Below are positions 1 to 64,000 of a DNA stretch of 64,000 nt, piece by piece. Under the pieces are notes generated by a model. The model ran no database searches and had not been told where the DNA came from. It saw only the letters and a list, made by a program, of their open reading frames with translations. Location of the stretch: the NCBI RefSeq assembly GCF_023028225.1, contig NZ_CP095482.1, forward strand, positions 186,001 to 250,000, read 5' to 3'. Both the position numbers and the translations under genes were made by a program. Position 1 is the first letter of the stretch, and the number at the start of each line of letters is the position of its first letter. This stretch comes from Halorientalis litorea. Its GTDB lineage: Archaea > Halobacteriota > Halobacteria > Halobacteriales > Haloarculaceae.

Positions 1-210
1 GAGCGGAACACCGGCGCGCACTGCCTCGAAGACGACGTACAGCGAGAGTGCTGTCGCGACGGTGTCCCCGGCGACAGGGAGGATTCCCAGTATCGGGTCG
101 AGGCCGACGCGGTAGTTCACGACTGGGATTTCGACGGCACTGTCGAGTAGGGTGGCCGCGTCGCGGGCGCGTTCGAGTGCGGCCGCGCTCGCGTGGTCGG
201 GAGTCGACAT
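1..210 (-). CDS. DUF4112 family protein (C-terminus cut by window edge)
   Basis: Reading the minus strand from the ATG at 208-210 gives 70 codons with no stop before the window edge. The visible part begins MSTPDHASAAALERARDAA and then carries YRVGLDPILGILPVAGDTV, the glycine/aspartate pattern that opens DUF4112 domains. The hydrophobic stretch that follows fits a membrane-associated segment. No function is established for the family. The C-terminal half lies outside the window, so length and completeness cannot be judged. Confidence 0.7.
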   Translation of the reverse strand, partial: MSTPDHASAAALERARDAATLLDSAVEIPVVNYRVGLDPILGILPVAGDTVATALSLYVVFEAVRAGVPL

Positions 211-251
211 GCGCCGACGTTCCACGCCGACCGACAAAACCGCTGGCCTTC

Positions 252-1193
252 TCACTCGGCGAAGGCGTCCTGCAGGTCGGCACCGATTTTCTCGACGGCG
301 TCGGCACCCGCGTCTATCATGTCGGACATGCTGACGAAGCCGTGAATCATGTCCTCGTAGTGGTAGTGGTCGACGGGAACGTCGTCCTCGGCGAGGCGCT
401 CGGCGTAGGCTTGCCCCTCGTCGCGGAGCGGGTCGAAACCGGCGGTCACGACACTCGCCGGGGGCGTGTCAGAGAGGTCGTTGGCGAGCAGCGGCGAGAA
501 GTACTCGTTCCGGAGGTGCAGGTCGTCGTCGACGTAACAGTCGAGGAACCACTCCATGCCGGGCGTCTCGAGGAAGTACCCCTCGGCGTTCTCCTCGTAG
601 GAGTCGAAGTCGTGGACTGCGGGGGACGCGAGGGCGGGATAGAGGAGCAACTGGTGCTGGATGTCGGGGCCGTCGCGGTCCTGTCCCATCAACGTCGTCG
701 CGGCGGTGAGGTTCCCCCCGGCGGAGTCGCCGCCGACTGCGATGCGGTCGGAATCGAGGTCGACGTGGGCACCGTTCTCCGCGATCCACTCGACGGCGGC
801 GTAGGCGTCGTAGACCGGCGCGGGGAAGGAGTGTTCGGGAGCCAGACGGTAGTCGACGGAGAGGACGGCGCACTCGCCCGCGTTCGCCAACTCGCGACAG
901 AGCGCGTCGTGTGTCTCGATGTTTCCGAGGACGAACCCGCCGCCGTGGAAGTACACGAGCGTCGGGTGCGGTCCCTCCCCCTCGGGGTAGTACGTCCGGA
1001 CCGGGAGCGGCCCCTCCGGCCCCTGAATCTCGAAGTTCCGCACGTCGGCCACGTCGGGCGCGTCCCGGAGCGTGGCGACGTTCTCGAACTGCTCGCGGGC
1101 ATCCGCGACCGAGAGCGCGTACACCGGCGGAATCGGCTGGCTGTCGATGATGTTGAGGAGGTTCTGTGCGTGTGGATGGGGTTCGTCTGCCAT
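252..1193 (-). CDS. alpha/beta hydrolase, hormone-sensitive-lipase-like esterase
   Basis: A 313-residue protein with the full HSL-family signature: oxyanion-hole HGGGF at about residues 83-87, nucleophile motif GDSAGG at about 155-160 (Ser157), acid DPLRDEG near 254 and catalytic His284 in DMIHGF. It should hydrolyse short-chain acyl or carboxyl esters in the cytoplasm; the substrate cannot be read from sequence. I chose the ATG at 1193 (MADEPHPH) over upstream in-frame codons because the extra 19 residues do not look like coding sequence and the alignable domain starts just after it. It is transcribed away from the methyltransferase gene beginning at 1368. Confidence 0.88.
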   Translation of the reverse strand: MADEPHPHAQNLLNIIDSQPIPPVYALSVADAREQFENVATLRDAPDVADVRNFEIQGPEGPLPVRTYYPEGEGPHPTLVYFHGGGFVLGNIETHDALCRELANAGECAVLSVDYRLAPEHSFPAPVYDAYAAVEWIAENGAHVDLDSDRIAVGGDSAGGNLTAATTLMGQDRDGPDIQHQLLLYPALASPAVHDFDSYEENAEGYFLETPGMEWFLDCYVDDDLHLRNEYFSPLLANDLSDTPPASVVTAGFDPLRDEGQAYAERLAEDDVPVDHYHYEDMIHGFVSMSDMIDAGADAVEKIGADLQDAFAE

Positions 1194-1367
1194 AATTCCC
1201 CAGTCGCGCGGGGGGAACTTAATGGCCCCAACCCCGATAATTACCACCAAGCATTAGCGAAGATTTTTGTATTCTTGGCAGATATGTACACGTGTCATGG
1301 ACAGCCACAGAGCGGGCGGTCACCGGCCGTGTCGCGACGGGCGAACGACTGCGGGGGAGGGCAGCGC

Positions 1368-1991
1368 ATGAGCACGAAGAGTGCCCTCGCACAGCAGTTG
1401 GCCATCGTCGCGGGGTTCGAGGACCCGACCGTCTCGCTGGAGCAGTACCGGACGCCGCCGGAACTCGCGGCGACGCTCGTTCACACGGCAGACCTCCACG
1501 AGGACATCGCCGACCGGACCGTCCTCGATTTAGGCTGTGGGACAGGGATGCTCGCACTCGCTGCCGCGCTCCGCGGGCCGACGCGCGTCGTCGGCCTCGA
1601 CATCGACCCCGCACCGCTCGCGACGGCGCGTGAGAACGAGCGCAAGGTGGCCTCCACGACGGACGTGGGGTGGGTTCGCGGCGACGCGACACGCGTACCA
1701 CTCGCCCCCGACGACCCCACGACAGTCGTGATGAACCCCCCGTTCGGGGCACAGTCCGACAACGAACACGCCGACAGAGAGTTCCTCGGGACGGCCGCCG
1801 ATATCGCGGACGTATCCTACTCGATTCACAACCGTGGGAGTGTCGAGTTCGTCGAGGCGTTCGCGGCCGACAACGGCGGCGAGGTGACACACGCCTTCGA
1901 GGCGGCCTTCGACCTGCCACACCAGTTCGAACACCACACCGAGGCGACCCGGACAGTCGACGCCGAAGTGTTCCGCATCGCGTGGCGTTAG
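1368..1991 (+). CDS. METTL5-like class I methyltransferase (probable RNA N6-adenine type)
   Basis: A 207-residue protein starting MSTKSALAQQL. It has the SAM-binding motif DLGCGTGML at about 54-62, the acidic end of strand 2 (GLDID, about 76-80) and NPPFG at about 123-127. NPPF is the target-base loop of enzymes that methylate exocyclic amines of adenine. Size and motif order fit the archaeal relatives of METTL5, which modifies small-subunit rRNA in eukaryotes; the archaeal substrate is inferred. The stop overlaps the convergent rhomboid gene by four bases. The longer frame running upstream over the esterase gene is only the open antisense frame typical of GC-rich DNA. Confidence 0.8.
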   Translation: MSTKSALAQQLAIVAGFEDPTVSLEQYRTPPELAATLVHTADLHEDIADRTVLDLGCGTGMLALAAALRGPTRVVGLDIDPAPLATARENERKVASTTDVGWVRGDATRVPLAPDDPTTVVMNPPFGAQSDNEHADREFLGTAADIADVSYSIHNRGSVEFVEAFAADNGGEVTHAFEAAFDLPHQFEHHTEATRTVDAEVFRIAWR

Positions 1992-3637
1992 TCGCTGTTC
2001 CCCTGCACCGCGATTCTGACGCGCGTCTCGTTCCGTATCACGTAGAGGCGGTTCGCCGTCCGGTTGAACGTCAGTCCGCCGGCGGTCACGTTCTTCCCCG
2101 CGGACGGAACTGGGGTCCGGCCCAGTGACTCGTTGCCCCGTTCGACCAGTACCCGGAACTCCGTCTCTGCCGGGACGAACGTGACCCGTCGGCCCGCGAC
2201 CCGTGGCTCCGCGACAGCCGCTGGCGACGCGTACGCGAATGCCCGCTCGCCGTCGGGTGGTTCGAGGAACACGCGATAGACGCTGTCGTTGCCGACCGGT
2301 CGCCACACGGAGAGGTTGACGCCCACCGACTGACGCCACCCGAGGCCGCCGACGAGGACTTCGGTGTCACCACTGAACGCCAGCCGTGACTTCGGTACGA
2401 CGGTCTGGAACACGTCGCGCCGTTCGCTGACCAAGAGGACGCCGCTCGTGTTGACCTGCGACGCCTCCCCGAACAGGCCGATATCGAACGGGGAGACGTA
2501 CTGGTCGGGCGTGTTCTCCGCGTAGGTGACGGTGTAATCACGGACCTCGACGCCGCTGTCGAAGGGGTCGTCGGAGACGGCGACGAGGTTCGTCGGGACG
2601 GCGACGACGCTCAGCGCGATAGTGACCGAGAGCAGGAGCCCGACGGCCGCCTCGCGCCTGTCGAGGTCGATGCGAGCTATCAGCGGGCGGCGGGAGGCAG
2701 TCAGGGCGGCCGCGAGCAGTGCCGCGAGCAGGAACACGAGGATGGCTCCCCCGGCGCGAAAGAGGATGTACCGACCGCCACCGCGGAACCAGTACACCGC
2801 CCACAGCGACTGCGCGACGGCGAAGACGACCACGGAAAGCCACAGCCGTCCCGGGTCGGGCCTGTGCCCGCGCCGCGAGGCGACGAGCGCGCCCAACAGG
2901 ACGCCGAACAGCAGGCCGATGGCGTGCCCTTGGATGGCGACGTTCGCCCAGTACGGCGTGACGAAACGCGTCCCGGCCTGTGCCGGGTCTACTGGCGTCT
3001 GCACCGCGCGATAGAGGAGCCGGAACACGTCGTTGACCGCCAGTGCCACGACGGTCGGTATCGGGTAGTAGACCAAAGCGAACCCGGCGAATGCGAACAC
3101 GACCCCCGAGAAGCCGATGACCGGTCCGACGGCGAACACGCTGGTGAGGAGTCCGACGGCGACGACGCCGATTACGAAGACGCCGATGCGGACGAAGGGG
3201 TTCTGCCCGAGGCTGGCGAACGACTGACTGCCCCGTTCCGTCGGGAAGTGACTCCACGCGTACTCCGCGAGCGGTGCGAACGCGAGCGTCCCGACCAGAT
3301 TCCCCGTGACGTGCCCGAGACTCGCGTGGGAGAACGCCGCGGTGAGGATACCGAGCGGGTACGTGTACGACCACGCGCGGAACGGCGCGACGAGCGGGTT
3401 TCTGGGTGCCGATAGGCCGCCCTGCACGAACAGATAGATGCCGACAATTCCACCGACGACGACGAGCGTCCCCCACGGAAGCCCGAGAAAGAGCCGTTGT
3501 CGGACGCGACGCCCCCACGCGCCCCGCGGGTCGGCGAGGCGGTACGCGACACCAGCCGAGAGTGCGAGCGCGACGGCCAGCCCCAGCGTCCAGACTGGCA
3601 CCGCCTCGGCGACTGCCTGCCACTGTTCCGACACCAT
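1988..3637 (-). CDS. rhomboid-family intramembrane serine protease with large C-terminal extension
   Basis: A 549-residue membrane protein. The rhomboid core is complete: HVTGN at about 109-113, catalytic serine in GFSG (Ser177) and catalytic histidine in QGHAIGLLFG (His238), all in hydrophobic segments. Rhomboids cut transmembrane substrates inside the membrane. After the core come more hydrophobic segments (about 255-350) and roughly 200 residues predicted soluble and without a motif I recognise; this makes the protein about twice the size of a minimal rhomboid. I chose the ATG at 3637 (MVSEQWQAVAEAVPVW), just before the first hydrophobic segment, rather than an in-frame codon 17 residues upstream. 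Confidence 0.85.
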   Translation of the reverse strand: MVSEQWQAVAEAVPVWTLGLAVALALSAGVAYRLADPRGAWGRRVRQRLFLGLPWGTLVVVGGIVGIYLFVQGGLSAPRNPLVAPFRAWSYTYPLGILTAAFSHASLGHVTGNLVGTLAFAPLAEYAWSHFPTERGSQSFASLGQNPFVRIGVFVIGVVAVGLLTSVFAVGPVIGFSGVVFAFAGFALVYYPIPTVVALAVNDVFRLLYRAVQTPVDPAQAGTRFVTPYWANVAIQGHAIGLLFGVLLGALVASRRGHRPDPGRLWLSVVVFAVAQSLWAVYWFRGGGRYILFRAGGAILVFLLAALLAAALTASRRPLIARIDLDRREAAVGLLLSVTIALSVVAVPTNLVAVSDDPFDSGVEVRDYTVTYAENTPDQYVSPFDIGLFGEASQVNTSGVLLVSERRDVFQTVVPKSRLAFSGDTEVLVGGLGWRQSVGVNLSVWRPVGNDSVYRVFLEPPDGERAFAYASPAAVAEPRVAGRRVTFVPAETEFRVLVERGNESLGRTPVPSAGKNVTAGGLTFNRTANRLYVIRNETRVRIAVQGNSD

Positions 3638-3712
3638 CGTTATCGGTACCCGGGAGCGCGCGCGTTTAGTCGTTTCCGCTGTCGGCACCGAGCCGGGAAC
3701 CGGACGCGCCGC

Positions 3713-4927
3713 TCAGAACTCGGGGATGTTCACGAGTTCGCCTTCGGGAACGTTCTCGAAGGCCTCACGCGCGATGGACCGCTTGTGAACCTCGTCGGCC
3801 CCGTCGACGATACGGAACGCGCGCACCGACTCGTAGAAGTCCGCGAGCGGCAGGTGTTTGGAGATGCCGGAGCCACCGCAGGCCTGCAGGGCGAAGTCGA
3901 CGGTCTCCTGCACGACGTTGGCGGTGTAGTACTTGCTCATCGCGACTTCGATGCGTGCCTCCTCGCCGCGGGCGATTTTCTGCGCGGCGTGGCGCACCAT
4001 GGTTTTGGCGGCGTGGAGTTGCGTCTCCTGTTCGGCGACGCGGAACCGGAGGCCCTGTTTGTCGGCGAGTCGGTCGCCGAAGGCGTCGCGGTTCTGCATG
4101 TACTCCTTGGCGATGTCGAGCGACCGCTGCGCCATCCCGGAGTAGCGCATGCAGTGGGTCAACCGGGCCGGCCCGAGACGCTTCTGGGCGATTTGGAACC
4201 CTTCGTTCTCCGGGCCGAGCAGGTTCTCTTCGGGGACGCGGACGTTGTCGTAGCGAATCTCGGCGTGACTCTCCGCGATGAGGTCCTGCCCGAGGTGGGG
4301 CGTGGCCTCGACGATTTCGACGCCGTCGGCGTCGGCCGGAACGACGATGATGGACGTGCCAGCGTAGGGGTGTGCGTCCATGTCGGTCCGGGCCATCACG
4401 AGCAGTACGTCGGCTTCGTCGCCCTGCGTCGTCCACCACTTGTGCCCGTTGATGACCCACTCGTCGCCGTCTTTCTCTGCGGTAGTCTGCATCATCTTGG
4501 GGTCCGAACCAGCACCGGCCTTGGGTTCCGTCATCGAGAACCCGGAACGAATCTCCCCGGCGACGAGCGGCTTCAGGTACTCCTCCTTCTGGGCCTCCGT
4601 GCCGAACATCTCGAAGGTGTGCATGTTGCCCTCGTCGGGCGCGTCGACCCGCATCGCAGGCTGTCCGAGGATGCTCCGCCCGGCCTGCTCGAACAGCGGC
4701 AACACGTCACGGAAGTCGTGGCCCATCCCGCCGTACTCCTCGTCTATCTGCGGACAGTACACGTCGTACTCGTGAGCTTTCGCCCGCAAGTCGGCGATGA
4801 CTGACTCGGGAACCGGGCCGTCACCGAGGTACTCGCGTTCGACTGGCAGCACCTCGGTCTCCATGAACTCTTCCGCGCGCTCGGCCAACGCTGTCGCCGT
4901 CTCAGAATCTTCGTATTCCACTACCAT
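3713..4927 (-). CDS. acyl-CoA dehydrogenase, ACAD10/ACAD11-like
   Basis: A 404-residue flavoprotein with standard ACAD features: WTTQGDEAD-type FAD/substrate loop, FSMTEPKAGAGSDP, and QACGGSGISKHLPL near the C-terminus. The position usually occupied by the IYEGTSEI catalytic segment reads IVDGADEVH, without the normal catalytic glutamate. That DGxDEVH pattern is the one found in ACAD10/ACAD11 and bacterial LvaC-like proteins, so it may not be an ordinary dehydrogenase. The phosphotransferase gene at 5077, equivalent to the other half of ACAD10/11, is divergent from it across a 149-base region. Electrons, if produced, would go to ETF (fixAB, 32-35 kb). Confidence 0.88.
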   Translation of the reverse strand: MVVEYEDSETATALAERAEEFMETEVLPVEREYLGDGPVPESVIADLRAKAHEYDVYCPQIDEEYGGMGHDFRDVLPLFEQAGRSILGQPAMRVDAPDEGNMHTFEMFGTEAQKEEYLKPLVAGEIRSGFSMTEPKAGAGSDPKMMQTTAEKDGDEWVINGHKWWTTQGDEADVLLVMARTDMDAHPYAGTSIIVVPADADGVEIVEATPHLGQDLIAESHAEIRYDNVRVPEENLLGPENEGFQIAQKRLGPARLTHCMRYSGMAQRSLDIAKEYMQNRDAFGDRLADKQGLRFRVAEQETQLHAAKTMVRHAAQKIARGEEARIEVAMSKYYTANVVQETVDFALQACGGSGISKHLPLADFYESVRAFRIVDGADEVHKRSIAREAFENVPEGELVNIPEF

Positions 4928-4945
4928 ACCAGCCCTTTAGCGCAC

Positions 4946-5039
4946 AACAATGTAAAACAACGCCCTCCGCAAACAACGAAGTTTCCGTGGCACCCACAGT
5001 TATTCGTACCTCGGGGCTGAACACGCCTAACAATGTTAG
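4946..5039. promoter_or_regulatory. divergent promoter region with repeated AACAATGT motif and palindrome
   Basis: The region between the acyl-CoA dehydrogenase and the phosphotransferase contains AACAATGT twice, at 4946-4953 and 5029-5036. The second copy is the core of a 13-base palindrome, CTAACA-A-TGTTAG at 5027-5039. On the minus strand TTTTACA at about 4951-4957 is a plausible TATA box 25-30 bases before the dehydrogenase start. A repressor site controlling both genes is inferred; the regulator is not identifiable here. Confidence 0.5.
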
Positions 5040-5076
5040 CCAGTGTACAGACAGACGCGGGACGGGCGGTGAACGC

Positions 5077-6153
5077 ATGACCGAATCGGACGAGGACTAC
5101 TTCGCACGCATCGTCGACGAGGAGAAGTTGGCGGCCTACTTCGAGGACCACCTCGGGGCCGTCGAGGAGTACGACGTGCGCCACCACAAGGAGGGACACT
5201 CGAACGAGACGCTGTTCGTGACGTGGGGCGAGCAAGAGTTGGTCGTCCGACGGCCGCCGCCGGGCGAGACGGCGGACAACGCCCACGACGTACTCCGGGA
5301 GTTCGAAGTCATCGACGCCCTGCAGGACACGAGCGTCGAGGTGCCGACGACGGTGGCGTCGTCCGCCGACCACTCGATTCTCGGTTCCGATTTCTACGTG
5401 ATGGAGCGCGAAGAGGGGACGGTCATCCGCACCGAGGAACCCGAGCGGTTCGCCACTCCCGAGTACCGGGAGCGAATCGGCGCGGAACTGGTCGACAGAC
5501 TCGCGGAGATTCACCAAGTCGACTACGAGGATATCGGCCTCGGCGACTTCGGCTACCCCGAGGGGTTCACGGAGCGACAGGTCGAGACGTGGACCGAACA
5601 GTTGCAGTGGGCGTTCTCGGTCACCACCGAGGAGCGCGAAGTCCCCGTCCTCCACGACGTGATGGCGTGGCTAGAGGACAACGTGCCCGAGGAGTACCCA
5701 CATACCCTCGTCCACGGGGACTACAAACTCGACAACGTGATGTTCGGGCCGGGGACGCCGCCGGAAATCGTGAGCATCTTCGACTGGGAGATGGCCACGC
5801 TCGGGGACCCGTTCACCGACCTCGGGTGGATGCTGTCCTACTGGTGGGACGGGAAGGACCCGGCCCCGCCCGACGCCACGGAGTCGCTGACGACGAACTT
5901 CATGGCCGGGCCGGACTACCTGACCCGGGAGGAGTTGGTCGACCGCTACGAGGCAGCGACCGGCTTCGAGTTCGACAACCCGCGCTTCTACCGCGCCCTC
6001 GCGGTGTACAAACTCGCCGGCCTCGGGGAGATGTTCTTCCGGCGGTACCTCGAAGGGAACAGCGACGACCCGATGTATCCGAAGATGCGCCACGGCGTCC
6101 CGCAACTCGCGGACCGCGCCCAGCGCATCATCGACGGCGAGGAACCGCTGTAG
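5077..6153 (+). CDS. APH-fold phosphotransferase (ACAD10/11 N-terminal domain / LvaA-like kinase)
   Basis: A 358-residue protein of the aminoglycoside-phosphotransferase fold: ATP-binding N-lobe to about 110, catalytic HGDYKLDN at about 213-220 and metal-binding FDWEMATLGDP from about 235. Members next to acyl-CoA dehydrogenases are not antibiotic-resistance enzymes; in ACAD10/11 and in the LvaA/LvaC pair of Pseudomonas the kinase phosphorylates a 4-hydroxyacyl-CoA so that the dehydrogenase-like partner can process it. Its place opposite a DGxDEVH-type dehydrogenase supports the same role here, by inference. The ATG at 5077 is chosen because the 30 upstream residues are not conserved-looking. 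Confidence 0.85.
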   Translation: MTESDEDYFARIVDEEKLAAYFEDHLGAVEEYDVRHHKEGHSNETLFVTWGEQELVVRRPPPGETADNAHDVLREFEVIDALQDTSVEVPTTVASSADHSILGSDFYVMEREEGTVIRTEEPERFATPEYRERIGAELVDRLAEIHQVDYEDIGLGDFGYPEGFTERQVETWTEQLQWAFSVTTEEREVPVLHDVMAWLEDNVPEEYPHTLVHGDYKLDNVMFGPGTPPEIVSIFDWEMATLGDPFTDLGWMLSYWWDGKDPAPPDATESLTTNFMAGPDYLTREELVDRYEAATGFEFDNPRFYRALAVYKLAGLGEMFFRRYLEGNSDDPMYPKMRHGVPQLADRAQRIIDGEEPL

Positions 6154-6220
6154 TTACCCTGTCACGACCCCCCGGCCGTAGCGGAGCGGTGTGCGTCGGC
6201 TCGTTCGGGCCCGCCTCTCG

Positions 6221-6718
6221 CTAGATACCGCGAACGGTCTCGACGAGTCCGACCGATTCGAGAACCATCCAGAGGAGAAACAAGGCGTACAGGAGGAGAA
6301 GGAAGCCGTACGCTTCGCGGTCGGTGTGTTCGAGGTGGGTGCGGATGAACACGATGAACAGGACGAGGACGCTGATGACGTAGAACTGTGCGTCCTTGTG
6401 AACGATGTCGCGTGTCGCTTCTAGTTCCTCGCTGGCCAGAGCCGAGAAGGCCGGAATGACGAGGAGGTTGAAGATGGCACTCCCGACGATGGCACCGACA
6501 CCGAGGGAAAACTCGCCGTGAAATACCGTGCTGATGACGACAGAGCTGAACTCGGGGAAACTCGACCCGACTGCGACCACGATAGCACCGTGGACGGCAA
6601 CGGGCAGTCCGTAGTACTTACTGAGGCGTCGTGCGGCCCGCTCGAAATACTCGCTCCCCTTCCAGATGACGAGAACGGCGACGACAGCGAGACCGATGGC
6701 GGTCTACAGTTCCGTCAC
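6221..6718 (-). pseudogene. broken Na+/Ca2+ exchanger (CaCA family), amber codon at position 5 and second half missing
   Basis: The frame reads TAIGLAVVAVLVIWKGSEYF, then AVHGAIVVAVGSSFPEFSSV, the alpha-1 repeat of CaCA exchangers, then GAIVGSAIFNLLVIPAF and two more membrane segments before a stop at 6221. A GTG start at 6716-6718 gives V-T-E-L followed by TAG (6704-6706) and then the conserved frame without a break, so codon 5 is a nonsense mutation. The next in-frame start, GTG at 6580, lies inside the alpha-1 repeat. The protein also ends after about 165 codons, whereas the family needs a second alpha repeat. TAG is used as a normal stop by neighbouring genes, so read-through is unlikely. 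Decay of a once functional cation exchanger is the simplest reading. Confidence 0.72.
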
Positions 6719-6802
6719 GAGTGTCGTTTACGTGTACGAGTTGATAGTCGTGGCCACGCGAGCGACGTGTCTGCCCGTCGAGCGAGTCGGAGCAGGACTC
6801 CC

Positions 6803-7405
6803 TCAGTCAGGCCGAACCATCCTGAATCGGTCGTCGGTCGAGGCGTACCAGTTCCCGGCGAGGCGGCCGGCCGCGTCGATTTGCTCCACGTCGACCTTGC
6901 CGTCGTCGGTGAGTACGGACTCGTCGGCGTGGACTAGTACGACCTCACCGAACACGACTTTCGCGTGGCCGATGTCGACGATGTCCTGCACCTCACACTC
7001 GAAGGAGAGTTTCGCGCCGGCGACGCGGGGCGGTGAAACCTTCTCCGAGGGGGCGCGCTCGATGTCGGCGTGGTCGAACTCGCTCTCCGCCGGTGGGAGT
7101 GTCGCGGCCGTCTGGTTCATCCCCTCGGCGAGGTCGGCGGTGACGACGTTGTGGACGAACTCGCCGTTGGCTTCGGCGTTCCGGGCCGAGTCCTTGATTT
7201 CCTCGCCGCCCTCCTTGTTGGGGGCGAACATCACCGTCGGCGGGAGCGCGGAGACGACGTTGAAGAAACTGTACGGCGCGAGGTTGTCGACGCCGTCCTC
7301 GCTCGTGGTCGATATCCAGCCGATAGGTCGGGGAATCACCGCGCCAGTCAGCGTGCGGTACAGCGACCGGTGGTGCGTCTCGGGGTCGATTTTCACGCCG
7401 ACCAC
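6803..7405 (-). CDS. flavin reductase-like, FMN-binding split-barrel protein
   Basis: A 200-residue protein with the flavin-reductase-like pattern: TGAVIPRPIGWISTTS near the N-terminus, NLAPYSFFNVVSALPPTVMF, and FVHNVV. The family binds FMN on a split barrel and reduces flavin with NAD(P)H or takes part in oxidative modification of aromatics. The start is GTG at 7405 (VVGVKIDP), with a second GTG at 7396; no ATG is available nearby. It stands alone, 85 bases from the exchanger pseudogene. The substrate is unknown. Confidence 0.83.
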   Translation of the reverse strand: MVGVKIDPETHHRSLYRTLTGAVIPRPIGWISTTSEDGVDNLAPYSFFNVVSALPPTVMFAPNKEGGEEIKDSARNAEANGEFVHNVVTADLAEGMNQTAATLPPAESEFDHADIERAPSEKVSPPRVAGAKLSFECEVQDIVDIGHAKVVFGEVVLVHADESVLTDDGKVDVEQIDAAGRLAGNWYASTDDRFRMVRPD

Positions 7406-7531
7406 TCCCGGCCGGCCGTCACGGCGTCGGACGCGTCAGTCGGGTGGCCGAACGCGGCACCGTCGCGGTTCGAGGTGTGGGTGGGGCTCGTGTCGAACAT
7501 TTCGTGCGATAGCCCCTATGACGCCCCGGTA

Positions 7532-7948
7532 TTAGAGTCCGACGCCCACTGCGTAGGGCCACTGGACGCTCGCCAGCGCGAGGAAGACGAGCGACCCCGC
7601 GAGCAGGCCGACGTTCTTCAGGAACGCCGTCATCTCGCTCTGTTGCTCCTCGGCGGGCGCGGCCCAGAAGTCGTGCATGACGGGCGTGGTCACCAGCAGG
7701 AACACCGCGAGCGCGCCTGCCCCGACGACGGGGTAGACGCCCGTGACGATGGAGAGGCCGCCGACGAGGAGCATCCCGCCGGTGAACGGGACCATCAGCC
7801 CCGCCGCCGGAACGCCCTTCGCCGCCGCGTACGGGACCATCTGGTCCCCGCTGGAGAGGTGGTTCAACCCCATGAACGCGAGGACGCCGCCGAACAGCAC
7901 CCGCGCGAGGAGGAAGACGATGCCGGACCCGACGGTGTCGAACACCAT
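7532..7948 (-). CDS. DoxX family membrane protein
   Basis: A 138-residue protein with four hydrophobic segments, RVLFGGVLAFMGLNHLSSGD near the N-terminus and FWAAPAEEQQSEMTAFLKNV before the last helix, which is the DoxX pattern. DoxX proteins are named for a subunit of the Acidianus thiosulfate:quinone oxidoreductase, but most are poorly characterised membrane proteins linked to quinone or redox stress. It is divergent from an HxlR regulator across a 139-base region with a palindrome, so control by that regulator is likely. A role in response to electrophiles or quinones is inference. Confidence 0.85.
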   Translation of the reverse strand: MVFDTVGSGIVFLLARVLFGGVLAFMGLNHLSSGDQMVPYAAAKGVPAAGLMVPFTGGMLLVGGLSIVTGVYPVVGAGALAVFLLVTTPVMHDFWAAPAEEQQSEMTAFLKNVGLLAGSLVFLALASVQWPYAVGVGL

Positions 7949-8030
7949 CAGGCGACCACCCCGACGACTGGGCGTGGTTCCGCTTCGATACCGGGTTGCA
8001 CTGCGATAGTTGATTTCATCACATTACTTA

Positions 8031-8044
8031 GTTCGATACCGAAC
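8031..8044. promoter_or_regulatory. palindromic operator GTTCG-ATAC-CGAAC upstream of hxlR
   Basis: A perfect inverted repeat, arms GTTCG and CGAAC with a four-base centre, is followed directly by the A/T-rich box CTATATAT (8045-8052). It lies 44 bases before the HxlR start and 83 bases from the DoxX start. The spacing suits autoregulation and control of doxX by HxlR, which binds as a dimer; this is inferred from position and symmetry. Confidence 0.6.
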
Positions 8045-8087
8045 CTATATATGCGTTCGCGGACAGTGGTACAATCAGGTAACACCG

Positions 8088-8441
8088 ATGTCAGCGGAAT
8101 CCAGCAACCCGGACGCCTGCCCCGTGGTCGAGTCTCTCGAACAGATTGGGTCCCAGTGGCGACTCGTCGTCCTGCACGATCTACACGACGGCGAGAAGCG
8201 GTTCAACGAACTCAAACGCTCGACGGACGCCAGTTCGCGGACGCTCTCGCGCGTCCTCGACGACCTGCGCGAGATGGGGTTCGTCACGCGCCGTCTCGAA
8301 GAGGACGCGCCCGTCGCCACCTACTACGACCTGACGGAGAAAGGCGAGTCGCTGTGTCCGGTCTTCGACGAGATAGAGGCGTGGGCCGACGAGTGGCTCG
8401 ATACGGGGGACGCCGAACCCGAGACGGCCATCGCGGACTGA
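8088..8441 (+). CDS. HxlR-type winged helix transcriptional regulator
   Basis: A 117-residue protein beginning MSAESSNPDACPVVESLEQI. It has the HxlR signature: an N-terminal cysteine (CPV, about residue 10), the helix GSQWRLVVLHDLHDGEKRFN, then SSRTLSRVLDDLREMGFVTR as recognition helix and wing. HxlR proteins are dimeric regulators that often sense electrophiles through the N-terminal cysteine. The upstream in-frame 26 residues cover promoter DNA, so the ATG at 8088 is preferred. Its stop codon directly abuts the stop of the convergent tyrS. Likely target: the divergent doxX gene and itself. Confidence 0.87.
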   Translation: MSAESSNPDACPVVESLEQIGSQWRLVVLHDLHDGEKRFNELKRSTDASSRTLSRVLDDLREMGFVTRRLEEDAPVATYYDLTEKGESLCPVFDEIEAWADEWLDTGDAEPETAIAD

Positions 8442-9473
8442 CTACGCGTCGCTCTCGGGATAGGCCTCGGCGAGTAGGTCCGGCCGTTCGGCCAACTGTT
8501 CGCGCACCGGGTCGATGACATCCGAGATGTAGCCGCCGGCCGCGTTCTTCAGGTCCTGTGGATGCAGGTCACCGTCCACGAACGCCGACTCCAGTTCATC
8601 GTATGTGTCGTACACCTCGTCCCCACCGTACTCTTCGGGCACCTCGACGACGAACGATTCGTCGCGCTCTTCCAGCACCGGGAACACGAGGTAACGGACG
8701 TACTCCAACACGCCGTTGTCCTCGACTTCGCCCTGCGGACAGTAGGCATCGTTTATCTTCTCCGCAACCTCCTCGGGCGTGTCGGTGAGGTTCACCTTCG
8801 ACGCCGCTTGGGAGGCACTCATCTTGCCGCCGGTGAGTCCCGAGAGGAGCGGCGCGAACACGCAGACGGGTGCCTCGCCGCCGTGGTCCGGGAGGATTTC
8901 CCGGCCGAGCATGTAGATGCCACGCTGGTCGATGCCGCCGTAGGCGATGTCGGCGTCGAGAGCCTTCACGTCGAGGCTCTGCATCAGCGGGTAGATGAGG
9001 CCTCCGAGTGCCGGGTTCTCCGTCTCGCGGACGACTTCGCTGGCCGCGCGCTGGGCACGGGAGAGCGTCGTCTCGGCGGCCATTCGGTACATCTCCAGGG
9101 TGTACTCCTCGGAGAGCTGGAACTCCTGTCCGCGGACGAACTCGACGGCCTCGGGGTCGCCACCGGCGGCGTCGAGCATCGCGCGGATGGCGACTTCGTA
9201 GTACTCGCTCCGGGCGTCGAGCAGGTCCCACGGCGACTTCTCGCTGTCGAGGTGGGCGTGCAGGTCCGCAATCAGCACCGTCACGTCGACGCCCGCCCGC
9301 TGGAAATCGGCCAGTTTCCGGATGGTGGTGAAGTGACCGATGTGCATCTCACCGGTCGGGGCGTAGCCGATGTAGGCCGACGGGTCACCGTCCAACAGGT
9401 CCGTGAGTTCCTCCTCCGTGACGACTTCCTCGGTGTACCGCGTGACGAGGTGTGTCCGCTCGGCCGTGTCCAT
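8442..9473 (-). CDS. tyrS: tyrosyl-tRNA synthetase
   Basis: A 343-residue class I synthetase of the archaeal/eukaryotic TyrRS type. It attaches tyrosine to tRNA-Tyr. Visible motifs are YIGYAPTGEMHIGH (HIGH signature, tyrosine pocket), the region SLDVKALDADIAYGGIDQRG (tyrosine recognition QxGxDQR-like) and the class I KMSKS equivalent GGKMSASQ. Length matches archaeal enzymes, which lack the bacterial S4-like C-terminal domain. It is a single gene, convergent with hxlR and divergent from the small protein gene at 9551. Confidence 0.96.
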   Translation of the reverse strand: MDTAERTHLVTRYTEEVVTEEELTDLLDGDPSAYIGYAPTGEMHIGHFTTIRKLADFQRAGVDVTVLIADLHAHLDSEKSPWDLLDARSEYYEVAIRAMLDAAGGDPEAVEFVRGQEFQLSEEYTLEMYRMAAETTLSRAQRAASEVVRETENPALGGLIYPLMQSLDVKALDADIAYGGIDQRGIYMLGREILPDHGGEAPVCVFAPLLSGLTGGKMSASQAASKVNLTDTPEEVAEKINDAYCPQGEVEDNGVLEYVRYLVFPVLEERDESFVVEVPEEYGGDEVYDTYDELESAFVDGDLHPQDLKNAAGGYISDVIDPVREQLAERPDLLAEAYPESDA

Positions 9474-9550
9474 ACCTCCGATACCCCCGGCCGCCGATTA
9501 AAACCTTTCAGTCGCGGCCGATGGACAGACACAAGCCGTCCCAGTCCGGA

Positions 9551-10000
9551 ATGATTGGTATGTACACCGGGAAGACGGGCAAGCCGTGCTGTCTGTGTGG
9601 GAACCCCGAGACGGTGTCCCGACTCGACATCCCGCCCCGAGCCGTTCAATTGCTCGACAATAGTGGCCCTATCGCGTGGCAAGATATCGAGGGGGAAGTG
9701 TCGGTCTACTTCTGTGACTCCGACTGGGAGACGGTCATCGACCTCGTCCTCGATGCGGGCATGAGCCCGCTCCCACGGTGTAACGCTGCCCGTGCCGACT
9801 TTGACCTCCGTGCCGATTTCGAGGCACTGCTCAACGACATCCGTGACGAGCCCGATCAAGAGCCGTTAGAACGGGAGATGCTCGCCGAGGCCGAGCGTGA
9901 CATCGAGGAGTACGACGAGGACAGTAACGTCGAGTTGCGTGACCTCGTAGAGGCGCGCGTCGTCACGTGGGCAATGGAAGACCTGCGGACGGAAGCCTGA
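9551..10000 (+). CDS. conserved haloarchaeal protein with N-terminal CxxC motif, function unknown
   Basis: About 149 residues. The N-terminus carries GKPCCLCGNPETVSRLDIPP and, some 35 residues later, YFCDSDWE, suggesting a metal-binding knuckle with three or more cysteines. The C-terminal half is helical and acidic. I do not recognise a family with known function. The start is uncertain: ATG codons at 9521, 9551 and 9560 are all possible. An A/T-rich box TTAAAA at 9497-9502 fits transcription starting close to 9525, which would favour either 9521 (leaderless) or 9551 (short leader). Confidence 0.65.
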   Translation: MIGMYTGKTGKPCCLCGNPETVSRLDIPPRAVQLLDNSGPIAWQDIEGEVSVYFCDSDWETVIDLVLDAGMSPLPRCNAARADFDLRADFEALLNDIRDEPDQEPLEREMLAEAERDIEEYDEDSNVELRDLVEARVVTWAMEDLRTEA

Positions 10001-10064
10001 GTTACGCCGGTCGGGTGCCTGGCGGGGACCGGCTTTACTTCTGACTCTGAAGTCCTCCACTACG

Positions 10065-10071
10065 TTTTAAT
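10065..10071 (+). promoter_or_regulatory. TATA box of the ABC exporter operon
   Basis: TTTTAAT lies 25-31 bases before the ATG at 10096, the spacing expected for a leaderless haloarchaeal transcript. The flanking sequence has no Shine-Dalgarno motif near the start codon, which agrees with leaderless translation. Confidence 0.6.
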
Positions 10072-10095
10072 CGGGCGTCGTCGGTATGGCCGGGC

Positions 10096-11016
10096 ATGGC
10101 CGCGATAGAAGCGACGGGCGTGTCGAAACGATACGATACGGTAATCGCGCTGGACCGCATCGACCTCACGGTCGAGTCCGGCGAAACGTTCGGGTTCCTC
10201 GGACCGAACGGGGCCGGGAAATCGACGTTCATCAACGTGCTTCTCGATTTCGTGACGCCCTCGGAGGGTGCGGTCTCTATCTTCGGGCACGACTGTCAGC
10301 GAAACGGTGTTACGGCCCGAGAGCGGGTCGGGGTCCTTCCCGAAGGCTACTCCGTGTTCGACCGGCTGACGGGACGCCAACACGTCGAGTACGCTATCCG
10401 GTCGAAAGACGCCGACGACGACCCTATCGAAATTCTGGACCGCGTCGGCATCCGAGAGGCCGCAGACCGTCAGGCGAGTGGCTACTCGAAAGGGATGGCA
10501 CAGCGGCTCGTCCTCGGCATGGCACTCGTCGACTCGCCGGACCTGTTAGTTCTGGACGAGCCGACGACCGGACTCGACCCCAACGGTGCTGCGGATTTCC
10601 GAGAAATCCTCCGCGAAGAGAACGAGCGCGGGGCAACGATTTTCTTTTCCAGTCATATCCTCGAACAGGTCGAAGCAGTTTGTGACCGGGTCGGAATCCT
10701 GCAGGACGGTGAGCTCATCGCCAAGGACACGATTTCGGGTCTCCGGGAAGCCCTCGGCGGTGGAACGAAACTCGTGATTACGCTCGACGAGGTGAAAGAG
10801 GGAACGTTGGGGGCAGTCAGGACCGTCCCCGGCGTCGAAACCGCTGTGTTCCGCGACGACTCCGAGACGACCATCCAAGTCACCTGCACCAACGACGCGA
10901 AGATGGACGTTCTCGTGGAACTCCGTGAAGCCGGTGTCGACGTGGTGAACTTCAGAACCGAGGAGGCGTCGCTCGAAGATATGTTCGTCGAGTACACCAG
11001 AGGGACACGGAGATGA
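10096..11016 (+). CDS. ABC transporter ATP-binding protein
   Basis: A 306-residue ATPase. Walker A GPNGAGKST is at about 36-44, the signature-equivalent SGYSKGMAQRL near 132-142, and Walker B LLVLDEPTTGLDP follows. The C-terminal 80 residues form the extra domain usual in NatA/CcmA-type exporters. It energises two membrane subunits encoded immediately downstream with four-base overlaps, so the three genes make one transporter. Nothing in the sequence identifies the substrate; exporters of this class move peptides, drugs or ions. Confidence 0.92.
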   Translation: MAAIEATGVSKRYDTVIALDRIDLTVESGETFGFLGPNGAGKSTFINVLLDFVTPSEGAVSIFGHDCQRNGVTARERVGVLPEGYSVFDRLTGRQHVEYAIRSKDADDDPIEILDRVGIREAADRQASGYSKGMAQRLVLGMALVDSPDLLVLDEPTTGLDPNGAADFREILREENERGATIFFSSHILEQVEAVCDRVGILQDGELIAKDTISGLREALGGGTKLVITLDEVKEGTLGAVRTVPGVETAVFRDDSETTIQVTCTNDAKMDVLVELREAGVDVVNFRTEEASLEDMFVEYTRGTRR

Positions 11017-11822
11017 CGTGGCCGGTACTCGCCCGTCAGGAGGGACGCCTGACGGCAGAGTCCCGGACGGTCAAGATTCTGCTCGGCCTGCTGGGGGTCG
11101 GCATCGTCGTGGCGGCGTACGTGTACCCCATCGTCGGTGACGAACCGTTCACGACTGCACGGTTCTCGGGGTTCGTCTCCGGGTGGGTCACGACGGTGGT
11201 ACCGCTGGTCGGCGTCATGCTCGGATACAATGCCGTCGTAAGCGAGCGGGAGTCGGGCGCGCTGCGACTCCATTTGTCGCTTCCCTACAGTCGGAAAGCA
11301 CTCGTCGTCGGAAAACTCGCTGGCCGCGTCGGCGTGTTGGCCGCGACGATTCTGCTCGCGATGGTCGGTGCGGGGGTACTCGTCGTGTACCCGTTCGGGA
11401 CGCTCGCGCTGGCCGAGTTCCTCGGTTTCGTCGCACTCACAGTGGTGTTCGGCATCGTCTGGACAGCCATCGGTGTCGCCGTCTCGCTCGCAGTGGCGAC
11501 CAAGCAACGCGCAATCGTGTTGGGATTCGGCCTGTTCGCACTGTTCACGCTCGTGTGGGACCCGCTGGGGACGGCAGTCGAACTCGGGCTCAGGGCGGCC
11601 GGCCTCATCGGCGGTGAACTGCCCGGTCCAGCGCGGTTCGTCCTCGGACTCACGCCCGGGAACGTGTTCGACCGGCTCACCGCGGGGTTCATCGACCCGA
11701 GTGCCTCGCTCGCTGGTCCGTGGTACCTCAGCGAGTGGGTTGCACTGGTGTTGCTTGGCTGCTGGACCGTCGGGCCGCTGTGGCTCGCGTACCGCCGGTT
11801 CGCCGGGAGGGACATCGCATGA
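11013..11822 (+). CDS. ABC-2 type transporter permease, first subunit
   Basis: A 269-residue protein starting MTWPVLARQEGRLTAESRTV. It has six hydrophobic segments arranged as in ABC-2 / NosY-like permeases, with a first helix around 25-45 and the cytoplasmic loop ESGALRLHLSLPYSRKALVV, a sequence pattern shared by these permeases. It overlaps the ATPase gene by four bases and the next permease gene by four bases. It is a paralogue of the next gene: both share the loop S-LPxSRKxxVVGK. The two probably form a heterodimer in the membrane. Confidence 0.88.
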   Translation: MTWPVLARQEGRLTAESRTVKILLGLLGVGIVVAAYVYPIVGDEPFTTARFSGFVSGWVTTVVPLVGVMLGYNAVVSERESGALRLHLSLPYSRKALVVGKLAGRVGVLAATILLAMVGAGVLVVYPFGTLALAEFLGFVALTVVFGIVWTAIGVAVSLAVATKQRAIVLGFGLFALFTLVWDPLGTAVELGLRAAGLIGGELPGPARFVLGLTPGNVFDRLTAGFIDPSASLAGPWYLSEWVALVLLGCWTVGPLWLAYRRFAGRDIA

Positions 11823-12637
11823 GTTGGCGAGACATCGCACGGAAAGACGTCCACGATGCCAGCCGGTCGTGGTCGATTTGGGCCCTGTCCGCGCTCCTGC
11901 TGGTCGTGTTCGTCGGCTACGCCGCCGCACACGCGTACCTCGGTGAGATGGCGTTCGTCGCGTTCTTGGACGGCCTAGCGGGCGTCGTCGGCATACTCCT
12001 ACCGTTGATTGCGGTTCTTCTCAGTTACAAGTCAATCGCCGGGGAGCGGACCAGCGGGAGCGTCTACCTCTCGCTATCGCTCCCCAACTCCCGGAAGGAC
12101 ATGGTCGTCGGGAAGTTCGTCGGTCGGTCCGTCGTCTTGCTCGTCCCGACACTCGTGGCACTCGCCGCTGCAGGTGTCGCTGGGGCGGCCCGCTACGGAA
12201 CGGACGGTGCCGTCCTGTACCCGTGGTTCCTGTTCGTGACTGTGCTGTACGGTGTCGCGTTCGTCGGCATCGCGCTCGGCGTGTCGATGTCGACAACTGT
12301 CGACCGGCGAATCACCTTCGGTGCCCTCGGAAGCTACCTACTGCTCGCACTGATTTGGGACGAGGTCCATTCAGTAGTCCTCGTCATCTTGCACCGGTTT
12401 GACGCCGCGGTGCTGGCCAACATGCCCGACTGGGCGTTGCTGTTCCGCCTCCTCAAGCCGGCCGAGTCCTACTACCGGCTACTCAGGGTCGGATTCGACA
12501 TCGAGCGAGCGGGACGATACGTCGCCGACGGCGCGCCCCTGTACGTCGACTGGTGGATGGCGGCCGTGTTATTGAGTGTGTGGATAGCAGCCCCGCTGGC
12601 TCTCGGATACTGGCGGTTCACCGCAATGGACCTCTGA
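11819..12637 (+). CDS. ABC-2 type transporter permease, second subunit
   Basis: A 272-residue membrane protein, starting MSWRDIARKDVHDASRSWSI. It repeats the design of the preceding gene: a leading amphipathic segment, six hydrophobic helices and the loop TSGSVYLSLSLPNSRKDMVV. The longer upstream frame is rejected because the ATG at 11819 gives the usual ATGA overlap with the preceding stop and aligns with the paralogue start. It ends 24 bases before the stop of the convergent mrp gene. Confidence 0.88.
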   Translation: MSWRDIARKDVHDASRSWSIWALSALLLVVFVGYAAAHAYLGEMAFVAFLDGLAGVVGILLPLIAVLLSYKSIAGERTSGSVYLSLSLPNSRKDMVVGKFVGRSVVLLVPTLVALAAAGVAGAARYGTDGAVLYPWFLFVTVLYGVAFVGIALGVSMSTTVDRRITFGALGSYLLLALIWDEVHSVVLVILHRFDAAVLANMPDWALLFRLLKPAESYYRLLRVGFDIERAGRYVADGAPLYVDWWMAAVLLSVWIAAPLALGYWRFTAMDL

Positions 12638-12661
12638 CTCGTATCGCCGTCGCGGCGTGGG

Positions 12662-13723
12662 TCAGTGCGAGTGCGGTTCCGACCGCTGGACCGACAGCCC
12701 GCGGCGGTGGACGAGTCCCTGCATGTTCGCGGCGTTGTTCGTGAACTCGCGCAACGCCTCGCTGGTGTCGCTGTCCTCGTCCAGTACCGTCGGGCGGCCG
12801 TCGTCGCCACCCTCGCGGACACGGGGGTCCAGCGGAATGGACCCGAGGAAGGGCATCTCGGACTCGTCGGCGAACTCCTCGCCGCCGCCCTCGCCGAAGA
12901 TGTCGTGTTCGGACCCGCAGTCGGGACAGCGGAACCCGCTCATGTTCTCGACGATACCCAGCACCGGCGTCTCGTGTTTGCCGAACATCTCCAGCCCTTT
13001 GCGGGCGTCGTCGACGGCCACCTCCTGTGGCGTCGTGACGATGACGGCCCCGGAGACGGGGACGCTCTGCAGGAGCGTGAGTTGCGTGTCGCCGGTGCCC
13101 GGTGGCAAGTCGACGACCATGTAATCGAGCGCGCCCCACTGGACGTCCTCCCACAGCTGGGTGAGGACCTTGTGGACCATCGGGCCGCGCCAGATGACCG
13201 GGTCGTCCTCGCCGACGAGGAAGTCCATGCTCATCAGTTTCATCCCGTACTTCTCCGGCGGGATGAGCGTCTCGTCTTTGGTCGCTTTCGGCCGTTCCTC
13301 GGCGTCGAGCATCCGCGGGACGTTCGGCCCGTACACGTCGGCGTCGAACAGACCGACCCGCGCACCCAGTTGCGAGAGGCCGGCCGCGAGGTTCACCGCG
13401 ACCGTACTCTTCCCGACGCCGCCTTTCCCGGAGGCGACGGCGATGATGTTCTTGACGTCCGGGAGGATTTGCTCGTCGGCCGAGAGGCCGCGGTCGATGC
13501 TCGCCGAGAGGTCGATTTCGTAGTCGACGTCCGAGAGCGCGGCGCGCACCTCGTCTGCGATGCCAGTCTCGATCGGTGAGTAGGGGGCACCGAGCGCGAG
13601 GTCGATTCTGATTGTGTCGCCCTCGAAGGAAATTTCGTTGACCAACTCTAGCGACACGATGTCGTCGCCGAGGTCGGGGTCCGTGACGCCGCGGAGTCTG
13701 TCGCGCACGTCGGCTTCGTCCAT
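12662..13723 (-). CDS. mrp: Mrp/NBP35 family iron-sulfur cluster carrier ATPase
   Basis: A 353-residue protein with an N-terminal MIP18/DUF59 domain (about 1-85) fused to a deviant P-loop ATPase: GKGGVGKST at about 99-107, DADVYGPNVPRML and DLPPGTGDTQL. The CPDC motif near residue 255 is the cluster-binding CxxC of the dimer. Family members carry and transfer Fe-S clusters to apoproteins in the cytoplasm. It is divergent from moaA, which encodes an Fe-S radical SAM enzyme, across a control region with two palindromes; shared regulation is plausible but not shown. Confidence 0.93.
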   Translation of the reverse strand: MDEADVRDRLRGVTDPDLGDDIVSLELVNEISFEGDTIRIDLALGAPYSPIETGIADEVRAALSDVDYEIDLSASIDRGLSADEQILPDVKNIIAVASGKGGVGKSTVAVNLAAGLSQLGARVGLFDADVYGPNVPRMLDAEERPKATKDETLIPPEKYGMKLMSMDFLVGEDDPVIWRGPMVHKVLTQLWEDVQWGALDYMVVDLPPGTGDTQLTLLQSVPVSGAVIVTTPQEVAVDDARKGLEMFGKHETPVLGIVENMSGFRCPDCGSEHDIFGEGGGEEFADESEMPFLGSIPLDPRVREGGDDGRPTVLDEDSDTSEALREFTNNAANMQGLVHRRGLSVQRSEPHSH

Positions 13724-13762
13724 ATCTCCGGTAGGTCCGCCCCAGTCGATAAGGGTTGTGGA

Positions 13763-13778
13763 GCGAACCGCGGTTCGC
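13763..13778. promoter_or_regulatory. perfect 16-base palindrome in the mrp-moaA intergenic region
   Basis: GCGAACCG joined to CGGTTCGC gives a perfect 16-base palindrome 40 bases upstream of the mrp start. It is a candidate operator for mrp, or a cruciform/terminator element. No regulator can be named from the sequence. Confidence 0.5.
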
Positions 13779-13785
13779 GCGGGTG

Positions 13786-13807
13786 ATGTAACCGCTCAAG
13801 ATTACAT
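13786..13807. promoter_or_regulatory. inverted repeat ATGTAA-N10-TTACAT upstream of moaA
   Basis: The arms are six bases and perfect, and extend to eight matches of nine (GTGATGTAA against GTTATGTAA on the opposite strand). The centre-to-centre spacing of about one and a half turns fits a dimeric regulator. It sits 22 bases before the A/T-rich box ATTTAAG (about 13829-13835) of the leaderless moaA start at 13859. Control by a molybdenum or Fe-S regulator is inference. Confidence 0.55.
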
Positions 13808-13858
13808 AACGGCCGCTAACGACGGCGGATTTAAGCACGTCGGTCCGGTAGCCGTGGT

Positions 13859-14866
13859 ATGCTCGTTGACCAGTTCGGGCGCGAAGTCACCGGGGTCAGA
13901 GTCTCCCTGACCGACCGGTGTAACTTCGACTGTGTCTACTGCCACAACGAGGGACTGGGCGACACGCGGGGGCCGATGGAACCGCAGGACAACGAGATGG
14001 CCACCGACGACGTGGTCCGGTTCCTCGAAGTCGCCCGCGAGTTCGACGTGGACGCAGTGAAGTTCACCGGCGGCGAACCGATGTTGCGCGACGACCTCGC
14101 GGAAATCATCGAGCGCGCACCCGCGGGGATGGAGACATCGCTGACGACTAACGGCACCTACCTGCCCGGCCAAGCCGAGGAGTTGGTCGCCGCCGGACTC
14201 GACCGGGTGAACGTCTCCCAGGACGCGCTGGACCCCGAGGCGTTCAAGCAGGTCACACAGAGCGGCGAGTACGAGGCGGTCATCGAGGGCGTCGACGCCG
14301 CGCTCGACGCGGGACTGGACCCGGTGAAACTGAACATGGTCGTCTTCGAGGCCACCGCCGGATACGTCCCCGAGATGGTCGACCACGTCGCCGCGAACGA
14401 CGGCCTCCAACTCCAACTCATCGAGTACATGCCCGAACTGGCCGGGCGGCCAGACTGGGCCGTCGACATCGAACGCGTCCACGGTTGGCTGGAGGAGCAG
14501 GCCCACACCGTCGAACACCGGGAGATGCACGACCGGCGACGCTACTGGATAGACGAAAAGCGGGGCGAGCAGTCGGACGACGGCGCGAAGGGTACCGGCG
14601 ACGGCGGGATGGTCGAGGTGGTCGACCCCGTGGAGAACGCCGAGTTCTGTGCGAACTGCCACCGCGTGCGCGTCACACACGAAGGGTATCTCAAAGGGTG
14701 TCTCAACCGCAACGACGACCTGCGGTCGATGGGAGAAATGACGAAACCGGAGATACGCGAGACGTTCCGCGAAGTCGTCGCCAACCGCGTGCCCTACTAC
14801 GGGGAGTACATGATGAAAGACGACGACGGCGAGTGGAGCATCAACGAGGAGTACATCGGCGTCTGA
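13859..14866 (+). CDS. moaA: GTP 3',8-cyclase MoaA, molybdopterin biosynthesis
   Basis: A 335-residue radical SAM enzyme. The N-terminal cluster motif is C21-NFD-C25-VY-C28, followed by the GGEP motif (KFTGGEPML) and, at the C-terminus, the second cluster triad [19 protein letters not shown] that binds GTP. It converts GTP to 3',8-cyclo-dihydro-GTP, the first step of molybdenum cofactor synthesis, with MoaC. The final GG motif typical of bacterial MoaA is absent; the protein ends EEYIGV, as is common in haloarchaea. No other moa gene is in the window; a MOSC protein at 55.6 kb is the only other molybdenum-related gene. Confidence 0.95.
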
Positions 14867-14920
14867 CCGACTCGCTGTCCCGGTCCACTCCGGCAGGCAG
14901 CGGTGACGTGATTCGTTGCG

Positions 14921-14928
14921 TTTTTATA
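14921..14928 (+). promoter_or_regulatory. strong TATA box of the tRNA-Ser / ribosomal superoperon
   Basis: TTTTTATA is the only strong A/T-rich box between moaA and tRNA-Ser. Transcription would begin near 14950, giving a leader of about 80 bases before the tRNA. The leader includes a hairpin at 14986-15002. Confidence 0.6.
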
Positions 14929-14985
14929 CGGGGGCGGCGGAAGTCATCGTACGCTCGTGCAGGGGTGTACGCCCCGAGTCCAGTA

Positions 14986-15002
14986 CGAGGCAGCGTGCCT
15001 CG
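14986..15002 (+). other. leader hairpin CGAGGCA-GCG-TGCCTCG before tRNA-Ser
   Basis: Seven-base perfect arms with a three-base loop lie 31 bases before the 5' end of tRNA-Ser, in the probable transcribed leader. It could protect or time processing of the tRNA 5' end, or act as an attenuator for the ribosomal genes; the sequence alone cannot tell these apart. Confidence 0.5.
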
Positions 15003-15032
15003 CGGGCGATGAGATAATTGCAAGCGACACGG

Positions 15033-15117
15033 GTCGTGGTAGCCAAGCCTGGCCCAAGGCGCAGGGTTGCTAACTCTGTGGCGTCAAGCCTCCGGGGTTC
15101 GAATCCCCGCCACGACG
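15033..15117 (+). tRNA. tRNA-Ser (GCT anticodon)
   Basis: Acceptor stem GTCGTGG pairs with CCACGAC; the anticodon loop TTGCTAA (anticodon at 15069-15071) is closed by CAGGG/CTCTG; a long variable arm and the T-arm GGGGTTCGAATCCCC follow. This is a class II serine tRNA, with discriminator G and no encoded CCA. It lies 19 bases before rps13 and is probably cut out of the ribosomal protein transcript, as described for Haloarcula. Confidence 0.96.
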
Positions 15118-15136
15118 CTGACCGAAACCGGTACAC

Positions 15137-15670
15137 ATGAGTGCAGAAGACCCACCCGAGGACGAAGAGACGGAGGAGGAAGAGGACATCCGCTACTTCG
15201 TCCGCATCGGACAGACAGACCTCGACGGCACGAAGTCCGTCGAGCGAGCATTGACTGACATGAACGGCATCGGAACCCGCGCCGCCCGCATCATCACCGA
15301 GAAGGCGGACGTGGACCGCCGGGCAGTGTTCGGCAAACTCGAGGACGACACCATCGAGGACGTCGTCGAGTTGGTCGAAGGGTACGCCGACGAAGTGCCC
15401 GACTGGATGACGAACCACCAGTCGGACTTCTTCACCGGCGAGACGACCCACGAGGTGGGGAACGACCTCAACCTCACCCGGCGACAAGATATCAACCGAA
15501 TGAAAATGATCGACTCCTACCGGGGCGTTCGACACAAGCGCGGACAGAAAGTCCGTGGCCAGCGTACGAAGTCTACCGGACGTACCGAGGGGACCATCGG
15601 CGTCAACGTCGAGGCCATCAAAGAAGAACAGGCCGAGGAAGCCGCCGAAGAGGAAGGTGGTGAGGAATAA
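15137..15670 (+). CDS. rps13: 30S ribosomal protein S13
   Basis: A 177-residue S13, recognised by YFVRIGQTDLDGTKSVERAL, the helix-two-turn-helix NGIGTRAARI and the basic C-terminal part RGVRHKRGQKVRGQRTKSTG. It sits in the head of the small subunit and contacts the P-site tRNA and S19. Acidic extensions at both ends (EETEEEEDI and AEEAAEEEGGEE) are typical haloarchaeal additions. It begins the S13-S4-S11-RpoD order shared by archaea and overlaps rps4 by one base. Confidence 0.97.
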   Translation: MSAEDPPEDEETEEEEDIRYFVRIGQTDLDGTKSVERALTDMNGIGTRAARIITEKADVDRRAVFGKLEDDTIEDVVELVEGYADEVPDWMTNHQSDFFTGETTHEVGNDLNLTRRQDINRMKMIDSYRGVRHKRGQKVRGQRTKSTGRTEGTIGVNVEAIKEEQAEEAAEEEGGEE

Positions 15671-16194
15671 TGGCGCTCGGCAGCAACACCAAAGGCTACG
15701 AGACGCCGAACCACCCCTTCCAGGGCGAGCGCATCGCCGGCGAACACGACCTCGTCGGGCGCTACGGCCTGAAGAACAAGGAAGAGCTCTGGCGCGCCCA
15801 GTCGGAACTGCGGTCGTTCCGCCGGGAGGCCCGCGAACTGCTGGGCCAAGCGCAGGGTGACGCCGAGGCGGCCGCCGCCGAGAGCGACGAGTTTCTGACG
15901 CGACTGCAGAAACTCGGGATTCTCGGCTCCGAGGACGGCCTCGACGACATCCTGTCGCTGGACGTGACCGACGTACTGGAGCGTCGCCTCCAGACGGTCG
16001 TCTACCGCAAGGGCTACGCCAACACCGCGAAGCAGGCCCGCCAGTTCATCGTCCACGGGCACATCACGCTGGGCGACCGACGCGTCACCGAGCCGTCGGC
16101 GAAGGTGGCCGTCGACGAGGCCGACACCGTCGGCTTCGACAGCGCGAGTCCGCTGACGGACGAACTCCACCCCGAACGTGCGGAGGAGCAGTAA
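15670..16194 (+). CDS. rps4: 30S ribosomal protein S4
   Basis: A 174-residue S4/S9e-type protein. The N-terminal part holds [20 protein letters not shown]; the S4 RNA-binding domain runs from about 105 with [20 protein letters not shown] and [21 protein letters not shown]4 is a primary 16S rRNA-binding protein that nucleates small-subunit assembly. It starts on the A of the rps13 stop, so translational coupling is likely. Confidence 0.97.
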
Positions 16195-16195
16195 C

Positions 16196-16585
16196 ATGTC
16201 CGAAACGCAAGAGAGTATCTGGGGCATCGCCCACGTACACGCATCGTTCAACAATACCATCATCACCATCACGGACCAGACCGGCGCGGAGACGCTGGCA
16301 AAGTCCTCCGGCGGGACCGTCGTCAAGCAGAACCGTGACGAGGCGTCGCCGTACGCGGCCATGCAGATGGCCGAAGTCGTCGCCGAGGAGGCCCTCGCGC
16401 AGGGCGTCGAAGGCGTCCACGTGCGCGTTCGTGGCCCCGGCGGGAACCAGCAGACCAACCCCGGCCCGGGCGCGCAGGCGACCATCCGGGCACTGGCCCG
16501 TGCCGGCCTCGAAATCGGCCGTATCGAGGACGTGACACCCATCCCGCACGACGGGACACGTGGCCCGAAAAACAGCGGATTCTAA
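16196..16585 (+). CDS. rps11: 30S ribosomal protein S11
   Basis: A 129-residue S11, with [20 protein letters not shown] at the start and [20 protein letters not shown] in the middle, ending RGPKNSGF. It lines the small-subunit platform near the E site. The ATG at 16196, one base after the rps4 stop, gives the normal start; an in-frame codon six residues upstream lies inside rps4. Confidence 0.97.
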
Positions 16586-16588
16586 CTC

Positions 16589-17350
16589 ATGGCAAGCGAC
16601 TACGAGGTCCAGTTCATCGACCGGGACGAACGCGACGCACGGTTCCTCGTGCGTGGGGTCACCCCAGCGTTCGCCAACGGCGTCCGGCGGGCCATGATAG
16701 CCGACGTGCCGACGCTGTCCATCGACGAAGTACGCGTCATCGAGAACTCGTCGGTGATGTTCGACGAGATGATCGCACTTCGCTTCGGGTTGGTGCCGCT
16801 GACCACGCCCGACGACTACGAAGTCGGTGAGACCGTCACCCTCGCGCTGGACGTGGAGGGGCCGGGCACGGCCTACTCCGGTGACCTCGTCAGCAGCGAC
16901 GATCAAGTAAAGCCGGCCGACGAGAACATTCCCATCATCGACCTCAAGGACCCAGAAGGGTCCGAGACGCCACAGCGTCTCGAAGTCGAGGCCGACGCGG
17001 TGATGGACCGCGGTCGAGAACACGCGAAACACCAAGGCGGCGTGGCCGTCGGCTACCGACACCTCCAGCGCGTGGAGGTCGTCGGGGACGCCGACGAGTT
17101 CGGCGACGACGACCCGCACATCCTCCGCGGTGTCATCGAGGAGGACGGCGAGTTGGTCCCGACCGAAGAGTTCGACCACGACCTCACGAACCGGTACCCG
17201 GGGAAGGATGTCGAGGTACACGACGTACCGAACGCCTTCGTGTTCAGCGTCGAGACGGACGGGTCGCTGTCGGTCGACGAACTGGTGACCCAGGCCGTGG
17301 ACACGCTGTCCGGCCGCGCGACCGAACTGAAGGAAGCCGTACAGTTATGA
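16589..17350 (+). CDS. rpoD: DNA-directed RNA polymerase subunit D (Rpo3)
   Basis: A 253-residue homologue of bacterial alpha and eukaryotic RPB3. The dimerisation domain holds [20 protein letters not shown] and [15 protein letters not shown]; the insert domain ends with [17 protein letters not shown]. With subunit L it forms the assembly platform of RNA polymerase. The protein contains no cysteine, so it cannot carry the [4Fe-4S] cluster present in the same domain of some archaeal D subunits. It follows rps11 by three bases, the standard archaeal arrangement. Confidence 0.97.
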
Positions 17351-17470
17351 GAACAGCTACTGCCCCGAGTACCCCCCGACATGACGCCAGCCGTACCCTG
17401 ACGAGCGGCCGGGCAGAGCGGCGGGCAACCGTAAGCGGTTTGAAGGGGCAGTTGGAACTGACACAAGCAC

Positions 17471-17555
17471 GCAGGGATAGCCAAGTCAGGCCAACGGCGC
17501 AGCGTTCAGGGCGCTGTCCCGTAGGGGTCCGCAGGTTCAAATCCTGCTCCCTGCA
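17471..17555 (+). tRNA. tRNA-Leu (CAG anticodon)
   Basis: Acceptor stem GCAGGGA pairs with TCCCTGC, the anticodon loop TTCAGGG (anticodon 17507-17509) is closed by CAGCG/CGCTG, a long variable arm is present, and the T-arm is GCAGGTTCAAATCCTGC. Discriminator A, no encoded CCA. It lies between rpoD and rpl18e, where haloarchaea are known to keep a leucine tRNA inside the ribosomal transcript. Confidence 0.96.
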
Positions 17556-17573
17556 CTTCTCTGGAGGTAGGTT

Positions 17574-17924
17574 ATGAGCAAGACGAACCCGAGACTACGT
17601 AGTCTCATCGCCGACCTGAAGTCGACCGCCCGTGATTCGGGCGGGGACGTCTGGGCCGACGTGGCAGAGCAACTCGAGAAGCCGCGTCGTACACACGCCG
17701 AAGTCAACCTGGGCCGCATCGAGCGGTACGCACGGGAAGACGAAACGGTTGTCGTGCCGGGCAAAGTCCTCGGCAGCGGCGTCCTGCAGAAGGACGTTGC
17801 CGTCGCCGCCGTGGACGTGTCCGGGACGGCACAGACGAAAATCGACCAAGTCGGCGAATACATGGATATCGAACAGGCAGTCGAACAGAACCCCGACGGT
17901 ACCGACGTGCGGGTGATTCGATGA
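17574..17924 (+). CDS. rpl18e: 50S ribosomal protein L18e
   Basis: A 116-residue L18e (L15-superfamily) protein, [20 protein letters not shown] at the start, then [20 protein letters not shown] and [21 protein letters not shown]18e is an archaeal/eukaryotic large-subunit protein. It begins 18 bases after tRNA-Leu and overlaps rpl13 by four bases, continuing the superoperon. Confidence 0.97.
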
Positions 17925-18358
17925 GCGTGCCGGACTTCGAGGCCGAGACGGTCATCGACGCCCGAGATTGCATCCTCGGACGGGTCGCCAGCGAGGTGGC
18001 CGAGCGCGCACTCGACGGCGAACGCGTCGCCGTCATCAACGCCGAGCAGTCGGTCATCACCGGCCGCGAGGAGCAACTCGTCGAGAAGTACCAGACGCGG
18101 CGGGAAGTCGGCTCGGACCGCGGGCCGTACTACCCGAAACAGCCCGACCGCATCTTCAAGCGGTCGATTCGCGGGATGCTTCCGTACAAGAAGCCCCGCG
18201 GCCGCGAGGCGTACGAGAACGTCCGCGTCTACAAGGGCAACCCGAACGACGAGGACGGCGAAATCATCGAGGGAACGTCGCTGGATAGACTCTCGAACAT
18301 CAAGTTCGTCCAGTTGGGGACGATCAGCGAACAACTCGGAGCAAACGTCACATGGTAA
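17921..18358 (+). CDS. rpl13: 50S ribosomal protein L13
   Basis: A 145-residue L13, recognised by [40 protein letters not shown] and [20 protein letters not shown]. It is an early assembly protein of the large subunit. The start overlaps rpl18e by four bases, and the end overlaps rps9 by seven bases. Confidence 0.97.
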
Positions 18359-18750
18359 CGAACACATCAGGCAAGAAGAAGACGGCCATCGCGCGAGCGA
18401 CGGTGACGGACGGCGAGGGACTCGTCCGGGTGAACGCCCGGCCGGTCGAACTGGTCGAACCGGAACTGTCACAGCTGAAGATGCTGGAGCCGTTCCGCAT
18501 CGCGGACGACGACCTGCGCGAGGGCGTCGACGTGGATGTGCAGGTCGAGGGCGGCGGCACCAGCGGGCAGGCCGACGCGGTGCGGACGGCCATCGCTCGC
18601 GGGCTGGTCCAGCACACGAACGACGCGGAACTGCGTGACGCGTACATGGAGTTCGACCGGTCGCTCCTTGTCAACGACGTGCGCCAGTCCGAGCCCAAGA
18701 AGTGGGGCGGACCGGGTGCCCGTGCGCGCTACCAGAAATCATACCGGTGA
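18352..18750 (+). CDS. rps9: 30S ribosomal protein S9
   Basis: A 132-residue S9. It begins [20 protein letters not shown] and ends in the basic tail [17 protein letters not shown], whose last residues reach the P-site tRNA in ribosome structures. It overlaps rpl13 by seven bases and precedes rpoN by eleven. Confidence 0.97.
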
Positions 18751-18761
18751 GGTGAGCACGC

Positions 18762-18953
18762 ATGATGGTCCCAGTCCGGTGTTTCACGTGTGGTACCGTC
18801 GTCGGCGAGCACTGGGAGGAGTTTAAATCCCGGACCCAAGAGGGCGAGGACCCGGAGGCGGTCCTCGACGACCTCGGCTTGGAGCGACACTGCTGCCGTC
18901 GCATGCTCGTCTCGCACAAAGACCTCGTCGACATCGTCGCACCGTATCAGTGA
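18762..18953 (+). CDS. rpoN: DNA-directed RNA polymerase subunit N (Rpo10)
   Basis: A 63-residue zinc protein. [20 protein letters not shown] supplies the first CxxC and [11 protein letters not shown] the adjacent cysteine pair of the Rpo10 zinc bundle. It joins the D/L platform to the large subunits. Two successive ATG codons begin the gene; the first is used here. It lies eight bases before rpoK. Confidence 0.97.
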
Positions 18954-18961
18954 CACCGCAC

Positions 18962-19141
18962 ATGGCTGACCAACAAGACAACCGATACGAGAAGGCTCGC
19001 ATCCTCGGCGCGCGAGCACTGCAGGTGGCCCACGGCGCGCCGGTGCTCATCGACACGGAGCAGACCCAGCCCATCCTCATCGCGGCAGAGGAGTACGACG
19101 CTGGTGTCCTGCCCTTTACGGTGTGGCGGGGTGAACAGTGA
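18962..19141 (+). CDS. rpoK: DNA-directed RNA polymerase subunit K (Rpo6)
   Basis: A 59-residue homologue of bacterial omega and RPB6, with [20 protein letters not shown] and [17 protein letters not shown]. It clamps the large subunit during assembly. The ATG at 18962 is preferred over a GTG four codons upstream because it begins right at the conserved region after a short acidic-polar leader. It overlaps the GTG start of eno by four bases. Confidence 0.96.
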
Positions 19142-20340
19142 CGCTGGTCGCCAGCGTCGCGCTCCGGCGCGTCCTCGACTCGCGGGGGAACCCGACTGTC
19201 GAGGCGGAAGTCACCACCGAGAGTGGGGGCTTCGGCCGCGCCGCGGCACCGAGCGGTGCGTCGACGGGCGAGTACGAGGCTGTCGAACTCCCGCCGAACG
19301 AGGCAATCGCGGCGGCCCGCGAACACGCCGTCCCGCGACTGGTCGGTGAAGTGTACGCGGGTGACCAGCGCGGCGTCGACGCCGCGCTCCACGCCGCCGA
19401 CGGTACCGACGACTTCTCGCAAATCGGTGCCAACAGTGCCGTCGCCATCAGCATGGCCGCGGCCAAGGCCGGTGCGGACGTACAGGGCATCCCGCTGTAC
19501 CAGCACCTCGGCGGCGCGTTCCGCGGTCGGAACTTCCCGGTGCCGCTGGGCAACGTCGTCGGCGGTGGCGAACACGCCGCGGACGCGACCCACATCCAAG
19601 AGTTCCTCGCGGCCCCGGTCGGCGCGCCGAGCGTGACCGACGCCGTGTTCGCCAACGCGGCCGTCCACGGCGAAGTCGCGGACATCCTACACGACCGAGA
19701 CCTGCCCGCGGGCAAGGGCGACGAGGGCGCGTGGGCACCGTCCGTCGACGACGCGGAGGCCTTCGAAGTCGTCGCCGAGGCGATAGCGCGCGTCGAGGAC
19801 GCGGTGGGCTTCGAGGTCCGTCTCGGTCTCGACGTGGCCGGTGCGGAACTGTACGACCCCGAGGCAGGCGTGTACCGCTACGGGGACCGCGAACGCGACA
19901 CGGACGAGCAGATAGCGTACGTCGCGGACCTCGTGGACGAGTACAGTCTCGTCTACGTCGAGGACCCGCTCGACGAGAACGACTACGCGGCCTTCGCCGA
20001 GTTGACCGACCGAGTGGGAGACGAGACGCTGGTCTGCGGTGACGACCTGTTCGTGACCAACACGGACCGGTTGGCGGACGGCATCGCGCAGGATGCGGCG
20101 AACAGCATCCTCGTCAAGCCCAACCAAATCGGCACGCTGACCGACGCCTTCGACGCCATCGAGATGGCAGTCGAGAGCGGGTACGACCCTGTGGTCTCCC
20201 ACCGGAGCGGTGAGACCGAGGACACGACCATCGCACACCTCGCCGTTGCGACCGACGCACCGTTCATCAAGACCGGTGCGGTCGGTGGCGAGCGAACCGC
20301 CAAGCTGAACGAACTCATCCGAATCGAGGACAACGCATGA
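19138..20340 (+). CDS. eno: enolase
   Basis: A 400-residue enolase, converting 2-phosphoglycerate to phosphoenolpyruvate. Visible motifs are [27 protein letters not shown], the metal ligands in [21 protein letters not shown] and [10 protein letters not shown], and [10 protein letters not shown] with [17 protein letters not shown]. The start is GTG at 19138, giving a GTGA overlap with rpoK; no ATG lies close. Its presence between rpoK and rps2 is a conserved archaeal arrangement that couples glycolysis to the translation superoperon. Confidence 0.97.
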
Positions 20341-21113
20341 GCGGAGACGAAGACCAAGAAGGGCTCGACGCCACCGAATCCGACGTCGACCCGGACCCGG
20401 CCACCGAGGCCGGGGCCGTGGCCGAGGAACGAGACGGCGACGAGTCTGCAGACGAATCGACAGAGGCCGCCGACGAGGCGGCCGAAGAGACAGCGGAGCC
20501 ACGGCTGGACGAGGACGTCATGCCCGACGACGAGGCGGACCTCCTCATCCCCGTCGAGGACTACCTCGCGGCTGGTGTCCACATCGGGACCCAGCAGAAG
20601 ACCAAGGACATGGAGCGGTTCATCCACCGCGTCCGCACTGACGGGCTGTACGTGCTGGACGTGTCGATGACCGACCAGCGCGTCCGGACGGCCGCGGACT
20701 TCCTCGCGAACTACGACCCCGAGCAGGTGCTCGTGGCCTCCTCGCGCCAGTACGGCCGGTTCCCGGCCGAGAAGTTCGCGGACGCCGTCGGGGCGCGCGC
20801 CCGGACCGGCCGGTTCATCCCCGGGACGCTGACCAACCCCGATTACGACGGGTACATCGAACCCGACGTGGTGGTCGTCACCGACCCCATCGGCGACAGT
20901 CAGGCGGTCAAGGAGGCAATCACCGTCGGCATTCCCGTCATCGCGATGTGTGACTCCAACAACGGGACCGGCAACGTGGACCTCGTCGTCCCGACGAACA
21001 ACAAGGGGCGCAAGGCACTGTCGGTCGTCTACTGGCTGCTGGCCAACGAGACGCTCGACCGGCGCGGTGCGGAACCGGCCTACGCCCTCGAAGACTTCGA
21101 GAGCGGTATCTGA
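20337..21113 (+). CDS. rps2: 30S ribosomal protein S2
   Basis: A 258-residue S2. The first 60 residues are an acidic, low-complexity extension usual in halophiles; the folded part starts at [20 protein letters not shown] and includes [12 protein letters not shown] and [21 protein letters not shown]2 is added late to the small-subunit back. It overlaps eno by four bases and is the last gene of the superoperon. Confidence 0.96.
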
Positions 21114-21164
21114 ACGGCACTGTTTTCCATCGGTTTATATTCGAGCGCGTGGTCACGCTGCGGT

Positions 21165-21533
21165 ATGGCAGAAGGTAATACTCGCCAGAACGCGCTCGTC
21201 GGTGCCGTCGTGACCGTCCTGACCTCCTTTACCGGACTCGCTCCGGTCGTCGGCGGTGCCGTCGCGGGCTATCTCAACCGGCGCGACGGGGTGAAAGTGG
21301 GTGCCATCTCCGGTGCCATCGCGACCATCCCACTCCTGTTCATCTTCTTTCTGGTCGGGAGTTTCCTCGCGTTCGTGCCGGTGATGGGCGGCGGGCCGCG
21401 GGCGGGGTTCGGTGCCGGATTCGGCATCGTCGTGCTGGTGTTCGTGTTCGGGTTGCTCCTCGTCTACAGCGTCGGCTTGGGCGCGCTCGGGGGCTACGTC
21501 GGCGAGTATCTCTACACCGAAGACGTGCTGTGA
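21165..21533 (+). CDS. small membrane protein, DUF5518-like
   Basis: A 122-residue protein with three to four hydrophobic segments rich in glycine, starting MAEGNTRQNALVGAVVTVLT and containing GGAVAGYLNRRDGVKVGAIS. The GxVAGYL...G...GAxSG pattern matches the haloarchaeal DUF5518 family, of unknown function. A box GTTTATATT about 30 bases upstream indicates its own promoter with a nearly leaderless start. Confidence 0.7.
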   Translation: MAEGNTRQNALVGAVVTVLTSFTGLAPVVGGAVAGYLNRRDGVKVGAISGAIATIPLLFIFFLVGSFLAFVPVMGGGPRAGFGAGFGIVVLVFVFGLLLVYSVGLGALGGYVGEYLYTEDVL

Positions 21534-21602
21534 GGCCGAGGCCACGCGGGCAGGCCGTGTCCTTCGGAAATACCTAACATCCCCCCGGACCGACGGAGTG
21601 GC

Positions 21603-22595
21603 ATGGTCGCTTCGAGTGCCCCGGGGAAGGTGTATCTGTTCGGGGAACACGCGGTCGTATACGGGGAGCCAGCAGTCCCCTGTGCCATCGAGCGGCGGGC
21701 ACGGGTCACGGTGAACGAACGCGACGACGACGCCCTGCGAGTCCACGCCGAAGACCTGACCCTCGACGGGTTCACCGTCGAGTACGACGGCGAGAGTGAG
21801 ACGACACCGGACGTGGACGTGTCACAGTCGCTGGTCGAGGCCGCGGTGGGGTACATCGAGGGCGCGGTGGAACAGGCCCGCGACGCCGCCGACAGGCCCG
21901 ACGCGGGGTTCGAGATTACCGTCGAGAGCGCGATTCCGCTCGGTGCGGGACTCGGGTCGTCGGCGGCCGTCGTCGTCGCGGGTATCGACGCGGCGACACG
22001 GGAGTTGGGCGTCGAACTGACGGCCCGGGACATCGCGGACCGGGCGTTCCGCGTCGAGTACGAGGTACAGGACGGACAGGCCTCGCGGGCGGACACGTTC
22101 TGTTCCGCCGTCGGCGGGGCCGTCCGCGTCGAGGGTGAGGACTGTCGGGCCATAGAGAGCGTGCCGAACCTCCCGTTCGTCATCGGGTACGACGGCGGCG
22201 CGGGCGACACGGGCGAACTCGTCGCGGGAGTGCGGGCACTCCGCGAGGAGTACGACTTCGCGGCCGACACCGTCGAGACCATCGGGGACATCGTGCGGGC
22301 GGGCGAGGCCGCACTGGCCGACGGTGACCTCGCGGAAATCGGCCGCCTGATGGACTTCAACCACGGCCTGCTGTCGGCACTGGGTGTCTCGGCGCGCTCG
22401 CTGGACGAGATGGTGTGGGCGGCCCGGCAGTCCGACGCGCTGGGCGCGAAACTCACGGGCGCGGGCGGCGGCGGGTGCATCGTGGCCCTCGACCGGACGG
22501 ACGGCGCGGAGACGGCACTGAAGTACACGCCGGGGTGTGAGACGACGTTCCGGGCGGAACTCGACGCAGACGGCGTCCGTGTGGAGGAGCCATGA
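21603..22595 (+). CDS. mvk: mevalonate kinase
   Basis: A 330-residue GHMP kinase. The start APGKVYLFGEHAVVYGEPAV, the ATP loop PLGAGLGSSAAVVVAG and the C-terminal GAKLTGAGGGGCIVALD are the three GHMP motifs. It phosphorylates mevalonate at O5 for isoprenoid (archaeal lipid) synthesis. It overlaps the next gene, isopentenyl phosphate kinase, by four bases; together they mark the archaeal variant of the mevalonate pathway. Confidence 0.95.
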   Translation: MVASSAPGKVYLFGEHAVVYGEPAVPCAIERRARVTVNERDDDALRVHAEDLTLDGFTVEYDGESETTPDVDVSQSLVEAAVGYIEGAVEQARDAADRPDAGFEITVESAIPLGAGLGSSAAVVVAGIDAATRELGVELTARDIADRAFRVEYEVQDGQASRADTFCSAVGGAVRVEGEDCRAIESVPNLPFVIGYDGGAGDTGELVAGVRALREEYDFAADTVETIGDIVRAGEAALADGDLAEIGRLMDFNHGLLSALGVSARSLDEMVWAARQSDALGAKLTGAGGGGCIVALDRTDGAETALKYTPGCETTFRAELDADGVRVEEP

Positions 22596-23338
22596 CGACG
22601 GTCCTCAAACTCGGTGGGAGTGTCGTCACCCGGAAGGAGTCGCCGGAGACGCTCGACGAGGCGGCGATCGAGGAGGCGGCCGCGGCAGTCGCCGAGGCGC
22701 GCGACGACGTGGTTCTCGTCCACGGCGGCGGTAGTTTCGGCCACCACTACGCCGACCGACACGGCGTCTCGACGACGGACGGAACCCACGACGCCGCCGC
22801 CGTCCGTGACGTACACGGAGCGATGACACGGCTGAACGACGCGGTGGTCGACGCACTCGCCCGGGCGGGCGTGTCGGCACTCCCGGTTCACCCGCTCTCG
22901 CTCGCCCATCGGACGGCAGACGGCGACTTGCGGATGGCCGCCGAGGGCGTCGCGTCGATGCTCGCCGAGGGGTTCACTCCGGTGCTTCACGGCGACGTGG
23001 TGGTCCACGCGGACGCGGGGGCGACCATCGTGAGCGGCGACGAACTGGTCGTCGAACTGGCGGAGGGACTCGACGCGGCACGGGTCGGCCTCTGTTCGAC
23101 GGTCCCCGGCGTCCTCGACACCGACGGAGACGTAATCGGGCGTATCGACGCCTTCACCGAGGTTGCCGACGCCCTCGGCGCGAGCGACACGACGGACGTG
23201 ACCGGCGGGATGGCCGCCAAGGTGGAGGCACTGCTCGGACTGCGTGCTCCCGCCGCGGTGTTCGGACCCGAGGACCTGTCGGCGTTCCTCGGCGGCGAAA
23301 CCCCCGGAACGGTGGTCGACGGACACACCGACCGATAG
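22592..23338 (+). CDS. ipk: isopentenyl phosphate kinase
   Basis: A 248-residue amino-acid-kinase-fold protein. It starts TTVLKLGGSVVTRKESPETL and has VLVHGGGSFGHHYA with the histidine that defines IPK, then VSGDELVVELAEGL and DVTGGMAAKVEALLGL. It phosphorylates isopentenyl phosphate to isopentenyl diphosphate, the last step of the archaeal mevalonate route. It is translationally coupled to mvk. In most haloarchaea RNase J and the prenyl synthase follow directly; here about 4 kb of other genes intervene. Confidence 0.95.
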   Translation: MTTVLKLGGSVVTRKESPETLDEAAIEEAAAAVAEARDDVVLVHGGGSFGHHYADRHGVSTTDGTHDAAAVRDVHGAMTRLNDAVVDALARAGVSALPVHPLSLAHRTADGDLRMAAEGVASMLAEGFTPVLHGDVVVHADAGATIVSGDELVVELAEGLDAARVGLCSTVPGVLDTDGDVIGRIDAFTEVADALGASDTTDVTGGMAAKVEALLGLRAPAAVFGPEDLSAFLGGETPGTVVDGHTDR

Positions 23339-23461
23339 CGGGGCCCCGGGCGTACACCCTTCCGGAACGGGACCCGCGTGGTGGGGGAAACCGCTACCCT
23401 GCGGGCGGACGGCCGACGGACGGCGTAACCTATTTCACTCCTGTCATACGTGGGTGAGAGC

Positions 23462-24430
23462 ATGTCGACTGTCAGGACGCTCGACGGACTGAAATACGGC
23501 TTCAAGTTTCTCGGTCTCTCTTTGCTCGTGCTCGTCGTCGGTGGGCTGTTCATCGGCGGCGGGGCCGCCCTCGCCGCTGGCGGTATCGATACATCGACCC
23601 GGACACAGAGTACTCTCACGCCCGCGGTCGGCGGCGGCGTCGTCCTCTCGCTCGTTGGTGTCCTGTGGGTCTACGGCGCGTCGCTGGGCCTGTTGCACAA
23701 GTTCGTCGCCGACAGTGTCGCCACCGGTGTCGACTTGACGGAGTCCGGTGGCGGTGATGCCGAGGAGGCGGCCGAACCCGAGGACGAGTCTGAGGAGACT
23801 GGCGCGGCCGAGGCGTCGGCCGCCGAAGGCCAACCGACGGCCAGCAGTGCCGGCGTCGACGACTCGGGTCCGGTTGCGGCGGCGAGCGACGACACCGACG
23901 ACACGTCCGGGCAGACGGCCGATACCGGCACTGCCGACACGGGGTCGACGTGGGACGGGGCACGGGACGACGCCGCCACCGACCCGGACTCAGCGACGTC
24001 CGACACGGGGGCGACAATCGACGGCGAACCGAGCGGCGAGGAACTCGACAGGGTCGTCAGCGAAGCCACGGAGCCGTCGGCGGACGAGGGCGGCGCGGTT
24101 GCCGGACCGTCGACCGCGAGCGACCGGGACCCGGACCCGGTCGAGGAGGACGCCTACGGAGCGGGTGCCACCAGTTCGACCGACGAACCGTACGACGACA
24201 CCGGCACGGGAACGGACGAGTACAGGGCCGGTGCGGGCGAGCCAGCGGGATACGGGGCCGAGCAGGCAGACAGCGACATCGAGCGAGCGGACATCTATCG
24301 GGTCGAAGACGGCCCTGCACCCGATGTCGAGGCGGACGAGGAAGCGGTCGAGGACGCGGAGTTCGAGGACATCGAGGACACCACGGACGAACCCGGGGAC
24401 TGGGAACCGCTCGACGAGGACGACCTATAG
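23462..24430 (+). CDS. membrane protein with two helices and a long acidic disordered tail, function unknown
   Basis: A 322-residue protein. Residues about 14-45 and 55-85 are hydrophobic ([20 protein letters not shown] and [20 protein letters not shown]); the remaining 240 residues are low-complexity, rich in Asp, Glu, Ser, Thr, Gly and Ala, with no basic stretches. This suits a membrane anchor with a disordered cytoplasmic domain. I know no family for it. The stop overlaps the stop of the convergent acyl-CoA dehydrogenase gene. ATG at 23462 is preferred to one four codons upstream because of its position next to the box ACCTATTTC. Confidence 0.65.
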
Positions 24431-25612
24431 GTCGAGGAGTTCGCCGGCGATAATGTTGCGCTGAATCGCGCTCGCGCCCTCCCCGATTTGGTAGAGTTTC
24501 GCGTGACGGTACTGGCGTTCGACGGGATAGTCGCGGGTGTAGCCGTTGCCACCGTGGAGTTGCATAGCGTCGCTGGCGACTTCCTCCGCGACTTCGGAGG
24601 CGTAGAGTTTCGCCATACTGGCTAGCTTGGTCGGCTTCTCACCCTCGTCCAACTTCGCCGCGGCGCGGTAGGTGAGCGAGCGTGCGTTCTCCACTTTCAC
24701 CGCCATGTCCGCGATGTCGTGCTGGACGGCTTGGAACTCCTGCAGTTCGCGGTCGAACTGGGTGCGCTCGCCCACGTAGTCCATCGCTTCGTCGAGACAC
24801 CGCTGAGCGATGCCCAGAGCCTGTGCGGCGATGCCGACCCGTTCCTGCTCGAAGAACTCCATCAACTGGTAAAAGCCCATGTTCTCGTAGCCGACGAGGT
24901 TCTCCTCGGGGACCCGCACGCCGTCGTAGCGCAGTTGGGCGGTGTCGGAGGCGTTCCAGCCCATCTTGTGGATGTCGGACTCCACCTCGAAGCCGTCGCG
25001 GTCCGTCTCGACGATGATGGCCGAGACGCCGCTGTGTCCCTCCTCGCCCGTGCGACACATCGTGAGAACGTAGTCGGCGATGGAACCGTGCGTGATGAAC
25101 GTCTTCACGCCGTCGATGACGTACTCGCCGCCGTCTTCCTCTGCCTCCGGCACCGCAGGACTGGTCGTGGTTCGGTCTCCCTCGACTTTCTCGGCTCTCG
25201 TCTCGATGCTGGCGGCGTCGCTCCCGTGTTCGGGTTCAGTGTTACCCATCGCGCCGATGAGTTCACCCGAGGAGACGCCCTCCAGAATCCACTCTTTCTG
25301 CTCCTCGGAGCCGTACTCCGCAATCATCCGCGTGCCGAACTCGGTGCCGATGGCCGCGAGCATCCCGGCGTCCGCGTAGGCGATTTCCTCGGCGAAGATT
25401 GTCCCCTCGACGGCACCCATCCCAGCTCCGCCGTACTCCTCGGGGATGGACGCGCCGATGAGTCCCGCGTCGACGGCCTTCTGCCAGACTTCCTCGGGCC
25501 ACTCGCCACTTTCTTCGTGTTCGCGGGCGACCGGGTCGACTTCGTTCTGGGCGAACTCGCGTGCCGTCTTTCTGACCGCTCGCTGCTCCTCTGTCAGGGA
25601 GAAATCTATCAT
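24425..25612 (-). CDS. acyl-CoA dehydrogenase
   Basis: A 395-residue flavoprotein of the usual size. Visible: [20 protein letters not shown] at the start, [40 protein letters not shown], and [20 protein letters not shown]. The catalytic segment reads [20 protein letters not shown], with the Glu of the typical EGxxxIQ motif present, so this one should be a normal dehydrogenase, unlike that at 3713. It introduces the alpha-beta double bond of acyl-CoA, passing electrons to ETF. An SDR of the dienoyl-CoA reductase type is divergent from it. Confidence 0.93.
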
Positions 25613-25660
25613 ACACTCTCCACGGGTGTCGGTATGTTAACGCTTTCCGAACTCAAGAAA

Positions 25661-25734
25661 TTAAATACGAGTTTATAGTTTCGGCACGGGTGCGCACGTG
25701 GGAAGGTATCACAATGAATTAGAAACTCATTTAC
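25661..25734. promoter_or_regulatory. divergent promoter region of the acyl-CoA dehydrogenase / SDR pair
   Basis: The 148 bases between the two genes hold A/T-rich boxes facing both ways: TTAAATA (25661-25667) and GAGTTTATAG (25669-25678), and the mirrored AGAAACTCATTTA (25721-25733). GAGTTT and AAACTC form an interrupted inverted repeat, so a shared site is possible. No Shine-Dalgarno motif is seen before either start. Confidence 0.4.
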
Positions 25735-25760
25735 CGTGGGTCTCCGCGATAAGGGACACG

Positions 25761-26570
25761 ATGACGAACTTTCCGGCGACGCCGCCGAGTACGGAACTGT
25801 TCGACGACAATCTACTCGCGGGCGAGACAGCCCTGATTACGGGTGGCGGGACGGGTATCGGTGAGGAGATAGCACTGGCCATGGCGGACCACGGGGCCGA
25901 CGTGGCCATCGCGAGTCGCGACATGGACCACCTCGAACCGGTCGCCGAGGAGATAGAGGCCCGCGGGCAGAACGCGTGTGCGACGACAGTCGACGTGCGC
26001 GACGCCGACAACGTCGAGGCGATGGTCGAGACTGTCGTCGAGGAACTCGGCGAGATTACGATTCTCGTGAACAACGCGGGGGCGAACTTCCTCACACCCG
26101 CCGAAGAGTTGAGCGCGAACGGGTGGCGGGCCGTCGTCGGGACGATCCTCGACGGGACGGCCTACTGCAGTTTCGCCGTCGGCGAACACATGATAGCGAA
26201 CGACGGCGGCACCATCATCGCGATGGGCGCGACGAACTCCGAGATGGGCGCGCCGTTCCACGCACACTCCGGTGCGGGGAAGGCGGGCATCCACAACCTC
26301 ATGCAATCGCTCGCGGGCGAGTGGGCACAGCACGGCATCACAGCGAACACCGTCGCACCCGGCATCATCGAGACGGAAGGCATCAAGAACGCGGCCGGTG
26401 GCGAACTGCCCGACTACCTGCTCTCGGAAGTCGTGGCCGACCGCTTCGGGACGCCAGCCGACTGCGTTCCGCTCGTCCTCTTCCTCGCGAGTCCGGCGGC
26501 GAACTACATCACGGGCGGGTACTTCAGCGTGGACGGCGGCCACCTCATCCGTGGGTCACCGTACGAATAG
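25761..26570 (+). CDS. short-chain dehydrogenase/reductase, 2,4-dienoyl-CoA reductase-like
   Basis: A 270-residue Rossmann protein. NAD(P)-binding GGGTGIGEEIALAMADHGAD and the structural NNAGANFLTPAEELSANGW are typical SDR motifs. At the active site, where most SDRs have YxxxK, it reads HSGAGKAGIHN: the lysine is kept but the tyrosine is replaced, as in the peroxisomal/mitochondrial 2,4-dienoyl-CoA reductase group. That points to reduction of dienoyl-CoA in unsaturated fatty acid breakdown, fitting its divergent acyl-CoA dehydrogenase neighbour. The ATG at 25761 is preferred over an earlier in-frame start lying in the promoter. Confidence 0.85.
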   Translation: MTNFPATPPSTELFDDNLLAGETALITGGGTGIGEEIALAMADHGADVAIASRDMDHLEPVAEEIEARGQNACATTVDVRDADNVEAMVETVVEELGEITILVNNAGANFLTPAEELSANGWRAVVGTILDGTAYCSFAVGEHMIANDGGTIIAMGATNSEMGAPFHAHSGAGKAGIHNLMQSLAGEWAQHGITANTVAPGIIETEGIKNAAGGELPDYLLSEVVADRFGTPADCVPLVLFLASPAANYITGGYFSVDGGHLIRGSPYE

Positions 26571-26650
26571 ACGCGCTCCCCTACCGGTCGGGTCGGCCCG
26601 ACCGCACGCGGCGGGAACCACCGAGGGACCGGGGCGGTCACACCGTGGCG

Positions 26651-27031
26651 TCAGGCGGTCCGGGCACGCTCGCCGCTGTCGTCCGACGTCTGGAACGCGT
26701 AGAGGAGGATGAGTACGTCCACGGGAGCCATGAACAGCCCGTAGAACAGGAGGTAGTTGTCCATCGGGGCCAGAAAGAGGTACGGAAGCCCCAAGAGACG
26801 CCCCGAGAACAGGACGGCCGTCACCGTCGCCAGCGACAGCGACTCGTCGAGGGCGTACAACAGGAGGACGGCCGCCATCGGGACCATCCAGAAGGCGGGG
26901 AAGATGACGGCACTCGCCTGCGTCGCCAAGTACCACACCTCGGCGGCGATGAGGCCGAGTACCGGCACGAGCAGTTTGACGTCGACGCCGGGTGGCACGC
27001 GCGGAACACGAACGGAGGCGTTCTGGAACAT
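26651..27031 (-). CDS. small membrane protein, function unknown
   Basis: A 126-residue protein with four hydrophobic segments: VKLLVPVLGLIAAEVWYLAT, FWMVPMAAVLLLYALDESLS, SGRLLGLPYLFLAPMDNYLL and GLFMAPVDVLILLYAF. The short charged C-terminus ends TSDDSGERARTA. No family is recognised. It is convergent with the SDR gene and divergent from RNase J across a 382-base region. Confidence 0.65.
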   Translation of the reverse strand: MFQNASVRVPRVPPGVDVKLLVPVLGLIAAEVWYLATQASAVIFPAFWMVPMAAVLLLYALDESLSLATVTAVLFSGRLLGLPYLFLAPMDNYLLFYGLFMAPVDVLILLYAFQTSDDSGERARTA

Positions 27032-27413
27032 TACCGGAAGATACGCGCCGAAAGTCCCTAAGAAGAGTGCAAATAAACCACGGTTTCTTTAATAGGGGCG
27101 AGAGCGGCGACGGCGGAGCGGCGGGCGAACCCCACAGTTTTTATGAGCAGCCGTCGAAGGACGACGTAACCGAGCGTACGGTCGCCCGGACGCGGACGCG
27201 GCGGCCGGCACCACATCGAGCGGTTCGATGTGTCCGGACCGGAACAGGCACCCTCCCGTCACCGTGCGACAGGGCCGTTGGCCCGGCGTCGCATTCCGGA
27301 CGTGTCCCGGTGACGCGTGGGCGTCGGTAGTCTTCGGACCATCTCGAACGGCGCGTGTTTTGCCGGTCGTCGCGGGCATCCGTGTTCTCGGCGGTCGACT
27401 CGGCGACACAACT
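27032..27413. promoter_or_regulatory. 382-base intergenic region: RNase J promoter and structured leader
   Basis: No open frame here looks coding. A strong box GTTTTTATG at about 27137-27145 should start transcription near 27165, leaving a leader of about 245 bases before rnj, unusually long for a haloarchaeon. An A/T-rich stretch at 27083-27094 (TTCTTTAATAGG) may serve the same direction. The leader contains the hairpin at 27212-27232. Confidence 0.5.
27212..27232 (+). other. leader hairpin CACATCGA-GCGGT-TCGATGTG upstream of RNase J
   Basis: Perfect eight-base arms and a five-base loop, flanked by CCGG on both sides (GGCCGG before, TCCGGACC after), which could extend the stem with a small bulge. 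It lies in the probable 5' leader of rnj, about 180 bases before the start codon. Autoregulation of an RNase through its own leader is a reasonable inference, not shown. Confidence 0.55.
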
Positions 27414-28760
27414 ATGGAAATCGAAATCGCGACAATCGGCGGCTACCAGGAAGTCGGCCGCCAGATGACAGCAGTGCGGGCCGGGGACGACGTGGTTATC
27501 TTCGACATGGGGCTGAACCTGTCGAAGGTTCTCATCCACGACAACGTCGAAACCGAGCGGATGCACAGCCTCGACCTGATAGACATGGGAGCAATCCCGG
27601 ACGACCGGGTCATGAGCGACCTCGAAGGCGACGTGAAGGCCATCGTGCCGACGCACGGCCACCTCGACCACATCGGTGCCATCTCGAAGTTGGCCCACCG
27701 CTACGACGCACCCATCGTGGCGACGCCGTTCACCATCGAACTGGTCAAACAGCAGATTCAGAGCGAGGAGAAGTTCGGCGTCGAGAACGACCTCGTGAAG
27801 ATGGAGGCCGGCGAGACGATGCAAATCGGCGAACGCAACGAACTCGAGTTCGTCAACGTCACCCACTCCATCATCGACGCCATCAACCCCGTCGTCCACA
27901 CACCCGAGGGGTCCATCGTCTACGGACTGGACAAGCGGATGGACCACACCCCGGTCATCGGTGACCCCATCGACATGAAGCGGTTCCGGGAGATAGCGCG
28001 CGAGGACGGCGGCGTCCTCTGTTACATCGAGGACTGTACCAACGCCGGTCGCAAGGGCCGCACGCCCAGCGAGGCCGTCGCCCGTCGCCACCTCAAAGAC
28101 GTGATGACCAGCGTCGAGGACTACGACGGCGGTATCGTCGCCACGACGTTCTCCTCACACATCGCCCGCGTGAAGTCACTCGTCGAGTTCGCCGAGGACA
28201 TCGGCCGCCAGCCGGTATTGCTGGGACGGTCGATGGAGAAGTACTCGGGCACGGCAGAGCGACTCGACTTCGTGGACTTCCCCGACGACCTCGGGATGTA
28301 CGGTCACCGCAAGTCCGTCGACCGGACGTTCAAGCGAGTCATGAACGAGGGCAAGGAGAACTTCCTGCCCATCGTGACGGGCCACCAGGGCGAGCCACGC
28401 GCGATGCTCACCCGGATGGGCCGGGGCGAGACGCCGTACGAACTGGAAGACGGCGACAAGGTGCTGTTCTCGGCGCGGGTCATCCCCGAGCCGACCAACG
28501 AGGGTCAGCGCTACCAGAGCGAGCAACTGCTCGGCATGCAGGGCGCGCGCATCTACGACGACATCCACGTCTCGGGCCACCTCCGCGAGGAAGGCCACTA
28601 CGAGATGCTCGATGCCCTCCAGCCCCAGCACGTCATCCCCGCTCACCAAGACATGGAGGGCTTCGCACCGTACGTGGACCTCGCGAGCAACATGGGGTAC
28701 ACGCTCGGCCGTGACCTGCACGTGACGCGGAACGGCAACATGATTCAGCTCGTGGAATGA
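27414..28760 (+). CDS. rnj: ribonuclease J (archaeal RNase J, beta-CASP metallo-beta-lactamase)
   Basis: A 448-residue protein starting [20 protein letters not shown]. Metal-binding HGHLDH is at about 81-86; [19 protein letters not shown] and [13 protein letters not shown] follow, with the beta-CASP parts [28 protein letters not shown] and [14 protein letters not shown], and [12 protein letters not shown] near the end. Archaeal RNase J is a 5'-3' exoribonuclease. The ATG at 27414 marks the conserved start; the 62 in-frame residues before it are leader. It overlaps idsA by four bases, an association conserved in archaea. Confidence 0.95.
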
Positions 28761-29800
28761 GCGACAACGGGGCCACGCAGGCGGCGGTCGAAGCGGGACT
28801 CACCGAGCGCCGCGAGTACGTCAACGAGGCCATCAGCGAGGAGTTGCCGATTATCCGCCCGGAGCGGTTGTACGAGGCGTCGCGGTACCTGCTGGACGCG
28901 GGCGGGAAGCGACTCCGGCCGACTGTCCTTCTCCTCGCGGCAGAGGCTATCGCGGACGTGGACCCGGCCGACGCGGACTACCGGGCGTTCCCGTCACCGG
29001 CAGGTCCGGTCGACGTGATGTCCGCCGCGGTGAGCATCGAGATAATCCAGTCGTTCACGCTCATCCACGACGACATCATGGACGACGACGACATGCGCCG
29101 TGGTGTCCCCGCAGTCCACGAGGAGTACGACCTCGAAACGGCGATACTCGCTGGCGACACGCTCTACTCGAAGGCGTTCGAATCGATGCTCGAAACCGGC
29201 GCGCCGGCCGACCGGTCGGTGCGCGCGCTCTCGGAACTGGCCACCACCTGCACGAAAATCTGTGAGGGGCAAGCCATCGACATCGACTTCGAGTCTCGCG
29301 ACGCCGTCGACCCGGACGAGTACCTCGACATGGTCGAGTTGAAGACTGCCGTGCTGTACGCGGCCGCCGCGGCCGTCCCCGCGATGTTGCTCGGTGCCGA
29401 CGACGCCGTCGACGCCCTGTACGGCTACGGGTTGGACGTGGGTCGTGCCTTCCAGATTCAGGACGACCTGCTCGATTTGACCACGCCGAGCGAGACGCTC
29501 GGGAAACAGCGCGGGAGCGACCTCGTGGAGGGCAAGAAGACGCTCGTGACGCTCCACGCCCGCGAGAACGGCGTCGACGTGGACAACCTCGTGACGGCCG
29601 ACAGCGTCGGTGTAGTCGAGGAAGGAGAAATCGAGGCAGCCGTCGACCGCCTCCGCGAGGCGGGTAGCATCGAGTACGCCCGCGAGACGGCCCACGACCT
29701 CATCAGAAACGGGAAGCGGAACCTCGACGTACTCCCGGACAACGAGTCCCGGGACCTCCTCCGCGGTATCGCGGACTACCTCGTCGAGCGCGAGTACTGA
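28757..29800 (+). CDS. idsA: polyprenyl (geranylgeranyl) diphosphate synthase
   Basis: A 347-residue trans-isoprenyl diphosphate synthase. The first aspartate-rich motif [12 protein letters not shown] is at about 105-116 and the second, DDLLD, at about 236-240, with [16 protein letters not shown] near residue 50. It condenses isopentenyl diphosphate with allylic diphosphates to make the C15-C20 precursors of archaeal ether lipids and carotenoids. Chain length is not certain from sequence. It starts inside the rnj stop and belongs to the isoprenoid cluster with mvk and ipk. Confidence 0.94.
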
Positions 29801-29817
29801 CCGCGAGACGGGCCAGT

Positions 29818-29856
29818 GTGGCCCCACTCGGGAACGGCGAAGTTTTGAGGGGCCAC
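29818..29856. repeat. inverted repeat flanking the gltX promoter
   Basis: GTGGCCCC at 29818-29825 and GGGGCCAC at 29849-29856 form perfect eight-base arms around a 23-base centre that includes the box AGTTTTGAG. The element could be a terminator for idsA, an operator for gltX, or both. Confidence 0.45.
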
Positions 29857-29872
29857 GCAGTAGTCCGGGGTA

Positions 29873-31585
29873 ATGGACGACGACCTCGAAGCGCGGGTCA
29901 GGGACGCCGCCGAGGCGAGTGCCCTGTTCAACGCGCTCAAACACGGAAGCGACGCACAGGTCGGAGCGATTATGGGGCCGCTGATGGGCGAGAACCCCGA
30001 CTTTCGCGAGTACGGCGACGAGATTCCGGGCGTCGTCGCGCCGGTCATCGACGACGTGAACGCCATGAGCGAGGCCGAACAGCGCGAGCGACTGGCCGAA
30101 CTCGACCCGGAGGCCCTCGACGAACTCGACGCCGAGGACGAGGGCGAGGACCACCCACTCCCGGACCTCCCGAACACAGACGAGTACGACGAGGTGCGGA
30201 TGCGTGCCGCGCCGAACCCCAACGGCCCGTGGCATCTGGGCCACGCGCGGATGCCCTCGGTCATCGGGACGTACAAGAACCGCTACGACGGGTCGTTCCT
30301 CGTGCGGTTCGACGACACGGACCCCGAGACGAAGCGGCCGGATTTGGACGCCTACGACGCCATCCTCGACGCCATCGACTACCTCGGGTTCGAACCCGAC
30401 GAGGTCATCCGGGCCAGCGACCGTCTCGAAACTTACTACGACCACGCCCGGAGGCTCGTCGAGAAGGGCGGGGCCTACACCTGCTCGTGTCCACAGGGGG
30501 AGTTCTCCGACCTGAAGAACAACGGGGAGGCCTGTCCACACCGAGCGAAAGACGCCGAGACGACCCGGGAGGAGTTCGACGCGATGGTCGCCGGCGAGTA
30601 CAGTTCCGGGGAGATGGTCCTGCGCGTGCGGACCGACATCGAACACAAGAACCCCGCGCTCCGGGACTGGGTGGCTTTCCGCATCATCGACACGCCTCAC
30701 CCCCGCGAGGAAGCGGCCAAGTACCGGTGTTGGCCGATGCTCGACTTCCAGAGCGGCGTCGACGACCACCTGACGGGCGTCACGCACATCATCCGGGGCA
30801 TCGACCTGCAGGACTCGGCCAAGCGTCAGCGGTTCGTCTACGACTACTTCGACTGGGAGTACCCCGAAGTCGTCCACTGGGGCCACGTCCAAGTGGACGC
30901 CTACGACGTGTCGCTCTCTACCTCGACCATCAAGGAGCGAATCGACGCCGGGGAACTGGACGGCTGGGACGACCCGCGCGCGCCGACGCTCGCGAGTCTG
31001 AAGCAGCGGGGCATCCGAGGGCAGGCCATCGTGGACGCGATGGTCGAACTCGGCACGTCCACCTCGAACGTCGACCTCGCGATGTCCGCGGTGTACGCGA
31101 ACAACCGCGACCTGATAGACGACGGGGCGGACCGGCGGTTCTTCGTCCGCGACGGCGTTGAGGTCGCACTCGCCGACGGCCCGGACGCCGCCCACCCGCC
31201 GCGCCACCCGGACCACGAGGGCCGGGGAACGCGGGACATCCAAGTCGGTGACGCCGTACGACTCGAATCCGAGGACGTGCCTGCCGAGGGCGAGCGCGTA
31301 TGGCTGAAAGGGTACGGCCCGGTCCGCCGAGATGGGGACGGGTTCGAGTACACGGACGACGACATCGAGGTGGTACGCGACGGCGACGTACCCGTCGTCC
31401 ACTGGGTTCCTGCCGAGAGCCGTCCACTCAGACTGCGGACGATGGACGGGGACGTGACGGGACACGCCGAACCGGGTATCGAGGGCGACGAGGCCGACGC
31501 CGTGGTGCAGTTCGAGCGCGTCGGGTTCGCCAGAGTCGACAGCCACGACGGGGAGGAAACCGTGGCCTACTACGCGCATCCCTGA
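29873..31585 (+). CDS. gltX: glutamyl-tRNA synthetase, archaeal type
   Basis: A 570-residue class I synthetase. After an archaeal N-terminal domain of about 100 residues come RAAPNPNGPWHLGHARMPSV (HIGH equivalent HLGH), RFDDTDPETKRP, and the KMSKS region reduced to LSTSTIKERI, as usual in archaeal GluRS. The C-terminal half is the beta-barrel anticodon-binding domain of the archaeal/eukaryotic type. It charges tRNA-Glu and, in archaea, only that one, since tRNA-Gln uses GatDE. It follows the isoprenoid genes, a conserved order. Confidence 0.95.
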   Translation: MDDDLEARVRDAAEASALFNALKHGSDAQVGAIMGPLMGENPDFREYGDEIPGVVAPVIDDVNAMSEAEQRERLAELDPEALDELDAEDEGEDHPLPDLPNTDEYDEVRMRAAPNPNGPWHLGHARMPSVIGTYKNRYDGSFLVRFDDTDPETKRPDLDAYDAILDAIDYLGFEPDEVIRASDRLETYYDHARRLVEKGGAYTCSCPQGEFSDLKNNGEACPHRAKDAETTREEFDAMVAGEYSSGEMVLRVRTDIEHKNPALRDWVAFRIIDTPHPREEAAKYRCWPMLDFQSGVDDHLTGVTHIIRGIDLQDSAKRQRFVYDYFDWEYPEVVHWGHVQVDAYDVSLSTSTIKERIDAGELDGWDDPRAPTLASLKQRGIRGQAIVDAMVELGTSTSNVDLAMSAVYANNRDLIDDGADRRFFVRDGVEVALADGPDAAHPPRHPDHEGRGTRDIQVGDAVRLESEDVPAEGERVWLKGYGPVRRDGDGFEYTDDDIEVVRDGDVPVVHWVPAESRPLRLRTMDGDVTGHAEPGIEGDEADAVVQFERVGFARVDSHDGEETVAYYAHP

Positions 31586-31960
<375 letters not shown>

Positions 31961-32102
31961 GTCGACGGTCGGTCGCCACGGCTTCTGACAGTTCGTCGCC
32001 CCCGGTAGCCGATGCTTTGGCTCTGTTTCCACCTGTCGAGGCACAATACCAAAATAGGATGAACAACGTGGTAGAGATGTTCACCCAAATGGTGTGATAC
32101 CT

Positions 32103-32957
32103 ATGCACACAGTAGTTCTCACGAAAGGCGTCCCCGACTTCCGGGAGGGGCAGGTATCGTTCGACGAAGACGGCCACTTGGAGCGCGGGAAGACGCCGAC
32201 GGTGATGAACCCCAACGACAAGCACGCGTTGGAGGCCGCCCTCCAGACAAAAGTCAGGCACGGCGGAACGGTCAGCCTGATGAGCATGGGACCGCCGGGG
32301 TACAAGGAAGTCCTCCGGGAGGGGATGGCCGACGTGTACGCCGACGACCTGTATCTCCTCTCTGACCGGGAGATGGGGGCGGCGGACACGTGGGCCACGT
32401 CGATTACGCTCTCGACGGGCATCGAGCAGTTGGAGGAGCCACCGGACGTGGTGTTCGCGGGCTTCAAGACGGCAGACGGGGAGACGGGCCACACCGGCCC
32501 GCAGACCTGCTGGTGTATGGACTGGCCCGTCGTCACCCACGTCGTCGCCCTAGACATCGACGAGGCAGCGGAGACACTCCGCGCGAAACGCCTCGTGGAG
32601 GGCGACGTGGCAGAGATAGAGACCGTCGAGGCACCGCTGCCCTGCTTCGTCGTGGCCGACCCCGAGTTCGAACCGACCTACCGGAAGGCCGAGCATCGCC
32701 TCCGGCACAAGGACCTCCGAGCCGAGACACAGGACCGGGCCGAGGAGTTCGAGGAGCATCTGACGACGTTCAATCAAGAGGAGTTGAACCTCGACCCGGA
32801 CTACATCGGCCTCGACGGGTCGCCGACCATCGTGGCCGGCGTCGACCCGATTCCGAAGGCTCCCTCCGAACGGGAGGCGACGATGGTCGACGCGACGGAC
32901 GAGGCGGCGATGGAATCGGTGTTCGAGGAACTGACGCCGTACGCCGGAGGTGACTGA
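32103..32957 (+). CDS. fixA: electron transfer flavoprotein beta subunit (FixA/EtfB)
   Basis: A 284-residue ETF-beta. It begins MHTVVLTKGVPDFREGQVSF and contains the nucleotide-binding KTADGETGHTGPQ and the recognition loop near LRAKRLVEGDVAEIE. With FixB it forms the ETF heterodimer that takes electrons from acyl-CoA dehydrogenases. I chose ATG 32103; an in-frame GTG three codons before is less likely. It is the first of three tightly packed genes (two-base gap to fixB), with promoter box CCAAAATAGG at 32049-32058. Confidence 0.92.
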   Translation: MHTVVLTKGVPDFREGQVSFDEDGHLERGKTPTVMNPNDKHALEAALQTKVRHGGTVSLMSMGPPGYKEVLREGMADVYADDLYLLSDREMGAADTWATSITLSTGIEQLEEPPDVVFAGFKTADGETGHTGPQTCWCMDWPVVTHVVALDIDEAAETLRAKRLVEGDVAEIETVEAPLPCFVVADPEFEPTYRKAEHRLRHKDLRAETQDRAEEFEEHLTTFNQEELNLDPDYIGLDGSPTIVAGVDPIPKAPSEREATMVDATDEAAMESVFEELTPYAGGD

Positions 32958-32959
32958 GC

Positions 32960-34762
32960 ATGGATATCGACCCGACAGAGTACGACATCGCCGAACTGGG
33001 GCCGAAAATCAAAGACGTCGACGACCCCGAGGAGTTGGCCGAGATGCTGGACGCCGAGGAGGCGGGAGAGGACCGCGCACCGGTCAAGACGCTCATCGAG
33101 GACCGCATCGAGAAGGTCTCCGAGGAGGACGGAGCGGCGGACCCGAGCGAGGTCGACCTCACCGAGATGACCGTCGCCGACGTGGCGAACCTCGTGCGCG
33201 ACGTCGAGGCCATCGAGACACTGGAGGACCTGCTCGAACGCGAGAGAGACGGGAAAGACCGCAAGACTGCGAAGGGTCAAATCGAGGACCGCATCGAGAG
33301 TCTCCGAGAGACCGAGGAAGGTGAGGGCGAGGAGGTAGTCGTCGAGGACCCCGAGGCGAAGCACCCGGACCTCGACCACCCGACCGCCGACAAGCAGTAC
33401 GTGAAGGCACTGGACGGCGGCGACTACCGTGACATGTGGGTCTACTGTGAGACACAGCAAGGGTCGCTCATCGACGTGTCCAAGGAGATGCTGGGGAAGG
33501 CCCGCGAGTTGATGGATGGGTACAACGACGAGTACGGCGTCCCCGCGAGCGAAGCGAGTGGGGGCTCGGAAGACGAGTCTTCCGGCGAGGACGAGAGCGT
33601 CGTGGCAGTCCTCATCGGCGACGAGGTGGCCGACCACGCCGAGACGTGCATCGCCTACGGGGCCGACTACGTGGTGTATCTGGAGGACGACCGACTCTCG
33701 CGGTTCCGCCACAAGCCCTACACGGAGATATTCTGCGACATGGCACGCGGCGCGGGCCACGAGTACGGGCGCGAGGACAGACCGGCGGAGGAGTGGCGGG
33801 ACTACGACGAACCGCGCTACACCGTCTTCCCGGCGACGAACAACGGACGCGACCTCTCGGCGATGGTACAGGCCGAACTGGACTCGGGGCTGGCCTCGGA
33901 CTGTTCGGACCTGTTCATCGAGAGTTCCGAAATCTCGAACCCGGCGAAGACCGGCAAACCCGGAGAGACCGTCACCTTCCGTCGCGTGCTACACATGAAG
34001 CGGCCCGACTTCTCCGGGTTCGAGTACTCGACCATCCTCTGTCTGGACAAACCCGGGCGGGAGTTCCACCCGCAGGGTGCGTCCGTGATTCCCGGCAGTT
34101 TCGACGTGCCGGATCCGGACGACCAGCGGGAGGGCGAGGTAATCGAACACGAGATGCCACTCGACGACGACTGGTTCCGCGTCGCGGTCACCGACCACGA
34201 CCAACTGGAGGGCGGCGTCGACCTCTCGGGTAACGAGGTAATCGTCGCACTCGGCCGCGGCATCGGGGACGACCCGACCACCGGTATCGAACTCGGACTC
34301 GACCTCGTCGACCAGTTCGAAGAGGCCGACCTCGGCCTCTCGCGTGGCGTCATCACGGCCTCCTACCAGTTCGACGGCCACGTCGAGCAGTACGTGGCCG
34401 AGGAGCGGCAGATCGGCGAGTCCGGGCAAGTCGTGGAACCGGACGTGTACATCGCGGCGGGCATCTCCGGCGCGGTCCAGCACAAGGTCGGGATGGACGA
34501 GTCGGACACCATCGTCGCCATCAACACCGACACCGATGCGGACATTCGGGAGTTCTCGGACTACTTCGTAGAGGGCGACCTCTTCGAGGTACTCCCGGAG
34601 TTGACCGAGTCGCTGGAGGCGGGCGAACTGGACCTGAAGGCGATGGCGGACGGGGGGAGCGTGGAACGGAGGTCCGCGGACAGGCCGAGCGGGCAACGCC
34701 CGCGAGAAGACGAGGCGAGCGGAGGGCGTTCGCGGTCGGACAGAGGTGACACCAATGAGTGA
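32960..34762 (+). CDS. fixB: electron transfer flavoprotein alpha subunit (FixB/EtfA) with N-terminal extension
   Basis: A 600-residue protein, nearly twice a normal ETF-alpha. Residues about 145-580 are the conserved subunit, with the FAD-binding end SRGVITASYQFDGHVEQYVA and SGAVQHKVGMDESDTIVAIN. Before it lie two copies of a helical, acidic module (about 9-53 and 71-115) sharing the ending IEDRIE[KS]. Between the domains, at about 194-201, the linker includes PASEASGGSEDE, encoded by a hairpin repeat (33541-33563). The C-terminal 35 residues are an arginine/serine-rich low-complexity tail encoded by palindromic DNA. It overlaps fixC by eight bases. Confidence 0.9.
   Translation: MDIDPTEYDIAELGPKIKDVDDPEELAEMLDAEEAGEDRAPVKTLIEDRIEKVSEEDGAADPSEVDLTEMTVADVANLVRDVEAIETLEDLLERERDGKDRKTAKGQIEDRIESLRETEEGEGEEVVVEDPEAKHPDLDHPTADKQYVKALDGGDYRDMWVYCETQQGSLIDVSKEMLGKARELMDGYNDEYGVPASEASGGSEDESSGEDESVVAVLIGDEVADHAETCIAYGADYVVYLEDDRLSRFRHKPYTEIFCDMARGAGHEYGREDRPAEEWRDYDEPRYTVFPATNNGRDLSAMVQAELDSGLASDCSDLFIESSEISNPAKTGKPGETVTFRRVLHMKRPDFSGFEYSTILCLDKPGREFHPQGASVIPGSFDVPDPDDQREGEVIEHEMPLDDDWFRVAVTDHDQLEGGVDLSGNEVIVALGRGIGDDPTTGIELGLDLVDQFEEADLGLSRGVITASYQFDGHVEQYVAEERQIGESGQVVEPDVYIAAGISGAVQHKVGMDESDTIVAINTDTDADIREFSDYFVEGDLFEVLPELTESLEAGELDLKAMADGGSVERRSADRPSGQRPREDEASGGRSRSDRGDTNE
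33541..33563 (+). repeat. hairpin repeat with GAGCGAAGCGA loop, inside the fixB coding region
   Basis: Arms CCCCGC and GTGGGG (one G-T pair) enclose the 11-base loop GAGCGAAGCGA, the same loop as in the hairpin at 58028-58048 beside tRNA-Leu. It falls in the linker of FixB and adds about eight residues in frame. Confidence 0.55.
34672..34703 (+). repeat. palindromic low-complexity sequence encoding the FixB tail
   Basis: GTCCGCGGAC (34672-34681) is a perfect 10-base palindrome and GCGGGC-AAC-GCCCGC (34689-34703) a hairpin with six-base arms. Both lie in the last 100 bases of fixB, just before the start of fixC, where they may affect translational coupling. Confidence 0.5.
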
Positions 34763-36428
34763 CACAGACGAGTACGAACACTACGAGGCAGTCGTCGTCG
34801 GTGCCGGGCCGGGCGGTGCGGCGGCGGCCGCGGCACTGGCCAACAGCGGCGTCGAGACGCTGGTGTTGGAGCGGGGCACCGAATCCGGGTCGAAGAACGT
34901 CAGCGGCGGACTCATCTACGCCGAGGAGTCCGCGCCACACACCATCGACGACTTCTTCCCGGCGTTCCGCGAGGAGGCCAGCGAGCGGCCGGTCACGGAG
35001 TACTACCTCCACAACATCGCCGGGCGGCAGGTCAAGACCGTCGACATGACCGACCTCCACGAACACGATACGGCGTGGTCGGACGCCGTCCTGCGGCGAC
35101 ACATGGACTCGTGGCTCGAAGAGCGCGTCCACGAACTGACGAGAAAGACGGGCGGCGGCCTGCTGACCGGCGTGCGCGTGAACGGCCTCCTCCGGGACCA
35201 CGGCGAGATAGTCGGCGTGACCTGCGACGAACTGGACCCCATCACGGCCGACACCATCGTCGCCGCCGACGGCGTGAACTCCGAACTCGCCCGCGACGCG
35301 GGCTTGATGGACTGGGAGGAACCGGACGAGTGGTTCCAAGGCGTCAAAGCAGTCGTGGACGTGCCGGCGGACGCCATCGACGAGCGGTTCGGCGTCGGCC
35401 CGGACGAGGGTGCCGCACACCTGTTCTCTGGGAACCTCTTCGAGGGCGTCCGCGGCGGGGGGTTCCTCTACACGAACGAGGAGTCACTGTCCATCGGGAC
35501 CGTCTTCCACCTCGACTCGCTGGTGGCGGAGGAAGCCGAACCACACGAACTGCTCGACGGCCTCCTGACGCACCCTCTGCTCGCGCAGTGGCTCGGAGAC
35601 GAGTACGAGGAGTTGGAGTACGGGGCCAAACTCGTTCCCGACTCGAAGAAGGTGGCAAACCCCTCGCCACATCGGGGCCGTCTCCTACTGGTCGGTGACG
35701 CCGCCGGACAGATGCAGGCTCAAGGCCCGATTATCAAGGGGATGAACCACGCCGTCACTGCGGGCGCGCTGGCCGGGGAAGCCGTCGCGGAGGCTCGTGT
35801 CGAGAACCAGCCGGCAAGCGCGGGCGAGCGATACGAGCAGAAACTCCACGAGGAGGGCGTGATGCGAAAACTCCGTCCGACCCGCTACCGGGCGGTCAGT
35901 GCCGTCGCCGAGAACGGGCCGGTGACGGCGGCGGCGGACGCCGTGCTCGGGTCGGCCGTCGGCCGGGTGGGGATGAAACTCGCCGACAAGGCGGGCCTGC
36001 TCGACTGGGGGTTCAACTCGCCGTTCGTGGTCGGGATGCTCCCCGACACGGGGACGCCGTACGTGACGATGCCGACGGCCATCGCGGAGGCACTCGGCAC
36101 GCGCGTCACCGACGAGAGCGAGATAGAGCCGCCGGAGTTGGCCGACCGCATCGGCGACCTGACTTACGACGTAGGCGACCCGCACATCGACCTGGTCGAC
36201 AACTCCTTCGAGGCGAGCGGGGCGGCCGTCGCGGCCTGCCCGGTCAGCGCGAAGGACTTCGGCGGCGGCTGTTACCGCGACGAGCGGGTGAAGACCAACG
36301 GCCACGAGGAGCACCTCGTCAGCCTCGACACACAGCCCTGCGTGGAGTGCGGGACCTGTGCCGTCGTCGCCGAGACGGACTGGGAACACCCCGCCGGCGG
36401 GAAAGGTGTCGAGTTCAAGCAGGGCTGA
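34755..36428 (+). CDS. fixC: FixC-type ETF:quinone oxidoreductase with fused FixX ferredoxin domain
   Basis: A 557-residue FAD protein. The dinucleotide fold VVVGAGPGGAAAAAALANSG is at about 13-32 and LLLVGDAAGQMQAQGP is the second FAD motif. The C-terminal 110 residues are a FixX-like domain: AACPV and CVECGTCAVV supply four cysteines for one [4Fe-4S] cluster and the end W-HPAGGKGVEF matches FixX/ETF-QO. It passes electrons from reduced ETF to membrane quinone. The ATG at 34755 is preferred to a GTG three codons earlier. The gene completes a fixA-fixB-fixCX operon. Confidence 0.92.
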   Translation: MSDTDEYEHYEAVVVGAGPGGAAAAAALANSGVETLVLERGTESGSKNVSGGLIYAEESAPHTIDDFFPAFREEASERPVTEYYLHNIAGRQVKTVDMTDLHEHDTAWSDAVLRRHMDSWLEERVHELTRKTGGGLLTGVRVNGLLRDHGEIVGVTCDELDPITADTIVAADGVNSELARDAGLMDWEEPDEWFQGVKAVVDVPADAIDERFGVGPDEGAAHLFSGNLFEGVRGGGFLYTNEESLSIGTVFHLDSLVAEEAEPHELLDGLLTHPLLAQWLGDEYEELEYGAKLVPDSKKVANPSPHRGRLLLVGDAAGQMQAQGPIIKGMNHAVTAGALAGEAVAEARVENQPASAGERYEQKLHEEGVMRKLRPTRYRAVSAVAENGPVTAAADAVLGSAVGRVGMKLADKAGLLDWGFNSPFVVGMLPDTGTPYVTMPTAIAEALGTRVTDESEIEPPELADRIGDLTYDVGDPHIDLVDNSFEASGAAVAACPVSAKDFGGGCYRDERVKTNGHEEHLVSLDTQPCVECGTCAVVAETDWEHPAGGKGVEFKQG

Positions 36429-36430
36429 GA

Positions 36431-36823
36431 ATGCCCGACCGGGAGTACGGGGACCGAATCCGCGCGCTACGGCGGCAGTACCGCGAGGACAGGCAGGCGT
36501 TCGACCCGCCCGAGGACCCACCGGCGTCGGACCGCGCGATGTCGCTCTGCCGTGAGGGACTCGGGCCGACGGTCATGGTGTACGTCGACGCCCGCGCGAA
36601 CGACTGGGGCGTCCGGTTCTCGGAGTCGGAGTTCGACGCCCTCCACGAGACGCTGAACGGCTATCTCGAACTGTACGCGGCCTGTTACGGCGTCGACATC
36701 CACGCCGACGTCACCGTCCGGGAAGCCGCCGAGTTGCTACTCGACACGCACAACGTCCGTGACGTGGCCGCGATGCTCACGGGCGTTCCCGCCCGGCACG
36801 GCGAGAACGGCACCAACGCTTAA
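36431..36823 (+). CDS. uncharacterised haloarchaeal protein downstream of fixCX
   Basis: A 130-residue soluble protein starting MPDREYGDRIRALRRQYRED, two bases after the fixC stop, so it is part of the same operon. It contains LGPTVMVYVDARANDWGVRF and ends with a helical acidic region. I recognise a family confined to haloarchaea (of the DUF8055 kind) but no function. Co-transcription suggests a role connected to the ETF complex, by inference. Confidence 0.65.
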   Translation: MPDREYGDRIRALRRQYREDRQAFDPPEDPPASDRAMSLCREGLGPTVMVYVDARANDWGVRFSESEFDALHETLNGYLELYAACYGVDIHADVTVREAAELLLDTHNVRDVAAMLTGVPARHGENGTNA

Positions 36824-36848
36824 GTAGTGTTCCGTGCTACCGAACCAC

Positions 36849-37583
36849 ATGGGAATGACCGAGAGTCTCCAGTTCGAACACCGCGGGCGGAAAGACGTGT
36901 ACGAGTTCGTCGAGAGTCACGGCGAGGTTCGGCCGGACAGAGCGCGTGACGCGCTCTCGATGGACGCACGCGAGTTCGGCCACCACGTCGCCATCCTGAA
37001 ACGCGACGGCCTGCTCGAAGAGACAGCGGCGGACCACCTCAGAATCGCCTACGACAGCGGCGTCGCCGAGGAGTACGAGGAGGGTGACGTCGAGTTCACC
37101 ATCCGGCAGGCCCGACAGGAGGACATCACCGGACTGGTCGGTGCCATCCGGGCCGCAGTCGAGAGCGGGACGTACGTCGTCGCCGAGAGCGTCGCCGACA
37201 TCATCGACCACGAGGAGGTACTGCTCCGCCACAACGAACTCGAATCGCGGATGTTCTTCGTCGCCTGCGTCGACGACGACGTGGTCGGCTGGGTCCACAT
37301 CCGCCACCCGGAGATGGAGAAACTCAGTCACACCGCGGAACTCACGCTCGGCGTCCTCGAAGCCTACCGCGGGCACGGCATCGGGAGCCACCTCATGCAG
37401 CGTGGCCTAGAGTGGGCCGCCTCGCAGGGCACCGAGAAGATATACAACAGCGTCCCCTCGACGAACGAGGGTGCCATCGCGTTCCTCAAGGAACACGACT
37501 GGACCGAAGACGCCCGCCGCGAGGACCACTACAAACTCGACGGCGAGTACATCGACGAGGTGATGATGGAGCGGGACCTCTAG
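36849..37583 (+). CDS. GNAT N-acetyltransferase with N-terminal winged helix-like domain
   Basis: A 244-residue protein. Residues about 8-70 (HRGRKDVYEFVESHGEVRPD and HHVAILKRDGLLEETAADHL) look like a winged helix; from about 80 a GNAT domain follows, with AELTLGVLEAYRGHGIGSHL as the acetyl-CoA-binding motif. The fusion resembles haloarchaeal protein acetyltransferases annotated Pat-like. The substrate is not known; protein lysine acetylation is possible. Its stop shares three bases with the stop of the convergent small zinc protein. Confidence 0.85.
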   Translation: MGMTESLQFEHRGRKDVYEFVESHGEVRPDRARDALSMDAREFGHHVAILKRDGLLEETAADHLRIAYDSGVAEEYEEGDVEFTIRQARQEDITGLVGAIRAAVESGTYVVAESVADIIDHEEVLLRHNELESRMFFVACVDDDVVGWVHIRHPEMEKLSHTAELTLGVLEAYRGHGIGSHLMQRGLEWAASQGTEKIYNSVPSTNEGAIAFLKEHDWTEDARREDHYKLDGEYIDEVMMERDL

Positions 37584-37735
37584 AGGTCGGCCCCGTCCAG
37601 CGGGTCGGCGACCACGCCGTCTTTCTGCGCCCAGACGCGGGCGTGCCCCGCACACACCTCGCGGTTCTCGGCCCACGGGATGTGGAGACGCACCGCGGCC
37701 GTCTCGGTACACCCCTCTTCTGTACACTCGCCCAT
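37580..37735 (-). CDS. 51-residue probable zinc-binding protein
   Basis: The minus strand encodes MGECTEEGCTETAAVRLHIP and, further on, REVCAGHARVWAQKDGV, ending LDGADL. C4, C9, C28 and H31 form a compact metal site of the CxxxxC...CxxH type. It falls exactly between the GNAT and DUF456 genes and fills the gap without overlap apart from the stop, has an ATG start and haloarchaeal-style composition. I know no function; small zinc proteins are frequent in haloarchaea. Confidence 0.7.
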   Translation of the reverse strand: MGECTEEGCTETAAVRLHIPWAENREVCAGHARVWAQKDGVVADPLDGADL

Positions 37736-37772
37736 ACGAGCCTTTCGTGCAGGCAGGACAAGCCGGTTTCCC

Positions 37773-38270
37773 TCAGACGAACACGACGACCAACAGCGCG
37801 ACGAACAGCGTCGCCGTGAGCAGGACCTGAGCGACGGCCGAAGCGAGCATCCCCAGCGTCGTGTAGGCCGCCGTCCGCGCGCTCGCCCGCACCTCGTCGG
37901 TCCGGCTCAGTTCCGCGAGGAAGACGACGCCGGCCACGCCCGCGAGAATGCCGAACGGTCCGGCGACGAAAAAGAGGGCGAACCCGGCGACGCCCGCGGC
38001 CACCGTCGTCAGCGTCGACGCGCCGCTCGCCTTCGCGGAGATGGCCCCCGCCAGCCAGTCCACGGCCACGGCGAACAAGCCGACGAGGGTGAGCAACACC
38101 AGCACCCACAGCGCGGGGTCACTGTAGCCGGTCCCCCACCAGTAGAGGTACAGTCCCGACAGCGACAGTACCGCCCCCGGAACGAGCGGGACGACGCTGC
38201 CGACGACGCCGACGAGAGCCAGCGTGAGCGCGAGCCACGTCACGGGGTCCTGTCCGAGCACGGCCGTCAT
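37773..38270 (-). CDS. DUF456 family membrane protein
   Basis: A 165-residue protein with five hydrophobic segments. VVGSVVPLVPGAVLSLSGLY and AKASGASTLTTVAAGVAG are the glycine/proline pattern of DUF456, repeated twice (again at FVAGPFGILAGVAGVVF). The family is of unknown function. The ATG at 38270 gives a four-base overlap with tmcA upstream; the longer frame through tmcA is rejected. Co-transcription with tmcA is likely. Confidence 0.8.
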   Translation of the reverse strand: MTAVLGQDPVTWLALTLALVGVVGSVVPLVPGAVLSLSGLYLYWWGTGYSDPALWVLVLLTLVGLFAVAVDWLAGAISAKASGASTLTTVAAGVAGFALFFVAGPFGILAGVAGVVFLAELSRTDEVRASARTAAYTTLGMLASAVAQVLLTATLFVALLVVVFV

Positions 38271-40504
38271 CGGTAGCGGTCGGCCTCCGTCAGTGCCGCG
38301 TCGTTCCCGAAGGCGTCCACGAGCGGTTCGAAGGCAGTCCCGAACGCCCGCATGCACTCGGCCGTCGAGGGGTACGACGACGCCGCGGCAACCGCGTCCC
38401 AGGGCCGCCCCTGCAGTCCTTTGCGGACGAGCAGTCGCTCCTGTCGGTCGGTCAGATCCGCGTCGGTGTCGGTCACGAAGTACGCCACGGCGAGCCGTCG
38501 GTACGGTCCCGGAGCCATGTCGAACAGGCCCGGGCCGAAGGCGGCACTCGCGACCTGTCGCCACTCCCAGTCGGCGAGATGCGGGTCGTACTCCCGCGAG
38601 AGAGGACCGAGGACGGCGCGTACTACGTCCGCGTCGGCGTCACGGAGTGGGTCGGCCAGCACCGCGCCGATGCGGGCGACGAACTGGGCTGCGTGTCGGT
38701 CGGCGAGCGCGCGCCCGGCCTCGCTCGTCGGGTCGAGCATGAGGGCCGAGTACTCGCCGCTCGTGTCGTTGCGCGTCGTCGAGAGGTGGACCGGCGTGTA
38801 GCCGTTCGTAGCCCAGAAGTCGACGAGGCTCGGCGTCGCACCGTAGCCGACGCCGAGCCAGTCCACGTCGTCGGCGAACTCCGCCCGCATCGCTTCGAGG
38901 AGTGCCGAGCCGAGCCCCCGCGAACGGGCGGCGTGGTGTGTCGCGATACGGAGGACGCGCATCCCGACCGGATTCCCCGCCGCCTCGTCCCGCAGTTGGG
39001 TCGTGAGCACGTCCGGGAGCATGTTCCCCCGGATACGGCTCCCGTCGCACATGGCGGCTCGTGTCTCCGATTCGAGTCCGCCCTCGCGAGCCAGTAGTGC
39101 GACAGAGACGACGTGGCCGTCGTGAACCAGCGCGCGAACCGAGACGTTCGGCGCGTCGAGGAGGCGCGCCACGTCGTCGGGTTCCGTGCGGTAGTGGGCC
39201 AACACGAGCAGTCCGAAGACTTCGCGCAGTCGATTCTCGTCCGCGAGCAGTTCGGTGGGCGAGAGTGCGGCGTACTCCACAGTCTCGGGCGTGGCGTCGG
39301 CGACGAGTTCCGCGACCGGTGGCCGCGCGTCGAGGAGGAGGGCACGGAACCCCCACACCTCCACTGGGTCGCCCGCGGCGTACCGAATCGGGTCGTCGAG
39401 ATGGGCCTCGGTCACCTCGTGGTCGCTCTCCGTCAGCCGGTCCCGGAACCGGACCGAGAACCCCCGGCCCGCTCCCTCGTAGCCGTGGATGGTCGTGGCG
39501 AACGCGACGGCGGGCGCGTCGAGGAACGAAGCGAGGACGCCGACGGGAAGTGCGGCCGCCTCGTCCACGATGACCACGTCCGGGTCGCCCGGGAGCGCGG
39601 TTGCGTCGGCGGCACGCTCGAACCGGACCCGGCCCTCGGCCGTCCGCAGGTCACGCGGCGACTCGTCACTCGGCGTACCCACGAGGGCATCGTTCTCATC
39701 GAGCGTCTCGTGTGCCCGCTCGAAGACCGTCGCGGCGTTGCGGTAGTCGGGGGCCGTCACGAGGATGTCCCGGCCAGCCATCGCGAGGGCGGCGGCGGCG
39801 AACCCGCAGGCACTCGACTTCCCGCGGCCACGGTCGGACTCCACCACGACGGCCTGCTCGTCGTCCCGGAGGACTTCGAGGGCGTGGACCGCCCGGGCTT
39901 GGTCCTCGGTCAGGCACGCCGTGTAGACGCTAGACGGAAACGTGGCGTCCGATGGGACCGTCACGTCGTGGTCCGGTCGGTGTGGGTCCGGGTCGGTCAG
40001 GCCGTCGCGCTCGACAGTCCCGGCGTCCACGTCGACGATTGCGATGCCAGGGTGCGCGCGGAGCGTCTCGACCAGCCGTGTCCGGAAGTGGCCGGTCACG
40101 TCGGCCACGTCCGCGGGCGGTGCCGCGAGCGTCTCGTCGAACGCGTCGCGTCTGTCGGGCCACTCCGCCAACGACGGCGTCAGCAACACGAGGAGGCCGC
40201 CGCCGTCCACCGCACCGACGGCCCGACCGAGGGCGTTCGGTCGGCACTCCTCGTGTACGTCGAGGACGACGGCCTCACGCGTTGTCCCGAGCAAGTCGCC
40301 GGAGTGTCCGATGGGGAGGTGTTCACAGTCGAGTGTCGGGTCGGGACCCACGAGCGTCGCCGCCGTAGCGGGGATTTCGGCGGCGTCGAGTACCGCACGC
40401 GCTCCGTCGTACCCCGAACTGGCGGTTCCGGCGAGGACGAGGACGCGACGCTCGTCCGCTCGCTGGGCGTCCCGGCGGAGGGCTGTCGTCACCTCGGCGA
40501 GCAT
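38267..40504 (-). CDS. tmcA: tRNA(Met) cytidine acetyltransferase TmcA
   Basis: A 745-residue multidomain enzyme. An N-terminal domain (to about 180) precedes a helicase-like ATPase: [20 protein letters not shown] (Walker A) and [18 protein letters not shown] (Walker B). A GNAT domain follows ([20 protein letters not shown] as acetyl-CoA motif), then a tRNA-binding tail. It uses ATP and acetyl-CoA to make N4-acetylcytidine in tRNA and, in archaea, rRNA. Length agrees with archaeal TmcA/Nat10 homologues. It is divergent from the rpl7ae leader. Confidence 0.94.
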
Positions 40505-40612
40505 ACTCCAACAGTACCGTGGTGGGGGCTTGGGTGTGGCGGTCGTCCCGTCGCTGTCCCGACAATCGTGGGCGTGTGTGGGGCTGTCACTCGCTTTTCG
40601 GCATCGAAAGGG

Positions 40613-40729
40613 CTTTTAGCGGAGCGGGGCCACTCACGGGTACAGCCTGTGCGGGGTTGATGATGCTCCTAGCCTCTCAGGACTCTCAGGCGGGGGAGCG
40701 CGAGCCCACGGACAGGAGGAGATTACCAA
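40613..40729 (+). promoter_or_regulatory. rpl7ae promoter and leader with UGAUGA box, direct repeat and Shine-Dalgarno
   Basis: CTTTTAG (40613-40619) is the likely TATA box, giving a leader of about 90 bases. It holds TGATGA at 40658-40663, the core of the kink-turn C box that L7Ae binds; a direct repeat CTCTCAGGA/CTCTCAGGC (40674-40682 and 40683-40691); and AGGAGGAG at 40714-40721, a strong Shine-Dalgarno eight bases before ATG. Leadered, SD-led initiation is uncommon in haloarchaea. A matching D box (CTGA) is not evident, so binding by L7Ae is inference. Confidence 0.5.
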
Positions 40730-41091
40730 TGTCAGTATACGTTGATTTCGACGTTCCGGCGGACCTCGCCGACGACGCCCTCGAGGCACTCGAGGTCGCG
40801 CGGGACACGGGAACAGTAAAGAAGGGTACAAACGAGACGACCAAAGCAGTCGAGCGCGGGAACGCCGACCTCGTGTACGTCGCCGAGGACGTACAGCCGG
40901 AGGAAATCGTCATGCACCTCCCCGAACTGTCCGACGAGAAGGCGATTCCGTACCTGTTCGTCGAGACGCAGGACGATATCGGCCACGCCGCCGGCCTCGA
41001 AGTCGGTAGTGCCGCGGCGGCCATCGTCGACGGTGGCGACGCCGCCGCCGACATCGACGACATCGCCGACAAACTCGAAGACCTTCAGTGA
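40730..41091 (+). CDS. rpl7ae: 50S ribosomal protein L7Ae
   Basis: A 120-residue protein starting [20 protein letters not shown]. It has the L7Ae core: [20 protein letters not shown] (kink-turn recognition), [19 protein letters not shown] and [20 protein letters not shown]. In archaea L7Ae is shared by the ribosome, C/D and H/ACA sRNPs and RNase P. It starts the L7Ae-S28e-L24e-NDK operon. Partners Nop5 and fibrillarin are encoded at 51.5-52.9 kb in this window. Confidence 0.97.
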
Positions 41092-41097
41092 TACACG

Positions 41098-41328
41098 ATG
41101 AGTGAATCGGAATCCGAAGGCGACGGCGGTTCGACGCCCGCCGAGGTCATCGAAGTCGTCGGCCGAACCGGCATGCACGGCGAGGCGATGCAGGTCAAGT
41201 GCCGCATCGGCGAGGGCGAGAACCAAGGCCGCATCATCACGCGGAACGTCCTCGGGCCGGTCCGTGAGGGCGACGTACTCCAACTCCGCGAGACGGCCCG
41301 CGAAGCCGACCAGATTGGAGGACAATAA
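41098..41328 (+). CDS. rps28e: 30S ribosomal protein S28e
   Basis: A 76-residue S28e, with [20 protein letters not shown] and [20 protein letters not shown], an OB-fold protein near the mRNA exit region of the small subunit. It ends EADQIGGQ and overlaps rpl24e by one base. Confidence 0.97.
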
Positions 41329-41702
41329 TGCCCCGAACCCGAGAGTGTGACTACTGTGGCGACGACATCGAGCCCGGAACCGGGACGATGCTCGTCCGTA
41401 ACGACGGGTCGACCGTCGACTACTGCTCGTCGAAGTGTGAGAAAAACGCCGACCTCGGCCGCGAAGCGCGCGACGTGGAGTGGACCGAAGAGGGTCGCGG
41501 CCCCGAAGGCGGAGCCGAACCCGACGAGGAGCCGGACGCGGACGAAGAACCAGACATCGAGGCGGAACCGGCCGCAGACGAGGACGCAGACGAGAGCGGT
41601 GCCGCACCGGACCTCGAGTCGGCCGAAGCCGAAGCCGAGGACGACACCGAAGCGGCCGACGCGGACGGTGCAGACGACGCCGAGGCCGAGGAGGACGCAT
41701 GA
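41328..41702 (+). CDS. rpl24e: 50S ribosomal protein L24e with acidic C-terminal extension
   Basis: A 124-residue protein. The first 62 residues are a complete L24e: zinc ligands [20 protein letters not shown] and YCSSKCEKN, ending [10 protein letters not shown]. The rest is a nearly pure Asp/Glu/Ala tail with no homologous domain. Known haloarchaeal L24e proteins are close to 65 residues, so the tail roughly doubles the size. It overlaps ndk by four bases. Confidence 0.95.
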
Positions 41703-42178
41703 GCCACCACGACGAGCGTACTTTCGTGATGGCAAAGCCGGACGCGGTCCAGCGCGGCCTCGTCGGTGAAATCATCGACCGACTCGAAGGTCGCGGCCTG
41801 AAGCTCGTCGGTGCGAAGTTCATGCAGATAGACGAGGACCTCGCACACCAGCACTACGGCGAACACGAGGACGAGCCGTTCTTCGACGACCTCGTGGCGT
41901 TCATCACGTCCGGGCCAGTCATGGCGATGGTCTGGGAAGGTGCCGACGCGACGCGACAGGTCCGACAGATGATGGGGACGACCGACCCTGCCGAGGCACA
42001 GCCGGGCACCATCCGCGGTGACCTCGGCCTCGACCTCGGACAGAACGTCATCCACGGCTCCGACCACGAAGACCCCGGTGCCAACGAGCGCGAAATCGAC
42101 CTGTTCTTCGACGAGGACGAACTGGTCGACTACGACCGCAGCGACGAACCGTGGGTCTACGAGGACGTCGACAACTGA
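41699..42178 (+). CDS. ndk: nucleoside diphosphate kinase
   Basis: A 159-residue NDK, transferring the gamma phosphate between nucleoside di- and triphosphates. [20 protein letters not shown] begins the conserved part, the active-site histidine is in [20 protein letters not shown], and [20 protein letters not shown] is the Kpn-loop region. The ATG at 41699 overlaps the rpl24e stop by four bases; the longer upstream frame lies inside rpl24e. It ends the ribosomal operon. Confidence 0.97.
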
Positions 42179-42253
42179 CCCCGACGCGGACCCGTTTTTC
42201 GCCGGCCGTTAACTCGTCAGTAGCTATTAGGTCACCGCGCTGATACGGCCACC

Positions 42254-42619
42254 ATGGCCGTATTCCGGACGGTGTTGCAGGGTGGCGTGCTAACGTCCGA
42301 GTCACTGTTCTTCTTGCTCGTCCTCGGCGTGTTGGGCGTGCCGCCGCTAGTCGCGACAGTCGGGGCCGTTCTGAACCGTGACCACTCGTTTCAGTACCTC
42401 CTCACGGCCGCAGTGGCAATCCTGACGGCCTTTCTCCTGACCGGCGCGAGCCAGTTCGAACACCCGTGGGCCGCGCTCGCTATCGGTGGCGTCCTCCTCG
42501 CCATCGCTCGTCACCTGTGGGCTGTCAGGAACCGCCGAACCGACTTCGCCGTCGTCGCCGGCATCTACCTGATGCCGGTCGGGTTGTCGGTGGCACTACT
42601 GGTGCAGGAACTGTCCTAA
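42254..42619 (+). CDS. small membrane protein, function unknown
   Basis: A 121-residue protein with four hydrophobic segments: ESLFFLLVLGVLGVPPLVAT, YLLTAAVAILTAFLLTGASQ, WAALAIGGVLLAIARHLWAV and DFAVVAGIYLMPVGLSVALL. No family is recognised. It stands alone between ndk and the convergent methionine synthase gene, before two hairpins. Confidence 0.6.
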   Translation: MAVFRTVLQGGVLTSESLFFLLVLGVLGVPPLVATVGAVLNRDHSFQYLLTAAVAILTAFLLTGASQFEHPWAALAIGGVLLAIARHLWAVRNRRTDFAVVAGIYLMPVGLSVALLVQELS

Positions 42620-42622
42620 AAA

Positions 42623-42646
42623 GACCACAGCCGAAGCGAGGTGGTC
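42623..42646. terminator. hairpin GACCAC / GTGGTC between convergent genes
   Basis: Perfect six-base arms and a 12-base loop that contains CGAAGCGA, similar to the GAGCGAAGCGA loops elsewhere in the window. It follows the stop at 42619 by three bases, so it may end transcription of the upstream gene. Confidence 0.5.
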
Positions 42647-42654
42647 GGCTTTGC

Positions 42655-42679
42655 CGAGGCCTCCCGTTGGTCGGCCTCG
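42655..42679. terminator. hairpin CGAGGCC / GGCCTCG next to the methionine synthase stop
   Basis: Perfect seven-base arms and an 11-base loop end one base before the metE stop codon at 42680. Position suggests a terminator for the minus-strand metE operon or a bidirectional element together with 42623-42646. Confidence 0.5.
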
Positions 42680-43744
42680 CTAGTCGTCAGCAGGCGCGGC
42701 GAAACCGACCTCGATGTCGCCGTCGTCGAGTTCCTGCTCCACTTCGCGGGCGGCCTGAACCATGTTCTCCATCTTGCCGTACGCCGCGTCACGCGGCAGG
42801 AGTTTCAGCCCGCAGTCCGGCGAGACGGTCAACTGCTCCGGGGGCACTATCTCGAACCCTTTCTTGATGTTGTCCTTGATTTCGGCGACGGACTCCACGT
42901 CGGCGACGTGGGCGTCCACGACACCCAGCGCGAGGTCCTTCGTGAACTCGTGTTCTGTGAATACGTCCAACTGCTCGTAGTTGTCGTTACAGAGTTCGAG
43001 GTCGAACTCCTCGACAGGGTAGTCGAGAATCTCGGGGTAGATACGCGAGTAGTCCCCGTAACAGACGTGCAGGCCGACGCGCACGTCGTCGGGAATCTGG
43101 TCGACAATACGGTCGAGACACTCGCCGACGATGGCGTGGTCGTCCGGCGTCGTCGCCAGCGCGGGTTCGTCTATCTGGATGTACTTCGCGCCGGCGTCCA
43201 CGAGTCGCTCTATCTCCGTGTTCACGAGGTCTGCGAGGTCGTAGGCGAGAGCCTCCTGGCTGTCGTAGACTTCGTTGAACGACCAGTTAGCGAGCGTGTA
43301 CGGGCCGGTGATGGGCACCTTCACCGGGCGGGCCGACACGTCGTCGGTGAACTCGAACTCCTCGACCAGCCACTCCTCGCCGTAGGTCACCTCGTCGACG
43401 ACAGACGGCTTGTCGAAGTAGTTGTGTCCCCACACCTTCACGCGGCCGTTGAACTCGTAGCCGTCGATGCGGTGGGCGAAGTACTCGACCATCTCGTTGC
43501 GGCGCATCTCGCCGTCGACGACCACGTCCATCCCGGTACGCTCGTGTTCGTTCGTGATGAGGCGGGCGGCGTCGTCGGTGGCCTCGTGCCAGTCGTCGTC
43601 GTCGAACTCGTGGTCCTCGTCCTCCCAGTGGTCGCGGGCGCGGTTGAGCCACGTCGGCTTGGGATAGGACCCGACCACGGTGGTCAGAAGGAAGTGGTCG
43701 GTGCCGTGTCCTTCGGGTCGGAACTGCTCGCGGGTGTCCGTCAT
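42680..43744 (-). CDS. metE: methionine synthase, MetE C-terminal-type catalytic subunit
   Basis: A 354-residue cobalamin-independent methionine synthase barrel. It holds FLLTTVVGSYPKPTWL, VVVDGEMRRNEMVEYFAHRI, QIDEPALATTP and zinc ligands HVCYGDYS and SPDCGLKLLPRDAA, the set that binds homocysteine. Length equals the catalytic half of bacterial MetE. Archaeal enzymes of this kind use a methylcorrinoid or methylated pterin donor. It overlaps the preceding metE-like gene by four bases; the pair makes the two-subunit haloarchaeal form. Confidence 0.93.
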   Translation of the reverse strand: MTDTREQFRPEGHGTDHFLLTTVVGSYPKPTWLNRARDHWEDEDHEFDDDDWHEATDDAARLITNEHERTGMDVVVDGEMRRNEMVEYFAHRIDGYEFNGRVKVWGHNYFDKPSVVDEVTYGEEWLVEEFEFTDDVSARPVKVPITGPYTLANWSFNEVYDSQEALAYDLADLVNTEIERLVDAGAKYIQIDEPALATTPDDHAIVGECLDRIVDQIPDDVRVGLHVCYGDYSRIYPEILDYPVEEFDLELCNDNYEQLDVFTEHEFTKDLALGVVDAHVADVESVAEIKDNIKKGFEIVPPEQLTVSPDCGLKLLPRDAAYGKMENMVQAAREVEQELDDGDIEVGFAAPADD

Positions 43745-44736
43745 GCTTCCACCTCCGTCTTACCGACGGCTCCGAGTGCGTCCAGTTTCTCCTCGAAGCG
43801 GTTGCCCGGGAGGTAGAACGTCTCGGTATTGATGGTCGCGTACACCGTCTCGAAGTCCGCGCTCGGGGTCTGCTCGCCGACCCACTCGATACGCTCCTCG
43901 ATGGTCTCGGGGTCCTCGACGAGCGTGTTCTGTCCGTCCACGAGGCCGAGTGCCACGTCGGACTTGGTGCCGTACTCGTTGATGTTGTAGATGTTGTCCT
44001 CGTGGTTCGCGACGAAGTCGAAGCCGATGGCGTCCACGTCGGCGTCCATCAGGTGTGCGTACACTTTCTCCTCCAGCGCGCCCCAGTAGGTGTGGGCGAC
44101 GACGTCGGCGTCAGTGGCGGCGGCGACGTGGTCGATGGCCTCGCTCGCCCGCTGGTCCGCACCGTCACCGGGCGGGTTCTCCACGAGGGACGGTTCCAGC
44201 AGGAACAGCGTTTCTACGTCGGGAAACTCCGCGAGTTCGGCCGTCAGGAACTCCGCGATGGCTCCGAGGAACGCCTGTTCGTCGCCGTAGTGTTCGTCGG
44301 TAGCGAGGTCCGCGAGCGAGTACGGGCCAGGGAGGACCGCCTGAAGCCCCGAGTCGACGCGGTCCGCGGCCGAGTCGAGTTCCGCCGCCACGTCGCCTGT
44401 CGCCGCGAGGTCGTCGGTCACGACTGGCTCGCGGTAGAAGTTGTTGTTGTCGTAGTAGCGGACGATGCCGCGCGTCTCCACGGCGTCGGCGACGGCCAGC
44501 GGGTGGGCAATCATATCGTCCCAGCGTGCCTGCCCCTCGACGACGCGGTCGAGGCCAGCCGCTTGCTGTCGCTCGATCAATTCGCCGCGCGTGCGGTCGT
44601 AGACGCTCTGAATCTCGGCCCCTTCGGTGCCGTCGATGAGGTCGGCCTTCTGGTGGCCCTTCAACTCCGAGAGTTCGTCTTTCGTCCAGTCAGGCAACGG
44701 GAACAGTCCCGGTGTCGTCGTAACTACCTCTGTCAT
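43741..44736 (-). CDS. methionine synthase-like protein, MetE N-terminal-type subunit
   Basis: A 331-residue barrel related to the first half of MetE. It begins TTTPGLFPLPDWTKDELSEL and contains VVEGQARWDDMIAHPLAVAD and FDFVANHEDNIYNINEY. It lacks the HxC...C zinc ligands of the catalytic half, so by itself it should not bind homocysteine; it probably holds the methyl donor and pairs with the next gene product. First gene of the metE operon. Confidence 0.88.
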   Translation of the reverse strand: MTEVVTTTPGLFPLPDWTKDELSELKGHQKADLIDGTEGAEIQSVYDRTRGELIERQQAAGLDRVVEGQARWDDMIAHPLAVADAVETRGIVRYYDNNNFYREPVVTDDLAATGDVAAELDSAADRVDSGLQAVLPGPYSLADLATDEHYGDEQAFLGAIAEFLTAELAEFPDVETLFLLEPSLVENPPGDGADQRASEAIDHVAAATDADVVAHTYWGALEEKVYAHLMDADVDAIGFDFVANHEDNIYNINEYGTKSDVALGLVDGQNTLVEDPETIEERIEWVGEQTPSADFETVYATINTETFYLPGNRFEEKLDALGAVGKTEVEA

Positions 44737-44760
44737 TACGAAGTGGTACGAAATGACGGC

Positions 44761-44769
44761 CTTTAATAT
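44761..44769 (-). promoter_or_regulatory. TATA box of the metE operon
   Basis: CTTTAATAT (reading AATATTAAAG on the minus strand) lies 25-33 bases before the metE start at 44736, the spacing of a leaderless transcript. It sits in the 36-base gap after the convergent-less end of the methyltransferase gene at 44773. Confidence 0.55.
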
Positions 44770-44772
44770 TTG

Positions 44773-45363
44773 CTAATCGGTTTGATGATTTGTAGTAATC
44801 AAACGGAGGGCGACGAGTCGCTCGAATGGGTACTTCTCGCTCGCTACCTCTTCTGCCACGAGACCGTTCTCGTTCGCCGTGTCCCGAACTTCGTCGAGAC
44901 CGGTCAGCGACGAGACCAACAGGAGGACTGCCCCGTCCGGCGCGAGGACGCGACCCACGTCGTCGAGGAACGGCGTCACGACCGCCCGCCCGGATTCGCC
45001 GCCGGACAGTGCTTTTGCCATCCAGTCGTCGCCCGTCTCCTCCGGCGGTGTCGGGAGGTACGGGGGGTTGAACAGCACGAAATCGAACGTTCCGGCCCGG
45101 AACGGTGCGGTGAGGTTCCCCCGGACCACCGGAATCCCACGCTCGCGCGCGGCCCGGCAGGCGTGGGGGTTCACGTCGGACCCGACGACGCGGGCACCGG
45201 CGTCGCGTGCGACTTCCGCGACGAACCCCGACCCCGTCCCCACGTCCAACACCCGGTCCCCGGTAGTGACCGCGTCACGAGTCGCCTCGGCGAGCAGACG
45301 GGTATCCTCCGCCGGCCCGTACACGTCGTCGTCCATGCCACGTCGCTCCGCGAGGTCGGTCAT
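44773..45363 (-). CDS. HemK2/MTQ2-like protein glutamine methyltransferase
   Basis: A 196-residue class I methyltransferase. DDVYGPAEDTRLLAEATRDA opens the fold, VLDVGTGSGFVAEVARDAGA is the SAM site and FVLFNPPYLPTP the NPPY motif of enzymes that methylate glutamine amides. HemK2/Mtq2 modifies the GGQ loop of translation release factor aRF1; this is the family expectation. It overlaps mscS by four bases. Confidence 0.85.
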   Translation of the reverse strand: MTDLAERRGMDDDVYGPAEDTRLLAEATRDAVTTGDRVLDVGTGSGFVAEVARDAGARVVGSDVNPHACRAARERGIPVVRGNLTAPFRAGTFDFVLFNPPYLPTPPEETGDDWMAKALSGGESGRAVVTPFLDDVGRVLAPDGAVLLLVSSLTGLDEVRDTANENGLVAEEVASEKYPFERLVALRLITTNHQTD

Positions 45364-46559
45364 CCGTCCGCGTCCCCCTCGGTCTCTGTCCCCGCTGGCC
45401 CGTTGGGGTCGCCACCCCGGTCGGGTCCGCCGTGGCCGTCGGCCGACATCGACGCGCGGTCCCCTTCGCCGGACGCGTCGCCGGTGAGGCGAAGCCCCGT
45501 CGCCTCCTCACGCCCCATGAGTTCACGCTGTGGGAAGGGTATCTTGATGTCCTCGGCGGCGAACGCCGCCTTAATCTCGCGGATGACGGCGGTCTGGGTC
45601 TGCCACATCTGCGGCGCGCTCGGGTCCGATATCCAGAACCGACATTCGAGGACGACGGCCGAGTCGCCGAACCGCTTGCCCACGACTGTCGGCGACGGTT
45701 CCGAGAGGAGCGGTGCCACGTCGCAGTCTGCGACGGCCTGCTCTGCGGTTTCGGCGGCGTGGCCCACGTCGGCGTCGTAGTCGACACCGATGTCGACCGA
45801 AACGCGGAGGCGACCCGACTGTGACCGATTGACCACCTCGGACTGGGTGACCTCGTCGTTCGGAATCAGAACGTGTTCGTCGTCGTACGTCCGCAGTTGC
45901 GTGTTGAACAGCGTGATGTCGGTCACGACGCCCTCTTGGTCGCCGATGACGACCCAGTCACCGACCTCGAACTGCCGGGCGAAGATGAGAACGAACCCCG
46001 CGAGTATCCCACCGAGCGTCTGTCGGGCGGCCAACCCGACGACCAGACCGATGGCACCCGCTCCGACGAGGAGGTCACCGGGGTTGACACCGGCCAGCGA
46101 GAGGACGAACGCGAACGCGAAGACGTAGACCGCTATCTGGATGAAGTGGTGGAGTATCTCCCGGCGATGAGCCGTGATAACGTCGCCGCCGCGCTGGTCC
46201 AGCAGGCCCTTGCTCACACGCGTCAGCGTGTAGGCGACGATGAGCGTCAACAGACCCACCAGCGCGAGAACGCCCTGCCGCGGCCCGAACCGGATGACTT
46301 CGAGGCTACTGGCAACCTCGTCCGCCGCACGCCACACGACGACGAGGAACCACCCCGTGACGCTGGCGGCGATACTGAACGCGACGGCCTGGACTGCCTC
46401 TACGTCGTCCGTCGAGAGCCACGCTTCGAGAACCTCGTCCAGCCGCCAGATGGCGGCGGCGGCGAGTGCCAGCAACGCGAGTACGACGCCACTCGCGGGG
46501 AAGCGGCTCTCCGGGGTTCCGAATGACGCCTGCACGCCCGTCGCGAGGTCCGGTGTCAC
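45360..46559 (-). CDS. mechanosensitive ion channel, MscS family
   Basis: A 399-residue membrane protein. Four hydrophobic segments precede the pore helix region ITAHRREILHHFIQIAVYVF and VGLAARQTLGGILAGFVLIF (TM3), then the beta domain FEVGDWVVIGDQEGVVTDIT. The C-terminal 60 residues are charged and low-complexity. It should open under osmotic downshock and release solutes. The GTG at 46559 gives a GTGA overlap with ksgA; it is accepted although the start is not ATG. Confidence 0.9.
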   Translation of the reverse strand: MTPDLATGVQASFGTPESRFPASGVVLALLALAAAAIWRLDEVLEAWLSTDDVEAVQAVAFSIAASVTGWFLVVVWRAADEVASSLEVIRFGPRQGVLALVGLLTLIVAYTLTRVSKGLLDQRGGDVITAHRREILHHFIQIAVYVFAFAFVLSLAGVNPGDLLVGAGAIGLVVGLAARQTLGGILAGFVLIFARQFEVGDWVVIGDQEGVVTDITLFNTQLRTYDDEHVLIPNDEVTQSEVVNRSQSGRLRVSVDIGVDYDADVGHAAETAEQAVADCDVAPLLSEPSPTVVGKRFGDSAVVLECRFWISDPSAPQMWQTQTAVIREIKAAFAAEDIKIPFPQRELMGREEATGLRLTGDASGEGDRASMSADGHGGPDRGGDPNGPAGTETEGDADG

Positions 46560-47419
46560 GGCTCACCCACGCCCCACGCGAGTCGTGCGAGCGACGCGAA
46601 CTCGGCGGGCGTGACGTTCCCGGCGCGTTTGCCCATCAGGTCGTCGTCGGCGGCGTCGACAACCGCGTCGGGGTCGCCCAACCCCGAGATGTGGGCCGTG
46701 TTCCGGACGGCGTTGCGCATCGTCTTGCGTCGCTGTGTGAACACTGCCGTCACGAAATCGAGGAAGAAGCCGTCGTCCGGGACCTCGTACTCGGGGTCAC
46801 GCGGCGTCGTCCGGACCACCGCGCTCTCGACGGCAGGCGGCGGCGCGAACGCTTCCGGCGGGATGGTCTCGACCACCTCCACGTCCGCGTAGTGACCCGC
46901 CGTCACCGACAGCCGTCCGTAGTCGTCGGTTCCGGCCTCGGCGGCCATCCGCTCGGCGAACTCCCGCTGGAACGTCAACACGAGCGGGCGGCCCCGAGGG
47001 AGGAGGCGGAAGGTGATTTCGCTGGAGAGTCCGTACGGGAGGTTCGACACCGAGAGGGTGAACTCGGGCAGGTCGACGTCGAGCGCGTCACCCTCGACGA
47101 CGGTGAGACAGCCGTCAGCCACGGCGTCGGCGAACTCCGCACGCAGGAACGCCGCGAGGTCGGGGTCGCGCTCGACGACCGTCACGCGGTCGGCGAATGC
47201 GAGCAACCGGTCGGTCAGCGCGCCGGTCCCGCCGCCGATTTCGAGGACGTGGCTCGTGTCCGCCTCGTCGGCGTACGTCGGGAGGCGGTCGAGTACCCGG
47301 TCGTCGACGAGGAAGTGTTGGTCACGGTCGGGATTCCCCCGGACGCCCGCCCGCCGCATCAGCGCGTCCGGGTCGCGTCGCTCGGGCGACCCGTCCGTCC
47401 GCCGGGAGTCACCGGTCAT
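46556..47419 (-). CDS. ksgA: 16S rRNA dimethyladenosine transferase KsgA/RsmA
   Basis: A 287-residue SAM enzyme. DQHFLVDDRVLDRLPTYADE is the family N-terminus, HVLEIGGGTGALTDRLLAFA the SAM site and LSVSNLPYGLSSEITFRLLP the NLPY catalytic motif. It dimethylates two adjacent adenines near the 3' end of 16S rRNA during small-subunit maturation. It forms a chain with DUF655, rpoF and rpl21e, the order found in many archaea. Confidence 0.95.
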   Translation of the reverse strand: MTGDSRRTDGSPERRDPDALMRRAGVRGNPDRDQHFLVDDRVLDRLPTYADEADTSHVLEIGGGTGALTDRLLAFADRVTVVERDPDLAAFLRAEFADAVADGCLTVVEGDALDVDLPEFTLSVSNLPYGLSSEITFRLLPRGRPLVLTFQREFAERMAAEAGTDDYGRLSVTAGHYADVEVVETIPPEAFAPPPAVESAVVRTTPRDPEYEVPDDGFFLDFVTAVFTQRRKTMRNAVRNTAHISGLGDPDAVVDAADDDLMGKRAGNVTPAEFASLARLAWGVGEP

Positions 47420-47453
47420 AGCTGTGCGTCGCGGCCCCGGCAGTAAAAGCCTG

Positions 47454-48044
47454 TCAGTCCTGTTCGTCCGTGCGCACGAACGTCCGGTATTTGAGGTCGT
47501 CCTCGCGGAGTTCCTCGATGATGCGTTCGACCAGCGTCTCTCGGGGACTGTGAAGCCCGTCGATGCGGGATTCGAGGTCCTCGAAGGACTGGAACGGTCG
47601 CCTGTCGCGGGCGTCGAGGATGTCGTTGCGGAGTTTCTTGCCGATGCCGGGCAGGAGGTTCAACTGGTGGAGGCGGAGGGTAATTGGTTGGGCCTCGTTG
47701 TAGAAGTCCACGAACCGCCGTTCGTTGTCGGCGACGATGTCCTCGACGACGTACTCTAGTTCCGAGCGCGCGCCGCCGGGCAAGTCATCGTAGTCGATGT
47801 CGCGAATCGCACCGACCGGGAGGTCCGAGTCGCGGGCGACGTTCACGCGGTCCGCGATGGCGATGTCGGGGTCGTCGGTGAACTCGACCTCGAACAACTC
47901 GAAATCGTCCTCGGTGAGGACGTAGGCGAGCGGCGACTTCTCGTACTGAGGGCGGTCGTCCTCGGTGCGGCCGTGGCGGAGGAAGTCCAAGACGACACCC
48001 ATCTTTGCGTCGGCCTCGGGGTCGCCGCTCTCGGAGTCAGTCAT
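47454..48044 (-). CDS. DUF655 family RNA-binding protein
   Basis: A 196-residue protein. An OB-like N-terminal half (KSPLAYVLTEDDFELFEVEF) precedes a helix-hairpin-helix region, LRLHQLNLLPGIGKKLRNDI. Archaeal DUF655 proteins are linked to tRNA/rRNA biology by gene order but lack an assigned activity. The ATG at 48044 is chosen over an in-frame GTG six codons before. Confidence 0.88.
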   Translation of the reverse strand: MTDSESGDPEADAKMGVVLDFLRHGRTEDDRPQYEKSPLAYVLTEDDFELFEVEFTDDPDIAIADRVNVARDSDLPVGAIRDIDYDDLPGGARSELEYVVEDIVADNERRFVDFYNEAQPITLRLHQLNLLPGIGKKLRNDILDARDRRPFQSFEDLESRIDGLHSPRETLVERIIEELREDDLKYRTFVRTDEQD

Positions 48045-48098
48045 GCGTTCGACTACGGCCACTGGCTATATAAAAGCCACACCGGGCCGCCCGCGCAG

Positions 48099-48455
48099 TC
48101 AGGCGTACTTCGTGACGACGTTGAGGATGTCGTCGAGTTCCTCGCCCGAGAGGGAGAACCGTTCCTGTGCGTAGATGGCCCGGAGTTCGTTGCGGTCACG
48201 CGGCCGGAGGTTCGCAATCTTGTAGGCCGTCGCTTCGTCCACCTTGTCGAGTTCACGGAGTTCGGCGACCAACTCCGTCGACTCCTCGATAGTGAGTTCC
48301 GCGAAATGGTTGACGTGCTCGATGGCCCGCGCCAGTTCGTAGCGCATCTCGCGGTCCTCGTTGGCCGCCCGCTCGCGTTCGAGGCCTTCGAGTATCTCCT
48401 TGGTCTCCGCGAGCGTCAGGTACTCCTCGCTGACCTTCTCCTTGAATATCGTCAT
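48099..48455 (-). CDS. rpoF: DNA-directed RNA polymerase subunit F (Rpo4/Rpb4)
   Basis: A 118-residue Rpb4 homologue, starting [20 protein letters not shown] and ending with the HRDC-like helices [20 protein letters not shown] and [12 protein letters not shown]. With subunit E it makes the polymerase stalk that binds emerging RNA. It overlaps rpl21e by four bases. Confidence 0.95.
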
Positions 48456-48742
48456 TCCTGCGCCGTGATGTGGGCGGGCTTGGTGATGAGGGTCTTTTCC
48501 TTGCCCTGGTCGTCGATTATCACCTTGTACGCCTCGCCCTGGGTTCCGTCGATGGTTCCCGTGAGGCCGCTGAACCGCGGGTGGAATCGGCCGCCGTTCA
48601 CGCTGGGGTCGATTTTGAGGTGGACCTTCTGCCCCACCTCGAACTCCTCGACGGACCGCTGTGGCGGCGACGTACCTCGGTCTCGCGGTTTGTTGCTGAG
48701 TTTGTGCCTCGTCTTCTTTTTGGGGCCATTCGAGTTGGGCAT
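48452..48742 (-). CDS. rpl21e: 50S ribosomal protein L21e
   Basis: A 96-residue L21e: [20 protein letters not shown], then [20 protein letters not shown] and [20 protein letters not shown]. First gene of the rpl21e-rpoF-DUF655-ksgA operon. Its promoter box TATAAAA (48771-48777 on the plus strand) is 29-35 bases before the start. Confidence 0.97.
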
Positions 48743-48770
48743 TCGTGGCTGTCGGTTGTGTGGTCGGACT

Positions 48771-48777
48771 TATAAAA
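48771..48777 (-). promoter_or_regulatory. TATA box of the rpl21e operon
   Basis: TTTTATA read on the minus strand, 29-35 bases upstream of the L21e start, consistent with a leader of zero to a few bases. The 56 bases between rpl21e and the EF-1beta stop hold no other feature. Confidence 0.55.
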
Positions 48778-48798
48778 CGTGCGTTCCGGGCCAGCCGA

Positions 48799-49065
48799 CT
48801 ATACGCGACCGACGGAGTCGATGGAGACGCTTTCGACGCCTTCGACGTCACCGAAGGCTTCCTCGACGGCGTCCGTCCCGCCGGCGTCGTCGGGGACGAT
48901 GACCGTCGGGAACAGTGCGACCAGACCGAACGCCACGTCGTCGCGCTCGAACCCGTTTATCTTGGCCCCTTCGGGCAGGGATTGCTCGAGACGCTCTTGG
49001 AGCGCGTCGAGGTCGACTTCGGGGTTCTGCGGCATTACCTTGACTTTGGCTGCGACTTTTCCCAT
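48799..49065 (-). CDS. ef1b: translation elongation factor 1-beta
   Basis: An 88-residue aEF-1beta. [20 protein letters not shown] and [20 protein letters not shown] are typical, ending [15 protein letters not shown]. It exchanges GDP for GTP on aEF-1alpha. The ATG at 49065 is the conserved start. A 43-base gap separates it from the upstream zinc-ribbon gene, which probably shares its transcript. Confidence 0.95.
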
Positions 49066-49108
49066 GGTTGGTGGTTGGTGTGGGGGGTGATTTGGATTGC
49101 GGTATCGG

Positions 49109-49288
49109 TCAGGGACCCATGAATCCGCAGTCGGGGCACTCGTAGAGGTTGCTCTGCTTGCGACACTTGGCACAGCGGTAAATCTGGTGTCCGCAGTCGG
49201 GACACTTGAACGCCGCCGCACTGTTCCCCGCGATGTTGATGCCACAAGAGATGCACTTTTGCCGCTGTTTCTGCTCGGACTCACTCAT
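49109..49288 (-). CDS. small zinc-ribbon protein (HVO_2753-like)
   Basis: A 59-residue protein: four CxxC motifs (KCISCG, KCPDCG, RCAKCR, ECPDCG) give two zinc sites. It corresponds to the small zinc protein HVO_2753 of Haloferax, studied as a member of the many one-domain zinc proteins of haloarchaea, and always next to EF-1beta. An upstream box TTTAA (49313-49317) is 25-29 bases before the ATG, so the transcript is leaderless. Its job, probably in translation, is not established. Confidence 0.88.
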
Positions 49289-49352
49289 ATCTCCCGAGTA
49301 GACGCGCCCACATTTAACCCTTCATAATCCCCCGTGGGTATGCAGGGCGGGG

Positions 49353-49973
49353 CTACGACCCCGGCAGGATGTCGCCCAGTGCCGCCCCGACGGCCATCGG
49401 GACGAACGCGACAGTACATTGGGCGAACGCAACGAGCGGTTCGTTCCAGTCGACGCGGCCCCACGCGGTACTCAGGACGAGTGCCGTGAGCATGGAGACG
49501 CCGAGAACGCCGGCCACCCGGCGGGGAATGAAGCCCAAAATCGGCTCGTAGATGCGAACGTCCTGAATGTCGGCGACGTAGAGGATACCGACCACCATTC
49601 CGACGGCGAACACGAGGGTCCCGCCGAGAAAGAGCGGCGACTCGGCCAAGGAGACGCCGACCTCCTGTGTGCCGCCCTCCACGAGCATCGGGATGCCGAA
49701 CAGTACCGACCCCAGCATCGCCTCGGCGAGGTCGGCCCAGTCGAACCCAACGATAGTCCGGCCGAACACGGCAGGTTCCTCCACGTCGGTGGCAGTCTCG
49801 ATGATGTCCTCGATCTGCTCGCGCCGTTGCGGGTCGGTGAGCGAGTCCCGATACTCGTCGAGTTCGTCGAGCAGGTCACCGAGCGTGGGCGGGTCACCGT
49901 CGGCCGTCGTCGCTCCGGGGTCGGCTCCCCAACCCGCGCCCGACTCCGCCCCACCGTCGTCACCGTCTGTCAT
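49353..49973 (-). CDS. DUF2391-like membrane protein
   Basis: A 206-residue protein. An acidic N-terminus and a helical region (LLDELDEYRDSLTDPQRREQ) lead to four hydrophobic segments starting LAEAMLGSVLFGIPMLVEGG and including FLGGTLVFAVGMVVGILYVA. This matches DUF2391/TIGR02587-like membrane proteins of unknown function. It follows the 3-hydroxyacyl-CoA dehydrogenase gene by three bases, so the two are co-transcribed. Confidence 0.7.
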   Translation of the reverse strand: MTDGDDGGAESGAGWGADPGATTADGDPPTLGDLLDELDEYRDSLTDPQRREQIEDIIETATDVEEPAVFGRTIVGFDWADLAEAMLGSVLFGIPMLVEGGTQEVGVSLAESPLFLGGTLVFAVGMVVGILYVADIQDVRIYEPILGFIPRRVAGVLGVSMLTALVLSTAWGRVDWNEPLVAFAQCTVAFVPMAVGAALGDILPGS

Positions 49974-49976
49974 CCC

Positions 49977-50864
49977 TCAGGCGAAGTCCTCCGTGTCGTC
50001 GCCCGGTGCCTCCGGTTCGCCGCTCTCCCAGACGTAGAAGCCGCGGCCGACGCTTTTGCCGGTGTCTCCCGCGTCGACTTTCTCGCGGAGGATTGCGGGC
50101 GGTTCGAACCGGTCGCCGAGTTCGTCGCTGAGACGTTCCAGCGTGTCGAGTCGCGTGTCCAGCCCCACGCGGTCGCTGAGTTCGAGCGGCCCGACTGGGT
50201 GGTCGTATCCCAACTCCATCGCGGCGTCGGCGTCCCGAACGTCGGTCACGCCGTCCTCGACCATCCGCATGGCCTCGACGGCGAGTGACAGGCCGAGGCG
50301 GTCCGAGGCGAGGCCGGGCGCGTCCGCGACGACGATGGGTTCCGTGCCGAGGCCCTCGATAAATTCCACGGCGAAGGCCGCCGTTTCGTCGTCGGTCTGG
50401 TCGGCGGGGACGACTTCGACGAGTTCCACAAGGTGGGGCTGGTCGGCGAAGTGGAACCCGACCGCCCGCTCCGGGTGTTCGAGTGCGGTGGCGATGGCCG
50501 TCACCGACAGGGACGTGGTGGCCGTTGCGATGACCGTCTCCTCGTCGACGTACCCCTCCACGTCGGCGAACGTGTCACGCTTGCCGTCGAGGTCACTCGA
50601 TGTCGCCTCGATGACGAGGTCGGCCCCGTCGACGGCCGACTGGACGTTCGTCGTTCCTTCGAGGGCATCGTCTGCCGCGTGCTGCTCTTTGCTGGAGATG
50701 TCGCCGGCCGCGGCACCGCCTTCGAGGCGGTTGCTGACTGTGTCGATGGCGTCCATCACGACGTTCGGTTCCACACCCCGGACGGTGACAGTGTGCCCGG
50801 CGGCCGCACAGACGTGTGCGATACCAGCCCCCAGGGACCCGGCACCGACTACTGCGACGTTCAT
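49977..50864 (-). CDS. 3-hydroxyacyl-CoA dehydrogenase
   Basis: A 295-residue NAD-dependent enzyme: MNVAVVGAGSLGAGIAHVCA is the Rossmann fold and GFHFADQPHLVELVEVVPAD the catalytic histidine/glutamate segment, although the usual HFFNP sequence is altered to HFADQP. The C-terminal helical domain (LGYDHPVGPLELSDRVGLDT) completes the HAD fold. It oxidises 3-hydroxyacyl-CoA, the third step of beta-oxidation, or acts in 3-hydroxybutyryl-CoA metabolism. It complements the acyl-CoA dehydrogenases at 3.7 and 24.4 kb. Confidence 0.9.
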   Translation of the reverse strand: MNVAVVGAGSLGAGIAHVCAAAGHTVTVRGVEPNVVMDAIDTVSNRLEGGAAAGDISSKEQHAADDALEGTTNVQSAVDGADLVIEATSSDLDGKRDTFADVEGYVDEETVIATATTSLSVTAIATALEHPERAVGFHFADQPHLVELVEVVPADQTDDETAAFAVEFIEGLGTEPIVVADAPGLASDRLGLSLAVEAMRMVEDGVTDVRDADAAMELGYDHPVGPLELSDRVGLDTRLDTLERLSDELGDRFEPPAILREKVDAGDTGKSVGRGFYVWESGEPEAPGDDTEDFA

Positions 50865-50946
50865 GTCAGATACCGGGATAGCCGGGCTGATAAACGTTCA
50901 CGCTCTTTCTGCTGTCGGAAGGTCGACGCCACTGCTCGGCCGGCAC

Positions 50947-51318
50947 TCAGTTCCGACGCTCGCGGACGTGGTCGACGGCGGCGGCGAATCGGTCGTCGTC
51001 GCCGAGTGCGTCCAGAATGCCCGCCTCGTCCACCGAGAGCGCGTACGCCGGGCGGCCCTTCCCGGTCGCTGATTCCGTGGTCTCCTTGCCGAGGTGGCCC
51101 GCGTCTTCGAGGTCACCGAGTGCCGAGATGACACGCTGGCGGGTCACGCCACCGGGAAGCATCTCGTCGAGTCGCTCGAACTCGTCGAGCAGGTCCTCAC
51201 AGACGCCGGAGACGTCGAAGGAGTGAACGGGCGTGTCTTCCCGCGAACGCAGGTCGATGACTGCGATGAGGACGAACTTGTGGAACGCGTCCAGCGAGTC
51301 GAGGTCTTGGCCGGTCAT
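50947..51318 (-). CDS. stand-alone winged helix protein resembling the Cdc6/Orc1 C-terminal domain
   Basis: A 123-residue protein. SLDAFHKFVLIAVIDLRSRE and GVTRQRVISALGDLEDAGHL resemble the winged helix at the C-terminus of archaeal Orc1/Cdc6, and the intervening VHSFDVSGVCEDLLDEFERL fits its first helices. There is no AAA+ ATPase domain. It could be a DNA-binding regulator derived from an initiator. It is divergent from nop5, with about 150 bases between them. Function unknown. Confidence 0.65.
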   Translation of the reverse strand: MTGQDLDSLDAFHKFVLIAVIDLRSREDTPVHSFDVSGVCEDLLDEFERLDEMLPGGVTRQRVISALGDLEDAGHLGKETTESATGKGRPAYALSVDEAGILDALGDDDRFAAAVDHVRERRN

Positions 51319-51468
51319 ATCCTTGTGTTTGAACGACGACTGTCAAGAGCGTGCTGTTTTTGCCACAGGAGCAGCGGACTCGCACCGACTGTACAGTTCT
51401 GCCCGCCGACGACGCCGAGGCGGGGCACATCGAGAACGACTTTACCGGACGGGGGTCTAACGGGCAGC

Positions 51469-52320
51469 ATGAACGAGACCACCGGGAATTCGGGCTGGTT
51501 CGACGGCCCCGACCCCGGCGACACCGAGACGGCCGCCGCTGCGGTTCGGGAGGGGCACGCCGAACAGTCTCACGACTGGCCGACCGAGGCCGTCGAGTCG
51601 GGCTTTGCCGAGGACAGGGCGGCGTACTACGACCAGTTGCACGAGGCGACGATGGCGGCGACGCGGGCGGCGGTCCGCGAGCGCGAACGTGCCGACGACC
51701 AGCAACTCGTCCACGCGGTCAGGGCCATGGACGACTGCCGGGGACAGGCCAACGAACTGGCCGAGCGCGTCGCGGAGTGGGCCGGGAGCCGGTTCGCGGA
51801 CGCCGGGACCGGCATCGAGTCGTGTCGCCAACTGGCGGCACGGGAGACGGCAGACGCCGCCGACAGACGGGTGGTGAGTCTCGCTCGCCGTGTCGTCGCG
51901 CTGGACGAGGAGGCCGACGAACTCCGGTCGTTCGTGGAGACGACGGCACCGGAAGTCGCGCCCAACCTCGCGGCACTCGCCGGGCCGGTGCTGGCCGCGC
52001 GGTTGGTCGCACTGGCGGGCGGCCTCGAACCCCTCGCCAAGAAGCCGAGCGGCACGGTCCAAGTCCTCGGCGCGGAGGACGCGCTGTTCGCACACCTCCG
52101 CGGGCAGGCCCCGTCGCCGAAACACGGCGTCATCTACACGCACGAGGCGGTACAGGGGGCTCACCCGTCGGACCGTGGGTCGGCCGCACGCGCTCTCGCG
52201 GGCAAACTCGCCATCGCCGCCCGAATCGACCACTACAGCGGGGACCTGCGGCCGGAACTGGAGGAGGACCTCACGGAACGCATCGCGACCATCCACGCGC
52301 GGGGGGACGGCGATGAGTGA
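51469..52320 (+). CDS. nop5: Nop5/Nop56 C/D box sRNP core protein
   Basis: A 283-residue protein starting MNETTGNSGWFDGPDPGDTE. The coiled-coil region lies near 100-150 and the Nop domain from about 150, with KKPSGTVQVLGAEDALFAHL and PKHGVIYTHEAVQGAHPSDR, the L7Ae/RNA contact. The basic KKE tail of other archaea is absent. It joins L7Ae and fibrillarin on guide RNAs for 2'-O-methylation. It overlaps the fibrillarin gene by eight bases. Confidence 0.92.
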   Translation: MNETTGNSGWFDGPDPGDTETAAAAVREGHAEQSHDWPTEAVESGFAEDRAAYYDQLHEATMAATRAAVRERERADDQQLVHAVRAMDDCRGQANELAERVAEWAGSRFADAGTGIESCRQLAARETADAADRRVVSLARRVVALDEEADELRSFVETTAPEVAPNLAALAGPVLAARLVALAGGLEPLAKKPSGTVQVLGAEDALFAHLRGQAPSPKHGVIYTHEAVQGAHPSDRGSAARALAGKLAIAARIDHYSGDLRPELEEDLTERIATIHARGDGDE

Positions 52321-52942
52321 CCTCCCGACTGGGGTGGAGCGTCGTGCCTTCGACGGCGAGAAGCGGTTGGCGACGCAGGGCGACCCCGTGTACGGTGAAG
52401 CGACCCGGGACGGGTGGCGGCTCTGGGACGCCCGCCGGTCGAAACTCGGCGCGATGCTGGACCTCGGGATGGACACTGGACTGGCGGGCGGCGAGCACGT
52501 CCTCTACCTCGGTGCGGCCGCTGGGACGACGGTCAGTCACGTCGCCGACTTCGCCGGACCGACCTACGCCGTCGAGTTCGCGCCGCGACCGACGCGGGAC
52601 CTGCTGGACGTGGCCGCGGACCGCGACCGTCTCTTTCCGCTGTTGAAAGACGCGAGAGAACCCGAAACGTACGCCCACGTCGTCGAACCGGTCGACGTAC
52701 TCGTACAGGACGTGGCGACGCGGACGCAGGCGGAGGTGGCACTGCGGAACCGGCAGTTCCTCCGGTCGGACGGCCGTCTGCTCCTCGCAGTCAAGGCGCG
52801 AAGCGAGGACGTGACCAGGGACCCCGAGGCGGTATTCGGGGACGTACTCGACTCGTTGCGTGAGGGCTACGAGATACTCGACCGCGAGCGGTTGGAACCG
52901 TACCACGCCGACCACCTCGCAGTCGTGGCGCGGCCACGGTGA
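52313..52942 (+). CDS. flpA: fibrillarin-like rRNA/tRNA 2'-O-methyltransferase
   Basis: A 209-residue fibrillarin: [40 protein letters not shown] (SAM site), [20 protein letters not shown] and [18 protein letters not shown]. It is the catalytic subunit of the C/D box sRNP and methylates ribose 2'-OH at sites chosen by guide RNA. Coupled to nop5 by an eight-base overlap; partner L7Ae is encoded at 40.7 kb. Confidence 0.95.
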
Positions 52943-53024
52943 GACACAGCGTGTGGCTTCGGGTCGTGTGCCGGAACTGCCCAAGGGGAACGTTTTAGCC
53001 CGGGGCCACCCAACCGGTGTTTCG

Positions 53025-54107
53025 ATGGACGAGCGGGGTTCGGCCGAGAACTTCACGCAGATGGGCACGCTGGGCATCGAGGAGGAGTTCTTCGTCGTCG
53101 ACGACCGTGGTCGCCCGACCAGCGGCACGGACGAACTCGTCTACGAGTCGGACCCGCCCGAGATTCTGGCGGACCGACTCGACCACGAACTGTTCAAGTG
53201 TGTTATCGAGACGCAGACACCGACCATCGCGGCGAACGATTTAGACGACGCCCGTGAACAACTCCACGCGGTCCGGTCGGCCCTCGTCGAACACGCGGCG
53301 GCCCACGGATACGGCATCGCGGCGGCGGGCCTCCACCCGGCGGCGGACTGGCGGGAACTCGAACACGCCGAGAAGCCACGGTACCGCGCGCAACTCGACC
53401 GCATCCAGTACCCACAGCACCGCAACACGACGGCCGGCCTCCACGTCCACGTCGGAGTCGACGACGCGGACAAGGCAGTCTGGGTGGCCAACGAGGCGCG
53501 CTGGCACCTCGCACCCATGCTCGCGCTGTCAGCCAACTCGCCGTACTGGTGTGGGTTCGACACCGGCCTCCAGTCCGCGCGCGCCAAGATTTTCGAGGCG
53601 TTGCCGAACACGGGTGTGCCGACGGCCTTCGACTCCTACGCGGCCTTCGACGAGTTCGAGCGGACGATGCTCGCGACGGACGCCATCGACGACCGGGGCG
53701 AACTCTGGTACGACGTGCGGCCCCACTCCGGCCACGGGACGGTCGAGGTGCGGGCTCCGGACGGGCAGGCAGACCCGGAGCGCGTGATGGCGTTCGTCGA
53801 GTACACGCACGCGCTAGTGACCGACCTCGCGGCGCGCTACGAGGACGGCGAGACGGGCCGGGACCACCGGCGGGAACTGCTGGACGAGAACAAGTGGCGA
53901 GCCATCCGCTACGGACAGGACGCCGACCTGTTGGACCGTGAGTTGGCGTCGTCGGTGCCGCTGGGCGAACTGGTCGACCGGGAGTGTGACCGCCTCGGCA
54001 TCGACGGCATCCGCGAGGTGTACGAGGCCGAAAGCGGCGCGGCGAGACAGCGGAGACTCCGAGACGAGGGCGGCCTCGACGCCGTCTGTGCGGCCCTCCA
54101 ACTGTAG
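53025..54107 (+). CDS. gshA: glutamate-cysteine ligase
   Basis: A 360-residue ligase of the GCS2/YbdK family: [40 protein letters not shown] and [20 protein letters not shown]. Haloarchaea make gamma-glutamylcysteine as their main low-molecular-weight thiol with this enzyme, and no GshB is expected. A box TTTTAG (52993-52998) is 27-32 bases before the ATG, so the transcript is leaderless. The nop5-flpA-gshA order is shared with Haloferax. Confidence 0.93.
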
Positions 54108-54156
54108 CCAAGGGTTTTTATTCGGCAGTTTCCTTCTGTCGCTCTGGAGAGGACGC

Positions 54157-54684
54157 ATGTCTGCAAACGACGGGAGTTCGGAAGACGACGAACTGGATGG
54201 TATCGAATCGGGGGACGACGAAAGCGTCCGAGAGCGAATCGAGGAAGAAGCCGACAGAGCGGTCGAGCGGTTCGACGAGAGCGTCGTCGACCTCCTCTCG
54301 TGGATTCTGGACACCGAGACGCGGGCCCGCATCTACGTCAGTCTCCGGCAGAGCCCACACAGCACGAGCGACGAGATCGCCGACGAAACCGGGCTGTACC
54401 CGAGTACCGTCCGCGAGGCACTCGCGGAACTCCACGAGGAACGGAAGGTGGAGCGGCGGAAACGCGAGAGCGGCGGTGCGGGCAACAACCCCTACGAGTA
54501 CACGGCCATCCCGCCGAGCGACCTCGTTTCGGGCATCGTCGGTGACGTGCAGTCGGAACTGAACACGCTGTTCAACCTCGACAGCCACCTCGACACCGAC
54601 GAGGAGGTGCCAGATGGCGACCGGACGACGGAGACGGACGACCCGGTTTCCATCACGGTGACCGAGGCAGACGACGGGGAGTAA
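54157..54684 (+). CDS. winged helix regulator with acidic N-terminus
   Basis: A 175-residue protein. After 40 acidic residues come LLSWILDTETRARIYVSLRQ and TSDEIADETGLYPSTVREAL, a helix-turn-helix of ArsR/TrmB-like type, and a wing with ERKVERRKRESGGAGNNPYE. The remainder is acidic. The promoter TTTTTATT (54115-54122) implies a leader of about ten bases. Targets are unknown. Confidence 0.8.
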   Translation: MSANDGSSEDDELDGIESGDDESVRERIEEEADRAVERFDESVVDLLSWILDTETRARIYVSLRQSPHSTSDEIADETGLYPSTVREALAELHEERKVERRKRESGGAGNNPYEYTAIPPSDLVSGIVGDVQSELNTLFNLDSHLDTDEEVPDGDRTTETDDPVSITVTEADDGE

Positions 54685-54758
54685 CCGCCGAACCTGTCAG
54701 GGGGTGTGGACGCGGGATTCCGAAGCCACTAAACCCGGTGCGGTCTATCCGGAGAGAT

Positions 54759-55256
54759 ATGAAGGTCGCGCTGGGCGGAACGTTCGACCCCGTACACGAC
54801 GGGCACCGCGCACTGTTCGAGCGGGCGTTCGAGTTGGGTGACGTGACTGTCGGGCTGACGAGCGACGAGCTCGCGCCGAAGACGCGCGACGAGGACAGGC
54901 GCGTCCGCTCGTTCGAGGAGCGAGAGCGCGACCTCGAAGCCGAACTGAGCCGGTTCGCCGAGGAGTACGACCGCACGTACGACATACGGCAACTCCGCGA
55001 ACCGACCGGCATCGCCACCGAGGAACAGTTCGACGTACTCATCGTCTCCCCCGAGACCGAAACGGGTGGCCGCCGCATCAACGAGATACGGCGGGACAGG
55101 GGACACGACCCGCTCGACATCGAAGTCGTCGACCACGTGTACGCCGACGACGGCGAAATCATTTCGAGTACCCGCATCGTCCGCGGCGAGATAGACGAAC
55201 ACGGGAATCTCACCCCCGACCGCGACGGCCGCCCGATGCGCGACGCCGGCGAGTGA
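54759..55256 (+). CDS. coaD: phosphopantetheine adenylyltransferase, archaeal type
   Basis: A 165-residue nucleotidyltransferase starting MKVALGGTFDPVHDGHRALF, with GxFDxxHxGH as the ATP-binding site, and ending with IISSTRIVRGEID, the ISSTxI motif of the family. It adds AMP to 4'-phosphopantetheine in coenzyme A synthesis. The ATG at 54759 is 74 bases after the preceding regulator gene. It abuts the stop of the convergent TFB-like gene. Confidence 0.93.
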   Translation: MKVALGGTFDPVHDGHRALFERAFELGDVTVGLTSDELAPKTRDEDRRVRSFEERERDLEAELSRFAEEYDRTYDIRQLREPTGIATEEQFDVLIVSPETETGGRRINEIRRDRGHDPLDIEVVDHVYADDGEIISSTRIVRGEIDEHGNLTPDRDGRPMRDAGE

Positions 55257-55565
55257 CTACCAGTCCGGGGCGTCTAGCCCGGCAGTCTCCAGAAGGTCCT
55301 TCCACCGTTGCTGCACCGTCAGCCGTGAGACGCCCACGGCCGACGCCACCTCCCCTTGCGACCGGCGTTCACCCGTGACCAACGTCGCAACGTAGAGACT
55401 GGCCGCCAGCACCGCCCGCTTCGACCGGTCGTCGTCCGGGACCGACGAGAGGAACAGGTCGGCGGCGCGGACTTCCGTCTCCTCCCCGAGGTCCAGCGTC
55501 TCCCTCGCGTCGGCTAACTCGGTGAGCCACTGCTCGTGTTCCACCTCGTCGCTGGCACGGTACAC
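55257..55565 (-). CDS. TFB-like protein with a single cyclin fold and no zinc ribbon
   Basis: A 102-residue protein. VRAADLFLSSVPDDDRSKRA, VLAASLYVATLVTGERRSQG and EVASAVGVSRLTVQQRWKDL align with one cyclin repeat of transcription factor B, ending in a helix-turn-helix-like segment. Other archaeal TFBs have two repeats and an N-terminal zinc ribbon. The start is inferred: GTG at 55565 (MYRASDEVEHEQWL when initiated) lies 25-30 bases from a TTTAAA box at 55590-55595, which fits a leaderless start. The longer frame upstream is rejected. Confidence 0.75.
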   Translation of the reverse strand: MYRASDEVEHEQWLTELADARETLDLGEETEVRAADLFLSSVPDDDRSKRAVLAASLYVATLVTGERRSQGEVASAVGVSRLTVQQRWKDLLETAGLDAPDW

Positions 55566-55589
55566 GTCACCACGTTCGCCACCGACTGC

Positions 55590-55595
55590 TTTAAA
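55590..55595 (-). promoter_or_regulatory. TATA box of the TFB-like gene
   Basis: TTTAAA, palindromic and thus readable on the minus strand, 25-30 bases before the GTG at 55565. It supports choosing that GTG. The box lies between this gene and the divergent MOSC gene, whose GTG start is at 55646. Confidence 0.55.
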
Positions 55596-55645
55596 CGCTG
55601 TCCAGCCGTCGGAACACACTTGCGCCTGTCGTTCGTACGACCGGT

Positions 55646-56176
55646 GTGACGCCCACGGATTCCGGTACCGTCGAGGGTATTTGGATTGCAGAGGAGGGCT
55701 CGAAACCGATGGCGGCAGTCGAGTCGGTCGAGGCAGTCGCCAACCGTGGCCTGCGCGGCGACCGGTATTTCCGGGGGACGGGCTACTACTCGGGGTTCGA
55801 TGGGTGTGAGGTAACACTCGTGACCGAGTCGGCACTCGAAAGCATCCAGGAGGAGTACGACATCGACCTCCGGGACGGCCGCCACCGGCGCAACGTCGTG
55901 ACACGCGGCGTACCCCTCATCCACCTCCTCGACACGCGGTTCGCTGTCGGTGACACTGTTCTCGACGGGACGCGCCCACGGCCACCGTGTGCCCACGTCG
56001 AAGCCGTCGCCGAGGAAGACGGGGTGGCACGGGCACTACAGGCAGACAGGGGCGGCATCTGCGCGCACGTCGTCGAGAGCGGGACTGTCGAAGTCGGCGA
56101 CACCGTCGAGGTACGGGAGCGGCTGACTACCGACCCGGACGAACTGGCCGAGGCGATACGGGACCGCCACGACTGA
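55646..56176 (+). CDS. MOSC domain protein
   Basis: A 176-residue protein. EAVANRGLRGDRYF and the cysteine motif RPRPPCAHVEAVAEEDG are the MOSC fold; the cysteine is the sulfur-carrying residue in Moco sulfurase and related proteins. It probably handles molybdenum cofactor or reduces N-hydroxylated compounds. The start GTG (55646) is used; no ATG is close. It is the only Moco-related gene besides moaA in the window. Confidence 0.88.
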   Translation: MTPTDSGTVEGIWIAEEGSKPMAAVESVEAVANRGLRGDRYFRGTGYYSGFDGCEVTLVTESALESIQEEYDIDLRDGRHRRNVVTRGVPLIHLLDTRFAVGDTVLDGTRPRPPCAHVEAVAEEDGVARALQADRGGICAHVVESGTVEVGDTVEVRERLTTDPDELAEAIRDRHD

Positions 56177-56197
56177 GACGGGCACGCCCTCGCTCGG

Positions 56198-57799
56198 TCA
56201 GACCCGGGTGACTCGTCGGTACCAGAGGTACCCGAGACCGGCGACGAGGACGAATCCCCCGCCGAGCGTCGGCAGGGACGGGACAGGTGGCAGCGAGACG
56301 AGGCCGCCATCGTCCTCGGCCGTCGCCGTCGGCTGGTCCGGTTCGGTTCCGTCAGGTGTCGTCGAGTCGGTGGTCGTTTCGATGCCGGTGGTTTCGGTCG
56401 TGCCGTCGGCGGTGGCTGGTCGTGACCGACTGACGTTCTCCGTCGCCGTGTCGGCGAAGAATATCAACTGCGTATCGTTGCCGGTGCTGTCGAAGGCGCG
56501 GATGTTGACGCGGTTGACGCCGGGTTCGATGGTGAGCGGTCGGTCGAGCAGATACGTGTCGTTCCGGTCGGGGTAAATCGATTCCACGTCAGTGGCCCGG
56601 CCGGTGTCGAGGTTCGTCACCGTCACGCGGACGCGTTCGAGGTCGCGGTCGTCGTCGGTGACGAGCGCGTTGGCAATCAGCGTCTCGTCGTCTCGCACCA
56701 CGGTCCGGTTCCAATCCAGTCCGACAGACGGTGGCCGGGACGTGTTCGGAGAGTAGCGGATCCAGTAGCCGCTCGTGACGTTGTTACCGTGACTGTCGTG
56801 TGCGGTCACAGAGACGTAGTTCTCCCCTTCGAGCAGCCGAACCCGTTGCTCGAAGGAGACGTTCAACCGCCCAGTCCCACGCCGGTAGTTCCGGTCCGGG
56901 ACGACCCGATACGACCGGTTCCGTGGCTCGTACGGACCGTTGTTGTAGTGAAGAACCGAGACAGTCGCGTTCGAGACCCACACGCCGTCCGTGATACGCC
57001 CCGAAACGGTGTACCGTGGCGTCGATTCGGTCGATGCGCGGTAGTCGAGTGACAACTCCGGTGCCTCGCGGTCCACGACGCGGACGACGAACGACCCAAT
57101 GTGCCTGTTGTCGAGAACGTCCCGCGTGGTGACCTCGATGCGGTTCCGTCCGTCGTAGAGCAGCAACGGGCGAGAGAACTGTGCGTCCGGTCCCTCCACG
57201 CCGAACGACTGGTACGTCCCGGTGACGCCCGGCCGCTCGTGGGTAATGGTCGCTTCGTCGACGCCGGTCACGTCCCGGAACACGCCAGCGAGCGTGATTC
57301 GTGTCCGGTTGACCGTGATGTCGGGGAAGAAGTACGGTGACGCCGGCGTCGTTCTCGGCTCCGTCAGGCTGAGCGACGGGGGGACGGTTTCGAGGTAGAC
57401 GCGGAACCGCACCGACGTGGCTACCTCGTCGGTCCCCTCGGCGAGGATTCTGACAGTGTTGTTCCCGCCGCCGAGCGGGAGCGGGCGGTCCAACCGGACC
57501 GGCCCGTCGGCGTCGTCACGTTCGTAGACGGTTTCGCCGTCCACCGTGACGACCACCGTCTCGACGGTTGCGTTCGACCCGGGAACCGACGCGTCGAGGC
57601 CGAGGCGTGGCTGTTCACGGATAATCCGCGCGTCCCCATCCGTGATACGGTCGCCGTCGAGCGTCACGTCGAGCGTGGGGGACGTGTGGTTGCTCGTTCC
57701 CGCAGTCGTACCGCCGGCGAGGCCAGTACCGGCCGCCACGAGGAGACACACCCCACCGAGGAGCAGTATCGGGACGACGATATCTCGGTTCCGGGACAC
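56198..57799 (-). CDS. cell-surface protein with Ig-like repeats and C-terminal membrane anchor
   Basis: A 533-residue protein. A hydrophobic signal (IVVPILLLGGVCLLVAAGTG) begins it, a Thr/Ser/Glu-rich linker stands before a C-terminal hydrophobic stretch GGGFVLVAGLGYLWYRR, and between them are about four repeats of 80-100 residues: NGPYEPRNRSYRV, GVNRVNIRAFDSTGNDTQ and RNRIEVTTRDVLDNRHIG are cores of beta-sandwich (cadherin/Ig-like) modules. Numerous NxT/S sites suggest N-glycosylation. No PGF-CTERM motif is seen. Start GTG at 57799. An adhesive or surface-layer associated role is inferred. Confidence 0.7.
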   Translation of the reverse strand: MSRNRDIVVPILLLGGVCLLVAAGTGLAGGTTAGTSNHTSPTLDVTLDGDRITDGDARIIREQPRLGLDASVPGSNATVETVVVTVDGETVYERDDADGPVRLDRPLPLGGGNNTVRILAEGTDEVATSVRFRVYLETVPPSLSLTEPRTTPASPYFFPDITVNRTRITLAGVFRDVTGVDEATITHERPGVTGTYQSFGVEGPDAQFSRPLLLYDGRNRIEVTTRDVLDNRHIGSFVVRVVDREAPELSLDYRASTESTPRYTVSGRITDGVWVSNATVSVLHYNNGPYEPRNRSYRVVPDRNYRRGTGRLNVSFEQRVRLLEGENYVSVTAHDSHGNNVTSGYWIRYSPNTSRPPSVGLDWNRTVVRDDETLIANALVTDDDRDLERVRVTVTNLDTGRATDVESIYPDRNDTYLLDRPLTIEPGVNRVNIRAFDSTGNDTQLIFFADTATENVSRSRPATADGTTETTGIETTTDSTTPDGTEPDQPTATAEDDGGLVSLPPVPSLPTLGGGFVLVAGLGYLWYRRVTRV

Positions 57800-57906
57800 T
57801 GAGGGGACGTAGGGTGGGCGGTACTATTGTTGTTGTCGTTGTTCTCCACGGTGTGTCGTCCGAGAGCGACAGGTTCTTACTCGACTCGGGAAAACCGGCG
57901 GAGTGA

Positions 57907-57991
57907 GCGCGGGTTGCCGAGCTAGGCCAAAGGCGCAGCGCTTAGGACGCTGTCCCGTAGGGGTCCGCCGGTTCGAATCCGGTCCCGCGCA
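57907..57991 (+). tRNA. tRNA-Leu (TAG anticodon)
   Basis: Acceptor stem GCGCGGG pairs with CCCGCGC, anticodon loop CTTAGGA (anticodon TAG, 57943-57945) is closed by CAGCG/CGCTG, the variable arm is long, and the T-arm is GCCGGTTCGAATCCGGT. Discriminator A, no CCA. Its last 24 bases are repeated exactly at 58124-58147. Confidence 0.95.
57968..57991 (+). repeat. tRNA-Leu 3' end, first copy of a 24-bp direct repeat
   Basis: T-arm, 3' acceptor strand and discriminator of tRNA-Leu. Identical, without mismatch, to 58124-58147. This is the sequence class used as an attachment site by archaeal integrases, but no integrase is present. Confidence 0.85.
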
Positions 57992-57996
57992 TTGCG

Positions 57997-58017
57997 AGGC
58001 CGAACGTAGTGAGGCCT
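57997..58017 (+). repeat. hairpin AGGCC-GAACGTAGTGA-GGCCT
   Basis: Five-base perfect arms around an 11-base loop. First of three hairpins between the tRNA repeats, all with loops matching GARCGNAGYGA. Confidence 0.65.
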
Positions 58018-58027
58018 AGAAAGGCGA

Positions 58028-58048
58028 ACGGGGAGCGAAGCGACCCGT
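58028..58048 (+). repeat. hairpin ACGGG-GAGCGAAGCGA-CCCGT
   Basis: Five-base perfect arms and the 11-base loop GAGCGAAGCGA. The loop is identical to that of the hairpin inside fixB at 33541-33563. Confidence 0.65.
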
Positions 58049-58098
58049 GAGCAACGAGCGACCGAAGAGAGCGAAGAACAGGACCGGTTTGAACTCTA

Positions 58099-58121
58099 GA
58101 AACCGAGCGGAGCGAGGTTTC
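58099..58121 (+). repeat. hairpin GAAACC-GAGCGGAGCGA-GGTTTC
   Basis: Six-base perfect arms and the loop GAGCGGAGCGA. It ends two bases before the second copy of the tRNA-Leu 3' end. Confidence 0.65.
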
Positions 58122-58123
58122 GT

Positions 58124-58147
58124 CCGGTTCGAATCCGGTCCCGCGCA
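58124..58147 (+). repeat. second copy of the tRNA-Leu 3' end
   Basis: Exact 24-base repeat of 57968-57991. There is no 5' half of a tRNA in front of it. A weaker T-arm-like sequence (CCGGTTTGAACTC) is found at 58084-58096, so more than one duplication may have happened. Confidence 0.85.
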
Positions 58148-58177
58148 CTCGCTACGGTCCGTCGCGGGAACTGTGTG

Positions 58178-59533
58178 TCACTCCGGCCGGTCGTCGGCGT
58201 GGCGGCCGTGTGGTATCGAGAGGACAGACGCAACCGGGCTACCGGGGAAATCCCGGTCGAGGAGGCGCGTCAGCCACGTCAGGTCGTGTGTGTCGCCGGG
58301 TAGCAGTACCGTCGAGAGGCCGACGGCGGCCGTCCCGAAACTGGACTGCAAGCCGCTCAGGGTCGAGGGGTCGGTGCCGACGGCCGCGGCAGGCAGGCCA
58401 GTGAGGTCGGCGACGGTCGGCCACCCCAGTTCTTCCGCCACGAGGTCGACCGCCCGCCCGAGTTCGCCGACCGACCCGAGGTGGCCGCCGACGATGGCGG
58501 CTTTCACCAAGCGTGCTGGTTCACCGCTGAGGACCACGTCCTCCACCTGCGCGACGGCACCGTCACCGACGCTAACGACCCATCCGGCGTTCTCGTACCT
58601 GTACGTCGCCGGGCCGTCGGTCGGGGCATCGGTCACCTCCGCGAGGAGGTTCGCGGCGGCGACCCGTGCCTCGCGGACGGCGGTCTGTGCGCTCGCCGGC
58701 ACTTCACGGCCGTCGGCGTCGACGACGGCGGCGGCGTCCCCGACGACGTATGTCCCCTCGGCCACGCGCAGGTCGGCACCGACGGTTGGTCGGTCACCGT
58801 CGAGGGAGTCGGGGCCGCGAATGCCGCCGGTCCAGACGAAGACGTCGGCGGGCAGGGTCCGGCCGTCGGCCAGCGTCACCGTGTCCTCGTCGCTGCCATC
58901 GACGGCGACGCCGGTCTCGACGGTCACGTCCCGGGCACCGAGTTCGGCGGCGACGGCGTCGGCGAACGCATCTCCGAATCCCGACGCGACCCGGTCCGCC
59001 CGTTCGACGAGCGTCACGTCGAGGGGGAGGTCCCGGTCGGCCGCGAGGGCGGCGAGTTCGCCGGCGACTTGGACGCCCGAGAGCCCGCCACCGCCGACGA
59101 CGGCGTGACCGTCCGGGGTAGCCAGCGCGTCCTCGCGGATGCCCAAGGCGTCGGGGACTCGCTGGAGGGGGCGGGCGTTCTCCCGGACGCCCGGCAGGTC
59201 GTAGAACGCGGTCGCTGCCCCGAGACAGACCGCGGCGGCGTCGTACTCCAGCGTGCTCGTCTCCCCGTCGCAGTCGAGGGTGGCGACCCGCTCCTCGGGG
59301 TCGATATCGGTCACTCGTGCCTGTTCGACCCGTGCGGACGGCAGGAGGTCCGAGAGTGGGACCCGGAGGGCGTCCGCGAGGTCCGGGTGCCGGACGAGGC
59401 GGTGGAGTTCGTGCTTGACGAGGTGGTGTGGGTCCTCGTCGACGACGACCAACTCGACGTCGGGGGCCCGGCGAGCGACCCGGCGGGCGACGGTCAGGCC
59501 GGCGTACCCGGCACCGAACACGGCGACGCGCAT
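58178..59533 (-). CDS. NDH-2-like FAD-dependent NAD(P)H/quinone oxidoreductase
   Basis: A 451-residue flavoprotein. MRVAVFGAGYAGLTVARRVA is the FAD fold, HAVVGGGGLSGVQVAGELAA the NAD(P)H fold and TYVVGDAAAVVDADGREVPA the second FAD motif. The C-terminal region (about 370-440) is hydrophobic/amphipathic as in type II NADH dehydrogenases, but a sulfide:quinone reductase-like role cannot be excluded. It should pass electrons to the quinone pool at the membrane. Confidence 0.87.
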   Translation of the reverse strand: MRVAVFGAGYAGLTVARRVARRAPDVELVVVDEDPHHLVKHELHRLVRHPDLADALRVPLSDLLPSARVEQARVTDIDPEERVATLDCDGETSTLEYDAAAVCLGAATAFYDLPGVRENARPLQRVPDALGIREDALATPDGHAVVGGGGLSGVQVAGELAALAADRDLPLDVTLVERADRVASGFGDAFADAVAAELGARDVTVETGVAVDGSDEDTVTLADGRTLPADVFVWTGGIRGPDSLDGDRPTVGADLRVAEGTYVVGDAAAVVDADGREVPASAQTAVREARVAAANLLAEVTDAPTDGPATYRYENAGWVVSVGDGAVAQVEDVVLSGEPARLVKAAIVGGHLGSVGELGRAVDLVAEELGWPTVADLTGLPAAAVGTDPSTLSGLQSSFGTAAVGLSTVLLPGDTHDLTWLTRLLDRDFPGSPVASVLSIPHGRHADDRPE

Positions 59534-59612
59534 ACGTTAGCTACTGGCGGCGGGGTCTAAACCCCACCGACAGACCGGAGAGCACTTACCGGCGACGAAC
59601 CCACCCACTCGC

Positions 59613-60680
59613 ATGCGCATCGACGACCGGGTGGCCGTCGAGGGGGGCCGGGAACGCATCACGCTCGTCCCGGAGACGCTCGACGACCTGTGGCATCTCA
59701 CCTACGTGCTCGAACCCGGTGACCACGTCTCGGGCGACACGACCCGACGCATCCAGCGGAACGACGACCAGATGCGGGACACGGGCGGTGAGCGCGAACA
59801 CATGTACGTCACCATCGAGGTGGCGGACGTGGAGTTCGCGCGGTTCGCCAACCGCCTCCGGGTGGGCGGAGACATCGTGGACTGCTCTCGGGAGGACCAA
59901 CTCGGCCACCACCACACGCTGAACGTGGAGGAACGCGACGAGTTGGACGTCGAGAAGGTCTGGAAGTCCGACCAACTGGAACGACTACAGGAGGCCGTCG
60001 AGGCGGCCGACAACCCGGACGTGGTCGTCGCCACCGTCGAGGAGGGGGAAGCCCACGTTCACACCGTCAGTCAGTACGGGACCGAAGAGCGTGCGAGCAT
60101 CACGGCTCCCACCGGGAAGGGGGAGTACGCGCGGCCCCGGGAGGAACTGTTCGCGGAGGTGACCGACGTACTCGTCCGGCAGGACGCCGACGCCGTCATC
60201 CTCGCCGGCCCGGGGTTCACCAAACAGGACGCCCTCGACTACATCGAGGACGAACAGCCGGACCTCGTCGAGCGAATCACCACCGTGGACACGAGCGCGG
60301 TGGGTGACCGCGGCGTCCACGAGGTGCTCAAGCGTGGGGCCGTCGAGGAAGTCCAAGCCGAGACCCGTATCGCCGAGGAAGCCTCGCTCATCGACGAGTT
60401 GATGGAGCAAATCGGCGAGGGCGCGAAGGCGGCGTACGGACCCGAGAACGTCGCACAGGCGGCGGAGTTCGGGGCCGTAGACGAACTGCTCGTGTTAGAC
60501 GAGGCACTCCGGCGCGAGCGTGCGGGTGAGGGGGAGTGGGACGTGGACGCCGACGAGATACTCGAGTCGGTCGAACAGCAGGGCGGCGAGGTGACGGTTT
60601 TCTCGAACGAGTTCGACCCCGGCCAGCAGTTGGCGAACCTCGGGGAGATAGCGGCGATTCTCCGCTACCGACTGGACTGA
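59613..60680 (+). CDS. pelA: Pelota homologue, ribosome rescue factor
   Basis: A 355-residue protein with the three Pelota domains: the N-terminal Sm-like domain ([20 protein letters not shown]), central [16 protein letters not shown]-like region and C-terminal [20 protein letters not shown]. Pelota with aABCE1 releases stalled ribosomes, relating to aRF1 but without the GGQ motif, which is absent here. The gene is single and convergent with an MBL hydrolase. Confidence 0.94.
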
Positions 60681-60687
60681 CGGCGGG

Positions 60688-61464
60688 CTATCCGATGTCG
60701 AGCGTGAGGCCGTCGTCCGCGATTCGAACGTCGCCGTCGTACCGGTCGGCGATGGACGAGAGCATCGCATCGTGTTCGCCGTCCGTGTGCGGGTAGAGGT
60801 GGATCAGGTAGACCCGGCCGAGTTCGGCGTCGGACTCGGCGAGTGCGTCGCCCAACTCGGCGGGTGTGGGGTGGTTCGACACGTCGATGCCGTCCGGGAA
60901 CGAGCAGTCGTGGGCGAGGACGGCGGTGCCGTCGAAGAAGTCGAGCAGTTCGGGGAACGCCTCGGTGTCGCCGCTGTAGCCGACCGTCGGCTGGTCCGTC
61001 GGGCCGGGCACGCTACCGGCGGGCGTCAGACGGTAGGCGAGACACGGCATGGAGTGGCGCGTCTCGGCGGCACGGCCAGCAAACCCGCCAATCTCGAACT
61101 CGGTCGTGGCGTCGATGTCTCGTGTCGTCACGGCCACCTTCTCCGCCAAGTAGTCGTGGACCGAGAGCATGTCGTCGACGAGGTCCGTGGTACCGGACGG
61201 TCCCGCGACGGTCACCTCGCCCGACCCAGCGAGCCAGCGGGCCTTCAACAGCGGGAGGAGGTCGGCGACGTGGTCCAGATGGTGGTGGGTCAGGAGGACG
61301 CCGTCGATACCCTCGTAGCCCGCCGGTGTCCGGGCGAGGCCCTGGAGGGCACCGCTCCCACAGTCGACGAGGAGTTTGTCCCCGCCCTGTTCGAGCAGGA
61401 TGCCGGTCTGGAACCGTTCACCCGTCGGCATCGCGCTCCCGGTTCCGAGGAAAGTGACGCGCAT
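60688..61464 (-). CDS. metallo-beta-lactamase fold hydrolase, RNase Z-like
   Basis: A 258-residue MBL protein. MRVTFLGTGSAMPTGERFQT is the RNase Z/ElaC-like start, LLTHHHLDHVADLLPLLKAR supplies HxHxDH, and GYSGDTEAFPELLDFFDGT and LIHLYPHT provide later metal ligands. It lacks the flexible arm expected of true tRNase Z, so another phosphodiesterase activity is likely. Convergent with pelA; divergent from lhr. Confidence 0.85.
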   Translation of the reverse strand: MRVTFLGTGSAMPTGERFQTGILLEQGGDKLLVDCGSGALQGLARTPAGYEGIDGVLLTHHHLDHVADLLPLLKARWLAGSGEVTVAGPSGTTDLVDDMLSVHDYLAEKVAVTTRDIDATTEFEIGGFAGRAAETRHSMPCLAYRLTPAGSVPGPTDQPTVGYSGDTEAFPELLDFFDGTAVLAHDCSFPDGIDVSNHPTPAELGDALAESDAELGRVYLIHLYPHTDGEHDAMLSSIADRYDGDVRIADDGLTLDIG

Positions 61465-61589
61465 ACCGGTACCCGGACGGCCGGGGACTTCAAGCCGACG
61501 ACAGGCGCGTCGGGCGCGCCCGCGCCAGATTTCACTTTCACCGTGCGGTCGGAACCAACTTTACCCGCCCGCCCTAACGACGGACCCGG

Positions 61590-64000
61590 ATGGGAGCACG
61601 CGAGCTGTTGGCCGACCAGTCCGTGGACTACGACCCGGAAGCAGTCGCCATCGACGACGCCGACGTGCTGGACCTGCTCGAACCGCCGGTCCGGGAGTGG
61701 TGGGTCGAGCAGTTCGGCGAGTACGTCCCGGAGAACGGCGGGTTCTTCACGCCGCCACAGAAGGAGGCCATCCCGCTCATCGACGAGGGGACGAACGCGC
61801 TCGTGGCGTCGCCGACTGGCAGCGGGAAGACGCTCTCGGCGTTTACCGGCATCATCGACGAACTGTTCCGGCGTGACCGGGCCGAGGGGCTGGACAACAG
61901 CGTCTACTGTCTGTACGTCTCTCCGCTGAAGTCGTTGGCCAACGATATCCACCGAAACCTCGAAGTGCCACTCGCCGGTATCACCGAGAAACTCGACGCT
62001 CGGGGCGAAGAGACCGAGATACGCCACGCAATCCGCCACGGCGACACGCCCGACAGCGAACGCCAGCAGATGCTCGACGAGACGCCCCACATCCTCAACA
62101 CGACGCCGGAGACGCTGGCGATTCTGCTGAACTCGCCGAAGTTCCGCGAGAAACTGCGAACCGTCGAGTACGTCGTCGTCGACGAGATACACAGCCTCGC
62201 GGAGAACAAGCGGGGGACCCACCTCTCGGTGTCGCTCGAACGGCTGGAGGCGATGGCCGAGGGGTCGCCGACCCGCATCGGCTGTTCGGCCACCGTCGAG
62301 CCGCTGGACACGATGGCCGAGTTCCTCGTCGGGCGGACCGAACCCGGCGGCGAGCCACGGGAGTACGAACTCGTGGACACGCGGTTCGTCCGGGAGTTCG
62401 ATATGGAACTCACCTGCCCGACCGACGACCTCATCGACACGCCCCGCGAGGTGGTCAACGACCGCTTCTATCGGCAGTTACACGACCTGATAGCGGACCA
62501 CACGAACACGCTCGTGTTCACCAACACCCGTTCGGGGGCCGAACGCGTCCTGCAGAACCTCCGTGAGCGGTTCGACGCCTACGACGAGGGGAACTCGGGC
62601 TGTCACCACGGCAGCCTCTCGAAGGACGAACGCCAGCGTATCGAGGAACGTCTCAAAGCGGGGACGCTCGACGTGGTGACGACGTCCACGAGCCTCGAAC
62701 TCGGCATCGACATGCCCCACCTCGATTTGGTGGTACAGGTCGGCTCGCCGAAGTCGGTCGCCGCGCTCCTCCAGCGCGTCGGGCGGGCGGGCCACCAGTT
62801 GGGCGAGACGGTGACCGGCCGCGTCGTCGCCCTGGACCGGGACGAACTGGTCGAGTGTGCGGTGATGCTCAAGAAGGCCGAAGCGGGGTTCGTCGACCGC
62901 GTGTTTATTCCGGAGAACGCACAGGACGTCGCCGCCCAGCACGTCTACGGCATGGCTATCAACGCCGTCAGGCCCGAGCGCGAAGTCGAAGGGATTCTCA
63001 GACGTGCCTACCCCTACCGAGACTACACCGACCGGGAGTTCGAGCAACTCATGCGGTACCTCACCGCCGACTACGAGGGACTCGAAGCGAAGAACGTCTA
63101 CGCGAAGGTCTGGCGCGACGAGAACGACCCGCCGGACGGGGAGTACCACTACGACGAGTTCCCGGTCGGCGAGGAACTGCTCGGCAAGCGCGGCCGCCTC
63201 GCGCGGGTCATCTACATGACCAACATCGGCACCATCCCCGACTCGTTCACGTGTGACGTGTTCACTCGGTCGGGCGACGACTGGGTGGGCCAGTTGGACG
63301 AGGAGTACCTCGACACGCTCGAAACGGGCGACGTGTTCGTGCTGGGCGGGAGCAACTACGAGTTCCGCTACCGGCGTGGCTCGAAGGTGTACGTCGACCC
63401 CACGAACGCCCGCCCGACGGTGCCGTCGTGGTTCTCCGAGCGGTTGCCCCTCTCCTACGACTTGGGCCGGGAGATTCTGGACTTCCAGCGGGAACTGCTG
63501 GCCCGACTGGAGGAGGGCGGCGCGCCCGCAGTCAGGCGGTGGCTCCGCGAGTTCCCGCTGGACGACGACAGCGTGCGAGCAGTCGCGCGAATGTTCACAG
63601 AGCAGGTGGCGTACGCGGGACCGGAGAGCGTCAGCACGGACGAGCGTCTCGTCGTCGAGGAGGAGACGGACCGCGAGCAGTACGAGCGACACTACTACGT
63701 CCACTCGAACTACGGGCGGCGGTTCAACGACGGCCTCTCGCGCCTGCTGGCCTACCGCGTGGCACAGACTGCCAACGCCAACGTCCAAGTCGCCGTCGCC
63801 GACCACGGGTTCACGCTCTCGATGCCGCTGAACCGGAAGGTCGACCTCCGGGGCATCCTCGAAGACATCGACCCGGCGGACGTGCGTCCGGACCTGCGGG
63901 CCAGTCTACGGGAGACGGACCTGCTCAAGCGGTACTTCCGCATCAACGCCACGCGGTCGCTGATGATACTCAAACGCTACAAGGGCCACGAGAAGTCGGC
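61590..64000 (+). CDS. lhr: Lhr-family ATP-dependent helicase (C-terminus cut by window edge)
   Basis: A superfamily 2 helicase open to the end of the window, 803 codons seen. Walker A is ALVASPTGSGKTLSAF, DEIH box VVVDEIHSLAENKRG, motif III GCSATVEPL, motif V TTSTSLELGIDMPHLD and motif VI LLQRVGRAGHQ. The winged helix and Lhr-specific core (from about 440) are present. Lhr unwinds DNA-RNA hybrids and forked DNA and acts in repair. The ATG at 61590 begins MGARELLADQSVDYDPEAVA. Confidence 0.92.
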   Translation, partial: MGARELLADQSVDYDPEAVAIDDADVLDLLEPPVREWWVEQFGEYVPENGGFFTPPQKEAIPLIDEGTNALVASPTGSGKTLSAFTGIIDELFRRDRAEGLDNSVYCLYVSPLKSLANDIHRNLEVPLAGITEKLDARGEETEIRHAIRHGDTPDSERQQMLDETPHILNTTPETLAILLNSPKFREKLRTVEYVVVDEIHSLAENKRGTHLSVSLERLEAMAEGSPTRIGCSATVEPLDTMAEFLVGRTEPGGEPREYELVDTRFVREFDMELTCPTDDLIDTPREVVNDRFYRQLHDLIADHTNTLVFTNTRSGAERVLQNLRERFDAYDEGNSGCHHGSLSKDERQRIEERLKAGTLDVVTTSTSLELGIDMPHLDLVVQVGSPKSVAALLQRVGRAGHQLGETVTGRVVALDRDELVECAVMLKKAEAGFVDRVFIPENAQDVAAQHVYGMAINAVRPEREVEGILRRAYPYRDYTDREFEQLMRYLTADYEGLEAKNVYAKVWRDENDPPDGEYHYDEFPVGEELLGKRGRLARVIYMTNIGTIPDSFTCDVFTRSGDDWVGQLDEEYLDTLETGDVFVLGGSNYEFRYRRGSKVYVDPTNARPTVPSWFSERLPLSYDLGREILDFQRELLARLEEGGAPAVRRWLREFPLDDDSVRAVARMFTEQVAYAGPESVSTDERLVVEEETDREQYERHYYVHSNYGRRFNDGLSRLLAYRVAQTANANVQVAVADHGFTLSMPLNRKVDLRGILEDIDPADVRPDLRASLRETDLLKRYFRINATRSLMILKRYKGHEKS

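Follow-up and report, generated by a model that had tools for sequence, protein, structure and literature searches.

In the window, by which we mean the whole 64,000-nucleotide stretch of Halorientalis litorea DNA that was analysed, two genes are arranged divergently around a 149 bp intergenic region (4928-5076) that forms their shared control region. The gene on the minus strand (3713-4927) codes for a 404-aa protein of the acyl-CoA dehydrogenase (ACAD) family, with the full set of three Acyl-CoA_dh domains in Pfam (lowest E 3.3e-39), which is predicted to be a flavoenzyme eliminating phosphate from 4-phosphoacyl-CoA. The gene on the plus strand (5077-6153) codes for a 358-aa APH-fold protein (Pfam APH, E 5.5e-48) predicted to be a 4-hydroxyacyl-CoA kinase. 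A longer open frame starts with a GTG at 4987, but we placed the kinase start at the ATG because its orthologues align from there. Searches of both proteins against curated NCBIfam equivalogs gave scores far under the cut-offs. The flanking genes are unrelated to the pair and comprise a rhomboid-domain protein, a Na/Ca exchanger fragment, a flavin reductase, DoxX and HxlR. No gene for a CoA ligase, an SDR or a thiolase adjoins the pair at this locus, so the pathway is not organized there as one cluster, and genes for LvaB, LvaD, LvaE, LvaG and LvaR are likewise absent beside it. The exchanger fragment (6221-6580, minus strand, 119 aa) matches just the C-terminal two thirds of its domain and looks like a gene remnant. 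The window also holds an alpha/beta hydrolase (252-1250, minus strand; Abhydrolase_3 esterase), homologues of which lie close to the pair at four more of the surveyed loci, and an ACAD of a different type (24434-25609, minus strand), a single 403-aa open frame without the HCMR motif that gave a two-piece match (L017, L025).

The original prediction held that the ACAD lacks the normal catalytic Glu of the EG segment and has IVDGADEVH instead, and that the divergent gene is an APH-fold kinase with HGDYKLDN and FDWEMA motifs; both statements were borne out. D375 of the ACAD (RIVDGADEVH) occupies the column of the usual Glu, which in eight conventional ACADs of the same genome is Glu (7/8) or Ala (1/8). 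Furthermore, R250, R255, H258 and R261 (RLGPARLTHCMR), D375 and H221 correspond to R626, R631, H634, R637, D753 and H597 of mouse ACAD11. In the mouse enzyme D753 is the catalytic base, R626, H634 and R637 hold the 4-phosphate, and H597 is a further His near the FAD; mutation of R626, H634 or R637, or an Asp to Asn change at D753, abolishes ACAD10/11 activity (PMC12440821). Aligned with these residues, the window ACAD carries every one that mutagenesis showed to matter in ACAD10/11. We extended the comparison to 72 sequences (16 haloarchaeal, 32 LvaC-type, 16 ACAD10/11-type and the 8 conventional ACADs from the genome of the window), and the equivalents of R626, H634, R637 and D753 were found in 16/16 haloarchaeal, 32/32 LvaC-clade and 16/16 ACAD10/11-clade members, the catalytic column being Asp in all 64, whereas one of the eight conventional ACADs has Arg at the 637 column and none has the R626, H634 or D753 equivalents. 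The phosphate pocket of the ACAD is made of polar residues where the conventional site is hydrophobic. Additionally, the best PDB matches of its AlphaFold model (pLDDT 90) were 4hr3, human ACAD11 (2wbi) and mouse ACAD11 (8v3u), and a phmmer search of the PDB ranked 4hr3 and ACAD11 above all other ACADs. Identity was 35% to mouse ACAD11 and 35-39% to proxies of Pseudomonas LvaC. By its sequence, the protein has the catalytic Asp, the HCMR motif and the upstream Arg expected of a phosphate-eliminating ACAD.

Regarding the kinase, the catalytic D215 and N220 (HGDYKLDN) and D236 (DWE) are all there. It keeps the equivalents of ACAD11 D220 and N225 and also both CoA-contacting Arg, R74, directly before the alphaC Glu, and R167 being the counterparts of the two Arg predicted to contact CoA in ACAD11. 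Their role in CoA binding is a proposal from simulation (PMC12440821, where the first is printed as R86; we identified it from the statement there that it adjoins the alphaC Glu). These columns hold Arg in 56/56 and 55/56 of the haloarchaeal and ACAD11-class kinases and in 1/21 and 2/21 of the LvaA-class ones. The best PDB sequence matches were 9o56 (E 1.9e-65), 3dxp (4.1e-46) and the ACAD11 kinase domain (1.3e-45), and the best fold match of the model was 3dxp, followed by the 25-hydroxysteroid kinase 9fsg. Identity reached 32-37% with ACAD11-type kinases and 20-23% with the kinases of Pseudomonas lva clusters. The catalytic Asp and Asn, the DWE Asp and the two CoA-contacting Arg point to a kinase of the ACAD10/11 class.

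Phylogeny placed the two proteins differently with respect to the Pseudomonas enzymes LvaA and LvaC, to which they had been likened. In a quick ACAD tree (SH-aLRT support, no bootstrap; with the eight conventional ACADs, all of one genome, serving as outgroup), all ACADs bearing the Asp/HCMR signature fall into a single clade (99) apart from the conventional ones, which divides into ACAD10/11 with bacterial relatives (99), the LvaC type (88) and a haloarchaeal clade (100), the last being sister to the LvaC clade (joint node 92). This tree puts the window ACAD in a third clade, inside neither the ACAD10/11 nor the LvaC clade. The expected grouping thus holds at the level of the joint ACAD10/11 and LvaC clade (99) and fails for each clade proper. 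In a similarly quick kinase tree without bootstrap, the LvaA class is separate (99), and the haloarchaeal kinases (100) fall outside it on the ACAD11 side, as sisters of Chloroflexota and Actinomycetota kinases that adjoin LvaC-type ACADs (92) and within one large class that includes the ACAD11 kinase domain. Going by the two trees, the haloarchaeal pair combines an ACAD of LvaC-like type with a kinase of the ACAD11 class. The likeness to LvaC was retained as a sister relationship, and the kinase is no orthologue of LvaA: its 20-23% identity, its position on the ACAD11 side and the lack of LvaB/DUF6285 in haloarchaea all contradict that assignment.

The two genes are also inseparable across haloarchaea, which, together with the match of the ACAD residues to ACAD10/11, upholds the proposal of a split ACAD10/11-type pair. 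Among 391 haloarchaeal genomes, which are phylogenetically non-independent, ACAD and kinase were both present in 202 and both absent in 189, with no discordant case. Beyond the 202, a further 16 genomes were set aside post hoc, their ACADs having passed the cut-off at scores typical of conventional ACADs (1e-60 to 1e-63); all true orthologues scored 1e-98 or better, the exclusion followed sight of this gap, and the kinase was found in 0/16 of them. The kinase adjoins the ACAD in 27/29 of the nearest orthologues, and co-occurrence persists when the genes are distant, as in genomes where they lie on different contigs (G004) or about 415 kb apart (G070). Presence and absence of the pair both occur inside at least six genera (g3, g4, g7, g8, g18 and g20). 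The adjacency in nearest orthologues and the absence of discordance mean that the pairing is far beyond chance. No such ACAD was found in a sample of 148 genomes from non-haloarchaeal members of the same phylum. ACADs of this kind number three in the genome of the window, and so do the kinases; four of these genes make up two divergent pairs, of which the second (L058:7361-10411; G000:C1:1273360-1276410) is 60% identical to the first in both proteins; a 2-phosphosulfolactate-phosphatase-like gene lies immediately downstream of its kinase. The third ACAD is unpaired (L059:4596-8870); co-oriented genes after it encode a metallo-beta-lactamase-fold protein similar to AHL lactonases, with a score under the cut-off of that model, and a cytochrome P450. 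In Halocatena salina, the same two products were found under one plasmid match.

We surveyed the surroundings of the ACAD or kinase gene at 61 haloarchaeal loci, some genomes entering with two loci. An SDR was present in 33 of them, a 3-hydroxyacyl-CoA dehydrogenase/enoyl-CoA hydratase fusion in 16, a small DNA-binding-like protein without Pfam match also in 16, a HAD hydrolase in 14, an LLM-class oxidoreductase in 12, MaoC and a lactonase-related alpha/beta hydrolase in 10 each, an enoyl-CoA hydratase in 7 and an AMP-ligase in 6. The setting of the pair in other haloarchaea is one of beta-oxidation. We considered whether the HAD hydrolase is equivalent to the HAD domain of ACAD10 and do not claim so, because other HAD families match it best in NCBIfam and its homologue in the genome of the window sits elsewhere, away from the pair; its match to TIGR02247 (epoxide hydrolase N-terminal-like phosphatase) was weak. 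A phosphatase recurs beside the kinase in bacteria and archaea (L066:4189-4947, L063:7421-8074, L183:5596-6327 and L058:7361-8014) with three unrelated folds (histidine phosphatase, HAD and ComB-like), and perhaps clears dead-end phospho-acyl-CoA.

The intergenic region contains a 13-bp palindrome, CTAACAATGTTAG (5027-5039), perfect around one base and located on the kinase side, which is a candidate operator, and an imperfect second copy on the ACAD side, CAACAATGTAA (4945-4955); the latter overlaps TTTTACA, which is TATA-like when read in the direction of the ACAD gene. Only one copy of the palindrome's 11-bp core exists in the 3.2-Mb genome, and with up to one mismatch the window holds two matches to it versus 0.08 expected. 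In 42 distinct divergent haloarchaeal intergenic regions, the ACAD-side element was found in 27, the kinase-side palindrome in 13 and both in 11, compared with 0.1%, 0.2% and 0% in shuffled controls. The ACAD-side element may serve as a promoter as well as a putative operator, since its TATA-like stretch lies at about -27 from the start codon. A role of the palindrome as a genome-wide regulon mark was rejected, the core being limited to this site in the genome with no other targets found. Similarly, co-regulation after unlinking was unsupported because the core, frequent at linked pairs, was found at 8/16 unlinked kinases but at 1/17 unlinked ACADs.

Phosphorylation followed by phosphate elimination is established for ACAD10/11 (PMC12440821, PMC11342911), and the residues, phylogeny and linkage described above lead us to the same reading here: we consider it probable (about 0.8) that the ACAD10/ACAD11 reaction is carried out in this archaeon by two separate proteins, the products of the gene pair. 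In the first step, the kinase would move a phosphate from ATP to a hydroxyl, presumably the one at the 4-position, of a 4-hydroxyacyl-CoA, and the flavoenzyme would then eject the phosphate by means of Asp375 as the base, the FAD and a phosphate pocket formed by Arg250, His258 and Arg261. The resulting 2-enoyl-CoA would enter beta-oxidation, with no net redox change and no need for an electron-transfer flavoprotein. By inference the reaction would run in this direction, with a 4-hydroxy acid as the probable physiological substrate; the hydroxyl position is not dictated by the ACAD and kinase residues tested. The neighbours seen in other genomes (SDR, 3-hydroxyacyl-CoA dehydrogenase/hydratase and MaoC) fit the proposed pathway. 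Counting against this reading are the low identity of the ACAD to mouse ACAD11 and to the LvaC proxies, the lack of a single pathway cluster at this locus and the phylogenetic non-independence of the genome counts, the last tempered by the six or more genera in which both states occur.

The same kinase-then-eliminate chemistry could also act on other hydroxyacyl-CoAs, such as 4-hydroxybutyryl-CoA, a lactone-derived acid or a hydroxylated isoprenoid acid originating from archaeal lipids or carotenoids, which we judge unlikely while giving it real weight. A route through 4-hydroxybutyryl-CoA would replace the oxygen-sensitive radical dehydratase. That one genome holds three paralogues of each enzyme suggests that there are several substrates, and both the AHL-lactonase-like protein (below its cut-off) and P450 following the unpaired ACAD and the lactonase-related hydrolase beside the pair in 10 loci agree with this idea. 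However, the sequence singles out none of these substrates, and the unchanged ACAD11 phosphate-pocket residues favour a phosphate on the 4-carbon. A bolder version, in our opinion rather improbable, is that the dehydration of hydroxyacyl-CoAs in haloarchaea is ATP-driven, tolerant of oxygen and free of LvaB, and is directed mainly at archaea-specific substrates (4-hydroxybutyryl-CoA, or isoprenoid-lipid-derived lactones and hydroxy acids) instead of fatty 4-hydroxy acids, with paralogous kinase/ACAD pairs serving different substrates and a dedicated operator in the intergenic region.

It is very doubtful that the kinase phosphorylates a non-CoA alcohol in the way of the 25-hydroxysteroid kinase, leaving the ACAD to act later on the product. 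That enzyme (9fsg) ranks second among the fold matches of the kinase model and likewise takes part in an ATP-dependent dehydration (PMC8449060), but its sequence match is weak (E 4e-13 versus 1.9e-65 for 9o56), it is devoid of the Arg before the alphaC Glu that is present in 56/56 haloarchaeal and ACAD11-class kinases, and free 4-hydroxyvalerate is not phosphorylated by ACAD10/11 (PMC12440821). Lastly, although the ACAD fold and FAD domain are ordinary and profile libraries name just the general ACAD and APH families, we give very little credit to the idea that the ACAD is a common ETF-dependent acyl-CoA desaturase with an Asp base next to an unrelated antibiotic or small-molecule phosphotransferase, given the 202/202 co-occurrence without discordance, unlinked genes included, the polar phosphate-pocket residues in a normally hydrophobic site, and the inactivity of ACAD10/11, with the same residues, on C6-C22 acyl-CoAs (PMC12440821).

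Should the two-protein ACAD10/ACAD11 reading be correct, the handling of 4-hydroxy acids by phosphorylation and elimination, a route characterised in mammals and in certain Proteobacteria, would reach a whole class of Archaea; our literature search found no paper describing it in that domain. That haloarchaea can use a 4-oxo acid is shown by Haloferax mediterranei, which grows on levulinic acid (PMC12455835); the search found no paper tying this growth to genes. If present in H. mediterranei, the pair would provide concrete candidate genes for this unexplained growth. Furthermore, in roughly half of the haloarchaeal genomes sampled, generic labels such as acyl-CoA dehydrogenase and phosphotransferase family protein would give way to functions that can be tested. 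The main point of interest is that the pair makes archaeal 4-hydroxy-acid catabolism directly testable.

Among the known systems compared, that of Sterolibacterium has a 25-hydroxysteroid kinase (9fsg), which is an APH-fold kinase in an ATP-dependent dehydration, as proposed for the haloarchaeal kinase, but is far from it in sequence and uses a free tertiary steroid alcohol as substrate; its lyase partner was unknown in the 2021 report (PMC8449060). In the Pseudomonas lva operon, kinase and ACAD genes are separate, as in haloarchaea, and THCMR is common to both ACADs. However, the operon relies on an LvaA/LvaB kinase, LvaB being a 12-kDa partner of LvaA, whereas the haloarchaeal kinase lies outside the LvaA clade and has no LvaB/DUF6285, LvaB-like DUF6285 being found in 0/391 haloarchaeal genomes. 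Our references here were proxies for P. putida KT2440, from P. citronellolis (L150) and the P. putida group (L128, P. peradeniyensis). Both clusters are arranged as published for lva and agree with the LvaC identity in the literature, where P. citronellolis LvaC is reported at 78% identity to that of KT2440 (PMC6692424); between the two proxies we measured 78% as well. The stated identity of LvaC to ACAD10/11 (62%/56%; PMC11342911) was not reproduced with these proxies, which gave 35-36% to ACAD11. In both clusters a DUF6285 protein (PF19802) sits at the LvaB position (L150:4890-5264 and L128:5595-5948), the LvaB assignment being by operon position; in P. citronellolis it directly follows the kinase, versus the report of no lvaB homologue in LA18T (PMC6692424). 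DUF6285 adjoins 20/22 LvaA-class kinases and 0/46 others, so two kinase classes can be told apart and LvaB accompanies one only, which suggests that LvaB may supply the acyl-CoA binding that ACAD11-class kinases obtain from their own Arg.

The same combination of ACAD type and kinase class, without LvaB, is found in Ktedonobacteria/Chloroflexota and Actinomycetota loci (for example L077, L079, L081 and L083). The genes are divergent in the Ktedonobacteria locus L077, as in haloarchaea, while L079 and L081, unlike the window pair, have both genes on one strand with the kinase after the ACAD; these bacterial ACADs are inside the LvaC clade and the haloarchaeal one is outside. Finally, mammalian ACAD10 and ACAD11 share with the haloarchaeal proteins the catalytic Asp, HCMR motif and upstream Arg of the ACAD, and the catalytic residues, CoA-contacting Arg and wide class of the kinase. 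They differ in being kinase-ACAD fusions, whereas the haloarchaeal proteins come from two separate divergent genes, the haloarchaeal ACAD (35% identity) having no fused HAD domain and lying outside the ACAD10/11 clade. The haloarchaeal pair is an archaeal branch of this known enzyme system and not a new kind.
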